Source: Diphasiastrum complanatum
Lineage: Eukaryota; Streptophyta; Lycopodiopsida; Lycopodiales; Lycopodiaceae
Direction: 5' to 3'
Length of the DNA stretch: 64,000 nucleotides
Assembly (NCBI GenBank): GCA_029204225.1
Contig: CM055097.1
Span: 31,137,599-31,201,598, forward strand
Positions within the stretch are counted from its first letter, which is position 1. Each line of letters starts with the position of its first letter. The notes under the pieces are model-generated. The model had not been told where the DNA came from. It saw only the letters and a list, made by a program, of their open reading frames with translations, and did not search any database. Positions 1 through 64,000 of this stretch are shown one piece after another. A program made the translations under genes and the position numbers.

Positions 1-539
1 TTTCATAAAGAATGATAAAAGTACAAAGAAATTAATGCATTAGCATAGCCTCCTCCGCGAGTTAGAGAGAGAGTGCAAAATTCAAGCATACAAGGTTAAA
101 GATCCAAATTGACAAGAAGTAGCTTCAATGCTTGGTTCATCATAAAAAATTGTGAGAGAACCCTCATACATTTGTGGTGGATGGAATAACTCGTGGTAGA
201 GCTAGCATTCATCTACTTTGTTCCACATCTAAAAGTGCAAACTAACAAATTATGACATATGTCACTTTACTTGCATATCTATCTACCTACTTTTACCATG
301 TGGCAATTTCTAAACTAGAATTGTCCAAATCACTATGCATGTGTCCATTACACTTTGTGTATGCTTTGCATGTCACTTTGGAACACTTACAACATTTGCA
401 TGTGATATGACTCGTGTTTCTACAAGCCTATAATTGACATTTCTATGTCAAACTTCTATATGCATGTTGTACTTGACCAACTAGATCTCATATAGCCATG
501 TAGCTCGAGTTTCCTCTAGGCCAAATTTGGCTTTTTTAA

Positions 540-2190
540 TATAGAACATTACATACATGTAGAGAAAACTTTATCACAAACAAAGATAGATGATTTTCCA
601 TTTTCAACAGTACATCTATAGGAGCTACTTCTCTCGATGATTTTTTCCATTTCATGACCGTATTGTAATGTTGCTTCACTTGCTTCTTCGTCATCGGTCC
701 TGCAGCCTTTTCTTCATTCAATACAACTACTTTAGGCAGTTTTATTGTTGGTTCTTCAGGAATATCTCGGATTCCAATCTCATAGGATCCATATGATTTA
801 GGATCTGCTCATCTGTAAGTTTTGCATTTTCATCGTAAGACAAGGCGTGACTGACATGGATGAGTTCATCTTCAATCGGATCTGTTGATATCCAATCTAC
901 GTTCATCATGTTCACTGAAAAAGTGATTGGCGTATCCAAAGTTCGGTTTGGTGAAGGAATCTCGCTCAAATCAGATTGACTATCTCGTTGACACATATAG
1001 CCTGCTATACAATCCACTGTTGCAAGAACTTGGTTCCAATTGACAATATCAATTTGAGAGTCATAATGAACTCCCAAATTCTTTACATGTTGATCATATG
1101 TATGATATGTTTTGTTGGTGAATAATCATCCTCTTTTTGGACTACTGGCTTGATAGTCCAAGTGATTGGATCAACTTTGATTGCATGTTTCACGATTCTC
1201 AAAAGTGATTTTTTTGGTGCCCCATTTGTAGGTAGTAGGTCCTTGATATCAAAGCTTAGCATGCATTTACTGGATAATTCGAGGAATAAACAAGAAAAAA
1301 GTTGTTTCGTGTTCCATAGAATTGCACAGATGACAAATAGTATTCGTCATTCGTTGTTTCAATATTGGCGTGATTTCTCGCACAAATTGAACTCACCAGA
1401 CATTTTTTCGACTAGAAAAGGTCTTAGCAAACTTTTCTGTTGTGTTGCTACTCTTACCATGCACCACTTCCAAAGCTTTCAACTTCTCATTGAACTGAGA
1501 CTGCATCTTATCTAGCTGCATCTGCTACTTTTGAACAAGTTTCTCGAACTCGTTCATCATCAATTCCGCAGTAGCATTAATATACGTGGATGCAATAGTA
1601 GTGGATGTAGTAGTGGTTTTCCCTGTTGTATATGATAGCATTCCAATATTTGGTTCGTCATCAGAATCTTCATCCTCCTCTCGTATCTCATCATATTCAA
1701 TAGCATTTTATAAAGAAATATACTTAGTATGGTGTTTCAGCTCGTGTCCAATCCTCTTAGGTAGACCTGCTAAAAATCACATGATCATAGCATCGTCATT
1801 AATTAAATCAGAATCACACTCAGATTTGAGGTGCTTAACTCGTTCAATATAATCTCGTACTCCCTCTCTCTTTCTCATTTTAATTTTACTTAAAAGTAAA
1901 AAAGGATCTTCCATAAATTTTCTTGGTTTAAATCTTGTGACGAGGACTTGCTTAACAACTTCCCAATCTGTACGTTCTGTTTCATCTTGGTTATAAAACC
2001 AATCTTGTGCTGCTCCTGTTAAGACCATAGGAAATAGCTTAAGTTTATCTTTTGGAAAAACTTTGCCATTATATACCTCACATGATTCAGAATAGATTTT
2101 GGGAAATCTGACAGGATTCGGATAACTTATTATATTTTGGTATCTCTAATCGTGGTGATCTTCTAACGACAATTGGTGGAATGTCCATTG
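540..2190 (-). pseudogene. Decayed Ty3/gypsy-type Gag of element A
   Basis: Gag packages retrotransposon RNA into virus-like particles. The best segment is 2028-1777, with the plant gypsy Gag signature GAAQDWFYNQ followed by a short helical region ending in RDYIERVKHLKSECDSDLI. The same reading frame can be followed leftwards to about 1140 through several TGA, TAA and TAG codons. It includes a Glu/Asp-rich stretch, a Thr/Ser run near 1600 and a coiled-coil-like Gln/Lys-rich stretch near 1500. A further open piece (1077-742) probably belongs to the same polyprotein but has no domain I recognise. Protease, RT and integrase would lie left of the window. It sits downstream, on the minus strand, of the leader, primer site and LTR at 2200-4330, which fixes its orientation. 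Confidence 0.6.
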
Positions 2191-2199
2191 TGAATGAAT

Positions 2200-3534
2200 T
2201 CAATCAGACAATGAGATTGGATCTAGATTTTTCAATCAAATCCTATCTCAGATCAAATCTGTAAAAATTCTATCACTTGACAATAATCAGATTTCTGATT
2301 TTTTTGGAATGATCAAGCGATCGACACTTCTAAAATCAAACTTTTTTGGAATCAAATAAAAAATGTAACAGAATGTCCCAAAAATTTGACAGTGGCTAGA
2401 TCTACTAGATAAGAACCTATAAATAGTACAGACAAAGATTCTCTAGGTGAAGAATGACTTGGCGAAGGTTCTTCACTGTTATTTTGGATAAAAAATCATT
2501 GATCTTGTTATTTTTTGACAAATCTGACAAAAACAACCTTTGCCAACTTCATAGTGGATAAATTTGACACAAATAAAAATAGGGTAGAACTAGCAAAGGT
2601 TTTTTCTTATGAACAATAAGGTTTTTATAGCTTGGCAAGGATAAAATTAGACTTTTTGGATGATCTTGACAGATCTACTAACCTTAGCCGAAGTCCAAAA
2701 TTATGACATACGATAGTTAGAATCCTCAAAAAAGTAGGCAAAGGTTCAAGAGAAATATTATTATTTTTGCAAAAAAGTGGTCTTTTTGACAAAAATAGAT
2801 CAATATGACTACTGGCCTTGTCTTAACATTCGTCGAACTTGCTGATTATAAAAAAATAGTAAGTCGGACTAACACTGACTCTAGCGAATGTTTAGGCAAA
2901 GGTTCTTCTTGGAGAACTAATTTTTTTTGTAGAAAGGAATAATTTTTTCACAAAAAATTACCAACAACTAGATGAACAGTTACTTTGGCCTTTTATTTTT
3001 GGTATAAATCTTTGCCAACCTCACAGTAGACAGATCTGAATCACACCTATGTGCTGTACATCGGGCAAAGGTTCTTTTTCTATTTTTTTAGAGTTTTTGG
3101 TAGTTTTTTTAATTGTTTTTGTTCTGTTTCTAAAAATCTGCTGGGAATTAATCTTTGCTCTTAAATCTAAAGATATTCTGTATGAAATCGATCGTGCATG
3201 CAACTCGACAAAGGTTCGTTTCCAGAGAGCAAGAAGTTATCAAGTCTATTGATGAAATTGCCTTCTTCTTCACCAAATATGACAAAAATGAACAATTTTG
3301 TTATTTTATCTGATTTCTCATATCCAAATGGATCTTAAAAATTGTGATCTGTATGGCTTTCCCTACTCAACAATCAAATTAGATTTCAAACAAGAAAATC
3401 CACTCAAATCAAGCAAAAAAGCTCCCAATTTAACCTTAAGTTGCAATTTTAACCCTATTGATGCCAAAACAAAATGCCTAAATGTAAGCTAACATTCATC
3501 CAAACATGTTGCAAACTAAAAAATTAGTGTAGCT
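2200..3534 (-). other. Untranslated leader of element A with recurring 13-bp motif
   Basis: This is the interval between the primer site and Gag of element A. It has no convincing coding frame. It carries about ten scattered copies, in both orientations, of a motif close to GGCAAAGGTTCTT, for example near 2461, 2592, 2736, 2894, 3063 and 3207, and inverted near 2536 and 3009. Long leaders are usual in Tat/Athila-type gypsy elements. Confidence 0.5.
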
Positions 3535-3552
3535 CCTCAGCAACGGCGCCAA
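3535..3552 (-). other. Primer-binding site, tRNA-Asp type (element A)
   Basis: Read on the minus strand this is TTTGGCGCCGTTGCTGAGG, close to the complement of the plant tRNA-Asp 3' end. It lies directly beside the LTR end at 3555. Asp primer sites are typical of Tat/Athila-lineage Ty3/gypsy elements. Confidence 0.75.
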
Positions 3553-3554
3553 AT

Positions 3555-4330
3555 TGTAGTGGGCTATTTTTATTCTAGCCTCAACCCTAGATCCAAGCTC
3601 ACAAGCATCAAGGATACGAGGTTAGTTGTCATGCGGGGGTTCGTTCCCATGAGAGCGATAGCATATTCCAAAATACAGCATGTACATACTAATATTAAGA
3701 TCCATTAACACTAAGCATTAACACTAGATCCATTAACGCTACAATCATTAACACTACAATCATTAACCCTATTTCACAATGATAGAAACTCGCCCCTCTC
3801 TCTCCTCTTCTCTCTTATCAAAAGCATAAGAACATTTAATCCCAATAAACATCAAATCCAACAATTAGAATACAAAGGAAGCTTGAGAGATGGAGGAAGA
3901 GAGATAGAGAGCAAAGACATTCTTGATCCATTCCATAAGAGGGCCAACCTGCTTGTATTGAAATGAAGAGAAAACATGTACAATGATTTGAATTAACCAC
4001 TTATATAGTGGATTGAGGATCTGGGTGCCTCAATTCCTATTGACTATTTCTAACCTAAGCATTTAAAAAGTGGAGGGAACCCATTCATTAATTGGAGAAC
4101 CCAATTTAAAAACAAATTTTGGTGGGAACCCCTATTTTATTCACTAACTTGACTTTTAGGCCCTACGACATTAAAAGTCCTGCAAAAAGGCCTAAAGTCC
4201 TTTTATTGACTTTCTAATTGATCAAATCTCTATGTGATCATCGGGTTGGACTTACATACGCAGGGTGCCAAATCCCTCTCACGTATTAACTAGGGTTAGG
4301 GTTGCCTTGGGATCCGCAAACCCTCCAACA
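3555..4330 (-). repeat. 5' LTR of gypsy element A (776 bp)
   Basis: It begins TGTAGTGGGC and ends CCTCCAACA on the plus strand, the TG...CA form of an LTR. The left edge abuts the Asp primer site, so the element runs leftwards on the minus strand and this is its 5' LTR. The partner LTR is outside the window, so no target duplication can be checked. Confidence 0.65.
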
Positions 4331-5342
4331 GGGTTGAGTGTGGATATTCAGTTAGTACTTGGTTTTGATGCTTACTTTGAGGTTACCAATCTTGTTTAAT
4401 GGTGATTGAAGGTAGTTGAAATTTTGTTGATGTATAGTTGATTGTTGTGATAAGCATGGAATGGTTTTGGATTGAGGTTCTTGGATGAGAGGTAATTACA
4501 TGTTGTTTTCTTCTAGGAGTTGTCCATTTGTGGTTTGTGGTAAATGCATGAGAGTGAAGTGTAGTATGTTTGAGAGAGTTGTTGGAAATGTGTTGCTAAG
4601 TGTTGCTTGTTTGAGGATGCTTGGAAGTCAATGAATTGAAAGTGATGGTAATCAGTTTGGGAGCTTGCTTGCAGCTTGAGAGAGCCTCATTGTCAAGTGG
4701 GAGGTGTTGCAAGATGGGATAGGCTGTGTTTGGAAGAGATTTTTTTTATTAAGGAGCTTGTCATTGAGTTCTTGGGTTTGCTTTCTTTCGATGTGTACTC
4801 ATGATAAGTTGGGATCTTTTAGTTCGTGTGTGTTTGTTATTCTTCCATCTATGAGAGTAGGTTTGAATCATAAGTTAAGAATCTTCTCAAATCAATTGAT
4901 CATGATCTATGTCATTCCATCTTTCATGATAAAAGAGTTATCTTTCGAGCCATGTAGGTACTAAGTACCTCTTAGTATTTTCTTTCATTCTACTGATGAT
5001 TGTCATGCTGGACCATAAAATCATTCCTATTGAGAACTCATCAAATAACCTTGTTGCTCATTGATCTATGAGGAATAATCATAGATCATTTTTTGGAATC
5101 GATGAGAGCTCACATGCGTTCACATTTGAGACAGACAATAATAATGGCTAATCATGATTTTGTTAGTAGATTATAAGATTGTGAAAGCTACTTTCAAGCT
5201 AGCATTTTTTCACACTTCAAGACTTTTTTGTGTGTACAATGTGCAGTTGGTTTTGAACTCGTAGTTTCAATTGAGCTATCACTTCTAAAGGTTCATACTT
5301 CAACCCTTCTGCCTGCATTTTGAGATTTCACAGACTTGCTAC
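4331..5342. other. No recognisable gene
   Basis: AT-rich anonymous sequence. The 86-codon open frame at 4704-4964 has no recognisable motif and looks like chance. A tRNA-like string near 5250 was considered and rejected. This may be target DNA of element A or decayed interior of element B. Confidence 0.4.
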
Positions 5343-5418
5343 GGCCAACCAGGACCTACCTGATTTGCGGCCTATGTAGGCCAACCAGGACCTAACTACT
5401 TGATTTGCGGCCCATGTT
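5343..5418. repeat. Two-copy tandem duplication (36/40 bp)
   Basis: Two adjacent copies of a unit starting GGCCAACCAGGACCTA and running through TGATTTGCGGCC. The second copy has a 4-bp insertion. Confidence 0.7.
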
Positions 5419-5763
5419 GTTAATTGCCAACAATAAAATTGTCAATTTTGAAAGTGTTTTTTTTTTCTTCTTTTTCATCATTTATGGAGAGTGTTAACCA
5501 AATCCGACCTCTATGAAACACCAAAGCGGGCCGTCCACCATCCGTGGTTGAAATACACTGCCTTGGTTAAGAGTCGTACTAGTCACACCCACCGTCGGAA
5601 ATGCCTAGCGAAATACCACCGCTTATCAAACAAGGCAGTGCATATAACTTGCACCCCATGAACACTCTATACAGCAAGAAAATATAACAAAAAAGAAGAA
5701 GACACCCCCATATCAAATTTCATGAGCACTAGCCTTTTTGCCAAACACCTCCTGTATGATCTT

Positions 5764-6228
5764 CTAAGGGCATAGCCTTACCATTGAGAATCACAAGACT
5801 TTAAAGGCACGTATTCATACACTAAAGTCCATACTTTATCAAAGGTCATGATCCTAGAGTTAAAGGCTATATCCTAGAAATCTAAAGGCACAGTCCTAAA
5901 ACTTGAAGGAAATACCCCTGAAATGAAGGGCATAATTCACATTTCGAGCCCTTATCTTGCTAGGGACCGAGAACTTGGAATGAGAAGTCGGCCCTAAGCT
6001 TTTAAGGTAGCATCTTGAACATTGGCGGTGCACTCCCTCAACCATAAGGGTGGTGTCTTACATTTTGAGAATTGGACCAAAGAACTTCAAAGGATGGATC
6101 CTTACAAGTCATAGGCTGCACAGTCCGAAACATTCAAGATGGTACCTTAGAACATAGGTAATGCCTTAATCATTGAAGGTGCCCAAACCCTACCAAACCT
6201 ACCTCTTAACCATTAAGGACTATCTGAA
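5764..6228. repeat. Degenerate ~20-25-bp tandem repeat
   Basis: About 17 successive units begin AAGG or AAAGG and end near CCTNAANCATTG. Examples are AAAGGCACAGTCCTAAAACT near 5890 and AAGATGGTACCTTAGAACAT near 6140. The units are strongly diverged but the phase is kept for about 460 bp. No open reading frame crosses it. Confidence 0.55.
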
Positions 6229-6477
6229 AGCTGAATTGATGGAGAAAGAGACATTAGTGAGATCATAGCATGAACTAGCAGTCAGAGATTTGAGAACAGA
6301 AACATGAACCTAGATAGCTAGCGGATCATCGAACCAAAGTGCTAGCACCCCCTCCTTACAATCGTACTTCTGAGAGCCTGGAAAACTCTCATCGGCTCGG
6401 GAGCACGAGGTAACAAAGAAGGCCCTCAAGATTGGATGTGGCAGGTCATATGTTACTCACGTAGGGCATAATCACCA

Positions 6478-6783
6478 TCAGTGGTGGTTCCCCTTGATCC
6501 TTTTAGGACTTTTTGGTTGGTGGACTAATCCCCTGTCGAAAAATACCCTAACAGGCTTTGAGTCAGAACTAGATTCAGAAGACGTAGATTTCGATGTGTC
6601 TAAAGGATTTGGCAAATTAGCAAACTTCTCCTCGAAGAAATTTACAAATGATAAAGAGGCATTATAGAGGTTATCAAAAGCTTGTGGGCTTAATTTATTT
6701 CTTACAGACAAATTTTGTAAACTCTCAAGATACTGATTTTGAGCTTTCCTATAAGCTTCTAACTGCTTTCCCATTTTATCCAT
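6478..6783 (-). pseudogene. Gag-like or leader ORF fragment of element B
   Basis: A 101-codon frame starts MDKMGKQLEAYRKAQNQYLE and looks like a short amphipathic coiled coil followed by a Ser-rich, then basic, tail. It begins about 110 bp inside the primer site and LTR at 6889-6911, where the first ORF of a minus-strand gypsy element would be expected. I see no zinc knuckle or enzyme. The family assignment rests on position only. Confidence 0.35.
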
Positions 6784-6888
6784 TTTTGTTCAATGGTTAC
6801 GTCCGGTTAACCTTGCGCATACATTACATGAACAAAGATTCATAGAAGACTTGGTACACTTAAAAATCACAAAAGATGAGATTTGTCT

Positions 6889-7400
6889 CCTCGGCAATGA
6901 TGCCAAGTTATGTGGTGGCCTATTCGTTATAGCTTTCCACGATAATGGTAAAAATGTGTAGTATAAAAGGTATATCGTTCCCCTAGAGAGAGATAAATCT
7001 TCTCTTTTGAATTATAAGTGTAAAATGAATAATTTCGGAGGTAAGGTATGTGATATTCACGGTTGAGTACCACGATGAAAAGGCTGATTATCCACAGATA
7101 TTGGTATAAATTGACATCCAGTAACACCAATGTGAAACGATATGGTCAAGAATTTAGAGTGAAGATGGTACTTTATCTTTCAGACAACCAGGATAAATAA
7201 TAATAAGATTTCAATCCACTTAATCTCACATTTTCTTCTATAAGAATAAGACGACTAAGACACAATGGTATATGAGGTAAAGGGTTGGATTTCATGAGAA
7301 GTGATGTTATGAAATTGTCACAAACATGTAATTTGTTGACTTTCTTTGGTAAAACATTCAATGGTTTTTGGCTATTCATCATGCAAAGTTATCTATTTCA
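6889..7400 (-). mobile_element. Element B: Asp-type primer site and LTR fragment
   Basis: Near 6889-6907 the minus strand reads a diverged copy of the Asp-tRNA primer site (TTGGCATCATTGCCGAGG). Three bases away the plus strand starts TGTGGTGGCCTATT, similar to the TGTAGTGGGCTATT start of LTR A. Both LTRs also share a GTTCCC...GAGAG.GATA block about 70-100 bp in. The far LTR end was not identified; 7400 is approximate. This is a decayed relative of element A. Confidence 0.5.
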
Positions 7401-8400
7401 CATTTCAAAACTAACAATGTCCTAGCTTTTATATTGCTGTAACATTTATGATATGCAAAATTCTGACTTCACAATATTCATAATTATATAATGTTTATAA
7501 TTTCAAAATATTTATAAGTTTGCTATTTCATATTAATATGCATTATATTCCTCCAAAATTGTTAGAAGAAAGACACATATTAGTAAAAACTAATCTAGAA
7601 CTTTGTGTACTTAATAAATGGAAGACATTGGCCCAACATGTTTTACTGTACCATCGATAAAAGCCTACAAGGGTAGGAGGTAACAAAAGATAAATAATTT
7701 AAACTGTTTTACCTCAAGTCACTAGGAATTGTCACCTCCTTTAGGCAGAATAGGTGATATGACCAATCATATGAAACATGAATGGAGCATCTAAATTACA
7801 AAAGAAATCCCTAACTACATGTAATAGGATCATTTGATATGATGACCCATATTGAAAGAATAAAAAATCAAAGTGGTTCTATATGCTTAAAAGTTTGATA
7901 TAAAAACCTACAAATGTATCATGTCTCATTCCCAATCCATATTCCAAAAACTTGTTAAATAAACAACCTTCGTTCAATTAACTACATAGTTTTAAATCCC
8001 AAAGTACTGAACAAGTCTCAAATTTTCAACAGATCTTCTCCTTATTTTTTCTGCACTATTGTCTTGTTATTGTTCCTAATTTCTTGAATACTACCACTCA
8101 CCTATCTATATGTACTACAATAACACTTCTCGATCAAGTTCTGACTAAAATGATTATCACCATGTAACATAAACATGGAAAATCACAGGTACCTATGACT
8201 ATAACACAAATTTTTTTTAATCTTTTTGATGGAATCAAATCGAAAATGGAACAGGCTGAAAGTTCTATCAATTACTATGTTTAGTTTTGAACGATGTTTG
8301 CAAATTTCGAAACTGTATAAAAAAATAAAAAAAACATCCCACCTTAAATGAATACCTGAGTTTTGATATATAATAAAACAAATTTTCCTCGCATGTGCAA
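7401..8400. other. AT-rich sequence without recognised gene
   Basis: No motif, repeat or convincing frame. A 78-codon minus-strand frame at 8183-8419 contains a possible splice acceptor (AAACTCAG near 8363), but the peptide is not informative. Confidence 0.4.
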
Positions 8401-8682
8401 TTACATAAACCGCACACAATAATATGTGAACATATAGTGTTCATGTAACCAAAATACTAGTTTAAGACAAAGATCAGCTTTTGGTCTTCCTTGCAATATT
8501 TCCAACAAAACTTTGAATCTATAAGCACAAAAACTTTCTAACATATTAAAATATTGACTACAACAATTTTCTTCAACTAGTTTTCTAAACACAACTTTGA
8601 GCCAACTTATATTTTTTTGTTCAAATTCATAAATAACTATGGTACATAGATCAATAAAGATACATAGCAAAATCAATAACAT
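8401..8682 (-). pseudogene. Unrecognised coding-like fragment
   Basis: A 93-codon minus-strand frame whose middle, FNMLESFCAYRFKVLLEILQ followed by GRPKADLCLKL, has a balanced, protein-like composition in an otherwise low-complexity AT-rich setting. I do not recognise the family. It may be an exon of the decayed gene cluster that follows. Chance cannot be excluded. Confidence 0.25.
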
Positions 8683-8892
8683 AAATAAATAAATACAATA
8701 ATAACATATCTAATTTACAAAAATTTCAGAATCTTGTATTTTTTAACTAGTGTTTTTTGTTCATAATTTTATCTCTTTCTTTTATCAATATTTGTGTTGC
8801 GCCTACTACTAACATGTCTTTTTATCTGCAGATTATGAAATTCTACATAACAATTGCAATCAAATACAAAACTTTTTTTCTAAAACAAAAAC

Positions 8893-9480
8893 ATGACAAC
8901 TCCAACAAACGGTGATATTGTAAAAAATTCTAATATTCATGAACAAAACAGAAATTGGACACCTATAATGACAGTTGCATTAAAAACATTGCTTGAAACT
9001 CATCCTACTTATACTTGAAAACAAATTATGATAGAATTCCATCACATTTTTTGAAACAGAACATACTTCCGCAACTATATTTTATTGTATTAGAATACTT
9101 AAAAAAGAAGCTCGTTATCAACATGGACATGTGATATGACAAACTATATTGAAGAACTTGTTCAACAAGCACCAGCATTATTCAAAAAACATATCATTAA
9201 CAAATTCCAAACAAGATTTCCTATTGCTCTAATGAAAAACGAACGTATTTTATATCGTATACGAAAAGCATTAAATAGCAATAATTACATAAACAGTACA
9301 CGTATCACAAATATAAGCAACTCTTCTCAAAAAGTTAGACTCAACAAACAATATTGGACTCACGATTTAATATTAGTTATTAGACAATTAATTTTACAAT
9401 ACTTGACAAGTCAAGACCAAACCCTTTGAACCCTTCAATTTATAGCATAACATGTAAGAAAAAAGCTGTATAAAGTCTTA
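8893..9480 (+). pseudogene. Decayed gene with three SANT/Myb-like modules
   Basis: SANT/Myb modules are small three-helix DNA- or histone-tail-binding domains. Three in-frame tryptophan codons (8956, 9124, 9355) each open a module of similar layout: W-T-x-x-[ML], a leucine-rich helix of about 15 residues, then a helix like TWKQIMIEF or FKKHIINKF, then an Arg/Ile-rich helix such as ERILYRIRKALN. Module 1 is interrupted by TGA at 9016 exactly where a Trp codon is expected. A one-base shift near 9055 and its compensation before 9124 also break the frame. A 97-codon open piece (9136-9429) covers module 2 and the start of module 3. The candidate start is 8893. A pyrimidine tract with TGCAG at 8829 could be an upstream splice acceptor. 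The closest family is not known to me. Confidence 0.4.
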
Positions 9481-9913
9481 CAATATAGAGTACCATAAAG
9501 CGAAGCAAGTTTTAGGACACTCAGCTATTACCTGCCACCATCCCACAAAACACAACTGCACAAGTTAGTTACGTGAGAAAGATAAGTGTCATAGCTGAGC
9601 ATCATGTGTTATCCATGTCCAAAAAAAGATTAACTACAGGTTGGGAAGCTAAGTCGTGGTTTCCGGCTCCCTTTGGGATGCCTGCGCTACAATATTTGCT
9701 TCTTGTGTGATTGTGAAATTTGATGAAAATCTTTCGACAATACTTATTTGCAGCTTGACAACACTGCTAGGAAAAATAAATACAGAAAAAAAAAAATTCA
9801 AAAAAGTAAAAATAGAAATTTTTAAAAAGCTACATATGTACAAAGATCATATATATAGAGGTGGCTTGAGTTCCTAACTTATTTATCATGTGGATAGAGT
9901 TGTGGCCTTATCA
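9481..9913. other. No recognisable gene
   Basis: This may be interior sequence of the copia remnant whose primer site lies at 9914. The short frames at 9649-9877 on both strands carry no motif. Confidence 0.35.
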
Positions 9914-10300
9914 GCTCTGATACCACCTGATGGAATGGAACGAAAGGATGATTGTAATTAAAAATAATACATCCAATCTTCCCTATCATGCATTTTATAA
10001 TTAGCAATACATTCTGCCCTTTAACAAAACCGTATAAAGACAGATGCCATACTGGTCAGTACAAGAGCAAAAAGAATGTATTAAGTTCACATAAGCTTTC
10101 TACATGTACAAAGCTATCTTTCATTATATAGATAACAAGAGACATGACTTTAGCATTAGTGCTAGGTACTAGGGCAAATCCATGCCATACTAGCCCCAGG
10201 TGCTCCCACGAAAGTCGTAGGGAGTCCAAGCACCTTATGGCTTGGGCAAATCCATGCCGTACAAGCGCGCCAAGGTCAAGCTCTTACAAAATTCACAACT
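9914..10300 (-). mobile_element. Copia-type primer site and LTR remnant
   Basis: GCTCTGATACCA at 9914-9925 is the inverted initiator-Met primer site found in most plant copia elements. Two bases later TGATGGAATGG could be the LTR edge, giving a minus-strand element. Inside, the string GGGCAAATCCATGCC occurs twice (near 10172 and 10245). The right LTR edge and any pol sequence were not found, so the limit at 10300 is approximate. Confidence 0.4.
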
Positions 10301-10509
10301 TACTCAAAAGAAACCACTCTTAAGTCCAATATATCATGTCGTTGTTATAAGTGTTATAACTAACAACTTATCAGTTTAAAAGATGATAAACGCAAGTACT
10401 CTTCGTAACTATTTATAAGAGTAATAATCTAAAGTCTACTGTAAATATCTTGATGTATGCATAAACTGTCACATATTATCGAAAACATCATTCAAATTGG
10501 TGTTACCTC

Positions 10510-10815
10510 ATATGGCTTCATACCTGGATGCGATTTGAAGAGATTTTCAGCGAGCTACACATCTCCAATCACTTTAAGCAAGATCTTCCTGATATACTAG
10601 TAATTACACACCGAGAATAATGAGTTAAAGGTAGCGTGTTATGGTTATAAGAGTATCGTATCGTAAAAAAGATGTTAATCGTCAATAGAACGTCATTCGT
10701 TTTGCAAGCCGGTGTTGGTATCTTAAAAAGCCATAAACACGTCTTTACATTACTTCATATCTTGATTTCCAGCACATTTTGCAAATAGTACAATTGTTTT
10801 GGTATCATTATTTTC
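10510..10815 (-). pseudogene. Unrecognised decayed exon
   Basis: One minus-strand reading frame from about 10815 to a GT splice donor near 10506 reads as protein if several TAG, TAA and TGA codons are ignored. Clear stretches are LFAKCAGNQDMK at the start and YIRKILLKVIGDV followed by LAENLFKSHPGMKPYE at the end. The stops are of the kind made by C-to-T or G-to-A change. I do not recognise the family. It lies in the cluster of intron-containing relic genes and has the same decay pattern. Confidence 0.35.
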
Positions 10816-11053
10816 AAGGTTGATACTACTAATATTGCTTAATAGAACCTGTCAATATGATAACCAGAGACACTACATTATATTACAATTCTTATGAACA
10901 ACCATGTATTTCATTCTCTATCAATGTTAGTATGTGCAATTGAGATAATATAGAAGTACGTTGGGCAGCCAACTGTGAGTAGTATTGAGCCAAAACAGTG
11001 TTATGCATTGCATGTATACTCATATAATATTGCTTTTGATACAAAATAGCAGG

Positions 11054-11173
11054 TAGAGCGATGGTGCACTGATCCGCTGTCACCATGCATTCTGAAAAGT
11101 GAGAATATGCACAAAGAGCGATGGTGTATTGACTCGCTGTCAGCATGCATTCTTAAAAAGCGGAAATCCGCAC
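11054..11173. repeat. 60-bp tandem duplication (two copies)
   Basis: Copies start at 11054 and 11114, both with AGAGCGATGGTG and GCATGCATTCT at the same offsets. They are about 80 percent identical by eye. Confidence 0.8.
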
Positions 11174-11625
11174 ATAAGGCAAGCATCAACTTATACAATC
11201 ATGTAAGAATCTGAAGCATTTCAGGAAGCACGTAGAAGTGCGATCTACCACTCCATAGTAAAATGCTGGCCAACAGCCCATTACTTTACCAAAGTAACCT
11301 CAAAGCTATACATTCATCAACGATTTTCCTATCAAGTGTGCCATCACTGTTCAGAAGCAACATTTTCAAATCGATATTAAGTATCATACCTCAGTAATTG
11401 TGGAGGTGTGAGGCTGAGGCAGCGCTCAATTGCAGTAGGAATTCAAGTATCCCACCAAAAAAAAATGGTTTTTTGAAAAAAAAAAGAAATTCTTGGGGGG
11501 TCATCCAACTTAGCATAACAATTTGAGACAATTTAATGGCATTGTTTTTGAAGAGACAACATAAGAAACCTTTCCAACAAAAACTCATGGAGCATTTATA
11601 ATAAAATTTGTATAAAATAGAGTCC

Positions 11626-11628
<3 letters not shown>
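11174..11628. other. No recognisable gene
   Basis: Anonymous sequence. A 78-codon minus-strand frame (11391-11627) is driven by A/T runs and has no motif. Confidence 0.4.

Positions 11629-11678
<50 letters not shown>
11629..11678. repeat. (GA)n microsatellite
   Basis: About 25 uninterrupted GA repeats. Confidence 0.95.
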
Positions 11679-11681
<3 letters not shown>

Positions 11682-12069
11682 TTGCTCCTAAAAGTAGAAT
11701 TTTCATAAAGCATTGGGATGTTGCAGGCTTTGCAAGAGAATGAATGTATTTTTCTTTAGGCTTTCAAGTCAGATAAATGCTTGTGTCTTTTTGCAGTCAA
11801 TCTCTAGTAGATGCATGGTTTCAGTCTGAAGATCTTCGTTGAAGGTAAGAAATTGGGAATGTATACATAGAAATTTAAAGACTTCATTAGGGGATATTAG
11901 AACTCAAAATGGGCCTTTGTCAAGATGTTGTTTTTGACTTGGCATGCTTTCAACGCTTATGTGTCCCAATGAATTTTGTCCATCTGTGACGAACTGTAAT
12001 GGTGGTTGACGGACGAAAATTGTATTTAACTTTCCCGACAAAATTTTCGTGATTTTCAAATATCTTCCA

Positions 12070-12811
12070 GATTTTTCGAGTGAGGAATGGATTTCTCTTG
12101 ATGCAGCAATTTCAAAAAGTTTTTGATCTAGGCTATATATTGATATTCAGAGTATATTAAAATGTAGCACTAGATCAAAGAATAATAGATTAAGTTGGTA
12201 TCTACCTTTTACTATTTTTGTTGATTTTTTTTTTCCAAATGCAATGTTCGGAAAACGAAAACAATGTTTATTTGTAAGGACTTGAGTGCTGATATAATCG
12301 CCGAGTTGTTGGATGATGGTTGGGATACAAAACAAAATCAGCAAGTTGAGTGCAGAGTATGTTACTCATCCATGACATTTAGATATCACATCGAAAAATA
12401 AATGCTCACTATGCTGCTGTATTATAGAAGATGGATTAAATGCAAAAATGTTTGGAAGCCACTTGATCAAGATTTTGGTATAAATCCTCAAGAGCAACTT
12501 CAAATAACAGTGAAAAGAAATGACAACATTCTTGCAATGGTTGAGATCGAGGAAGATTGGTGTCTCAATCACATTCAATCAGAACTAGACATGTTGCAAT
12601 TAGATCTACCTCAATACTATCAATTTTGATTGAATGGTGTAAAGGTACGTCATGCCATATAAAAATATTCTTTTTTTTTCTATTTCTAAGTGAATCAATT
12701 TCATAAAATATATTAACTAAAACAATTTCTCTTGTGCAGTTAAGAGTAAGACATGAAGAGCATATAAAATGCAAAGACATTGGAACATCCATCGAAATTG
12801 AAGATCCATAG
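12070..12811 (+). pseudogene. Unrecognised two-exon gene, decayed
   Basis: A plus-strand frame runs from about 12250 through a TAA at 12399, the 75-codon piece 12402-12629 and a TGA, then to a donor AAAG/GTACGT at 12645. After a 95-bp intron ending CTTGTGCAG (12739) it continues in phase to a TAG stop at 12809-12811. Readable blocks are ADIIAELLDDGWDTKQ, a CRVC pair, a DW-x-L-x-x-I-x-x-EL block, and the terminal exon RVRHEEHIKCKDIGTSIEIE. A frame one base off (12070-12260, starting DFSSEEWISLDAAISKS) may be an upstream exon or a frameshifted part. A possible short first exon starts at ATG 11811 and ends at a GTAAGA donor (11845). The gene converges on the minus-strand H3-protease gene. I cannot assign a function. 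Confidence 0.4.
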
Positions 12812-12995
12812 ATTATGAACTATGGAATTTTGTATTATGTAATACAATTTTTTGTATACATCATTTTTGAAAATATATGAACCCACTTTTTCTATGAGGC
12901 TCTTTCATTTCTATGATCTCCATTTCCATGGTGCAAAACACAATGTAATTGCAACTGGATAATATGTTTTTGATAACAAGATTCATTGTCTCTTG

Positions 12996-13785
12996 CAGGA
13001 AATGCACTATCTCCATTGGGAAGATTTTCAGTCACTTGAACTCCAGTGATCAGTACAATCGACGCTTGCCCTTGTTGATGTCTCATATATATCGGTTGTA
13101 TTTTTGGTCTTCATTGCCTTGGTCTATATTGTCCTTGTCTTGGCATATTTGGATATGTTTAGAAGATGAACTAATTAAAGCTTTGCTGCAACAAATCTAA
13201 GTTTGTTGCATGTTTGGATTGGTTGTGGCAAAGGTTCCATTAGATCATCTTTTTGAACTTATCTAAAAAAAAAAAACATGATAAAGGCAAGACAGACCAA
13301 GGCTATGAAAAACAAACTTGTCGAGAAATCGTAGAAATTGAGATGAATGAATCATAACCTAAATTAATAACAGAAAAATAAACAGGAAATGCATTATCTT
13401 TATTGGGGAGATCTTCAGTCACTTGAATACCAGTGACTACTACAATCAGATATCGAATCAACGCTTGCCCTTGTTGAAGTCTCGTATATATCGGTTGTAT
13501 TTTTGGTCTTCATTGCCTTGGTTTGTATTGTCCTTGTCTTGGCATATTTGTATATGTTCAGTTGATGATTTGATCAAAGCTTTGATGCAACAAATCTAAG
13601 TGAACTAATGTCGCATGTTTGGATTGGTTGTGGCAAAGGTTCGATCAGATCATCATTCTGAACTTATCCAAAAAAAACCATGGTAAAGGCAAGGCAAACC
13701 AAGGCTATGAAAAACAAACATGTCGGAAAACCGTAGAAATTGAAGATGAATGAATCATAACCTGAATTGATAAGAGAAAAAAAAA
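12996..13785. repeat. 387-bp tandem duplication
   Basis: Unit 1 starts at 12996 and unit 2 at 13383, each beginning CAGGAAATGCA and ending in an A-rich tract. Both carry the phrase TCGGTTGTATTTTTGGTCTT. Each unit contains, on the minus strand, a diverged copy of the last exon of the H3-protease gene (the true copy is 14044-13886). The duplication therefore probably arose from that exon and its 3' flank. Confidence 0.75.
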
Positions 13786-14347
13786 CAAGTAAGAACAACC
13801 ATAGAAAAACTATAAATATATTTCTATTAAAAATTTTTGTACATGTGTCTCATCCACATCAAGTGAGGCAAATATTTAATCAGTATCAACTATCTATGAT
13901 CTCTAAATCCATTTCTTCAGTTGGAAGTAGCTTGGGTGGAGAACATTCGGCCACTGCAACTGGATATGAATTTTTGATCACCAACTTTATGGTCTTCTTT
14001 CTGAAGTGCATTATCTCCATTCGGGAGACTTTCAGACATTTAAACTGAAAAAAAAAAACACAAACACAGTTAAATGTAATTAATCAAAGATCAGTTAATA
14101 TTAATTTGAATTAGGAAAAAACAAAAACACAATTAAAAGTTATTATTCGAAGATTACCTTTTCTAGATTTGGAAGTCCCATCTTGTAGTGCAAGCCAATC
14201 AAAAAAGTATTTGGCATTGCATATGGTATACCAACCACAGCTGACAGAATCAACCTGTTGGGAGGACTGCAAAATCCAAATTTTAACATTATGAGATATC
14301 AGATCAACTACCAAGATGTTATAACTAAATCTACAACGGAAACAAGG

Positions 14348-14451
14348 GCGCGTCGAACCGATATCAAAAAAATATTTTTTGAATATTGGATCAGCGCGCA
14401 CGTTATGAAAAGAAATCAAACAATAACTACAAGGGCGCGTCGAACCGATAT
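14348..14451. repeat. Palindromic GC-rich box module inside protease-gene intron
   Basis: 14348-14399 is a 52-bp near-palindrome whose arms end GCGCG...CGCGC around an A/T centre. A further copy of GCGCGTCGAACCGATAT lies at 14435-14451. On the minus strand the boxes read ATATCGGTTCGACGCGC (box A) and GCGCGCTGATCCAATAT (box B). The module is wholly within the 14267-14465 intron. Confidence 0.8.
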
Positions 14452-14553
14452 TGATAAATTTTTACCTCTGCATCAACAATTTTTAGCTTCGTATATGCTT
14501 TTGCATTTGGTACTGGAAAGAGTTCCAGTATTTTCTGTATATGGCTCCTGGCA

Positions 14554-14555
<2 letters not shown>

Positions 14556-14598
<43 letters not shown>
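14556..14598. repeat. (GT)n microsatellite inside protease exon
   Basis: About 21 GT repeats (CA on the gene strand). They lie between the codons of the catalytic His segment and the following exon end, so they interrupt the C48 domain. Confidence 0.95.
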
Positions 14599-14601
<3 letters not shown>

Positions 14602-16000
14602 AGAGTTCATCTTTAAACAAACTGGATTACACACACCCTCATCATTGACGTATAAGGACAACACATATAAGTTCCAATGATCACTGCAATCATAAAACAA
14701 TAAGTTAATGAGAATCAATGTGAAATCAAAATTCATATGAAAAATTTAACAAAATAAAATCTGAAAAAAAGACACTTTGTTATGTATGGCAACACGAGAA
14801 TTGGAGTCCCCAGTCTGACGTATTGGAGCATATCATCGTGCAGACTTTTGAAATCAGAAAAATCAAACGCAGTCATGAATTGAAGGGAAAACAATGCTAC
14901 ATTCATAAACAATGGGGTCTGGAAAAATCCCATCCAATACTGAATGGCCTCACCTCCTACATTGTCACCTAGCATTTTATCTCTATTTTCTAATTCACTT
15001 GTATCTAAACTAGAAAGGGGGAGACCAACATTGGTCTTCAGCATCCTAAAACTGTATTGAGGACCTAAACCTTTAAGATATGTGTTTAATAATTGGTCAT
15101 ACTGTACATATTGAGGACTATTTACAAAGGCAAGTGCAGGGGGTGACAGAAGTATTACAGATAAACCAGAAAAAGAATTGTCTTTCAAAATTGATTCTAC
15201 CTTTACATTAACAAAATCATCTAAATCATTTCCTAGAACAGGTGGAGAGGAACTAATATTTTTGAGGATAGGAGGAGGAGTTTAGGAGGAGGAGATTTAT
15301 TAGGAGAGGAAGATTTAGGAGGAGAAGTTAAAGTTGGAGTTATCGGATGAGAAGAAAGATACTTAGGAGGAGAATTGGGAGGAGAATGCCTAGAAGAAAG
15401 AAACTCATCCAAAGGGGATGGCTTGGAAAAATCTCTCGCTTTATTTGGAGGGTCAAGAGACCTCCTCTTCTTTGAGACACTCCCGTTCTATAGACGAATA
15501 ACAAGCCGAGATGGTTGAGATTGTTTTCGTTTTGACCTCCCTGAATCTTGTTTTGGAGGAGAGGAGGGAGTAGGTCTAAAGTATTCTGCAAATTTGTCAT
15601 ATGTGTCTTGAAGCCTGAACACAATGTTGAAATCCTTGGGCATGATGGTCACCCTCTTGACATGGACAGCTGCAACAATAGTATCAGAAAAAAATTTCAC
15701 CTAGAAATCCTCATATGCTGTGTGCAGCGTCTCAATTGCTGTTACCGTCCATCTCACATTTGCAGATAGACTTCTTGTCACCTGCCTGATGGATCTCTGT
15801 ATGTGAGCTTTTGGAATCAGAAGATTATTTGTCTTCTGTAGCTTTCGAATATCCTTGAGCCAGGGTGGGTCTCTTCTTCTGCCCCTTGGCCTAGGAGGAG
15901 GTGGTGGTAGACGAGGTGGTGGTTGTAAACTTTCCTGTCCTGCTCCTGAGATTGGTATTCCACCAGGGTGGCCTCCTGCAGTTTGCTTGGTCCGTGCCAT

Positions 16001-16333
16001 TACTGACCAATATCGGATCAACACGCGAAGAAGGTAAACCCAGGATGAGAAGTAGGGTAGAGCACGTCGAACCGATACCTGAGCTCTACAATATTGATAA
16101 CTGATAGCGGATGGGCACGCGAGAGTATTGAGTTTGCCTCGAATGCGCTGTATCATTTTCGCATGGATGTAGAGAACTGTAATAACTTTAAGCAAAAAAA
16201 TTTCAATGTCGTCTATCAGTATATACAGAAAAATTTTGAAATGATTGAAAACGTCGTGGGTTGGATGTCCGAGGTTTGAATTATGATGATGATTTCTCTG
16301 AGACTTGTCAATCAAATCAAAGTGAATATCCAT
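16001..16333 (-). other. Open frame continuing upstream of the H3-like start
   Basis: The reading frame stays open for 111 codons upstream of MARTKQTA, to an ATG at 16333. The part nearest H3 overlaps the box modules and is probably regulatory. The distal part contains IEIFLLKVITVLYIHAKMIQ, which faintly recalls the FLENVIRDAV...HAKRKTV region of H4 but is four residues shorter. An H4-H3 doublet is possible but unproven. It could equally be 5' UTR. Confidence 0.25.
16007..16079 (-). promoter_or_regulatory. Box A-box B module directly upstream of the H3-like ATG
   Basis: On the minus strand box A (GTATCGGTTCGACGTGC) is followed after about 35 bp by box B (CGCGTGTTGATCCGATATTGG, given in two parts: CGCGTGTTGATCC and GATATTGG). 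Box B ends 6 bp before the ATG at 16000. Box B contains a CCAAT/ATTGG core, a common element of histone promoters. A partial further copy lies at 16105-16122. Confidence 0.5.
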
Positions 16334-16528
16334 CTATAATAAAAATAATTAGTCGATATCGAATAAAACAAAATTAATTTCGTCTAAAGTATGGTCACAT
16401 CTACATTTAAAGCTACAAAAGTATGGTCACATCTAAAATTTAATGTTGAAATTGACAATGTTAAGCTATAAGTATCTGACATTTTTTATATCCAATCATT
16501 ATAATTTCGTAATATTCTAGCCGCCATT

Positions 16529-16840
16529 ATTTCACCCAATAGCAAATCGACGCGCATATACTGCATGTGAAAACTAGAAATTCTATTCCTGCGCGCTGAT
16601 CTGATATTGGAAAATAATATGAATGATCAAAGCTTGATTCGATATATGCTCCTTAGCTTTGGACTCCAATAATTTCAAAAATTGTCAAAAAATTTTGTTT
16701 CCTACCCTAGCAATTTGACGCGAGCAATCCAAGTGAAAAATCACTGTCATCGTTAAAAGCGCACTGATCCAATATCCAGTATTTCACCCGATAGCTAATC
16801 GATGCGCTTATACAACATTTGAAAACTAGAGGTGCTTTTC
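16529..16840 (+). promoter_or_regulatory. Repeated box A-box B modules upstream of the H2B-like gene
   Basis: Three plus-strand units can be aligned. Unit 1 (16529-16611) runs AATCGACGCGC ... GTGAAAACTAG ... GCGCGCTGATC. Unit 2 (16700-16778) runs AATTTGACGCGAG ... GTGAAAA ... GCGCACTGATCCAATATC. Unit 3 (16779-16840) runs TATTTCACCCGATAGC, TAATCGATGCGC, TGAAAACTAGA and stops at the candidate ATG 16832. The orientation relative to the gene is the same as at the H3-like gene. Confidence 0.5.
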
Positions 16841-18561
16841 TCAATTGTTCCATTGATTGAAGCATTTGCAACTGTTGCAGTTGATGTAGATGATGTAGAT
16901 ACTGATATATGGGTTGAAGCTGAAACATCTATGGCTTCAGATTATCAAAAAACTCTCCCTCGTTTTATAATTCTCTCTGATTCTCTTCCATCTGCAACTC
17001 ATGTTAATCAATTAACTCTACTTGATGTTCCCTTATATTTTATAAATAATGAAAGTTATATTTCATTTAATGACATAGAAGATGTTTTGAATTTGAGAGA
17101 GGATGAAATCCTTTCAATTTTTGCTCAAAATTTATATGAATTTTCTGACATTGTTGATTACTCATATGATGACCTTGAAAGTGAGATAGACTATGATAAA
17201 GATGGCAATTGGAAATCTGGAAATGAGGCCTTGGAGGCCATGATTGAAAAACCTAAAGCCTATGAAAAAAATTTGTCTATAGAGATCCAAAAAAAAATCC
17301 CCCAAGGCCTAGATATATCCCCTCTGGAAATGTAGAGGCAATTGGAGGACATGACATTGGCAGAGCAAACGTCGTTGATTACGATGATTATGATCTGGTA
17401 CATAGATGTTATATTGTTATTGATATTGTTCAGTTTTCTTATTGAGTTTGCAGTGTTATGTATAATTCTAAATTTATTTTCTTTTCTCGTTTACGGAATG
17501 TATTTGAAATAGATGCTTTTGGTATGAGACATGGAGGCGTCCGTGGTGTATCAGCCAGGAGAAAAGATGTGTCTCTATCTCATTATTTGAAACACTTTCA
17601 AAATAATGAGTGTTGATTTCACACGTGTGGAGTGTCCACAACATGTATTTGTGATCTCCTAAGGTGTGTAGATGCACCAAGATCAAGACTAGATTGAGAT
17701 TCAAGATCTATCTTTGATTCTATGGCAAAAATACACTACTACATGCATTCAATCACTTCCAACTCTTACTCACACATGTGGGAAGTGTTCCAAAATTAAT
17801 CTAAGTAAAAACAAGCTGCTCTCCTCGGGTAGAGAGAGAAAATCATCAATAGCTCTCGGGTAGAGAGAGAAAGCTAGAAAATCACTTACACTCAAAATCC
17901 ACTCGATCTCAAAATCAATTAGATCCAAATGAGGAGTACAATGATACTAGTAGATCCATGAGCTTCCACTATGCTTAACTATGATTGGACCACACTTTGC
18001 CACCTCTTAATCCTATTGGACCATTGATCCATGCACCTCTAAATTCTATTGGACCATTTTCAAGCAAACCTCAAATTCTATTGGACCACTCATGGTTCCA
18101 CCTCTAAATCCTATTGGACCTCTTAAACTTCATCAAACAAAAGCATTACACTTGTCTAAACTCTAATTGGCACAGGTTTGGCCTCCTACTCTATTTTGGC
18201 TCAATAGTGACATTACAAGTGGAAATGGATAATTTGTCATCTATGCCAAATTTGACCCTATCAACATCCTACACCTAAATGCTTGACTATGAGATTCTAT
18301 GAGACCCCTATATCAAACATTTTTATTTACTTTACAATTCTCCACACGTGGGAACATACTCCACACATGTGAGATTCACTTACTAACTTCTATCATAAAA
18401 AAAATACCAAGCTAGATTTTTGCCAATTTTTCACACTCCTCCTCAAAAAATAGCTTGGAAAGGTACTAGATCACTTGAGAAGTTTGTGAATCTTTCTGAG
18501 TGGATCCTTCGGTATGCATAAGAAGTAAAGATCAACCAAGGGATCCATCATAGCAGCACCC

Positions 18562-19926
18562 TCACCATATCCATGATAAGATCTCTTTGGTAGAGGTCTC
18601 TTGCCAATGCCTTTGAAGAGTGCTCCACCAATATGCCACTATTATCATGGGCTTCCTCCATGCTTGATGATGATTTTTGCTATGAAAGTTCCACTTGCAT
18701 GATGGATGCACCATAAATAGATAAATCTGAGGCTTCCAAGCCTCATAAGGATCATGGAGATCAAGATCATAAGATGTGAAACAATGATGATTATCAAGAT
18801 TATGCTTTCTAGCTTGACTAGTCCACATACAATGAACTATATCCATGATGGATCTAATCTTGATATCAAAGACTATCTTGATCTTTTTTAGGCTAGTTAC
18901 TCTCTCAAGGATGTAAGTGTCCACTTTGGATGCTTCACTTAATCTCAAGAGGAGTTTACAATTTGCCTCAAAACATGTGAAAACATGATTTTCAAAAAAG
19001 TGAGTACCAAGCTCAATCTTGTTCTTACTAGAACCAAGAGCATACTTTTGACAATACAATATCTTGCTTTCAAAAAGTATTGGAAACACATCTAAGTCAA
19101 TAATGACAAGAAACATGTGCATACCATAAGCATCATACAAAACTAGTATAGCTTTTCTTGAACTTTGAGATCCAAAAAATTCAATGAAGCAAGATAGCAT
19201 TTCAAGCAAAGGAAGAGAAGCATATATGAATGTGTTGTAGTAGATACAACATGAAAGATGCCCCTCTTTGCCATGTAAGGTGAGCCATAAAGACTCGGCC
19301 ATGTATCTTGAAGATCTTCTTGAAATCATATGAAGAAGAAACTCCTCCTCCCACATTGGTCCCATCATAACTTGAATACCTTCAAAAAAGATAACTTGTG
19401 ATGCTTCTTGAGAAGCCTTGATCTCGGCCACTTCCAAGATTGAATCTTTATGCAATGTGACATCTCTACTCACAATCACTTTTAAAATAGAGAGTGTAAA
19501 GACACTAAAGGCCTCCTTGATGGATGAGTATCCAATCATGATCCATGACCTTGGATCATCCTTCCTTCTTGTTTCCAAGGGAATATGTGCAAAGCAAGCA
19601 CTACCAAGTTCACTAAGGTGATCAACCTTAGGCTTCATCTTAAATAAAACGTCATATGGTGCTATTCCTTCAAGAGTTCCAATACTCCTCAAAGCTTTGA
19701 TCTTCAATGAGAATTTCTTCTCAACATATGCTTTGAATAATAAGGAATAATTATACACCATAATACTTGAAGAGAGAAGATATGTGCATCTTGTGTGATC
19801 ATCCTCCTTTGAAATATTGGACATATAAGAAACATCAAGAGAGTTTGCACTCTCACTTGGATCCAATTTGTAGATGCCTTCAGATCTTGATCCATATGCA
19901 AGGATCTCACCATCCTTCTTGATCAC
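18562..19926 (-). CDS. Rearranged copia polyprotein of element C, no reverse transcriptase
   Basis: A single 454-codon open frame made of shortened pol blocks. It has a protease/pre-integrase piece (GSRSEGIYKLDPSESANS), a fragment of integrase (YLLSSSIMVYNY, FKAYVEKKFSLKIKALRS) without its catalytic core, and the post-integrase linker (HIPLETRRKDDPRSWIMIGY). The remaining ~220 residues lack the RT and RNase H motifs. They include LLLRLSEASKVDTYI, which recurs in element K. It is unlikely to have enzyme activity. The unbroken frame after so many deletions is odd. Confidence 0.55.
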   Translation of the reverse strand: MIKKDGEILAYGSRSEGIYKLDPSESANSLDVSYMSNISKEDDHTRCTYLLSSSIMVYNYSLLFKAYVEKKFSLKIKALRSIGTLEGIAPYDVLFKMKPKVDHLSELGSACFAHIPLETRRKDDPRSWIMIGYSSIKEAFSVFTLSILKVIVSRDVTLHKDSILEVAEIKASQEASQVIFFEGIQVMMGPMWEEEFLLHMISRRSSRYMAESLWLTLHGKEGHLSCCIYYNTFIYASLPLLEMLSCFIEFFGSQSSRKAILVLYDAYGMHMFLVIIDLDVFPILFESKILYCQKYALGSSKNKIELGTHFFENHVFTCFEANCKLLLRLSEASKVDTYILERVTSLKKIKIVFDIKIRSIMDIVHCMWTSQARKHNLDNHHCFTSYDLDLHDPYEAWKPQIYLFMVHPSCKWNFHSKNHHQAWRKPMIIVAYWWSTLQRHWQETSTKEILSWIW

Positions 19927-19982
19927 ACAATTGTCAATATTGAAATTGACATCAAAACCACTATCAAGAAGTTGGCCAACAC

Positions 19983-20494
19983 TTAAGATGTTCTTTGTAA
20001 GCTTTGGGACAAAAGAACATTGTTGAGAAAGAGATCTTTGGAAGATGCAAGCTTCAAGGGAATAATCCCTACTCCTTCAATATTGCACTCATGCTTACTT
20101 GCAATGTATATGGTCTTCTTGACTCCATCATAAGGCATAATAGATGAAAAAGAGTGCTTGGAGCCACACATATGTGAGGATGCTCCACTATCAATATACC
20201 ATGAGTCATCCTTGTTGAAGGTGGAAGAGGAGAAGCTTGATGCCATAAGAGAGCCTTCTCCATCACTTGCAATATAGTCTTCTTTCTCATTGGTGATGTT
20301 GGCTTGATTGAGTTGATTCTTCTTCTTGAAGCAATTGGTGGCATAATGGCCTTTCTTGCCACAATAAAAGCAGTTGATCTTCTTCTTCTTGAGATTTGAA
20401 TTAGAAGCATGAGAGGTATCCTCCTCCTCTCCATCTTGGTCTTTAGCTTTGTCATTAGAGAAGTGATGATGTTGCTTTTTACTCCTCGGCACAA
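19983..20494 (-). pseudogene. Gag zinc knuckle and protease fragment of element C
   Basis: Contains the zinc knuckle CFYCGKKGHYATNC and the aspartic protease active site WYIDSGASSHM, in the usual copia order. It is cut at its N-terminal side by the deletion into the LTR at about 20488. It has the same family signatures as element G (59137-60434). Confidence 0.8.
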
Positions 20495-21099
20495 GTTTGG
20501 CCTCCTACTCTATTTTGGCTCAATAGTGGCATTACAAGTGAAAATGGATAATTTGCCATCTATGCCAAATTTGACCCTATCAACATCCTACACCTAAATG
20601 CTTGACTATGAAATTCTATGAGACCCCTATATCAAACATTTTTATTTACTTTACAATTCTCCACACGTGGGAACATCCTCCACACATGTGAGATTCACTT
20701 ACAAACTTCTATCATAAAAAAATATCAAGCTAGATTTTTGCCAATTTCTCACAATGAGATTTGTATATATCATTCATCTTTTAATCCATATGTAACCACT
20801 GTCATTATGGCCATCAAATCATTATCAGTTTGTTTGGGAGGCCATAAGTACGCAAGAGGAACATATAACATAAATTTTGTGAAAAGAGATTTGGCTATTA
20901 AGATATTGGGTTATACTCCCAATGAGACTATGAAAAGATCATCTGCAATGGCCTTTTATTCGGGTTACATTGATATGAGCAAGAGAAAAAATTTAGAATT
21001 TTTGGATCCATATGAAAGGAGTTCTTCATGACAATACCATCCATCTGAAGCTTGAAGAGGATGATGATGATAAATAAATTTTCTGTAATAGATTTTTGA

Positions 21100-22440
21100 T
21101 ATATTACAAGGATTTCTCTTTTGTAATGAATTTGAATGCTTTAATACTTGGCACGTTTTTAGCTTGATATCTAAATTGTGCTCTTCTATAAAACCACTGA
21201 AAAAGTTGAAATAAATATTTATTTCTTGAATTGTGTCCTCCATGGTTTGTTGCTCTATAAAATGCTCCCCTTGCTTGCCAATGAGATTTTCTCATGCCTT
21301 GTGATGACCAGATACTTAAGCTCCCATATTCCTTTGCAAAATAAGTTGCACGATGAAGAAGGATGTGCTGCAAACAATAGTTTTGATTAGTTACATCAGT
21401 AGAAAAAAATATAAGCCCGAATGAGAAAAATATTAGATAATAATATAGATTAGCACCATGTAATGAGTAACATTGTCTTTTCCCCAACAATCATATGCAG
21501 ATTTTACAAATGTGGTGCAATGATTTTACAAAGTCCTCATATCTTCTGATGATAGGTTTTCTTTCCTGATAACACCTATGAGTTTGTCTAAGTTGGTCCA
21601 CGTTTGTTCCTTTTCCACTCGATTACTTCCTTCCAGTGTTCATGTGGCTTGAACAATTTCTCTCCAAATTTTGTATCTGACACTTGATTCTTTGCATGTG
21701 TGATTGGATAAGAATCTTCTTGCTTTAGCACCTCCAATTGATAAATTATTAGGAACGTTTCCTTTTTTCCCGAAGAGTCTGTCACTTTTTTCAATCGTGA
21801 CATTTTCTTTATGTAGTCCTGCATTTGACAGAACTATTTCCAACCTCCTAATTGTTGCTTAAGCCACAAACTCCGGTTTAGGATTCCATGCTAGTAGAAT
21901 ATGCAGGTAAATAAGTTTTTCAATAATACGAACCTCAACATGCAATGTGCATATGTGAACATATTTTAATGGAATTGGCATAACACTTTTCATATTTGGA
22001 TCTTCAGCTTCTCGGGCTGGGCCAGTGTTTGTTAATTGTCCCAAATTCATATTGTAGCAATCCTTCATGCAATAAAGACATGGATGCTTTGATGTTGCCC
22101 ATGAGAGACATTATACATACATTTTAATGTTTTCAAATCCCCTACAAGGTGCCATTGAATTTGAAAACTTCCATGGTTTTCGACTGTAAATTTATCACCC
22201 TCTAAATGTCTCCTTGTAATCTCGCCATAATTTGTTTTTGAAAATATCCATGAAAGTATTTTATGGTCCTCTTTCAAGACCTGTAGAGAAACAAGTAATG
22301 CATGACATGTCAATAAAAGTTGGCAAGATATGAATTGTTAATAAAGATATTCTAAATGAAAATAGAAATCTATACCTGGAATGCCGCCAACCACCATATG
22401 TGATTTTTCGATTGAGCATTAAACGTTTGATCATTTGTAT
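21100..22440 (-). pseudogene. Transposase-like gene, decayed, multi-exon
   Basis: Exon 22440-22376 (ending WWLAAFQ) is followed by a 95-bp GT-AG intron. The next exon, from 22280, carries VLKEDHKILSWIF and then GDLKTLKCMYNVSHGQ. Further on are LHVEVRIIEKLIYLH, a region with WREIVQA and NHCTTFVKSAYDCWGKDNVTHYM, and, after another likely intron, YGSLSIWSSQGMRKSHWQAR, NHGG and LFQWFYRRAQFRYQ. The order of a G-D-L-K motif, an L-H...EKL helix and a GMxKSH motif recalls unnamed transposase-like proteins of eukaryotic DNA transposons, and could supply D, D and E residues. I cannot assign a superfamily. Stops and frameshifts break it, and its 5' part is lost at the junction with gypsy element D. Confidence 0.4.
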
Positions 22441-22498
22441 CTGAAATTTTGTTCATCAAAGTGACACTCACTCGTTCCAACCTTGATGACAGCGGTAT

Positions 22499-23260
22499 AT
22501 GACAGAGATGCGTACGATGATATCGTCACTTGACGAGGGCTTTCACTCGTCTTCTTCTCAGCCTCCGCCTTTGTATCCTTCCCAGCTGCCCACTCGTTAT
22601 CCTTCTTTTGATACACAAATGATCATTGATTTTCCTCCTGATAAAAATATAAAGCCCACAAAATATGCTGGTACAACTTCCTAGAGGACTACTGATGTTG
22701 TAGATCAGTGGTTGCACAAGTGGGAAGAGTATTTTGATTTGAAATGGGCACCCACCGATGAAGGCTAGCGTGTTCGTAAGGCAGCTTACCATTTTATTGA
22801 CTTTGTTGACAGGTGGTGGCGCAAAGTGCTGAAATCACAGCAAGCCCCATTCACCTGGGTTGACTTCAAGCGTTGTTTTTGGGCACAGTTCGTTCCTCCA
22901 CATGAGCATGTGTGTGCGACGGATGCTTGGTTCTTGCATCGTCAGAGGCAGCACATGGTGCAGGAATATGTTGATCAATATAGAGAGATGATGATCAAGA
23001 TACCAAAGGAGATTCCCAAGTGGTTGGTAGTCCACAAGTTCATAATTGGTCTTCGTGCAAAGTTGAGGCCTTCAGTTCTTAATGAAGGATGCAAAACCTT
23101 GGAAGAGGCTGTTGCTACGACCCTCAACTTTGAAGGCAATGTACGCAACAAGGCTGAATTTGGAGTGGCAAGAGTGCCCTAGAAGATGGGTTCGCAGAAG
23201 TCCGGCCAAGCTGGTCAGAGGGATTTCTCGCAGAAGGATCCTATCCAGATGCAATAGACT
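22499..23260 (+). pseudogene. Gag of gypsy element D
   Basis: Starts MTEMRTMISSLDEG with a Pro/Ser-rich N-terminus, then the retrotransposon Gag domain with VDQWLHKWEEYFDLKW, FVDRWWRK and FKRCFWAQFVPP. It is interrupted by TAG codons at about 22681, 22768, 23180 and 23257, each one base change from CAG, CGG or TGG. Apart from these the frame is conserved. Confidence 0.8.
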
Positions 23261-25050
23261 TTGAAGCAAAAATTGGCATCTCCTATGGCTCGTCGTGCTT
23301 ATGACAAGTCACCAATTACTCCTGAGCAAAAGGATAAGGCCAAGAAGGAAGTCTTGTGTTTCTTCTGCCTTGGCAAACATTTGTTCAAGGATTGTCCTCG
23401 ACGCACGGGCAAGAAGCTCCATGTTTTACAGCAGCGTCAAGAGGAGGGCAAGGATGAATCTATCCTGGATGATCTGTTGGTCAGTGATGATGATGACGCT
23501 AGACGTGTCATGACTATTTCGATGCGGAAGCTTGTTCCAGAGGCACCAGTTTGTTTTCTTTCCACCAAGGCACGAGAGGCCTATCAATTTCCAGATAGCG
23601 AACTGATACAGATGAGAGGGAAGCTGGAAGGTCATGATGTGCTTGTCCTATTTGACACCGACTCTTCCCATAATATTATCAACTCTCGTGTGGTGAAGAA
23701 GTTGCACTTGGCTACTGTTCCTTCGGATTACCGGTATACGGTTGAGATGCGAGATGGTAAGGAAACAGAGGTTTGGGATAGGAGAGTCTCTCAGGCATTG
23801 TTGTCCATTCAGACCTATGCTGAGAAGTTAGACTTTGAGATCACCAAATTAGCTAAGTTTGATATTGTACTTGGTAAGCGATGGCATGCGAGTAAGCAGC
23901 CCACTATAGATTTTAAGACTCATGTATATAAGTTTGGGCATGAGGGTTTGTCTCATGTTCTGAAGGGGGAGCGGCCTACTATTGAAGGTCCTCTTGTTAC
24001 CTTGATGCAAATAAAGAAAATGGAGTTGCAGTATGTGTGCTTGTGTTATCTTGCAAATGTGAATGTTGATTCTAGTTTTAGTTGTTTGCAAATAAACTCA
24101 TTCGCAACTTCATCTGATTTAATAACTTTGGTTAGTGCTAGTTTGATACAGCAACAACGATGTGATCCAACTAGTCAGCTAGAGCGATCCATCCGAGCTA
24201 AGTTTAAACATTTATTAATTGACCACATGCCAGAGGGATTGCCGCCTAGACATAATGTGGAGCATCGTATTGAGCTCATTCCAGGGGCAAGTCCGGTATG
24301 TAGACCTCCTTATAGGATGAGTTTGAAAGAAGAGGAGGAAGTCCAAAAGATGTTGGAGGAATATCTCAAGCTGGGGTATATCCGTCCTAGTTTCTCATAT
24401 TTTGCCTCCCCTATTTTATTGGTTAAGAAAAAAGATGGTACTTTTCGGATGTGCGTAGATTACAGGGGATTGAATAAAATCATTGTAAAGCACAGATATC
24501 CGATGCCAAGGATTGATGATCTACTGGATGCATTGCAAGGGGCAGTCATTTCAGTAAGATAGATCTCAAGAGTGGCTACCATTAGATTTTGGCTGGTTCA
24601 GAAGATGTTCCGAAGACGGCCTTTCGAACATGCTTTGGACATTATGAGTTCTTGGTTATGCCATTGGGTTAACCAATGCACCGGCCACATTCATGATGCT
24701 CATGAATGATGTCCTACATGATTTTATGGGCAAGTTTGTAGTCAATTTTATTGACGACATCATCTAGTTTATAGTAACTCGGTGGACGAACATGAGGTTC
24801 ATCTCCGTACTATGTTTGGTAGGTTACAAGAAGTGGTCTTGTATGCCAATTCTCATAAAATAGAGTTATGTAAGACTCATGTCGAGTATTTGGGTCACGT
24901 AGTGATGGTAGAGGGTATTTCAGTTGGCTCTGCCAAGGTGGCTGTTGTCAAGCAGTGGCCAAGATTGGCCGATATTCATCAGTTGCAGTCTTTCTTAGGT
25001 TTTTGTAAGTTCTATCGACGGTTCATTAGGAACTATTCCTAGTTAGTTGC
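23261..25050 (+). pseudogene. Zinc knuckle, protease and reverse transcriptase of element D
   Basis: The zinc knuckle [14 protein letters not shown] lies near 23355. The protease active site reads [11 protein letters not shown], with Asp in place of the usual Gly of DTGSSHN. RT starts near 24230 with [19 protein letters not shown], then [21 protein letters not shown] frameshift near 24555 breaks the palm. The catalytic block FIDDII is readable at about 24750. The thumb region (24782-25042) has LGHVVMVEGISV and FLGFCKFYRRFIRNYS. Confidence 0.8.
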
Positions 25051-25084
25051 TCCTTTGACAGACTAGTTACTAGGGTTTAGCATT

Positions 25085-26816
25085 GTGGTTGTTTGGGATG
25101 CTGAAGCACAACATAGTTTTGACCACTTGAAGGAGGCTGTGGCCACAGCTCCAGTGCTCAAGATTGTTGATCCCAACAAGCCCTTTGACCTAGAGACGGA
25201 TGCAAGTGACATTGCCGTAGGTGCAGTGTTAAGTCAAGAGGGTGGACCTATTGCCTTTGAAAGTAGGAAATTGATGCCAGCACAACAGAGATATCCCACG
25301 CACGAGCAGGAGTTGTATGCGATCATACATGCGCTCAAGGTGTGGCGACATTACTTGTATGGCGCCGAATTTTACGTGTATACTGACCATCATACTTTGA
25401 AGTATTTTTGCACTCAGCCAGATTTGAGAGGCTGCCAAGCTCGGTGAGCCAAGCAGATGCAGGAATTTCATTTGAAAATTCGCTTCCGAAGAGGGAAGGA
25501 AAACGTGGTCGCCGATGCACTATCTCGGATACTACATCAGATGAGCTTTATTGTAGTTGACAGTGATCTCATGGAGTAGATCAAGAAGGCTCAACAGGAT
25601 AACATACACCGTGAAGGAAGGTATGTTATTGAGAAATGGAAAAGCTTTTGTGCCAGACTTGAAGGACCTACGTTGTAGGATTCTTCATGAATGCCATGAT
25701 AGCCCCTACGCAGGGCACCCAGGTATTGATAGGACTACTGAGTTAGTTAGACGACATTATTTCTGGCCATGATTGCAGCGAGATGTCAGGGAGTATGTCT
25801 AGCGTTGCACGGCTTGTCAAGTGAACAAGGTCAAGAGAGTAAGTCCTCTGGGCTTGCTCCACCCTTTAGAGATACCTACAGGAAGTTGGGAAAGAATCTC
25901 TATGGACTTTATTGTTGGTCTACCCAAGATGCAGAAGGGATTTAATTCCATTATGGTAGTGGTAGACAGGTTCTCTAAGATGAATCACTTCATCGCAACG
26001 ACCACGAAAGTCACAGCTTCGCAAGTTGCTGAGTTGTTGATCCAGAACGTAGTCAGGTTACATGGTCTTCCTAGGTCCATTATCTCTGATAGGGATCCCA
26101 AGTTTATGGGAAATTTTTGGACTGAGGTGTTCACGAAGCTGGGAACACAGTTGCGGATGAGTAGTACTGAGCGTCCTCAGACGGATGGCCAGACAGAGAG
26201 AGTGAACTAGATCTTAGAGGATATGCTTAAAGCATATGTAAGTGGTACACAAGCAGACTGAGTAAAGCATTTATCACTATTGGAGTTTGCGTATAATGAT
26301 AAGAGACATGCGTCCACGGGATTGAGTCCATTTGAGCTCAATTATGGTTTTAGGCCATTGAGTCCTGCTACCATAGGCATTCCACAGAAGGTACCTAGCG
26401 CCTCAGAGTTTTTGACTCAGATGCTGCAGAGGCTAGAGATGGCACGAGATAAGTTGTCTAGGGCTATGGCCAGGGTAGAGAGTTATGCTCGTGAGAACTG
26501 TACCTACAGGGAATTTGAGATAGGAGATTGGGTATATTTACTAGTCCCTCTGAAGTCGAAGGTGCTACGCACAAGAAGGTGTGCCAATATATCTCCTAGA
26601 TTTTGTGGACCATGGTTGACTATCAAGACGGTTAGTGGTGTGGCTTATAAGCTACAGCTACCTGTGGGGTGCAATGTGCATCCAGTGTTTCATGTTAGCA
26701 AACTCAAGCGATGTTTGCATGATGGCGATAATCTGGTAGAAGGTCTAGTTTCTCTGGAGGAGAAAGACACTACAGATTATGAGCCAGATAGAGTCCTAGA
26801 TCGGAGAGAGCGATGA
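25085..26816 (+). pseudogene. RNase H and integrase of element D
   Basis: RNase H shows LETDASDIAVGAVLSQ, FESRKLMPAQQRYPTHEQEL and YTDHHTLKYF. The integrase zinc finger HDSPYAGHPGIDRTTE...CTACQ lies at 25,690-25,825, and the core carries SMDFIVGLP, ISDRDPKF and QTDGQTERVN for D, D and E. A GPY/F module (RFCGPWLTIKTVSGVAYKLQ) follows, and VHPVFHVSKLKRCL leads to a truncated chromodomain-like end. TGA and TAG codons at 25445, 25577, 25771, 25799, 26208 and 26259 inactivate it. Confidence 0.85.
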
Positions 26817-26913
26817 TTGAGCTTATGCTACCTGAGAGATGCAACAGTGTTTGCAAAAGTCTTATCCAAGATTTGTCATTGAGGACCGATGACTTGCCAG
26901 AAGAGAAAAGGAT

Positions 26914-27917
26914 TGTTACGACTCAGTCTAGTTCTGACATGGCCTTGGCATGACTGGTCACTCAGAGGGCCTGAGGCCAAGTTGGCAAGGGTCAGTGACC
27001 GGGAAGGGCATCGCTTCCAAGTGGGAACTGATGTATCACGAAATCTCGTGATCCGGTGAGACCGTCTGACAAGCTATCAGAGATGCGGTCGCATAACCGT
27101 GGGGGCCCTAGCTTTTAATGCTAGCCGACAAGCAGTCGAGGTGACCAATTGGTGTCATTGGTAATGACGGGGCATGGGGGTGGTATCCCGTGAGTCACTC
27201 ACTATTCATAGGACGCATGCAGTGTGTACGCCAGGTGGCCTGATCAACCACTGGGGAGTACCTCGTGTATGTTGACAGGAATAGCATGTAGTGGACTCAA
27301 GAGGGGGGGTACCTATGGTTGGGAGGATCATTCCACACACTGGCCTTCAGGAGTTGAGCAGCTTAGAGAGTTTTGGTTGTTCACAGTAGGCACCTCGTAC
27401 CTTCATCATGGAGGGTATGTGGGGGTTTCACCCATTGAAGACCTTCTAGTGGCTCTGTCGCCACGATGAGATTGTTACCTACCCAACATGAGAAGGCTAG
27501 TGCCATAAACACGGGTTGTATAGGCTTAATGTGGTGTATGGGTTCCTCTCATGAGCGGCTCCTACTAAACTCTAAGTTGACGTCGGATTATCCTTTGCAC
27601 AGTGGCCCCCAATGCCAGTCAAGTCGTTCGGGTTGCATCGAGACAACAGAAATGCAGAGCAGGGTTGCCCCTACCCTTGATTTTTGCAGCCACAACTGTA
27701 GTAAATCACCTCTTCCCAAGTTCATCGTCCCCTTCCTATTCCATACCCAATAGAGTATACACCATATTAGTGCACATCGACATGGGATCTAGTTAATGTA
27801 GTCTTGTATAAGTAGTCAATCACCTCATTGCCAAAGGCGAGGGACCGCCGACCTCTCTCGAGCCTATCAGGATTAGTAGTTAGTCGCACAAGGGATGTTA
27901 CCAAGGGGCACCACGTG
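26914..27917 (+). repeat. 3' LTR of element D (left part)
   Basis: Starts TGTTACGACTCAGTC directly after a purine tract. It is more GC-rich than its surroundings. It is interrupted at 27918 by the LTR of copia E, so its end lies beyond the window. Confidence 0.6.
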
Positions 27918-28998
27918 TGACGGGACAAGGGAGTATGGAGAACGCGAGAGTAGGAATATTTGCGGAATAGCTCTCCCGCTACAATGGGCTGCTAGATGCA
28001 AAAACAGTCTAATGGAATGTTTATGCTAATTACATTCACAACTTAAGAGTTCTATTGCTGAATAGGATCTTATAAATTAGTTCATACTCATAAAAAATAT
28101 AGAATGAGTACAGTCCACTGAAGAGATTAGAAATGGTTTGAGGTATTACTGGATTTTTGTATTCAATAAGAAGTTTAGTTTTGAAATAGATTGAAAGAGC
28201 AGTGTGACAATGCAAGTTTCTCAGGCGTCAAAGACAACCATCGTCTGATCAGAAACTAAGGAGTCGTAGACATTCATGTTCTGATCAGAGTGAGTGAACA
28301 AATGTTATCAAACAGTAATGAAGTGCATTCAAATCACAACAAGCATTCATCTACGTTATACACAGATAGAAAAGTGTGTTGTTGCTATATTACACTGAAG
28401 CACAACAAAATAGCGATAACAACCAGAATGACGACATAACTGGGAGGCTCAAAATCATTCGTCTCATGGACGGAGCATCACGTAGTGTGCCTGGATGATC
28501 CATTTATAGAATTCATCCATGTATTAATTACAGTAAATATTTGTCACCTAATTAGGTAAGCCATTGTACTTGGAAGTATTTGGCTTGTGGGACAACTGTA
28601 CATGGTATATACGGTCAACGAATCAGGAAATGTTGACGCGGACGAGGACATTGCAAATCTCTCACTTCGCATTTTACGTGAAGTGACTTTCTCTCACTTT
28701 GAAAATTTTGGAAAGTGCCTGGAACGTTCCTCGTTGAAAATAGATGATTGTCGAGATTTTTTTCTCTCTTCGGGATTTTGCGAAAAAGCTGACAGTGCCT
28801 ATAAAAATGCGAAGGTGCCCTTAAAAAGACGACAATGTCCTTAAAACAGTTTAATTTAAGTTAACTTTTTCAAAATAGTTGAAAGGAAGAAGTCAAAGGT
28901 AAGTGTTGCATTTTTTCGGAAAGTGCAAAAAAGCCGACATTGTCACAAAATAGTTAAACTGTTGAACTATGCTGAAGTGTGGCATTTCGGGAAAAGCC
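27918..28998 (-). repeat. 3' LTR of element E, first part
   Basis: Starts TGACGGGACAAGG and aligns along its length with the 5' LTR that starts TGATGGGGCAAGG at 62505. It is cut by element F at 28998, and AAGCC is duplicated on the other side. Confidence 0.85.
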
Positions 28999-29708
28999 TA
29001 TTAAAAATTCACAATTCTAGCTTGTCACAATTCTAGTTTGACTAGTTTTGGTCATACGACTTGTAAATAGTTAGATGGTCATGATGTGGCTTGTCACACA
29101 TGCCAAATAGCATAGGATTCCATTCATAGGGATGTTCTCAAGTTGACTTGAGTGATAGAACCTTTGAAATGAGTCCAAATCATGCTTAGATACAAGAGAG
29201 AGAAAATAGGAGCAATTTTTGGTAATTTTTACATTGTTGAGGGATCTCCAAGATTCCAGCCCTAACTTGGTAGGGATGAAAGATCCACCAAAATTAGCAT
29301 TAGGGATAGGTTTAGGGATACTCAAACCTGCCCAAAACCGTGATGGATCATGTATATATAGGTGATGATCTCTCACCAAAATCAATCAAACAATTTCATG
29401 ATTTTTCTCTCATATTGGTGCAATTGCTCTCTATGTTCTTAATTCTTTGAGTTTTTGTGATTCCTAATCATTATAGGATTGAATGTGGGTTTGGTGTACA
29501 GTTCTCAGACTGTGGGGGGCCGTACTTTCACACGTGTGAAGAATTCTTCAAGGATTTGGGCCATTTAGTGAGGTTCAGGCATAGATTCTTCATGGATTTT
29601 GATGGTCCAAGTTGTGCTAATATTATGAGATCATAATCTATTGTTTTCCTCATCATTTCAAGTGTTTTAGGATTCTTATTTTCTATAATCTTTACATGGT
29701 ATCAGAGC

Positions 29709-30512
29709 CTAAAGGTTGAAATGAGCTAAATCCTTGGTTTGCATTCAATCTGATCACAATTTTTTTATCTAAATCTTGTGTAGATTGGATCTTAGCATCT
29801 AGCAATGATTCTAGAACTCAAAGTGAGTCAAATCCATTGGAGATTGGTGTTGTGTGACTTCATTTGTAGGTGTTTAGGTTTCTAAAACCGGAGGCAAAGT
29901 TGAATTTAATCCACATTACCAAGATAGCAAGTTTTGCTTGCTCCAAGCATTCATTTCGAAGCGAGTTTTGGAGGTGATTTCATAGAGGAGGCTTTCTAGC
30001 ATTCAAGGAGAGGGAAGATCAGAGATTTGGAACTCTTCAAGGCTATTCTAAGGTGTAGAGGACACCTCCTAAAATGATTTAGGTTAGGTTCAGTCCAACC
30101 ATTGCTTGACTTATGCATCAAATTAGATCTATTTTTCATCAATTTTGATCAATTTTTGCTTGTGATTGGATAGTAGATTGTGTTGCATCCTCATTAAGTT
30201 CCATCTAGATCTTTTACAAGTGATTTTGGAAGTATATTAGGTTGCTGAAATTCACTCTTGATCAAATCATTTGGAAGCTTTTATGTTCTGTATAGAAAGA
30301 GGGGCAATTCTACTAGTATTATCTACTTCAATCAAGCAAGTGCATTGTTTCTAGTATTCTATGATTTGATTTTGGTAAAGATCATTCTTAGATCTTTATA
30401 GGAAGTATATTACTGATCTTTTCAGGTCCCTAAGAAGTGGGATAAGGTAGATCTTCAATCAAATCAATAGAAGTAACCTTCATTTGTGTCAAGTCCTTAA
30501 TTAGGAGAATAG
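29709..30512 (+). other. Untranslated leader of element F
   Basis: AT-rich leader between primer site and gag, about 800 bp, without an open frame. It matches the leader of element H (55960-55150) in reverse. Confidence 0.75.
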
Positions 30513-31901
30513 ATGGCATCTTTAAATGCATATCTTTTGGATACTAATGAGAGGCTCAACAAAACTGACTATTCCATATGGAAAGTTAGAATGGAATCCA
30601 TCATGATCATGCAAGATCTAATGGAGATTGTAAATGGTAAGGAGGATGAACCTATTCATCCTCAAGAAAAAGCCAAATACAACAAGAGGTGCAATATTGC
30701 ACTACATTGCATAAAAATGAATGTTGCAAATGAACTCTTAAGAGAGGTAGGAGATTGCACTTCGGCTCAAGAGGCTTGGGAGACTTTGCAAAAGGTCTAT
30801 GAATCCAAGAACCAAACTAGGATGTTAGCTTTGAAGAATCAAATCTATAGAAGCTATCAAAAGAAAGGAGAGAGTGCACATACTTTTGTCTTAAGAGTGA
30901 AGGAATTGAACAAAGAGCTAGCCTTCATAGGTTATCCTATCAAGGATGAAGAGCTTGTTCAACTCATATTGAATGGACTAAGCTTTGAATTTGACAATTT
31001 GGTTTAGGGAAATGCAATTATTGGTAAGCTACCCATACTTGAAGAGCTCCAAGGCACACTCATGGCCGAGGAATCAAGAAGGAGCCAAATGCAAGAGAGG
31101 ATGGATAGACTTTCCATCCAAGGTGGAGATGACCAAGCTCTCTTCACCAAAGTCAAAGGGAAGTCCAACGGCAAAGGATCAACATTCAAGAAGTCTTCAA
31201 AGCTTGAGGATCAATAAGGACCCTCAAAGGCATCTCCATCAACCACCAAAGTCAAGAAGGACAAATCGAAGGTGAAGTGCTACTATTGTAGCAAGATGGG
31301 GCATAATGAATCAGAATGCTTCAAGAGGAAGCAAGATCAAAGCCAAGCCAACATGAGCAAAGAGGAGGAGGAGGAGGAGAGTTCACATGAGGACTCTCTC
31401 ATGATGTTCATATTTTCTTCAACAAGCTTCAAAGGAGAAGATCATTGGTGGATTGACTCGGGTGCTAGTTCACATATGACTAGCAAAAGGCAGTTTTTCT
31501 CTTCTCTCTTATCTTATGATGGACCTATAAAGTCTATCTATACAGCAAATGATGAAGCTTGTAAGATTGAAGGAGTTGGTAGCATTCCCCTTTGCTTAGG
31601 ATCTTCCAAAAAGATCAACATAGAAGGTGTTTTGTACATTCCTACAATAACAAAGAATCTACTAAGTGTTGGCCAAATGGTAGACAATGGTTTCAATGTT
31701 GACTTTTTTTCAAATGAGCGTTTCATCAAGAAGAAGGGTAAGATAGTGGCTAAGGGCACTAGACCTGGCAAACTTTATAAGTTGGATGCATTTGTGGATA
31801 CTAATGTTGTCATGTTGGCCGAGAAGAGCAAGATATCTACCTCTTCACTTTATGGCACAAAAGACTTGGACATGTCAACTCGGGTTCCATGGAGGCTATG
31901 A
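30513..31901 (+). pseudogene. Gag-protease of copia element F
   Basis: One frame starting MASLNAYLLDTNERLNKTDY with a copia Gag (IWKVRMESIMIMQDLMEIV). The zinc knuckle CYYCSKMGHNESEC has Asn-Glu where relatives have Tyr-Ala. The protease reads WWIDSGASSHMTSK. TAG at 31005 and TAA at about 31216 interrupt it. It ends in the pre-integrase region, where a frameshift follows near 31855. Confidence 0.85.
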
Positions 31902-33871
31902 TCAAGGAGGAGTATGTTTTAGGCCTACCAAAGTCTATTGAGAAGGAAGACAAGGTTCCATTGGAAACAAAAACCAAGGAGGATCCATCTTCCACAAGAG
32001 GGATCATGCTTGGATATGCAAGCTCAAGCAAGGGCTACAAAAGCTCTCTCCTATCCTTGAACAAATTTGTTGTTTCAAGGGATGTTATATTTGATGAACA
32101 TCATATGCATATTCTTGAAGAAGGCTCAAGTGCTCCAACAATCAAGAAGAAGATGGCCAAGGAGCAAGATCTTGATTTTGAGGAGGAGCTCATGGAGGAG
32201 TAAGCACCAAACCCACCTATCACACCAAGGAGCCATCAAGGGCAAAATTGGAGCCATCAAGGCTCACATATCAAGGCAAAGGACAACAAGTTGAGGCTAT
32301 CTCATCCACTTCTTATGCTTTATCTAGTTTTGAAGAACCATCTAATGTTAAAGAAGCATTGAACTCCAAAGAATGGAGCTATGTTGGATGAGTATAATGC
32401 CTTGATTGGGAATGAAACTTGGTTGCTTGTTGATAGACCTCAAAGGAATGTAATAGGATGCAAGTGGGTCTTCAAGCTTAAGTTGAATGCAAATGGGAAT
32501 GTTAACAAATATAAAGCAAGATTAGTTGCAAAAGGTTATGCTCAAGAGAGAGGGATAGACTAGGAGGAAACTTTTGCATCCGTGTCCAAGATGGTCACAA
32601 TAAGGCTAATCATTGCACTTGCATCACATTCTGGATGGATCCTATGTCAAATGGATGTCTCTAATGCTTTCTTGAATGGTTTTTTGGAAGAGGATATCTA
32701 TATGGAGCAGCCACAAGGGTTCATCAAGCAAGGAATGGAGAACAAAGTATGTCATCTCCAAAGAAGCATCTATGCCTTGAAGCAAGCCTCGAGACCTTGG
32801 AATTCAAGATTACATTGCTATCTTATTTCACTTTCTTTTGTTCATAGTGAATATGATCCCACTCTTTACATTAAGTTTGATGATGTTGGTATTGTACTTT
32901 TACTCATTTATGTAGATGACATCATCATTAGTGGAAATAGTGTTGATGGTATTGAAAAAATCAAGATAGATCTATCCTTAGAGTTCAAGATGGTAGATCT
33001 AGGGCGTCTTCACTTCATCTTAAGCATAGAGGTACTTAGAGGATCTGATTTTATCTTTATAACTCAAGTAAACTATGCTCAAAGTCTTTTGAAGAAGTTT
33101 AAGATGGAAGAATGCAAAAGTGTTGGCACACCAATGGAGCAAGATGTAAAAGCGCCAAATGAAGATGAAAGATCCTTCATGGACATCACTTTGTTTAGGC
33201 AGCTTATAGGCTCATTGATGTGGATCACTATAAATAGACCAGATCTTAGCTTTCGTGTATGTAGGTTGAGCCAATCCATGGCAAAACCATTGAATATCTA
33301 TTGGAAAAAGGCTAAGAGGATTCTAAGATACATCTCGGATACATTGGATTTTGGGATTCTATATATCGGAGATGTGATTAGCCTTCATGCATTTAGTGAT
33401 TCAGATTTTGCAGGGGACAAGAGGGATATGAAATCAACAAGTGCCTATTCAACTTTAATAGGAGAAGGTGTGGTTTCATGGCTTTCAAAAAAGCAAGAAA
33501 CTATATCTCTATCTTCAACCGAGGCCGAGTACAAAGCTTTGACAACCACTACAAAGGAGGTACTTTGGATCAAGAGATTATTGGTGGAACTAAAGATCAT
33601 GGATTCAGAGGAGGCACCAATCATCTACAATGACAATATATCAGCCCAACACCTTGCATCTAACCCAATCTTCCATGCAAGATCTAAGCACATTGAGATA
33701 TGCCATCACTTTGTGAGAGAAATGGTGCAAGCCAAGGAGATTGCTTTGGAGCATGTTCCAAGCAATGAATGTGTAGTTGATCTACTTACTAAACCACTTC
33801 AAAAGACACCTTTTATGAAGTTCAGATCATCACTTGGAGTGATTAGTAAAGCAATGATTGAACCAAGCTAG
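31889..33871 (+). pseudogene. Pol of copia element F, integrase core deleted, RT-RNase H retained
   Basis: The frame passes from IEKEDKV straight to PLETKTKEDPSSTRG, whereas element H has the whole integrase core between these points. RT follows, with [51 protein letters not shown] and the catalytic LLIYVDDIIISG. RNase H has SDSDFAGDKRDMKSTSAYS and STEAEYKAL, and the frame ends with LTKPLQKTPFMKF. TAA near 32201 and TAG at 32561 disrupt it. Confidence 0.85.
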
Positions 33872-33885
33872 ATAGTGAGGAGGAG

Positions 33886-34485
33886 TGTTAAAAATTCACA
33901 ATTCTAGCTTGACTAGTTTTGGTCATATGACTTGTAAATAGCTAGATGGTCATGATGTGGCTTGTCACACATGCCAAATAGCATAGGATTCCATTCATAA
34001 GGATGTTCTCAAGTTGACCTAAGTGATAGAACCTTTGGAATGAGTCCAAATCATGCTTAGATATAAGAGAGAGAAAATAGGAGCTATTTTTGGTAATTTT
34101 AACATTGTTGAGGGATCTCCAAGATTCCAACCCTAACTTGGTAGGGATGAAAGATCCACCAAAATTAGCATTAGGGATAGGTTTAGGGCTACTCATACCT
34201 GCCCAAAACCGTGATGCATCATGTATATATAGGTGATGATCTCTCACCAAAATCAATCAAGCAATTTCATGATTTTTCTCTCATATTGGTGCAATTGCTC
34301 TCTATGTTCTTTCTTTGAGTTCTTGTGATTCCTAATCATTATAGGATTGCCATTTAGTGAGGTTCAAGCATAGATTCTTGATGGATTTTGATGATTCAAG
34401 TTGTGCTAATCTTATGAGATTATAATCTATTGTTTCTCTCATCATTTCAAGTGTTTTAAAATCCTTATTTGCTATAATGTTTACA
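33886..34485 (+). repeat. 3' LTR of element F
   Basis: 600 bp, TGTTAAAAATTC...GTTTACA. It is colinear with 28999-29696 except for one deletion between GGATTG and CCATTTAG. Confidence 0.9.
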
Positions 34486-34490
34486 AAGCC

Positions 34491-34895
34491 GACGCTGTCG
34501 CATTTCGAAAAAAGTTGACACTACGAAAAAACATAGTTCATTTCTGTAGATTGTTGCGACACTTAGTGTATTTTTACAAAGTTGTTCTAAATTCTAATTT
34601 GTGGAAGTCCTTGAAGATGGCCAAGTCTTCAATGATCTTCAAACAATTGAACTTAACATTTGGACATGAAAATATGATAGGATTGGTTACCCTTTGCTGG
34701 AGATCAACCGGAAGCCCATTGTAGATGTTCTTCAAATAATTTGGTTGTCTAAGTTATGATTCCTATAGGTATTAGATGAGCAGACATAGAACCAATGTTG
34801 GTTTCACATGACCCTAAATCAACGATCAATACACGTGCAGAAAGAATCTTGAAATCGAAATTAGTCATAGACAACTGTGGACTTAATTGCCAACA
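34491..34895 (-). repeat. 3' LTR of element E, second part
   Basis: Continues the LTR broken at 28998 and ends ATTGCCAACA beside the inverted purine tract at 34896. It matches 63,600-64,000. Confidence 0.85.
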
Positions 34896-34908
34896 GTCCC
34901 CCTTAAGG

Positions 34909-36150
34909 TCACAGTTGGTGCCTTGGTATCTTTGTCAGGTTCAGCATGCCGAATGAAATGATACTGGATTTCTATGTGCTTGGATTTTCCATGAAATCTG
35001 GGATTCAGTGATAGTCAAATACAGCTCAACTTGTCACACAGAATGGTGGTAGCATTAAATTGAGTGTGATGTAAGTCGTGAAGTAATAACTTGATCCATA
35101 CAGCTTCTTTTGAAGCTTGACATGCTGCGATGTACTCTACCTTGGTCGAAGAAAGCACAACTGATTTCTACTTCCTTGAGTTCCACGAAATCGGTCCCCC
35201 TACCAGATGGAAATAGAACCCGAAGGTAGATTTTCTAGACAATTCCTTTCCAATCTGAGTCGGAGTAGCCTTGCAGGACGAGTGGGTCGATAGCATTTCC
35301 ATCATAACATAACACGTGATCTAAATTTCCCTGAATATATCTCATCACTCTCTTTAATGCTTTCCAATGAGAGATCCTAGGATTAGATATGAATTGACTT
35401 AACGTGCTAACAGTGTATGCTAAATCTAGTCTAGTACACAACATTGCATATATCAAAGAGCCTATGAGTGAATGATAAGGGTATTGTACTTCACTATCAG
35501 AATCAGCACACATAGATTAAGTCAATACTGTACTTGGATCCATTGGAGTATCAATTGGTTTGCAATCAAACATATAAATTTTTTTTAAAATGTCTTTTAG
35601 ATATGTTTGCTGGCTAAGATAGACCTTCTTCTTAAGTCTATTTCTAGTAATGTGAATTTTTAGCAAAGAATGGACAGCTCCCAAATCAGTCACATCAAAT
35701 TCCTTTGACAGATCATCTTAGTATTGTACAAAAGAGAAGTGTTGTTAGACAAAATAAACGTATCATCTACGTAAAGAGCTATGTGAACTGAATTGGTGCC
35801 TATATGCTTCAAATAAATATTACAGTCAACTGAATTGCTTGCAAATTCCAATTGAATGAGATAAGAGTTGATTCTATTGATCCATGCCCTTGCGGCCTGT
35901 TTCAGACCATAGATTGCTTTGTGCAGCTTGCACACTTTGTGCTCTTGATCTTTTGAGGTCTTTTGCGGCTACTAACGCAATCAGAGTCCTAATTGACTAC
36001 ATCTTGATAACAGGACTAAATTTTTTTTGATAATCCACTCCTTGGACTTGAGTGAATTCTTTAGCCACCAACCGTGCTTTCCATTTAGAAATAGAACTAT
36101 CAGAGTTAATCTTCTTCTTGAAGATCCACTTGTTGTCGATAACTCTCTTG
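34909..36150 (-). pseudogene. Reverse transcriptase-RNase H of copia element E
   Basis: From right to left on the minus strand: WKARLVAKEFTQVQGVDY, KAIYGLKQAARAWINRINSY, ALYVDDTFILSN (catalytic YVDD), SLIGSLIYAMLCTRLDLAYT, HWKALKRVMRYIQGNLDH and GYSDSDWKGIV. Frameshifts and stops separate the blocks, and the RNase H C-terminal half is badly decayed. It is interrupted at its N-terminal side by the J/K insertion near 36150. Confidence 0.8.
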
Positions 36151-36154
36151 TGAT

Positions 36155-37880
36155 GTCATTCTAAAATGTCATCCATGGGTGGATATTTGATGGAATCAAG
36201 TGAGAGACTCACTTCCACAAATTATTCCATTTGGAAAGTGAGAATTGAATCACTCCTAGTGATCCATGATATTTATGACATAGTTCAAGGAGTAGAGGAA
36301 GAGCCTCAAACTCCCCAAGAACAAGCCAAATACAAGAAGAGAGCAATATTAGCTCTACATTGCATAAAGTTAAATGTATGCAATGACCTCTTGAAAGAGG
36401 TGTCTTCTTGTACCTCATCCAAAGAGGCTTGGGATTCATTGAAGAGCATTTATGAATCCAACAATACTTCAAGAATCCTCATGCTAAGAAATCAAGTTTC
36501 CCAAAGCATGAAAGGAAGTGGAGAGAGTGGACAAGAGTATGTTCTTAGGATCAAATCTCTTAACAAGGAGTTAAGTGCAATAGGAGAGAAGATCCAAGAT
36601 CAAGAACTAGTACAAATCATTTTGAATGGTCTAAGTGATGAGTTTATCAACTTAGTCCAATCATTTGCCATTCAAGACTCTCTTCCATCCATTGAAAAGT
36701 TGCACAATGTTCTTGTGGCTGAGGAGAGTAGGCTTCTACACCTCAAGACAAGAATGGATAGCATGTCACTTAATGGAGGAGAGGAGAAGGCTAACTTTAC
36801 ATCTAAAGGCAAGAAAAAGCAAAATCCATTCAAGACAAATCAAGACAAGGAGGCCGAGATGAAGAATGGAGGATCTACCTCCAAAGGCAAAGTGAAGAAC
36901 AAGGCAAAACTAAAGTGTTTCTTTTGTGGAAAGAAAGGACGCTTTGCCTCAGAATGCTACTTGAAGAAGAATCAACAAGCCAAAGGAGATCAAGGGAACA
37001 TTGCTCAAGAGGAAGAATATGAGGATGGATTCAACACATCCTTAATGGTTGCATCTACACCAACTTCAAGTCAAGACACATGGTGGATAGATAGTGGGGC
37101 TAGTTCCCACATGTCCTTTAACAAGCATTATTTTTCTACTCTTCTATCTTGTAATGACTCTAAGAAGTCAATATACACTGCTAGTGATCAAGCATGCAAG
37201 ATAGATGGCATTGGATCTATACCTCTTTGTTTAGGCACATCTAAAAGGATAGATCTAGATAATGTTTTGTATGTTCCTACCATTTCAAGAAACTTGCTTA
37301 GTGTAGGACAATTAATGGACAATGGACTAGATGTACATTTCAAGAATGGAGTTTGTTCCATCTTGAAAAATGATAAGTGCATAGCTAGTGGCATTAAGCA
37401 AGGTAGACTTTGCAAGTTGGATGCTAATGTTGCAAGTGAAAGTGTGAACTTGGCTAGGGAGGAGCTAACTCAAGTGGAGCTTTGGCATAAGAGATTAGGC
37501 CATCCTAATCTTCAATCTATGGAGTCAATGGCAAGCAAGGAACTAGCTCTCGGCCTACCAAGAACTTTCAAGAAGTGTGGAAAAATGTGTGAGGCATGTG
37601 GCCTTGCAAAGTCACACAAATCTTCTTACAAGAAATCTTCATCAAGATCTCTCTCTCCCTTGGATCTCATACATTTTGATGTACATAGTTTTTCACATGC
37701 AAGTAATGGAGGTGCCTTGATGTATGTAACTTTTATAGATGATTGTACTAGATTCACATGGATTGAGTTACTATAAAAGAAAAGTCTTGTTTATGAAGCT
37801 TTCATTAAGTTCAAGTCTCTAGTAGAGAAACAACTTAGTACTTCTATCAAGCACTAAGATGTGATAATGGAAAACTGTAA
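36155..37880 (+). mobile_element. Truncated copia fragment J (family of element I)
   Basis: Nearly identical to 47195-48910 of element I, from just before the gag ATG to the integrase RCDNGG block. It then jumps to the last ~18 bp of the family LTR (AAACTGTAAAATTTATCA). There is no 5' LTR, primer site or leader. The junction with the shortened LTR of K follows at once. No target duplication was found. Confidence 0.7.
36166..37776 (+). pseudogene. Gag-protease-integrase fragment of J
   Basis: A 536-codon frame with Gag (MSSMGGYLMESSERLTSTNY), zinc knuckle CFFCGKKGRFASEC (Arg for the usual metal-binding His), protease WWIDSGASSHMSF, pre-integrase LWHKRLGHPNLQSM and the first integrase Asp in LIHFDVHSF. 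It stops at TAA (CTATAA, where element I has CTATCA), and the rest of pol is deleted. Confidence 0.85.
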
Positions 37881-38199
37881 AATTTATCACCTACTTCAGC
37901 TTATTCCACACGTATGAGCTGTCCTCTACACATAGGATATGACACCTAACCAAAGGATGTGGCTCATGCAATCAATAGATTGATGCCATGTGTCATATGT
38001 CTAGAAAACTAGTTTTTGGCCATTTTAGCCACTAGAACTTGAATTAAATCATATGTACAACATATATGATTATGGTACATGACAAGTACACTAGTTTCAC
38101 ACGTGAGAACAGGCTCCACACATGTGTGTTCATCTATATACAAGATTTTTGGCCTCTATCAAGCTTATTTTTGCATTTTTCACACTCCTCCTCAAAAAT

Positions 38200-39665
38200 C
38201 TAGCCTGGTAAATCTAGCTTGATAGAAAACATGATGATCTTGAACTTGACTCCATGTGCTGAATTGGTCTTTGCTAGTTCAAAAGGTGTGAAGATCAGCC
38301 AATGAGCTTGACGTTGATCTGAAATCACCATATCCATGATAGTGCTTCTTTGATGTTCACATCTTTGATGAGCTTGAGAGCTTTGCACCATCCTAGCACC
38401 TCCAAAATTGATTCCTTCCAATTTTCATGTAGATGCTTGACCTTGAGGCTTGCTCCTTCTTCATGTGCATGCTCCACATGAGATATGCTCCTCTTTTCCT
38501 TGAAATGTGAGCCACATGGACTCAACCATATTTCTTGAGTTTCTTTTTGGAATCACAATTTGAGAAGGTCTCTCCTCCTCAATCCTTGGCACACTTGAAC
38601 CTTGAGAAGGATTCTCATCCTCAATCCTTGACACATTTGAACCTTGAGATGACTCCTTAAGATCCTCTTCATGGTGCTCCTTTTTTATGGAAATCCGAAC
38701 CTCCATGTCTTATAATGATCAGAACAATTATGACCATTCAATATGCACTTCCTATGATTATCAAGATTACTTATGCTAGAACCATAAGTCCAAAAATCAC
38801 CACAACTTGGCATGATTTTTCCAATATTGAAATCAAAAGGTATTTCCATCTCAATAAGGCTAACTACTTGCTTATGGATATAAGTGTCCACGTTGGATGC
38901 TTCACTTAATCTCATAAGAAGTTTACAACTTGCCTTTAAGATTGAAAACTTACAATTTTTATCTTTATGAATGAACACATCATTCATGATCTTATTGAAA
39001 CCAAAAGATCCTACATTATGAAGATATTTCCATTTCCTTGACTTCATAACTAATGTAAGCTTACAAGGAAAACATATTTTGCTATCTTTTAAGGCATCAC
39101 ACTCAACTAGTATTGCCTTAATCCACCTTTGAGATACAAAAATCTCTTCAAAGCAAAGTGGTTCTTTATAAGTTGACATGAGAGCATAAATGAAACTATT
39201 TTCATTTTGTGATTGCTCCTTATTCTTGATTGATTTTTTTTGGACAATAACAATAAATTTGAACTTGTCCAAAGTTCCAAGCAAAATACTTTCCAAGGAC
39301 ATAAAATAAATCCAAGTTACTTTCATGAAAGTGACATCTATCTTTGCATCTTGAACCAAACAATGCACTTCCAAATGAAAAATTTCAATAGATTTGACAT
39401 GTGTTGTGATGGACTCTTGAAGACAAATCTTGCAAGTCCTTGTGAGACTCCAAGCCTCATTTACCTTCCCACAAAGGAAACACCTTTCCTTGGACTTGTC
39501 CTTCTTGTATTTTCATTTTGAACTTGAAGCTCCATCCTTCACCTCGGCCCCCTTGCTTTGGTTCTCCTTGGATGGATTGGTCTTCTTTTTGTAGCATCTT
39601 GAGAAAAAATATCCTCCCTTGCCACAAAGGTTGCACTCAGGATCCTTTCTTTCCTTCAATAGGAT
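38200..39665 (-). pseudogene. Rearranged coding region of element K
   Basis: Minus-strand pieces include two cysteine clusters near 39600 and 39480 (ECNLCGKGGYFFSRC and ERCFLCGK), the pol linker phrase CFEEIFVSQRWIKAILVECD, and LLMRLSEASNVDTYI followed by EIPFDFNIGKIM. The latter aligns with LLLRLSEASKVDTYI in element C. A repeated motif of the type NPSQGSSVPRIEEE occurs at 38,560-38,640. No RT, RNase H or integrase catalytic motif is visible. Confidence 0.5.
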
Positions 39666-41345
39666 GCCACCTATTGATGCTATGTGAATAAAAACCTATG
39701 ATATGATTCTACAAATGTAATTTGTGACTCTCAAGAGACTAGATTTGAACATCTTCAACAATCTAGAAGGATCTACAAAAGATCTAGCTCACAAATCTAA
39801 GAATCAATCTTCACAGTAATGACTAGTCAATTGGAAACTTTGCTTTGATCATTAAGACAAAAGTACACAATCTTTGAATCAAATCACTAAAGAAATCAGA
39901 TCCACTCTCCTATTGGACTCATCAAATACCAATGACTCTTTTTTTTTAAAGCTGAAATGGATATGAAAAGATTTGACACCTAGATTTTCCTTTTCACTTG
40001 ACTAGTTCTCTTAACAATTGAGATTCTTGAACAAAAGATGGGTTTTGTTTCAAACACCTGAAAATCAAACTTAATCACTTCTTTTGGACTCACTCTTGAC
40101 CCAAATAATCTCACTCTTGAGATTTAGAATGAATTTGATTTGATTTGAAAACAAACTATACCACCAATTTTTCACAAAGGTTAAAAAGTAGACAACTAGA
40201 GATTCACAAAGATCTCAACCATGCATGAATGCTCAAATATGGACTCCTCCTCATTCTAGACATCAAATGGGATCACAAATTGACCCTCACACTCTCACAA
40301 AGAAAGTTGAATAGAACTAATTTGAGTTTCATACATACTATGTCAATTTTTGCTCAACAAATTGAATTCAATCACTCCTATTGGATTCCACCAATTAATC
40401 TACTTTTTAAGACTTGGAATGAAATTCAAAATCAAAAGTTGTGATTTTTCTCACTAAGATATTGTGCTTCAAAGAACTAATGCCACTTAGAAAGATTTGA
40501 TCACTTAGGAAGAGACAAACTCTCCACCAATAACAACACAAAATGAGATTCTAGATCTTGCCCTCTACAAAGGAAGGAACTCTTAGAAAATTGGATCTCT
40601 CTCTACACATTTGCCATAGACACCTTAATGACTCTTTTCAAACCTTACAATTACTCAAACAAATTGAGTAGGGTTGAGCAATGTGACTTGGATCTCAATC
40701 TCTTTTCTAGAACTCTCAATTTAAGCCAATCTATGTCAAATTCTACAAAAGATTTGCATAGATGCTCTATATGTAAAGGTTTCACTTGGAGGACAGATCC
40801 AAAGATGTTTTCTAGCAAATTGATGCTTCTAAACTTGACCCTATCACTCTTGAACAAATCTAGAGTGATGGTACAATGGATTTCATCCTCTCACCTTGCA
40901 TATCACTCCTTAATCTATAATTTTTAGCAAAATCTCTCTTAACTTTAACATACACTGAAAAAATCAGAGAAGATCAATTAATGCACCTATTTCAAGCTTC
41001 AATTTTAATTTTTTGTCTAATCCAATCCAAGAACTAATAAAGAGAGTAGATTTACTATAGAAAATGCTTGATTTTGCACTAAAAATCACTCAAATTGGGT
41101 ATGTGAGTCAAATTCTACAAATTTTTTAAGTTTCTTAGTCAAAACCAGAGCTGTATGGCCTCACACGTGTGAAAAGGGTTCCTACAGCCCACAACAAGAT
41201 CTGGATCAAAAATTTTGAAAATAGCTATCAAATCCAACTCGCTACACAAAATTTGACTAGTTTCCAAAAAACTGCTAATTTTGGCTTTGATTTGGATTAA
41301 CCCTATCAATTTCAACAAAACCTCTTCTACTAGGCTCTGATATTA
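39666..41345 (-). other. Non-coding interior of element K
   Basis: AT-rich sequence between the coding remnants and the 5' LTR, presumably leader and decayed gag. Repeated phrases such as CTCCTATTGGA and CACTCTTGA suggest low-complexity origin. No open frame with motif. Confidence 0.45.
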
Positions 41346-42166
41346 TGTGCAAAAAGTACAAAAAGGACCAAGAGTGGATCCTAATCTGATCCTCAAGAGG
41401 GATTGGTTGTCAGATTACTTGATCTATCAATCTACTTGAGATTAAGATCAATCTAGATCAATTCTAGACACAAAATCCTAACAAGAACAATCATTAATTG
41501 AAGGTAGGTGTACTTTCTGGTTTCACACATGTGAAACACTGTCTGAGTACAGAATCCAACCTGAAAATCAAGTACACATTGATAGAATCTCAGAACAATC
41601 AAAACAAATGTAGACAAATGGAGAGAATCACTGAAATTTGCTTCCAAAACCAAAATTGGTGTCTCACAATGATTATGGCCAAATGTGGCTCTATATATAC
41701 AATAAGGGAGAGCTCGTGGTACTGATCATCCCTCTGATCCCACATGTGTGAAGGTGCTTTGTCATATGATGATTCATCATGCAAAACTGACACTTGGACA
41801 AAACCTTCTATTTTGAGCACTTTTGGTCCATTTTCCTTCTATATGGAGATCTACTTGGAAATCTTCTAGAAGTCAAAATTTGCTATTCCACACGTGTGAG
41901 TTGTCCTCTACACATGGGATATGACACCTAACCAAAGGATGTGGCTCATGCAATCAATAGATTGATGCCATGTGTCATATGTCTAGAAAACTAGTTTTTG
42001 GCCATTTTAGCCACTAGAACTTGAATTAAATCATATGTACAACATATATGATTATGGCACATGACAAGTACACTAGTTTCACAAGTGGGAACAGTCTCCA
42101 CACATGTGTGTTCATCTATATACAAAATTGTTGGCCTCTACCAAGCTTATTTTTGCATTTTTCACA

Positions 42167-42970
42167 ATTGTTGGAAGATTACATGCTACGTAAATAGGAT
42201 GAAATGACATAGCATCATTTATCGATGGCTGTTTGAAATCATAGTATGTACGTTCTTGAAAAGTTACATCCCTAGAGACAAATACTACATTGGCGGATGG
42301 ATCTAAAACTTTATAAGCTTTATGTTCATCATGATAGTCAATGAAAATACATTTATTTGTCCTATGATCCAGCTTCTTCCTAAGTTGTTTGGAATGTGAA
42401 CAAAACATATACAACTAGAGATTTTTAAATGGTTGACACTAGGCTTGCCTTGAATCTCTTAAAGAATTCAAAGGCTTCTAATGAGCACGACTGTAGACCA
42501 TCTAGAATAATCATCTATGAAAGCGATAAAATAAATTGCATCTCCTAAGGACGGAGTTGGCATCGGACCGCAAAAATTGCTTTGTACAAGATCCAATACA
42601 TGCTTTGTCTTGATGGAATGTGATTTGAGAAACTTGCTTCTAGGGTGCTTCCCATAAATGCAAGATTCACAAAAGAAAGATTTCCTATCTAATAAAGAAG
42701 GGAAATATAATCCATCAACTAAATTATTCAACGCATGTAGGAAAGTGATCTTGCATTCACGTGTCCAAATCGACTATGCCACAGAATAGCATTATCGTTT
42801 ACATTTTCATTAGATATGCTAGCTAATGCAACTAAATTAGAGAGTGCGTAAAGATTTCTGACTCTAGTGCATGTAGTCAGAGTAGTATCTTCATCAAAGA
42901 TTGAACACTGCTCAGATGAGAAGGTAATAGTGTAACCCTCATCAGTTATCTTAGAGACTGATAACAGGTT
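42167..42970 (-). pseudogene. Integrase region of copia element E
   Basis: Pre-integrase and zinc finger end with CESCIYGKHPRSKF; the first catalytic Asp segment is degraded to DLVQSNFCGPMPTPSLG, followed by FIAFIDDYSRWSTVVLI. After a large gap the C-terminal integrase region reads KLDHRTNKCIFIDYHDEHKA and VFVSRDVTFQE. The central D and E segments are missing. Stop-rich stretches at 42,730-42,970 contain the remains of the pre-integrase domain. Confidence 0.75.
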
Positions 42971-42973
42971 CTT

Positions 42974-43213
42974 TCATGGCTGAGGAACGTGAAGGATGTT
43001 GAGAACACAAATAGAAAAATCGTTGTTGAATGTGATCTTTACTGTCCCTTTGCCTTCAACGCGTATGGTGCTTGAATCTCCGAGGTAGATGAATTGATCT
43101 CTACTGTAAGCTGCATACTCGGTAAACCATTCCTTGTGAGAAGTCATGTTTTGGGTAGCGCCGCTATCCAGGTACCAGCTATCATGGTCTTCGTTGCCAT
43201 TACTATAAGCCAT
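42974..43213 (-). pseudogene. Protease of copia element E
   Basis: The active site reads WYLDSGATQNMTSHKEWFTEY, the D-S-G-A form of copia aspartic proteases. The C-terminal part is NILHVPQP. It is open over 79 codons. Confidence 0.85.
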
Positions 43214-43561
43214 TAGCAGGTGTGTGTCTTGCTCCTTGAATTCCGTCGCATTGGAGAAATCTGGCTGCTGTTGTTGTTGCTTCTTTGCCTTATTGTAGAT
43301 GCAGACACGACACTCTCTGATGTCGTGATTGGCTCTCTTGCAATATCTGTAGAAAAGCTTCTTGTGCGACCCACTATTCTCACCTTGAGTGTGAGGCTTC
43401 TACTATTGCTGCTGCACTTGATTTTTGCCCTTGGAATAGTCTTTCTTTTCGGTGTACAAGGCCATCAATTTGTCTTTGATGGACAGGCCACTAGTCTTTC
43501 TCTACATTTCTTCTTAAAGAAGATGATCGATCACCTTTTGAAGAGTGAGGTCGTGTTGTGT
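43214..43561 (-). pseudogene. Zinc knuckle and C-terminal Gag of element E
   Basis: On the minus strand YCKRANHDIRECRVC is a zinc knuckle that appears to have lost its first Cys. A poly-Gln run precedes the protease. It is split by element G at 43561; gag continues at 61917. The 115-codon plus-strand frame here is a shadow. Confidence 0.7.
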
Positions 43562-44298
43562 TGTTGAATTTCACACGTGTGGATTGTCCACTACATGTAC
43601 TTGTGATCTCCTAAGGTGTGTAGATACACCAAGATCAAGACTAGATTGAGATTCAAGATCTATCTTTGATTCTACGGCAAAAACACACTACTACATGCAT
43701 TCAATCACTTCCAACTCTCACTCACATGTGTGGGAAGTATTCAAAAAATAATCTAAGTAAAAACAAGCTGCTCTCCTTGGGTAGAGAGAGAAAAAACATC
43801 ATGAGCTCTCGGGTAGAGAGAGAAAGCTAGAAATTCAATAACTCACAAAATCCATGAAATCACCAAATCAATTAGATCCAAAATGAAGAGTACAATGATA
43901 TTAGTAGATCCATGAGCTACCACTATGTTTAACTATGATTGGACCATACTTTGTCACCTCTTGATCCTATTGGACCATTGATCCATGCAACTCTTAATTC
44001 TATTGGACTATATTCAAGCACACCTCAATTTCCTATTGGACCTCACAAGGTTCCACCTCTAAATCCTATTGGACCTCTTGGAATTCATCAAACAAAAGCT
44101 TTACACTTGTCTACACTCTAATTGGCACGTGTTTAGCCTCTTACTCTGTTTTGGCTCAATAGTGGCATTACAAGTGGAAATGCATAATTTGTCATCTATG
44201 CCAAATTTATTCCTATCAACATCCTACACCTAGATGCTTGATGTAAAAAACATAAGACCCCTATATCTAACATAGATAATCTTTTTCAATTCTTCACA
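43562..44298 (-). repeat. 3' LTR of element G
   Basis: Contains the palindrome CACACGTGTG at its start and repeated phrases of the type CCTATTGGACC. It is nearly colinear with 61191-61911 and with the LTR of element C. Confidence 0.9.
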
Positions 44299-44360
44299 CT
44301 CCTCTTAAAAAATTATCTATGAAGATTTGAGCATTGATCTTGATATAACTCCAAGATTAG

Positions 44361-45042
44361 TGTAAAAATTACAGCAAATAAAGATCCTAAAACACTTGAA
44401 ATGATGAGGGAAACAATAGATTATGATTTCATAAGATTAGCACAAGTTGAACCATCAAAATCCATCAAAAATCTATGCTTGAACCTCACTAAATGGCCCA
44501 AATCCTTGAAGAAGGCTTCACACGTGTGAAAGTACGGCCTCCCACAGTCTGAGTACTGTACACCAGACCTACATTCAATCCTATAATCATTAGTAATCAC
44601 AAGTACTCAAACAATTATGAACATAGAGAGCAATTGCACCATTATGAGAGAAAAAACATGAAATTGCTTGTTTGATTTTGGTGAGATATCATCACCTATA
44701 TATACATGATCCATCACGGTTTTGGGCAGGTATGAGTAGCCCTAAACCTATCCCTAATGCTAATTTTGGTGGATCTTTCATCCCTACCAAGTTAGGGTTG
44801 GAATCTTGGAGATCCCTCAACAATGCAAAAATTACCAAAAATAGCTCCTATTTTTTCTCCCTTGTATCTAAGCATAATTTGGACTCATTCCAAAGGTTCT
44901 AACACTTAGGTCTACTTGAGAACATCCTTATGAATGGAATCCTATGCTATTTGGCACGTGTGACAAGCCACATCATGACCATCTAACGATTTACAAGTCA
45001 TATGACCAAAACTAGTCAAGCTAGAATTGTGAACTTTTAACA
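44361..45042 (-). repeat. 3' LTR of element H
   Basis: TGTAAAAATTACAGC...TTTTAACA on the plus strand. It includes TTCACACGTGTGAAAGTACG near 44518. It is related to the LTRs of element F. Confidence 0.95.
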
Positions 45043-45056
45043 CTCCTCCTCACTAT

Positions 45057-45741
45057 CTAGCTTGGTTCAATCATTGCTTTACTAATCACTCCAAGTGATG
45101 ATCTGAACTTCATAAAAGGTGTCTTTTGAAGTGGTTTAGTAAGTATATCAGCTACACATTCATTGCTTGGAACATGCTCCAAAGCAATCTCCTTGGCTTG
45201 CACCATTTCTCTCACAAAGTGATGGCATATCTCAATGTGCTTAGATCTTGCATGGAAGATTGGGTTAGATGCAAGGTGTTGGGCTGATATATTGTCATTG
45301 TAGATGATTGGTGCCTCCTCTGAATCCATGATCTTTAGTTCCACCAATAATCTCTTGATCCAAAGTACCTCCTTTGTAGTGGTTGTCAAAGCTTTGTACT
45401 CGGCCTCGGTTGAAGATAGAGATATAGTTTCTTGCTTTTTTGAAAGCCATGAAACCACACCTTCTCCTATGAAAGTTGAATAGGCACTTGTTGATTTCCT
45501 ATCCCTATTGTCCCCTGCAAAATCTGAATCACTAAATGCATGAAGGTTAATCACATCTCCTCTATATAGAATCCCAAAATCCAATGTACCCGAGATGTAT
45601 CTTAGAATCCTCTTAGCCTTTTTCCAATGGATATTCAATGGCTTTTGCATGGATTGGCTCAACCTACATACACTAAAGCTAAGATCTGGTCTAGTTATAG
45701 TGATCCACATTAAGGAACCTATAAGTTGCCTAAACAAAGTG
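45057..45741 (-). pseudogene. C-terminal RT and RNase H of element H
   Basis: The 226-codon continuation of pol after element I. It reads FRQLIGSLMWITITRPDLSF, HAFSDSDFAGDNRDRKSTSA, SSTEAEYKALTTTTKEVLW, NDNISAQHLASNPIFHARSK and ends LTKPLQKTPFMKF. It is fully open, so this part was probably functional before I inserted. Confidence 0.9.
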
Positions 45742-45746
45742 ATGTC

Positions 45747-46608
45747 TGTTGAAAATTGTCACTTCTCACTTGACATTGGTTCATGTAAATATTGATCAAA
45801 CATTAGAATATGTTGATGATATGATTTCACACGTGTGGAGCATGTTCCCATGTGTGAAAGGATGTACTTTTCATGTTTGTATATATCCAAATTGATTTTG
45901 TATCATTCTAGTTAGTGTGAACATGAAATGACTAGTTTTTAGTCAAGTTGACTAGTCACCTACAAATTAGCTTTTCCTTGCATGTGCATGAGTAAATGCT
46001 CCCACATGGCAAGTGGATGTTCACATGTGTGTATAGAGTACTAGAAGATAAGAGTTGACCATTTTCCTTAGATCCTATTTTGTAGGGAATATTCCTATAT
46101 TCTAGGAGACTAGCTTTTTGGATTTTAGTCATATTCTAGAAGGTCAACTATTGGATAAGGATCAAGGATGGATCAAATGGATAGATATGAGTGATGTGGC
46201 ACTCTTCACACGTGTGAAGGCCTGCTGGACTGTACCAGACTCATGGATGTACTTGATCCATAAAAGGATCATCATTTTGCTAAGAAAATTGATGAGACTT
46301 TTGCACTCTACACTTTTGTGAGATTTCTAGTCATTTGTCTTGTGATTTTTATGCATGATTGCTATCTAGTATCATTGTACTTGTTGTTTCAGGTGCAGGC
46401 CGTACAGTGGACAGTACTCCACACGTGTGAAGCCGCTCTCACTAAAAAATGATGTGTTGATCCATTGCTCTTGCTTAAATCCAAGTGTAGTGAATCTAGA
46501 TCAAGATCTAATGTGTAGAACTTGATAGATTCATTGATTAAGCAACCAATAACTCTCTATGATTGTAAAGTACAATCATTATTGTCCTAAAAACTGTAAA
46601 ATTTATCA
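45747..46608 (+). repeat. 5' LTR of element I
   Basis: TGTTGAAAATTGTC...AATTTATCA. It carries three copies of the palindromic core CACACGTGTG, near 45828, 46206 and 46421. Confidence 0.95.
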
Positions 46609-47204
46609 TGGTATCAGAGCTAAGTAAGAGAGTGATCATTGAATCATAAATCTTGTAAAGATCATTGGCAAAATTTGTTTTTTGGCCAATACTAGTGAGG
46701 GCGAGTTCTTCTAGAGTGATAGCTTGTAATCATTTGGATCAAAACGACTTGGAGGCTGTGTATGTACTTTTCACACGTGTGAAACCGTACAACAACTTTC
46801 AATTCAAGTTACTTTGTGTTTTTTGGTCCCAAAATCACAATACTAGTTCATTTTTGGTGCTTTTTGAAGCATAGTATTGATCTAGATTCATTCTAACTAA
46901 TGCCTATGACCAAATAGTGTTTTGGATCATTGAAGCATTTCTTTTTAGAGTCTAAGATCAGATCTAAGAGGCTGATTTGTTCAGATCCTTAGTTGAAGTG
47001 AAATCTCTAAGAAAAGTGTAAAGCAATTTTTTTTTGTGAGAGTGAAAGCTAGAAATTTTTGGTAAGATCTTTGAGTATCATTCAAGCTTGTGTGTTAGTT
47101 TGATAGAGACAAGCCTATAGGCATTCTAGTAAGCTTTAGGCCACTTCATAGATCTTTTAAAATTCAAAAATCTTTGTGATTTTTAAAAGAGCATTCATTC
47201 TAAA
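46609..47204 (+). other. Primer site and leader of element I
   Basis: TGGTATCAGAGC followed by about 580 bp of leader. A further TTTCACACGTGTGAAACCG copy lies near 46770. No coding signal. Confidence 0.85.
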
Positions 47205-49607
47205 ATGTCATCCATGGGTGGATATTTGATGGAACCAAGTGAGAGACTCACTTCCACAAATTATTCCATTTGGAAAGTGAGAATGGAATCACTCCTAGTG
47301 ATCCATGATCTATATGACATAGTTCAAGGAGTAGAGGAAGAGCCTCAAACTCCCCAAGAACAAGCCAAATACAAGAAGAGAGCAAGATTAGCTCTACATT
47401 GCATAAAGTTAAATGTATGCAATGACCTCTTGAAAGAGGTGTCTTCTTGTACCTCATCCAAAGAGGCTTGGGATTCATTAAAGAGCATTTATGAATCCAA
47501 CAATACTTCAAGAATCCTCATGCTAAGAAATCAAGTTTTCCAAAGCATGAAAGGAAGTGGAGAGAGTGGACAAGAGTATGTTCTTAGGATCAAATCTCTT
47601 AACAAGGAGTTAAGTGCAATAGGAGAGAAGATCCAAGATCAAGAACTAGTACAAATCATTTTGAATGGTCTAAGTGATGAGTTTACCAACTTAGTCCAAT
47701 CATTTGCCATTCAAGACTCTCTTCCATCCATTGAAAAGTTGCACAATGTTCTTGTGGCCGAGGAGAGTAGGCTTCTACACCTCAAGACAAGAATGGATAG
47801 CATGTCACTTAATGGAGGAGAGGAGAAAGCTAACTTTACATCTAAAGGCAAGAAAAAGCAAAATCCATTCAAGAAAAATCAAGACAAGGAGGCCGAGATG
47901 AAGAATGGAGGATCTACCTCCAAAGGCAAAGTGAAGAACAAGGCAAAACTAAAGTGTTTCTTTTGTGGAAAGAAAGGACACTTTGCCTCAGAATGCTACT
48001 TGAAGAAGAATCAACAAGCCAAAGGAGATCAAGGGAACATTGCTCAAGAGGAAGAATATGAGGATGGATTCAACACATCCTTAATGGTTGCATCTACACC
48101 AACTTCAAGTCAAGACACATGGTGGATAGATAGTGGGGCTAGTTCCCACATGTCCTTTAACAAGCATTATTTTTCTACTCTTCTATCTTGTAATGACTCT
48201 AAGAAGTCAATATACACTGCTAGTGATCAAGCATGCAAGATAGATGGCATAGGATCTATACCTCTTTGTTTAGGTACATCTAAAAGGATAGATCTAGATA
48301 ATGTTTTGTATGTTCCTACCATTTCAAGAAACTTGCTTAGTGTAGGACAATTAATGGACAATGGACTAGATGTACATTTCAAGAATGGAGTTTGTTCCAT
48401 CTTGAAAAATGATAAGTGCATATCTAGTGGCATTAAGCAAGGGAGACTTTTCAAGTTGGATGCTAATGTTGCAAGTGAAAGTGTGAACTTGGCTAGGGAG
48501 GAGCTAACTCAAGTGGAGCTTTGGCATAAGAGATTAGGCCATCCTAATCTTCAATCTATGGAGTCAATGGCAAGCAAGGAACTAGCTCTCGGCCTACCAA
48601 GAGCTTTCAAGAAGTGTGGAAAAATGTGTGAGGCATGTGGCCTTGCAAAGTCACACAAATCTTCTTACAAGAAATCTTCATCAAGATCTCTCTCTCCTTT
48701 GGATCTCATACATTCTGATGTACATAGTTTTTCACATGCAAGTAATGGAGGTGCCTTGATGTATGTAACTTTTATAGATGATTGTACTAGATTCACATGG
48801 ATTGAGTTACTATCAAAGAAAAATCTTGTTTATGAAGCTTTCATTAAGTTCAAGTCTCTAGTAGAGAAACAACTTAGTACTTCTATCAAAGCACTAAGAT
48901 GTGATAATGGAGGAGAGTACACCTCCAATAAAATGAAAGACTTTTGTGAGATCAATGGTATTAAGTTACAATACACTTGTTCCTACACCCCTCAACAAAA
49001 TGGGGTGGCCGAGAGGAAAAATAGGAGTCTATGTGAGTGTGCAAAGTCCTTGAGGCTTGATGCATCACTTCCCATCTCATTTAGGGGAGAAGCCATAACA
49101 TGTGCTAATTATTTGTGTAATAGACTTCCTAGTAGTGCTATAGATGGGATCTCACCTCATCAAGCCTTGTTTGATAAGAAACCCAATGTAAAATATTTTA
49201 AGATCTTTGGATGTACTTGTTATGTACACATTCCTTTGGAGACTAGAAGGAAAGAAGATGCTACCTCCTTCAAAGGAATCTTTGTTGGCTATGGAGAAAA
49301 TAGCAAGGGATATAGGATATATGATCCTACATCCAAGAAAGTAAAGGTAAGCAAGGATGTACTTTTTGATGAGTCACAATTTGCTAAGAGCTTGTCAAAT
49401 GGATCTAACCCATTGTGCATTGAAGATCTTGACAAATCCGAGGAGGATCTTGACAAACCCGAGGAGGATCATGACAAACCCGAGGATGGAGATTTGGGGG
49501 GCCAAGAAGATCATCAAGGAGCAAGGCCGAGCCCTCAAGGCTTACCTATGTGGACAAGGGAAAGCAAAAGGAAGGCTCTACATCTTCTACCTCTTACTCT
49601 TTTTTAG
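47205..49607 (+). CDS. Gag-protease-integrase polyprotein of copia element I
   Basis: This 800-codon frame encodes the capsid protein, the protease that matures it and the integrase that inserts the cDNA. Gag begins MSSMGGYLMEPSERL. The zinc knuckle CFFCGKKGHFASEC is near residue 252, the protease WWIDSGASSH near 305, the pre-integrase LWHKRLGHPNLQSM near 440, and integrase catalytic blocks LIHSDVHSF, RCDNGGEY and PQQNGVAERKNRS near 502, 565 and 600. After a seven-residue EDLDKPE-type repeat (three copies near residue 745) the frame goes wrong at a run of six G (49496-49501) and ends out of frame at 49607. In the other frame the sequence continues naturally as SRSKAEPSRLTYVDKG, so one G appears to be missing. 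The start is chosen for its match to J and its position after the leader. Confidence 0.95.
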   Translation: MSSMGGYLMEPSERLTSTNYSIWKVRMESLLVIHDLYDIVQGVEEEPQTPQEQAKYKKRARLALHCIKLNVCNDLLKEVSSCTSSKEAWDSLKSIYESNNTSRILMLRNQVFQSMKGSGESGQEYVLRIKSLNKELSAIGEKIQDQELVQIILNGLSDEFTNLVQSFAIQDSLPSIEKLHNVLVAEESRLLHLKTRMDSMSLNGGEEKANFTSKGKKKQNPFKKNQDKEAEMKNGGSTSKGKVKNKAKLKCFFCGKKGHFASECYLKKNQQAKGDQGNIAQEEEYEDGFNTSLMVASTPTSSQDTWWIDSGASSHMSFNKHYFSTLLSCNDSKKSIYTASDQACKIDGIGSIPLCLGTSKRIDLDNVLYVPTISRNLLSVGQLMDNGLDVHFKNGVCSILKNDKCISSGIKQGRLFKLDANVASESVNLAREELTQVELWHKRLGHPNLQSMESMASKELALGLPRAFKKCGKMCEACGLAKSHKSSYKKSSSRSLSPLDLIHSDVHSFSHASNGGALMYVTFIDDCTRFTWIELLSKKNLVYEAFIKFKSLVEKQLSTSIKALRCDNGGEYTSNKMKDFCEINGIKLQYTCSYTPQQNGVAERKNRSLCECAKSLRLDASLPISFRGEAITCANYLCNRLPSSAIDGISPHQALFDKKPNVKYFKIFGCTCYVHIPLETRRKEDATSFKGIFVGYGENSKGYRIYDPTSKKVKVSKDVLFDESQFAKSLSNGSNPLCIEDLDKSEEDLDKPEEDHDKPEDGDLGGQEDHQGARPSPQGLPMWTRESKRKALHLLPLTLF

Positions 49608-51172
49608 CTACATTGATTGAAGAACCATCATCTTTTGAAGAAGCATGTAAATCTAAAGTTTGGAGAGATGCAATGCAAGTAGAGTATGATGCATTAGAAG
49701 AAAATCATACTTGGAATCTTGTAAATCTTCCAAGAGGAAAGAAACCACTTGCATGTAAGTGGATTTATAGAATTAAGTACAATCAAGATGGATCTATTAG
49801 TAAATACAAAGCTAGGCTTGTTGCTAAGGGATTTCTTCAAATAAAAGGATTGGATTATGAAGAAACATTTGCACCTGTAGCTAAGCTTGTAACTATTAGA
49901 TTAATCATTTGCATTGCTACTTTGTTCAAATGGGATCTCTACCAAATGGATGTGACAAATGCCTTCTTGAATGGCTTCTTAGAAGAGGAAATCTACATGA
50001 TGCAACCCGAGGGCTTCATCAAGATTGGTGAGGAGCAAAAGGTGTGCTACTTAAGGAAGAGCCTATATGGCTTGAAGCAAGCACCTAGAGCTTGGTACTC
50101 TAGGTTGCATGATTTTCTCTATTCCCTTGGCTTTGTACTAAGTGCTTATGAACCTTCTTTATATTTCAAATGTAATGAAGGAAAGATCATCATTTTGGTT
50201 CTTTATGTTGATGACATCATTATGACAGGAAATGATGATGATGGCATAGGCAAAGTAAAAGTTGACTTATCTAGTGAGTTCAAGATGGTAGATCTAGGCT
50301 TCCTAAAGTTTATACTTGGGATAGAAGTGTCTAGAAGTAGCAATTGTACTTTCATAAGTCAATCTAAGTATGCTACTTCCATTCTTGAAAGATTTGGTAT
50401 GAAAGATTGTAAGGGGATTGACACCCCTATGGAGCATGTTGTGAAAGCAACTAATGAAGGTGATGAAGCATCCTTTGAGGACATCACTCTCTTTAGGAAG
50501 CTTATAGGCTCTCTAATCTATTTAACCATCACTAGACCTGACTTAAGTTTTTGTGTAAGCAAGTTGAGTCAAAGTATGCAAGCTCCTTTAATTCATCATT
50601 GGAAAAGTGCCAAGAGAGTACTTAGATATGTTTCTAGTACTAGATTTTTTGGTATACTTTATGAAGGATCTAACTTGCACTTGAGAGCCTACTCGGATTC
50701 AGATTTTGCAGGTGACAAGATGGATAGGAAGTCCATTAGTGCATTTGCAACATTTCTTTGTGGAGGAGTGATATCTTGGCTTTCCAAAAAGCAAGATACA
50801 ATCTCACTATCTTCTTGTGAAGCCGAGTACAAGGCATTGACTTCAACAACCAAAGAGCTCTTATGGCTAAGAAGACTCTTGATGGAACTACATGTGCTAG
50901 AGGCCGAGGAGATCCCTTACATATTTTGTGACAATCAAGCTTCTCAACAAATTGCTTCAAATCCTATCTTCCATGCTAGAACAAAGCATATTGAGATAGC
51001 TCACCACTTTGTGAGGGAGAAGGTACAATCCAAGGAAGTGCAACTACATCATGTACCATCATCCGAATGCATAGCTGATATCTTAACCAAACCATTGTCC
51101 AAAGATCCATTTTTTAAGTTAAGATATGCTCTTGGAATTGTAGATAGATGTACACTAGATTTGCCAAGTTAG
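49550..51172 (+). CDS. Reverse transcriptase-RNase H of copia element I
   Basis: Copies element RNA into DNA. The frame is open for 540 codons from the frame change. RT starts with CKWIYRIKYNQDGSISKYKA, then ETFAPVAKLVTIRLIICIAT, QMDVTNAFLNGFLEEE, SLYGLKQAPRAWYSRLHDFL and the catalytic LYVDDIIMTG near residue 220. RNase H has AYSDSDFAGDKMDRKS near 380, SSCEAEYKAL near 421 and CDNQASQQIASNPIFHARTK. It ends CIADILTKPLSKDPF and is followed by the purine tract and 3' LTR. All expected motifs are present. The Met at 49550 is not the true start; the protein is made as part of the polyprotein when the frame is intact. Confidence 0.95.
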   Translation: MDKGKQKEGSTSSTSYSFLATLIEEPSSFEEACKSKVWRDAMQVEYDALEENHTWNLVNLPRGKKPLACKWIYRIKYNQDGSISKYKARLVAKGFLQIKGLDYEETFAPVAKLVTIRLIICIATLFKWDLYQMDVTNAFLNGFLEEEIYMMQPEGFIKIGEEQKVCYLRKSLYGLKQAPRAWYSRLHDFLYSLGFVLSAYEPSLYFKCNEGKIIILVLYVDDIIMTGNDDDGIGKVKVDLSSEFKMVDLGFLKFILGIEVSRSSNCTFISQSKYATSILERFGMKDCKGIDTPMEHVVKATNEGDEASFEDITLFRKLIGSLIYLTITRPDLSFCVSKLSQSMQAPLIHHWKSAKRVLRYVSSTRFFGILYEGSNLHLRAYSDSDFAGDKMDRKSISAFATFLCGGVISWLSKKQDTISLSSCEAEYKALTSTTKELLWLRRLLMELHVLEAEEIPYIFCDNQASQQIASNPIFHARTKHIEIAHHFVREKVQSKEVQLHHVPSSECIADILTKPLSKDPFFKLRYALGIVDRCTLDLPS

Positions 51173-51185
51173 AAGTGAGGAGGAG

Positions 51186-52047
51186 TGTTGAAAATTGTCA
51201 CTTCTCACTTGACATTGGTTCATGTAAATATTGATCAAACATTAGAATATGTTGATGATATGATTTCACACGTGTGGAGCATGTTCCCATGTGTGAAAGG
51301 ATGTACTTTTCATGTTTGTATATATCCAAATTGATTTTGTATCATTCTAGTTAGTGTGAACATGAAATGACTAGTTTTTAGTCAAGTTGACTAGTCACCT
51401 ACAAATTAGCTTTTCCTTGCATGTGCATGAGTAAATGCTCCCACATGGCAAGTGGATGTTCACATGTGTGTATAGAGTACTAGAAGATAAGAGTTGACCA
51501 TTTTCCTTAGATCCTATTTTGTAGGGAATATTCCTATATTCTAGGAGACTAGCTTTTTGGATTTTAGTCATATTCTAGAAGGTCAACTATTGGATAAGGA
51601 TCAAGGATGGATCAAATGGATAGATATGAGTGATGTGGCACTCTTCACACGTGTGAAGGCCTGCTGGACTGTACCAGACTCATGGATGTACTTGATCCAT
51701 AAAAGGATCATCATTTTGCTAAGAAAATTGATGAGACTTTTGCACTCTACACTTTTGTGAGATTTCTAGTCATTTGTCTTGTGATTTTTATGCATGATTG
51801 CTATCTAGTATCATTGTACTTGTTGTTTCAGGTGCAGGCCGTACAGTGGACAGTACTCCACACGTGTGAAGCCGCTCTCACTAAAAAATGATGTGTTGAT
51901 CCATTGCTCTTGCTTAAATCCAAGTGTAGTGAATCTAGATCAAGATCTAATGTGTAGAACTTGATAGATTCATTGATTAAGCAACCAATAACTCTCTATG
52001 ATTGTAAAGTACAATCATTATTGTCCTAAAAACTGTAAAATTTATCA
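51186..52047 (+). repeat. 3' LTR of element I
   Basis: Offset by exactly 5439 bp from the 5' LTR at every landmark checked, including the identical 67-codon frames inside each LTR. Confidence 0.95.
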
Positions 52048-52052
52048 ATGTC

Positions 52053-54038
52053 CATGAAGGATCTTTCATCATCTTCATTTGGCACTTTTACATCTTGCTC
52101 CATTGGTGTGTCAACACTTTTGCATACTTCCATCTTAAACTTCTTCAAAAGACTTTGAGCATAGTTTACTTGACTTATAAAGATAAAATCAGACCCTCTA
52201 AGTACTTCTATGCCTAAGATGAAGTGAAGACACCCTAGATCTACCATCTTGAACTCTAAGGATAGATCTATCTTGATTTTTTCAATACCATCAACACTAT
52301 TTCCACTAATGATGATGTCATCTACATAGATGAGTAAAAGTACAATACCAACATCATCAAACTTAATGTAAAGAGTGGGATCATATTCACTTTGAACAAA
52401 AGAAAGTGAAATAAGATAGCAATGTAGTCTTGAATTCCAAGATCTCGAGGCTTGCTTCAAGCCATAGATGCTTCTTTGGAGATGGCATACTTTGTTCTCC
52501 ATTCCATGCTTGATGAACCCTTGTGGCTGCTTCATATAGATATCCTCTTCCAAAAAACCATTCAAGAAAGCATTAGAGACATCCATTTGACATAGAATCC
52601 ATCCAAAATGTGATGCAAGTGCAATGATTAGTCTTATTGTGACCATCTTGGCCACAGGTGCAAAAGTTTCCTCATAGTCTATCCCTCTCTCTTGAGCATA
52701 ACCTTTTGCAACTAATCTTCCTTTATGTTTGTTAACACTCCCATTTGCATTCAACTTAAGCTTGAAGACCCACTTGCATCCTATTACATTCCTTTGAGGT
52801 CTCTCAACAAGCAGCCAAGTTTCATTCTCAATCAAGGCATCATACTCATCCAACATAGCTTTATACCATTCTTTGGAGTTCAATGCATCTTCAACATTAG
52901 ACGGTTCTTCAAAACTAGATAAAGCATAAGAAGTGGATGATATACCCTCAACTTGCTGTCCTTTGCCTTGATATGTGAGCCTTGATGGCTCCACTTTTGC
53001 CCTTGAAGATCTCCTTGGTGTGATAGGTGGGTTTGGTGCTTGCTCCTCCATGAGCTCCTCCTCAAAACCAAGATCTTGCTCCTCGGCCATCTTCTTCTTG
53101 ATTGTTGGAGCACTTGAGCCTTCTTCAAGCATATGCATATGATGTTCATCAAAGATGACATCCCTTGAAACAACAAATTTGTTCAAGGATGGGAGATAGA
53201 CTTTGTAGCCCTTGCTTGAGCTTGCATATCCAAGCATGATCCCTCTTGTGGAAGATGGATCCTCCTTGGTTCTTGTTTCCAATGGCACATGCACATAACA
53301 TATACACCCAAAAACTTTCAAGTGATTAAGATTGGGTTTCTTTCCATACAACATCTCATATGGAGTTTTGCCTTCAATTGCTTTGCAAGACACCCTATTC
53401 ATCAAGTAGTTTGCACATACAAGAGACTCACCCCAAAAGGATTTGGGCAAACAAGCATCTAATCTTAAAGCCTTAGAACATTCACATAATGTTCTATTCC
53501 TTCTTTCAACAACTCCATTTTGTTGAGGAGTGTAAGGACAAGAAGTCTCTTTCTTGATCCCTTCCTCCTCACAAAAGGCCTTGAACTCATTGGAGATGAA
53601 TTCTCCACCATTGTCACTTCTAATAATCTTGATGCTATGATTATGATGCTTTTCCACAAACAACTTGAACTTTACAAAAGTATCAAATACTTGAGACTTG
53701 AAGGAAAGTAAGAACACCCAACAATATCTTGAGTAGTCATCAATGAAGGTTAAAAACATGGATGAACCTCCATTAGATTTGGTGCTAGCAATGTGCACAT
53801 CCGAGTGTATGAGTTCAAGAGGATGAGATGACTTTGTGATGGAGTTAGGAAACACCTTCTTATGTGCCTTGGATAAGGCACAAGCTTCACAAACCTTGTC
53901 TTCCTTCCCAATAGACCTTGGTAGGCCTAAAGCATACTCCTCCTTGATCATAGCCTCCATGGAACCCGAGTTGACATGTCCAAGTCTTTTGTGCCAACAC
54001 TTAGTAGATTCTTTGTTATTGTAGGAATGTAAAAACAC
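52053..54038 (-). pseudogene. Integrase and N-terminal RT of element H
   Basis: Open from 54038 to the insertion of element I. It shows CWHKRLGHVNSGSM, CEACALSKAHKKVF, integrase Asp/Asp/Glu blocks LIHSDVHIAST, RSDNGGEFIS and PQQNGVVERRNRTLCECS, the linker [48 protein letters not shown], and LLIYVDDIIISG. At its upstream edge (near 54005) about 180 bp present in element F are missing, joining GTGTTGGC directly to ACAAAAGAC and shifting the frame from the gag-protease ORF. The ORF end at 52026 runs into the LTR of I and is artificial. Confidence 0.9.
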
Positions 54039-55149
54039 CTTCTATGTTGATCTTTTTGGAAGATCCTAAGCAAAGGGGAATGCTACCAACTCCTTCAATC
54101 TTACAAGCTTCATCATTTGCTGTATAGATAGACTTTATAGGTCCATCATAAGATAAGAGAGAAGAGAAAAACTCCCTTTTACTAGTCATGTGTGAACTAG
54201 CACCCGAGTCAATCCACCAAGGATCTTCTCCTTTGAAGCTTGTTGAAGAAAATATGGACATCATGAGAGAGTCCTCATGTGAACTCTCCTCCTCCTCCTC
54301 TTTGCTCATGTTGGCTTGGCTTTGATCTTGCTTCCTCTTGAAGCATTCCGAGGCATAATGCCCCATCTTGCTACAATAGTAGCACTTCACCTTTGATTTG
54401 TCCTTCTTGACTTTGGTGGTTGATGGAGATGCCTTTGGGGGTCCTTCTTGATCCTCAAGCTTTGTAGACTTCTTGAATGTTGATCCTTTGCCTTTGGACT
54501 TGCCTTTGCCTTTGGTGAAGAGAGCTTGGTCATCTCCACCTTGGATGGAAAGCCTATCCATCCTCTCTTGCATTTGGCTCCTTCTTGATTCCTCGGCCAT
54601 GAGCGTGCCTTGGAGTTCTTCAAGTATGGGTAGCTTACCCATAATTGCATATCCCTGAACCAAATTGTCAAATTCAAAACTTAGTCCATTCAATATGAGT
54701 TGAACAAGCTCTTCATCCTTGATAGGTTCACTTATAAAGGCTAGCTCTTTGTTCAATTCTTTTACTCTTAGGACAAAAGTATGTGCACTCTCTCCTTTCT
54801 TTTGATAGCTTCTATAGATTTGATTCTTCAAAGCTAACATTCTAGTTTGGTTCTTGGATTCATAGACCTTTTGCAAAGTCTCCCAAGCATCTTGAGCTGA
54901 AGTGCAATCTCCTACCTCTCTTAAGAGTTCATTTGCAACATTCATTTTTATGCAATGTAGTGCAACATTGCACCTCTTGATGTATTTGGCTTTTTCTTGA
55001 GGATGAATAGGTTCACCCTCCTTACCATTTACAATTTCCATCAGATCTTGCATGATCATGATAGATTCCATTCTAACTTTCCATATGGAATAGTTAGTTT
55101 TGTTGAGCCTTTCATTAGTATCCAAAAGATATGCATTTATAGATGCCAT
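54016..55149 (-). CDS. Gag-protease of element H
   Basis: A 377-codon frame starting MASINAYLLDTNERLNKTNY, the intact counterpart of the broken gag in F. It has Gag with IWKVRMESIMIMQDLMEIV, a Lys-rich stretch, the zinc knuckle CYYCSKMGHYASEC, an acidic EEEEE run, and protease WWIDSGASSHMTSKREFFS. It ends at IEGVFTFLQ because of the deletion noted for the next ORF. Confidence 0.9.
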   Translation of the reverse strand: MASINAYLLDTNERLNKTNYSIWKVRMESIMIMQDLMEIVNGKEGEPIHPQEKAKYIKRCNVALHCIKMNVANELLREVGDCTSAQDAWETLQKVYESKNQTRMLALKNQIYRSYQKKGESAHTFVLRVKELNKELAFISEPIKDEELVQLILNGLSFEFDNLVQGYAIMGKLPILEELQGTLMAEESRRSQMQERMDRLSIQGGDDQALFTKGKGKSKGKGSTFKKSTKLEDQEGPPKASPSTTKVKKDKSKVKCYYCSKMGHYASECFKRKQDQSQANMSKEEEEESSHEDSLMMSIFSSTSFKGEDPWWIDSGASSHMTSKREFFSSLLSYDGPIKSIYTANDEACKIEGVGSIPLCLGSSKKINIEGVFTFLQ

Positions 55150-55960
55150 CTAGTCTCCTAATCAAGGACTTGACACAAATGAAGGTTACTTCTATTGATT
55201 TGATTGAAGGTCTACCTTATCCCACTTCTTAGGGACCTGAAAAGATCAGTAATAGACTTCCTATAAAGATCTAAGAATGATCTCTAACAAAATCAAATCA
55301 TAGAATACTAGAAACAATGCACTTGCTTGATTGAAGTAGACAATACTAGTAGAATTGCCCCTCTTTCTATAAATAACATTAAAGCTTCCAAATGATCTGA
55401 TCAAGAGTGAATTTCAGCAACCTAATATACTTCCAAAATCACTTGTAAAAGATCTAAATGGAACTTAATGAGGATGCAACACAATCTACTATCCAATCAC
55501 AAGCAAAAAATGATCAAAATTGATGAAAAATTGATCTAATTTGGTGCATAAGTCAAGCAATGGTTGGACTGAACCTAAATCACTTTAGGAGGTGCCTACT
55601 ACACCTTAGAACAGCCTTGAAGAGTCCCCAAAACTCTGATCTTCCCTCTCCTTGAATGCTAGAAAGCCTTCTCTATGAAATCACCTCCAAAACTCGCTTA
55701 GAAATCAATGCTTGGAGCAAGCAAAACTTGCTATCTTGGTAATGTGAATTGAATTCAACTTTGCCTCTGGTTTTAGACACCTAAACACCTGCAAATGAAG
55801 TCACACAACACCAATCTCCAATGTATTTGACTCACTTTGAGTTCTAGAATCAATACTAGATGCTAAGATCCAATCTACACAAGATTTAGATCAAAAATTG
55901 TGATCAAATTGAATGCAAACCAAGGATTTAGCTCATTTCAGCCTTTAGGCTCTGATACCA
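55150..55960 (-). other. Leader and primer site of element H
   Basis: About 800 bp of leader, colinear in reverse with the leader of F (29709-30512), ending at the primer site 55949-55960. No coding signal. Confidence 0.85.
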
Positions 55961-56642
55961 TGTAAAAATTACAGCAAATAAGGATCCTAAAACACTTGAA
56001 ATGATGAGGGAAACAATAGATTATGATTTCATAAGATTAGCACAAGTTGAACCATCAAAATCCATCAAAAATCTATGCTTGAACCTCACTAAATGGCCCA
56101 AATCCTTGAAGAAGGCTTCACACGTGTGAAAGTACGGCCTCCCACATTCTGAGTACTGTACACCAGACCTACATTCAATCCTATAATCATTAGTAATCAC
56201 AAGTACTCAAACAATTATGAACATAGAGAGCAATTGCACCATTATGAGAGAAAAAACATGAAATTGCTTGATTGATTTTGGTGAGATATCATCACCTATA
56301 TATACATGATCCATCACGGTTTTGGGCAGGTATGAGTAGCCCTAAACCTATCCCTAATGCTAATTTTGGTGGATCTTTCATCCCTACCAAGTTAGGGTTG
56401 GAATCTTGGAGATCCCTCAACAATGCAAAAATTACCAAAAATAGCTCCTATTTTTTCTCCCTTGTATCTAAGCATAATTTGGACTCATTCCAAAGGTTCT
56501 AACACTTAGGTCTACTTGAGAACATCCTTATGAATGGAATCCTATGCTATTTGGCACGTGTGACAAGCCACATCATGACCATCTAACTATTTACAAGTCA
56601 TATGACCAAAACTAGTCAAGCTAGAATTGTGAATTTTTAACA
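55961..56642 (-). repeat. 5' LTR of element H
   Basis: Same length as the 3' LTR. Visible differences include AAGGATCC versus AAAGATCC at the start and GAATTTTTAACA versus GAACTTTTAACA at the end. Confidence 0.95.
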
Positions 56643-57076
56643 ATTAGATCTATGCTTGATGAAAGCACTTTTGCTCAAAGGCTTGGTGAGTAGATCGGCA
56701 ATACAAGAGGACGAGTTGACATGCTCCAAATAGATTTCTCCTCCAATAAGCTTTTCTCTCACAAAATGGTGTGCCACTTCTACGTGCTTGCTTCTTGCAT
56801 GAAATATGGGATTATTGGCAAGAGCTTGGGCGGAGATGTTATCAAACTTGATCATTGGTAGATCATCCTCCTTGATGCACTTTAGCTCCATTAATAACCT
56901 CTTGATCCAAAGCACTTCTTTGGTAGTTGTAGTGAGTGCTTTGTACTCGGCCTCACATGAGGAGAGAGATATAGTATCTTGCTTTTTGAAAAGCCAAGAT
57001 ATTAGATTGCCTCCAAGAAAGATAGTGTATGCAGTAATAGCTTTCGATCCATCTTGTCACTTGCAAAGTCTGAATC
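56643..57076 (-). pseudogene. RNase H of copia element G
   Basis: Minus-strand blocks LWIKRLLMELKCIKEDDLPM, NISAQALANNPIFHARSKHV and SCIADLLTKPLSKSAF. A frameshift near 57,050 separates it from RT, where the Asp-rich YSDSDFA block is replaced by TAG plus DSDFASDKMDRK. It ends at the insertion of H. Confidence 0.8.
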
Positions 57077-57730
57077 CTAGTAGCCAATAATGGATAGATC
57101 TTCACTTTTATAGAGTAGACCATAATCACAAGATGAAGATACATATCTTAGAATCCTCTTGGCCATCTTCCAATGATGGATCTTAGGATCTTGCATAAAT
57201 TGACTCAATTTGTGCACACAAAAACTTAGATCGGGCCTAGTAATGGTAAGCCAAATCAAGGAGCCTACAAGACTCCTAAAAAGTGTGATGTCCTCAAAGG
57301 ATCTTTCATCACCTTTATTAGGATCTTTTACAATTTGCTCCATTGGAGGATCTATGCTCTTAGAATTTTCCATATGGAATGTTTTCAACATAGAGTGAGC
57401 ATATCTAGATTGGCATATAAAGACATGATTTTCATAAAAATCAATTTCTAGGCCTAGGATGTAATGCATCTCTCCTAGATCTTGCATTTTAAACTCACAT
57501 CCAAGTGCTAGCTTGGTTTCATCAACTAGCTTGATACAACTTCCACAAAGAATAATGTCATCAACATAAATTAGAAGAATGACAATATTGCTATCAACAA
57601 ACTTTAGATACATGGAAGGATCATAGTCACTAAGAGTAAATCCTAGTGAGATAAGAAAAGAATTAAGTCTTGAATACCATGATCTTGGTGCTTGTTTGAG
57701 TCCATAAAGACTTTTGAAGAGCAAGCACAC
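57077..57730 (-). pseudogene. Reverse transcriptase of copia element G
   Basis: A 217-codon frame with SLYGLKQAPRSWYSRLNSFL, LLIYVDDIILCGS (catalytic YVDD), FKMQDLGEMHYILGLEID and GSLIWLTITRPDLSFCVHKL. The N-terminal palm (WKARLVAKG region) is missing, because a deletion joins KEWYDAT to later sequence near 57,930. Confidence 0.85.
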
Positions 57731-57782
57731 TTTGGACTTATCCTTGATGAATCCTTGAGGTTGTTACATATAGATCTCCTTC

Positions 57783-59100
57783 TCAAGATAACCATTTAGA
57801 AAAGCATTGGATACATCTAATTGGAGCACCTTCCACTTGAAAAAACAAGCAAGAGAAATAAGAATTCTTATTGTCACCATCTTTGCAATGGGTGGATTTG
57901 AGCAAATCCTTTGGCACATAATCTTGCTTTATGCTTGTTGTGGCATCATACCACTCCTTGGTATTGAGTGCCTCTTGTACATTCTTTGGCTCTTCATGAG
58001 AGACATAAAAAACATAATTAGTGGAATCAAGATCCACTTGTTTGCCTTTGTCAACATATGAGAGCCTCTTAGGCTCGAATCTATCTCTCATGGATCTTCT
58101 TGGTGAGAAAATCCGAGGAGAGTCTTCTTCAAATCTCGACCCCATCACATCATGATTGTCTTCAAAATCAATGATTGATGATGCATCCATAGATTTCTTG
58201 ATCTCGGCCTCTTCAAAAGATGAGTGTTGATCTTCATGAAAGACAACATCTCTACTTTCAACAACTTGAGAAGTAGAGAGTATAAAGACTCTATAGGCCT
58301 TCTTGGTGGATGAGTATCCAACCATGATCCCTTTGCATACACTAGGATCTTCCTTCTTCCTTGTTTCCAAGGGAATATGGACAAAGCATAAGCATCCAAA
58401 AACTCTAAGGTGATCAACCTTAGGCTTCTTCAAAAATAAGATTTTATATGGTGACTTTCCTCCAAGAGCTATATGTGGGAGCCTATTGCAAAGATAATTT
58501 GCACAATTAATGGCTTCTCCCCAAAAATCTTTGGGCAAAGATGCCTCAATTCTCATAGATTTTGCACATTCACATAGAGATCTATTCTTTCTCTCGGCCA
58601 CTCCATTTTGAGATGGAGAGTAGGCACAAGAAAACTCTCTTTTAATGCCTTCAAGCTCACAAAAATCTTGAAATTTATTGGAGATATATTCACCACCTCC
58701 ATCACTTCTAAGAGCTTTAATTTTGAAAGAATTGCTTCTCTACATAAGCTTTGAAAATAAGGAAATGATCAAACACCATAGATTTAGAAGCAAGAAGATA
58801 TATCCAAGTGAATCTTGTGTAATCATCAATGAAAGTAACAAAACAAGTGGCTCCTCCCTTGCTTGTAGTTGATGAGAAATGCACATCCGAGTGGATTAAC
58901 TCCAAAGGATGCTTGCTTTTGATAGAAGATCTTGTAAATGGATTTTTGTGAGATTTAGCAATAGCACAAGCCTCACAAGGCTTGATCTTCTTGGAGAGTG
59001 ACTTTGGCAAGCCAATAGCTTTGGCTTATTTGATCATAGAGAGCATGGATTTGTAGTTGGGATGTCCCAACCTCCTATGCCATAATTCCTCCATAGAGAG
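57783..59100 (-). pseudogene. Integrase of copia element G
   Basis: Right part: CEACAIAKSHKNPFTRSSIK, LIHSDVHFSSTTSKGG (first Asp), FIDDYTRFTWIYLL. A frameshifted stretch at 58,600-58,720 holds the second Asp region. Left part: MAERKNRSLCECAKSM (third acidic residue), FWGEAINCANYLCN, HIPLETRKKEDPSVCKGIMV and the post-integrase linker RFEPKRLSYVDKGKQ. There are two main frame breaks. Confidence 0.85.
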
Positions 59101-59136
59101 CTTGTTCACAAGAGCAACATTAAAAGCATTCACATA

Positions 59137-60434
59137 CTAATTTGGATCTAGTTTATAGATGCCACCAAATCTAGATCCTAATGCAAGTATCTCATCATTC
59201 TTCTTGATAGTGCAAGTATCAACATTGAATTTTACATCAAGGCCACTATCAAGCAATTGGCCAACACTAATAAGATTCTTGGTAAGCCTAGGTACATAAA
59301 GAACTTTAGAGAGAGAAAGAACTTTAGAGGATGCAAGCTTCAAGGGAATGTTCCCTATGCCTTCAATAGGACATTCAAAATCATTTGCAGTGTATATTGA
59401 TTTCTTGACTCCATCATAAGGTGCAATAGAAGAGAAAGAGTCCTTGGATCTACACATATGTGAAGAGGCTCCACTATCAATATACCATAGGCCGTCCTTC
59501 TTGAAAGGAGTAGATGAGAAACTAGAGACCATAAGAGATCCTTCTCCATCACTTGCAATAGTGTCTTCCTTCTCATTGATAATGTTGGCTTGCTTGAGTT
59601 GATTCTTCTTCTTGAAGCAATTGGTGGCATAATGACCTTTCTTGCCACATAAAAGCACTTGATCTTCTTCTTCTTGAGCTTGGATGATGAAGCATTAGAG
59701 GAATCATCTTCCTCCTCATCTTTGTCTTTGGATTTGACTTTGTCCTTGCTTGAAGATTGTTGATGTTGGTTCTTGCTCCTTCCTTTGTGCTTATCCTTGG
59801 CAAAGAGAGCTTTGCCATCATTATGAATGAGAGAAAGCTTGTCCAACCTCAAGATCTTGTACTCTTGTCTTGATTCTTCCGAAATTAGTACACTTTGGAG
59901 AGCCTCCAAACTTGGTAGCTCCTCCTTAATGGCATAGGATTGGACAAGGTTATCAAATTCACTTCTCAAGCCATTGAGAATGACTTGAACTAGCTCATTT
60001 TGATTGATGGAATCACCAATACAAGCAAGTTCTCTATGAATATCTTTTACTCTCAAAACATAACTAGATGCACTCTCATCACTCTTTTGGGTACTTTGAA
60101 AGATTTGATTCCTAAGAGTGAGAAGCCTAGAGGTATTCTTAGCCTCATAGATAGTCTTGAGACAATCCCAAGCTTCTTTGGTTGTTGTACAAGTACCTAT
60201 CTTCCTCAATATCTCATTAGAGACATTCATCTTAATGTAGTGGAGAGCCATCCTAGCTCTCTTTTTGTATTTTTGAACCTCTTGAAGAACTTGTGGTTCT
60301 TCTTCAAGGCCAAGAACTATGTCCATCACGTCTTGAAGGATCAAGATGGACTCCATCCTCATTTTTCAAATTGAATAGTTTGAAGTGGTCAATCTTTCAC
60401 TTAATTCCAACAAGGATGAACCCATTGAAGACAT
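59137..60434 (-). pseudogene. Gag-protease of copia element G
   Basis: Gag starts at an ATG at 60434 (MSSMGSSLLELSERL). A TGA replaces the Trp of SIWK just before MRMESILILQDVMDIVLG, and the frame is then open to 59355. A one-base shift inside the zinc knuckle near 59,645 moves it to a second frame with LCGKKGHYATNC, protease WYIDSGASSHMCRSKDSF and SVGQLLDSGLDVKF, ending IYKLDPN at 59137. Confidence 0.85.
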
Positions 60435-61190
60435 TTGAAGTGAAGAAAACTCAAATGATGAACAATAAATGTTGCTACACAATCTCAATAGGATCCAATA
60501 AGAGAGTACTATCTCCTCCTATGAATAATCTTGCAACTATTTGTGAATTGATTCTCACTAGCTACACAAACCTCTCTAAAACAAGATCTATTTCACATAA
60601 AATGATGGAGTATAGGCAAAGTTAGGATCAAGCACTCTTAGTACGTGTGAAATACTCTAAGAAACCAAATTTGACTCAAATACAATGATATTGCATGAAA
60701 CAAAATGGCTAAGATCTCAAAACAGTGCCTAGATCACATATAGATGAGATTGGCAAGCATACAACTGTGATTTTGGATCAACCAAGCAATCTCTTGACCA
60801 AACCAAATGTGTCCACCCAGGTCTAGGTGCCCTACCTAACCCTCTTCAAAAGCTTATATCTTTTGATTGGCTCAACCAAATGGAATGAAACTGATTGCAT
60901 CAAAAACTAGACAAAAATAGCTTCAAAACAAGCTATCAAACAAGATAAATGGATCAAGCATGAGAGAGAACTTCCAAACTGAAATTGGATGTTCCTCACA
61001 CGTGTCTGAGCACCTAATTCCGTACAGTACCAGGTCAGACCCAATCAATGTCCTTTTGATCTCTTTTGATCCAAGATTGAACAAGATAGCTAGGAAAATG
61101 GGCCTTGACAACTTCTAGCTCAAGATTGATGAATAGTTTTCACTTAGATGGATTAAAATGCATGGTAACCTTAGGTAGGATCTGATACCA
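60435..61190 (-). other. Leader and primer site of element G
   Basis: Non-coding leader ending at the inverted primer site at 61182-61190. A TCACACGTGTC motif lies near 60994 and CCGTACAGTACC near 61021. Confidence 0.8.
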
Positions 61191-61911
61191 TGTTGAATTT
61201 CACACGTGTGGATTGTCCACTACATGTACTTGTGATCTCCTAAGGCGTGTAGATGCACCAAGATCAAGACTAGATTGAGATTCAAGATCTAACTTTGATT
61301 CTATGGCAAAAACACACTAATACATGCATTCAATCACTTCCAACTCTCACTCACACATGTGGGAAGTAATCAAAAAATAATCTAAGTAAAAACAAGCTGC
61401 TCTCCTCGGGTAGAGAGAGAAAAAGAAACATGAGCTCTCGGGTAGAGAGAGAAAGCTAGAAATTCAATAACTCACAAAATCTATGAAATCACCAAATCAA
61501 TTAGATCCAAAATGAGGAGTACAATGATACTAGTAGATCCATGAGCTACCACTATGCTTAACTATGATTGGACCATACTTTGTCACCTCTTGATCCTATT
61601 GGACCATTGATTCTATTGAACTATATTCAAGCACACCTCAATTTCCTATTGGACCTCACAAGGTTCCACCTCTAAATCCTATTGGACCTCTTGGAGTTCA
61701 TCAAACAAAATCTTTACACTTGTCTACACTCTAATTGGCACGTGTTTAGCCTCTTACTCTATTTTGGCTCAATAGTGACATTACAAGTGGAAATGCATAA
61801 TTTGTCATCTATGCCAAATTTATTCCTATCAAAATCCTACACCTAGATGCTTGATGTAAAAAACATAAGACCCCTATATCTAACATAGATAATCTTTTTC
61901 AACTCTTCACA
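61191..61911 (-). repeat. 5' LTR of element G
   Basis: Colinear with 43562-44298, with a short deletion near 61610 in the phrase around CCATTGATTCTATTG. Confidence 0.9.
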
Positions 61912-61916
61912 GTGTG

Positions 61917-62437
61917 GAGATCATCACCACAAAGTGTTCATGTGACTTTGGAAGAGAAGAAAGCAAGGTCATAGCGGCATCATCATCTTGAATAGCAAAT
62001 CCTACAACTGATAACTAATCCAATAAAGATTTGAAGTTGTTTATGTGAGAAGTGATGGCAGTAGAATTAGACATGCTAAGAGTAAAGAACTTCCTTCTAA
62101 GATGTAATCCAGTGGTTACATCGTGAGTCTCATAAAGACTTGATAACAAATCTAATGCATCCTTAGAGGTTTTGCATGTGGTAACATGAGATATTTGGGA
62201 GTCGGCTAGATTGAGTGTGATACTTGCTAAGGCCTTCTGATCTTTGATCTTCCATGCCTTTGCTTGATCACCATCTTCTGGTTTAAGGTCAACACCTTCT
62301 ACTACATCCCAAAAATCTCTATCTATCAACATCATCCGGAGTTTTAACTTCCAGATGTAGAAGTTAGATCCATTGAACTTGTCAATGACTCTAGCCTCGT
62401 TGGATGATGGAGACGAAGAGCTACCACTATGAGACAT
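61917..62437 (-). pseudogene. N-terminal Gag of copia element E
   Basis: A 140-codon frame from the ATG at 62437: MSHSGSSSSPSSNEARVIDK, FNGSNFYIWKLKLRMMLIDR, WDVVEGVDLKPEDGD, then LADSQISHVTTCKTSKDALD and LHLRRKFFTLSM. This is the copia Gag fold of the type found in Tnt1/Sireless elements. It breaks at 62015, and its C-terminal part lies on the far side of G. Confidence 0.85.
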
Positions 62438-62504
62438 GTTAACAATACTACAAATAGAACAAACTTAATCTCTCAGTTTATATGAGCTACGCTCTGATAC
62501 CAAT

Positions 62505-64000
62505 TTGATGGGGCAAGGAGTATGGAGAATGTGAGCGGAGAAGAGAGCAGGATTATTTGCGAAATAGCTCTCCCACTACAATGGGCTGCTAGATGCAAAA
62601 ATAGTTTAATGGAATGTTTATGCTAATTATAATCACAGTTTAAGTGTTCTATTGCCCAATAAGATCTTATAATTTAGTTCATACTCACAAAAAATACAAA
62701 ATGAGTATAGTCCATCGAAGAGATTAAAAATGGTTTGAGGTATTACTGGATTTTTGGATTCAATAAGAAATTCAATTTTGAAATAGATTGAAAGAGCAGT
62801 GTAATAGCGCAAGTTCCTTAGGCGTCAAAGATGGCCATCGTCTGATCAGAAACTGAAGAGTCATAGACGTCCGTGTTCTGATCAGAGTGAGTGAACAAAT
62901 GTTATCAAACAGCAATGAAGTGCATTCAAGTCACAACAAGCATACACAGATAGAAAAGCGTGATGCTGCTATATTACACTGAAGCACAACAAAATAGCAG
63001 TTACAACCATAATGACGACGTAACTGGGAGGCTCAAAATCATTCGTCTCATAGACGGAGCATCACATAGAGTGTGTCTGGATGATCCATTTATAGAATTC
63101 ATCCATGTATTAATTACAGTAAATATTTGTCACCTAATTAGGTAAGTCATTGTACTTGGAAGTATTTGGCTTGTGTGACAACTTTACATGGTATATACGA
63201 TCAACGAATCAAGGAATGTTGACGCGGACAAGGACGTTGCAATTCTCTCATTTCGCATTTTACGTGAAGTGGCTTTCTCTCACTTCGCAAATTTTGGAAA
63301 GTGCTTGGAACGTTCCTCGTTGAAAATAGACGACTGTCGATATTTTTCTCTCTTCGGGATTTTGTGAAAAAGTTGATAGTGCCTGTAAAAATGCGAAGGT
63401 GTCCTTAAAAAGATGACAGTGCCTGTAAAAATGCAAAGGTGCCCTTAAAAAGGTGACAATGTCTTTAAAATAGTTTAACTTAAGTTGACTTCTTCAAAAT
63501 AGTTGAAAAGAAGAAGCCGAAGGTAAGTATTGCATTTTTTGAAAAAGTGCAAAAAAGTTGCCACGGTCGCAAAATAGTCAAACTGTTGAACTATGTTGAT
63601 GTGTCGCATTTCGAGAAAAGCCAACACTGTTGCATTTTGGGAATAGCCGACACTACGAAAAAATATAGTTCATTTCTGCAGACTGTTGTGCCACTTAGTG
63701 TATTTCTGCAGACTGTTGCGAGACTTAGTGTATTTTTGTAGAGTTGTTCTAAATGCTAATTCGTGAAAGTCCTTGAAGATGGCCAAGTCTTCAATGATCT
63801 TCAAACAATTGAACTTAACATTTGAACATGAAAATATGATAGGATTGGTTACCCTTTGCTGGAGATCAGCCGAAAGCCCGTTGTAGACGTTCTTCAAATA
63901 ATTTGGCTATCTAAGTTATGATTCTTGCAGGTATCAGATGAGCAGACGTAGAACCAATGTTGGTTTCACCTGACCCTAGATCAACGATCAATAAAAGTGC
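62505..64000 (-). repeat. 5' LTR of element E (incomplete at window edge)
   Basis: Starts TGATGGGGCAAGG three bases from the primer site (62490-62501) and aligns with 27918-28998 plus 34491-34838. About 57 bp are missing beyond the window by comparison. It contains two small tandem duplications absent from the other LTR (63376-63460, and 63673-63735 with TTTCTGCAGACTGTTG). Confidence 0.9.

Follow-up and report, generated by a model that had tools for sequence, protein, structure and literature searches.

An H3-like histone domain joined to an Ulp1-like protease domain in a likely DNA-transposon family of Diphasiastrum complanatum

A stretch of 64,000 nucleotides from the lycophyte Diphasiastrum complanatum (hereafter the window, to which all positions refer) carries on its minus strand, at 13886..16000, a broken gene in which a histone H3-like part is followed by an Ulp1-like protease part. 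This raises the question of whether such a join is a host protein, an accident of decay, or the product of some other genetic entity. The coding parts lie at 16000-14776, 14683-14466, 14266-14158, and 14044-13886, the ATG of the MARTKQTA start being at 16000 and one frame break occurring near 15280 in the first part. Of the introns (14775-14684, 14465-14267, and 14157-14045), the last two had been named in the initial annotation and fit, with splice sites mostly kept in 14 other copies of the gene; the first is additional, and its removal yields TNDHWNLYV. The one spliced gene encodes, in this order, an H3-like domain, a linker, and a protease-like domain in which His, Gln, and Cys signatures occur. 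Stops in frame numbered 2 over 240 codons and 0 over 167 codons, as compared to means of 12.1 and 10.5, respectively, in shuffled controls. Rfam and tRNA searches gave no match.

The H3-like domain (15608..16000, minus strand; residues 1-131) consists of MARTKQTA, a replaced Pro/Arg-rich tail, and a histone fold with an intact KRVTIMPKD. It matched H3 in the PDB from the first methionine over residues 1-131 (E = 6.3e-18), and the Pfam family Histone (PF00125) over the fold (E = 2.9e-20; 73.2 bits against a cut-off of 26.4). The likeness to histone H3 thus covers the start of the tail, the full fold, and loop L2 (KRVTIMPKD), with identities to plant H3 of 8/8 in MARTKQTA and 6/6 in loop L2; the differences are the low identity of residues 8-38 (4/31) and of the fold (34/88), together with a linker about 110 residues long, followed by the protease-like domain. 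The earlier claims of identity to H3 through K4 and of an H3-like middle with KRVTIMPKD, the latter with a profile check proposed for it, were therefore both borne out. K4 is kept, but the rest of the modifiable K4/K9/K27/K36 tail is replaced; tail positions one to seven and the loop that faces DNA are retained, and the K9-K36 part has given way to the Pro/Arg-rich stretch. In a structure model of the H3 exon helices were predicted at 46-56, 64-81, 86-106 with 108-113, and 121-141, and only the helix places were used because the mean pLDDT was 54. Foldseek with this model (pLDDT 54) gave nucleosome chains as its top four hits (E = 0.012-0.09), none reaching E ≤ 0.001.

The Ulp1/clan CE-like domain occupies 13886..15000 (minus strand; upstream limit approximate) and was recognized from motifs, PDB ranks, and conservation, with NDHW at the 14776/14683 junction and QQVDSVSCGW at 14260-14231. 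When the protease core was searched against the 177,635 sequences of the PDB, SENP8, RickCE, and again SENP8 took ranks 1-3 of 5 (E = 0.25-0.27); these alignments cover the Gln-Cys signature, and that with RickCE covers the His too. With a longer protease query the same three clan CE chains took ranks 3-5 of 5, below an unrelated nuclease. The reversed sequence retrieved one unrelated chain and one shuffle retrieved three STAT3 sequences, with zero clan CE chains in either case; all of these scores, for the protease part and for its controls, are worse than any usual threshold. The domain therefore resembles SENP8/DEN1 and RickCE in the Gln-Cys signature (both), the His (RickCE), and their order, and differs from them in its sub-threshold E-values and in the acid position. 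Asp is the usual residue at that position; here it is Asn, before a microsatellite, in 14/15 rows of the gene alignment described below. The same rows showed Cys in 15/15, the first Gln in 15/15, and His in 14/15.

Pfam, including PF02902, gave no match to the spliced protease part at E-values up to 10, and a search of the genome with PF02902 found at least three places (L001-L003; 150 of 520 candidates scored), all of them outside the H3-protease family. Among 2,776 candidate proteins (limited to about 306-975 aa, as in the whole-protein search) none matched the protease part at E ≤ 0.1. Kinship to the host SENP8-like protein L001 was considered and rejected, the alignment being at chance level. 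The protease part is a conserved domain, and its motifs, the order of its PDB hits, and its conservation from copy to copy suggest that it probably has a clan CE protease fold. The initial annotation had gone further and called it a C48 protease; the His and Gln/Cys signatures on which this was based hold, whereas the formal assignment is withheld because of the missing profile match, the PF02902 places elsewhere, and the Asn for Asp.

The window copy is damaged by stops and frame shifts, and more heavily than the "only TAG codons and one shift" first reported, since the (AC)n microsatellite at about 14600-14556 adds a further frame shift and 4 bases have been lost at the first donor site. The microsatellite is in phase as (Thr-His)n in 5/15 gene rows, with a later stop in 2 of those 5. 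This damage would suit a host gene pseudogenised in the window, or an H3 pseudogene joined by chance to other DNA. In a neutral-decay simulation of 2,000 runs the stop count was compatible with decay (P = 0.235) and the 8/8 match in MARTKQTA excluded it (P = 0.0005). The copies found elsewhere refute this explanation, leaving it virtually no probability: the H3-plus-linker exon recurs across the genome, the protease exons follow it, and copies share the same end with unrelated flanks.

The genome searched comprised 1,744,706,496 bases (1.74 Gb) in 5,176 contigs. The H3-plus-linker exon was present in at least 150 places, the window and one identical contig included (150 of 7,882 candidates scored, 150/150 matching), at 73-100% identity, mostly over about residues 1-240 with the linker included, and spread over 23 large contigs as well as numerous small ones. 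Some copies have an H3 exon without any stop. Copy numbers given here are lower bounds, because 150 of 7,882 candidates were scored for this exon and 40 of 2,536 for the terminus (see below). The protease exons and introns were seen directly behind the H3 exon in 14 further copies, which cover the gene completely or almost completely. In these 14, intron 1 showed GT donors in 13/14 (GTAAGT in 10/14) and AG acceptors in 12/14, intron 2 GT in 9/14 and AG in 14/14, and intron 3 GT in 12/14 and AG in 12/13.

For the analysis of constraint, the window locus (L004) and its identical counterpart (L005) were dropped before the 29-row and 15-row counts. The 15-row gene alignment leaves out 14 of the 28 other loci (L006-L009, L013-L015, L017, L019, L021, L023, L025-L027), in which the match was broken or ended prematurely, L013 being omitted as a near copy of L012; among the kept rows, L010, L012, L016, and L029 end before the end of the last exon, and rows are partly dependent because L010 and L016 are near-identical. 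Over 29 rows, pairwise dN/dS came to 0.42 in the H3 fold (codon bootstrap 0.28-0.56), 0.34 in the 9-codon tail, and 0.60 across codons 10-44. The 15-row values were 0.43 (H3 exon), 0.55 (the entire second stretch, linker included), and 0.30 (protease codons; codon bootstrap 0.22-0.42). The pairs are non-independent, and the values probably understate constraint because averaging lumps descent under constraint together with the neutral decay that followed it. This indicated that the H3-protease fusion has been kept under purifying selection in many copies, and the earlier claim that both parts belong to one minus-strand gene is upheld. Met1, Thr3, and Lys4 were each found in 29/29 rows; Arg2 was kept in 15/29, the others having mostly Gln and Trp, and Arg8 in 18/29, with 7 stops. 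Since the changes at Arg2 and Arg8 are those expected from methylated-CG decay, they suggest that copies of the family were once silenced.

These values also bear on the possibility that a host H3 and a piece of a host protease were captured as a passenger useless to the element. Gene capture is common in plant transposons, according to the accessible part of a review of the KIU genes (PMC13317346), and the higher dN/dS of 0.60 in the linker would agree with it. Nevertheless we regard a passenger as very unlikely, given the low dN/dS of fold and protease codons, the retention of catalytic residues, Lys4, and three introns, the number of places, and a fold that is only 34/88 identical to plant H3 and yet in frame.

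On the downstream side, homology stops at the same base in 4 of 10 stretches (window included), with unrelated DNA beyond; in the window this exact end is the terminal inverted repeat A, CATTAGGGGATATTAGAACTCAAAATGG, at 11885..11912 (plus strand), and copy C7 shares this end save for 2 changes. A genome search with 11500-12500 (40 of 2,536 candidates scored) gave 27 terminal pieces, 21 of them starting at window positions 11881-11888 and 6 further in, plus one short match that is likely due to chance. The opposite end was seen in 2 of 9 upstream stretches (C21 and C5b), starting CATTAGGGGAAATATGGGCTCAAAATGG in the opposite direction. The two ends, seen in different copies, share an imperfect inverted repeat beginning CATTAGGGG, with 23/28 bases alike. 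From the opposite end to the ATG there are 5,273 bases in C21, and from the ATG to the window-type end 4,555 in C12a, so that the element is about 9.8 kb long, a length pieced together from two copies each of which may hold insertions or losses. In the window the element continues on the divergent-gene side over 21032..22481, homology with other copies stopping at 22481, and no second terminus was found there.

As no examined copy had both ends, a target-site duplication is unreadable; copy C7, tried for this purpose, has the near end and an inverted piece of the far end, with nothing readable. As a separate observation, the terminal 640 bases are inverted near another part of the element at G000:C7:33924000-33927500 (L061), possibly a rearranged or composite copy. 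Six-frame Pfam searches of 8000-17604 returned only Histone over the cut-off, with no transposase recognized, and no Mutator transposase or VANC domain was found there or in the scanned pieces of other copies. Common ends, unrelated flanks, and inverted terminal repeats are the structural marks of a TIR DNA transposon, and on structure the family is likely to be one; we are highly confident that a mobile-element-type family encodes the fusion, and the family presumably moves or moved. Since the family that holds the gene is dispersed and its fixed ends form terminal inverted repeats, the fusion is most likely a transposon's protein, and the initial proposal of a new kind of host chromatin protein is not sustained.

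A viral or virus-like origin of the element was weighed at this point. Some virions are matured by clan CE proteases, and H3 occurs in some large DNA viruses. The accessible part of one source (PMC9145170) describes single H3s of viruses, with altered tails. Against this, the gene has spliceosomal introns and the terminal inverted repeats of the element are short, the six frames of 8000-17604 (part of the element) yielded neither a capsid nor a polymerase family, and no relative was found in viral contigs, in scans that reach close relatives only; an endogenous virus thus has very little probability. No relatives were found in prokaryote contigs either.

The element holds further genes. A divergent gene (MASDYQ...) begins about 930 bases from the ATG of the H3 gene; its first part lies at 16931..17610 and its last part at 20759..21031 (both plus strand), the latter with a homologous reading frame in C21. 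Between them, at 17611..20753 (minus strand), sits a Ty1/copia-type insertion flanked by ATGAG duplications, and in the empty site 17610 and 20759 are in frame. Not all copies retain the neighboring genes: DNA homology to the divergent one was detected in C21, C5a, C5b, and partly C17, and C3, C4, C12a, and C12b gave no match to its last part. The window has lost the part upstream of MASDYQ, where C21 has more coding sequence. The sole relative of this gene in the protein collection was P0026 (81% identity over 54% of the query). In addition, copy C3 contains, about 6.5 kb downstream of the start of its H3 gene, a 31.6% identical relative of 95 aa (L034:2-529, minus strand), which points to a wider family of the divergent gene. 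Of a convergent third gene only pieces remain, at 12264..12629 (plus strand); it ends at 12629, and relative to C12a the window is without a stretch further upstream. Pfam gave no family over the cut-off in the scanned pieces of the divergent and convergent genes.

Some other features of the window were recorded. Behind the stop of the H3 gene, at 12996-13787, a stretch of about 400 bases occurs twice in tandem (84% alike), each copy holding a piece similar to exon 4 (in one, 62% over 65 bases), with an inverted stretch at 13499-13721 within this region. Outside the element end at 11885 there is an interrupted reading frame, WTPIMTVALKTLLETHPTYT..., at 8895-9428 (plus strand), with no Pfam family over the cut-off and a weak PHROG match to a transcriptional regulator (E = 0.039). 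Copia- and gypsy-like elements were read by eye in the window, and those of copia type are nested within 17611-64000, where several copies are closely related, which suggests recent activity; of these, 45747-46608 and 51186-52047 are identical over 862 bases.

The non-coding DNA of the element contains a repeated motif, ATATYGGWTCRRCGCGC. With ≤3 mismatches allowed, 10 occurrences were counted where 0.30 would be expected; they all lie within 13450-16775, and none falls in a predicted coding exon, though 52% of that interval is coding. Five arm pairs in the window have identical geometry (17-35-17), other spacings never recurring. These are 69-bp inverted-repeat units, two in intron 2 (14296..14364 and 14383..14451), one at 16010..16078, 9 nt before the ATG, and two between the divergent genes (16539..16607 and 16707..16775, the latter with one arm degenerate). 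The spacers are mostly dissimilar (8-13 of 35 alike, one pair 19/35). Two units in the intron-2 region and the unit 9 nt before the ATG were present in 5/5 copies examined. Across five copies the arms were 52 bases apart in 28 of 42 pairs and 51 or 53 in 4, the remaining 10 pairs joining neighboring units. The idea that the short inverted pairs are a scattered MITE was rejected in view of the fixed spacing, the mostly dissimilar spacers, and their confinement to the element within the window. Fifty-two bases make five DNA turns, a spacing compatible with a pair of contacts on the same side of the helix.

In the main rival reading, the fusion is movement machinery, the H3-like part binding or bending the 69-bp units and the ends, and the protease-like part processing or assembling the complex. 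The pairing of arms at a fixed 52-bp spacing in five copies, the constant unit next to the ATG, and the full conservation of loop L2, a DNA-contact part of H3, argue for it, whereas the units found are internal, away from both termini, and no recombinase family appeared in the regions scanned; histone folds, moreover, bind DNA with little sequence preference. On balance a movement role seems unlikely.

The reading that we favor overall, with somewhat better than even confidence, is a likely DNA-transposon family whose H3-protease protein would probably act on the chromatin of the element as an anti-silencer, the anti-silencing role taken on its own being a tentative proposal. Transposons are silenced through histone marks. 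In the favored reading, pairing of the H3 fold with host H4, and recognition of the retained A-R-T-K-Q-T tail by proteins that read or write H3K4 marks, could bring the protein into or beside nucleosomes. Once there, the protease could strip SUMO, or a modifier related to it, from proteins that act in silencing, and the element would supply its own landing sites in the form of the 69-bp units. A more specific version, in which an H3K4-tailed, nucleosome-building variant with a deSUMOylating protease would be loaded on the 69-bp sites and strip silencing marks from the very nucleosomes covering the element, making the family a transposon superfamily with a histone of its own, is improbable. A length of 69 bp is close to that wrapped by an H3-H4 tetramer.

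The nearest known counterpart to this anti-silencing reading is found in the VANDAL elements, non-TIR Mutator-like transposons of Arabidopsis and other plants. According to the accessible parts of two sources (PMC13317346, PMC5735166), some of these carry VANC genes with an Ulp1 part (KIU), and VANC proteins remove methylation after binding short motifs that lie in introns and between genes of the elements encoding them. Both systems are thus multi-gene plant transposons with an Ulp1-type accessory protein and, as far as those texts describe, repeated motifs in the element's own non-coding DNA. The VANC motifs are there described as same-direction, whereas the 69-bp units are inverted pairs at fixed spacing. 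The present element further differs in having terminal inverted repeats, 23 of 28 terminal bases pairing in this way, in showing no Mutator-type family in the regions scanned, and in its H3-like domain; the KIU review (PMC13317346) mentions no histone domain for KIU, and the word histone is absent from it. By this comparison, the ensemble is similar and the H3 part is the new feature. Grapevine CACTA elements with ULP regions, Cactavine-2 among them, are likewise plant DNA transposons with an Ulp1-like part in the accessible part of their description (PMC2528002); the present element has ends in CATTAGGGG instead of CACTA, no Tnp2 family in the regions scanned, and the H3 fusion.

With the spliced protein as query, 24 matches were obtained among 7,984 candidates scored, all with PF00125 and over 15-33% of the query. 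P0006 (653 aa) also has both PF02902 and PF00125, in the opposite order, with a near-canonical H3 fold at the C-terminus; its Cys-like motif precedes its HW motif, and it is possibly an independent second H3-protease join. Five other proteins (P0019-P0022 and P0025; 424-433 aa) have a canonical H3 start and fold with a long inserted middle between them and, from their sequences, would form an H3 family with a giant tail. In the open-access literature we found no description of a fusion between H3 and an Ulp1-type protease, whether in a transposon or in another protein.

Selection has preserved, in a family with at least 150 matched places in this genome, a pairing of H3 and protease that we did not meet in the open-access literature. 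If the proposed role is true, a transposon-encoded protein that carries the H3K4 epitope together with a SUMO-type protease would counter silencing directly at the nucleosome, and escape from chromatin silencing would be testable with one protein.
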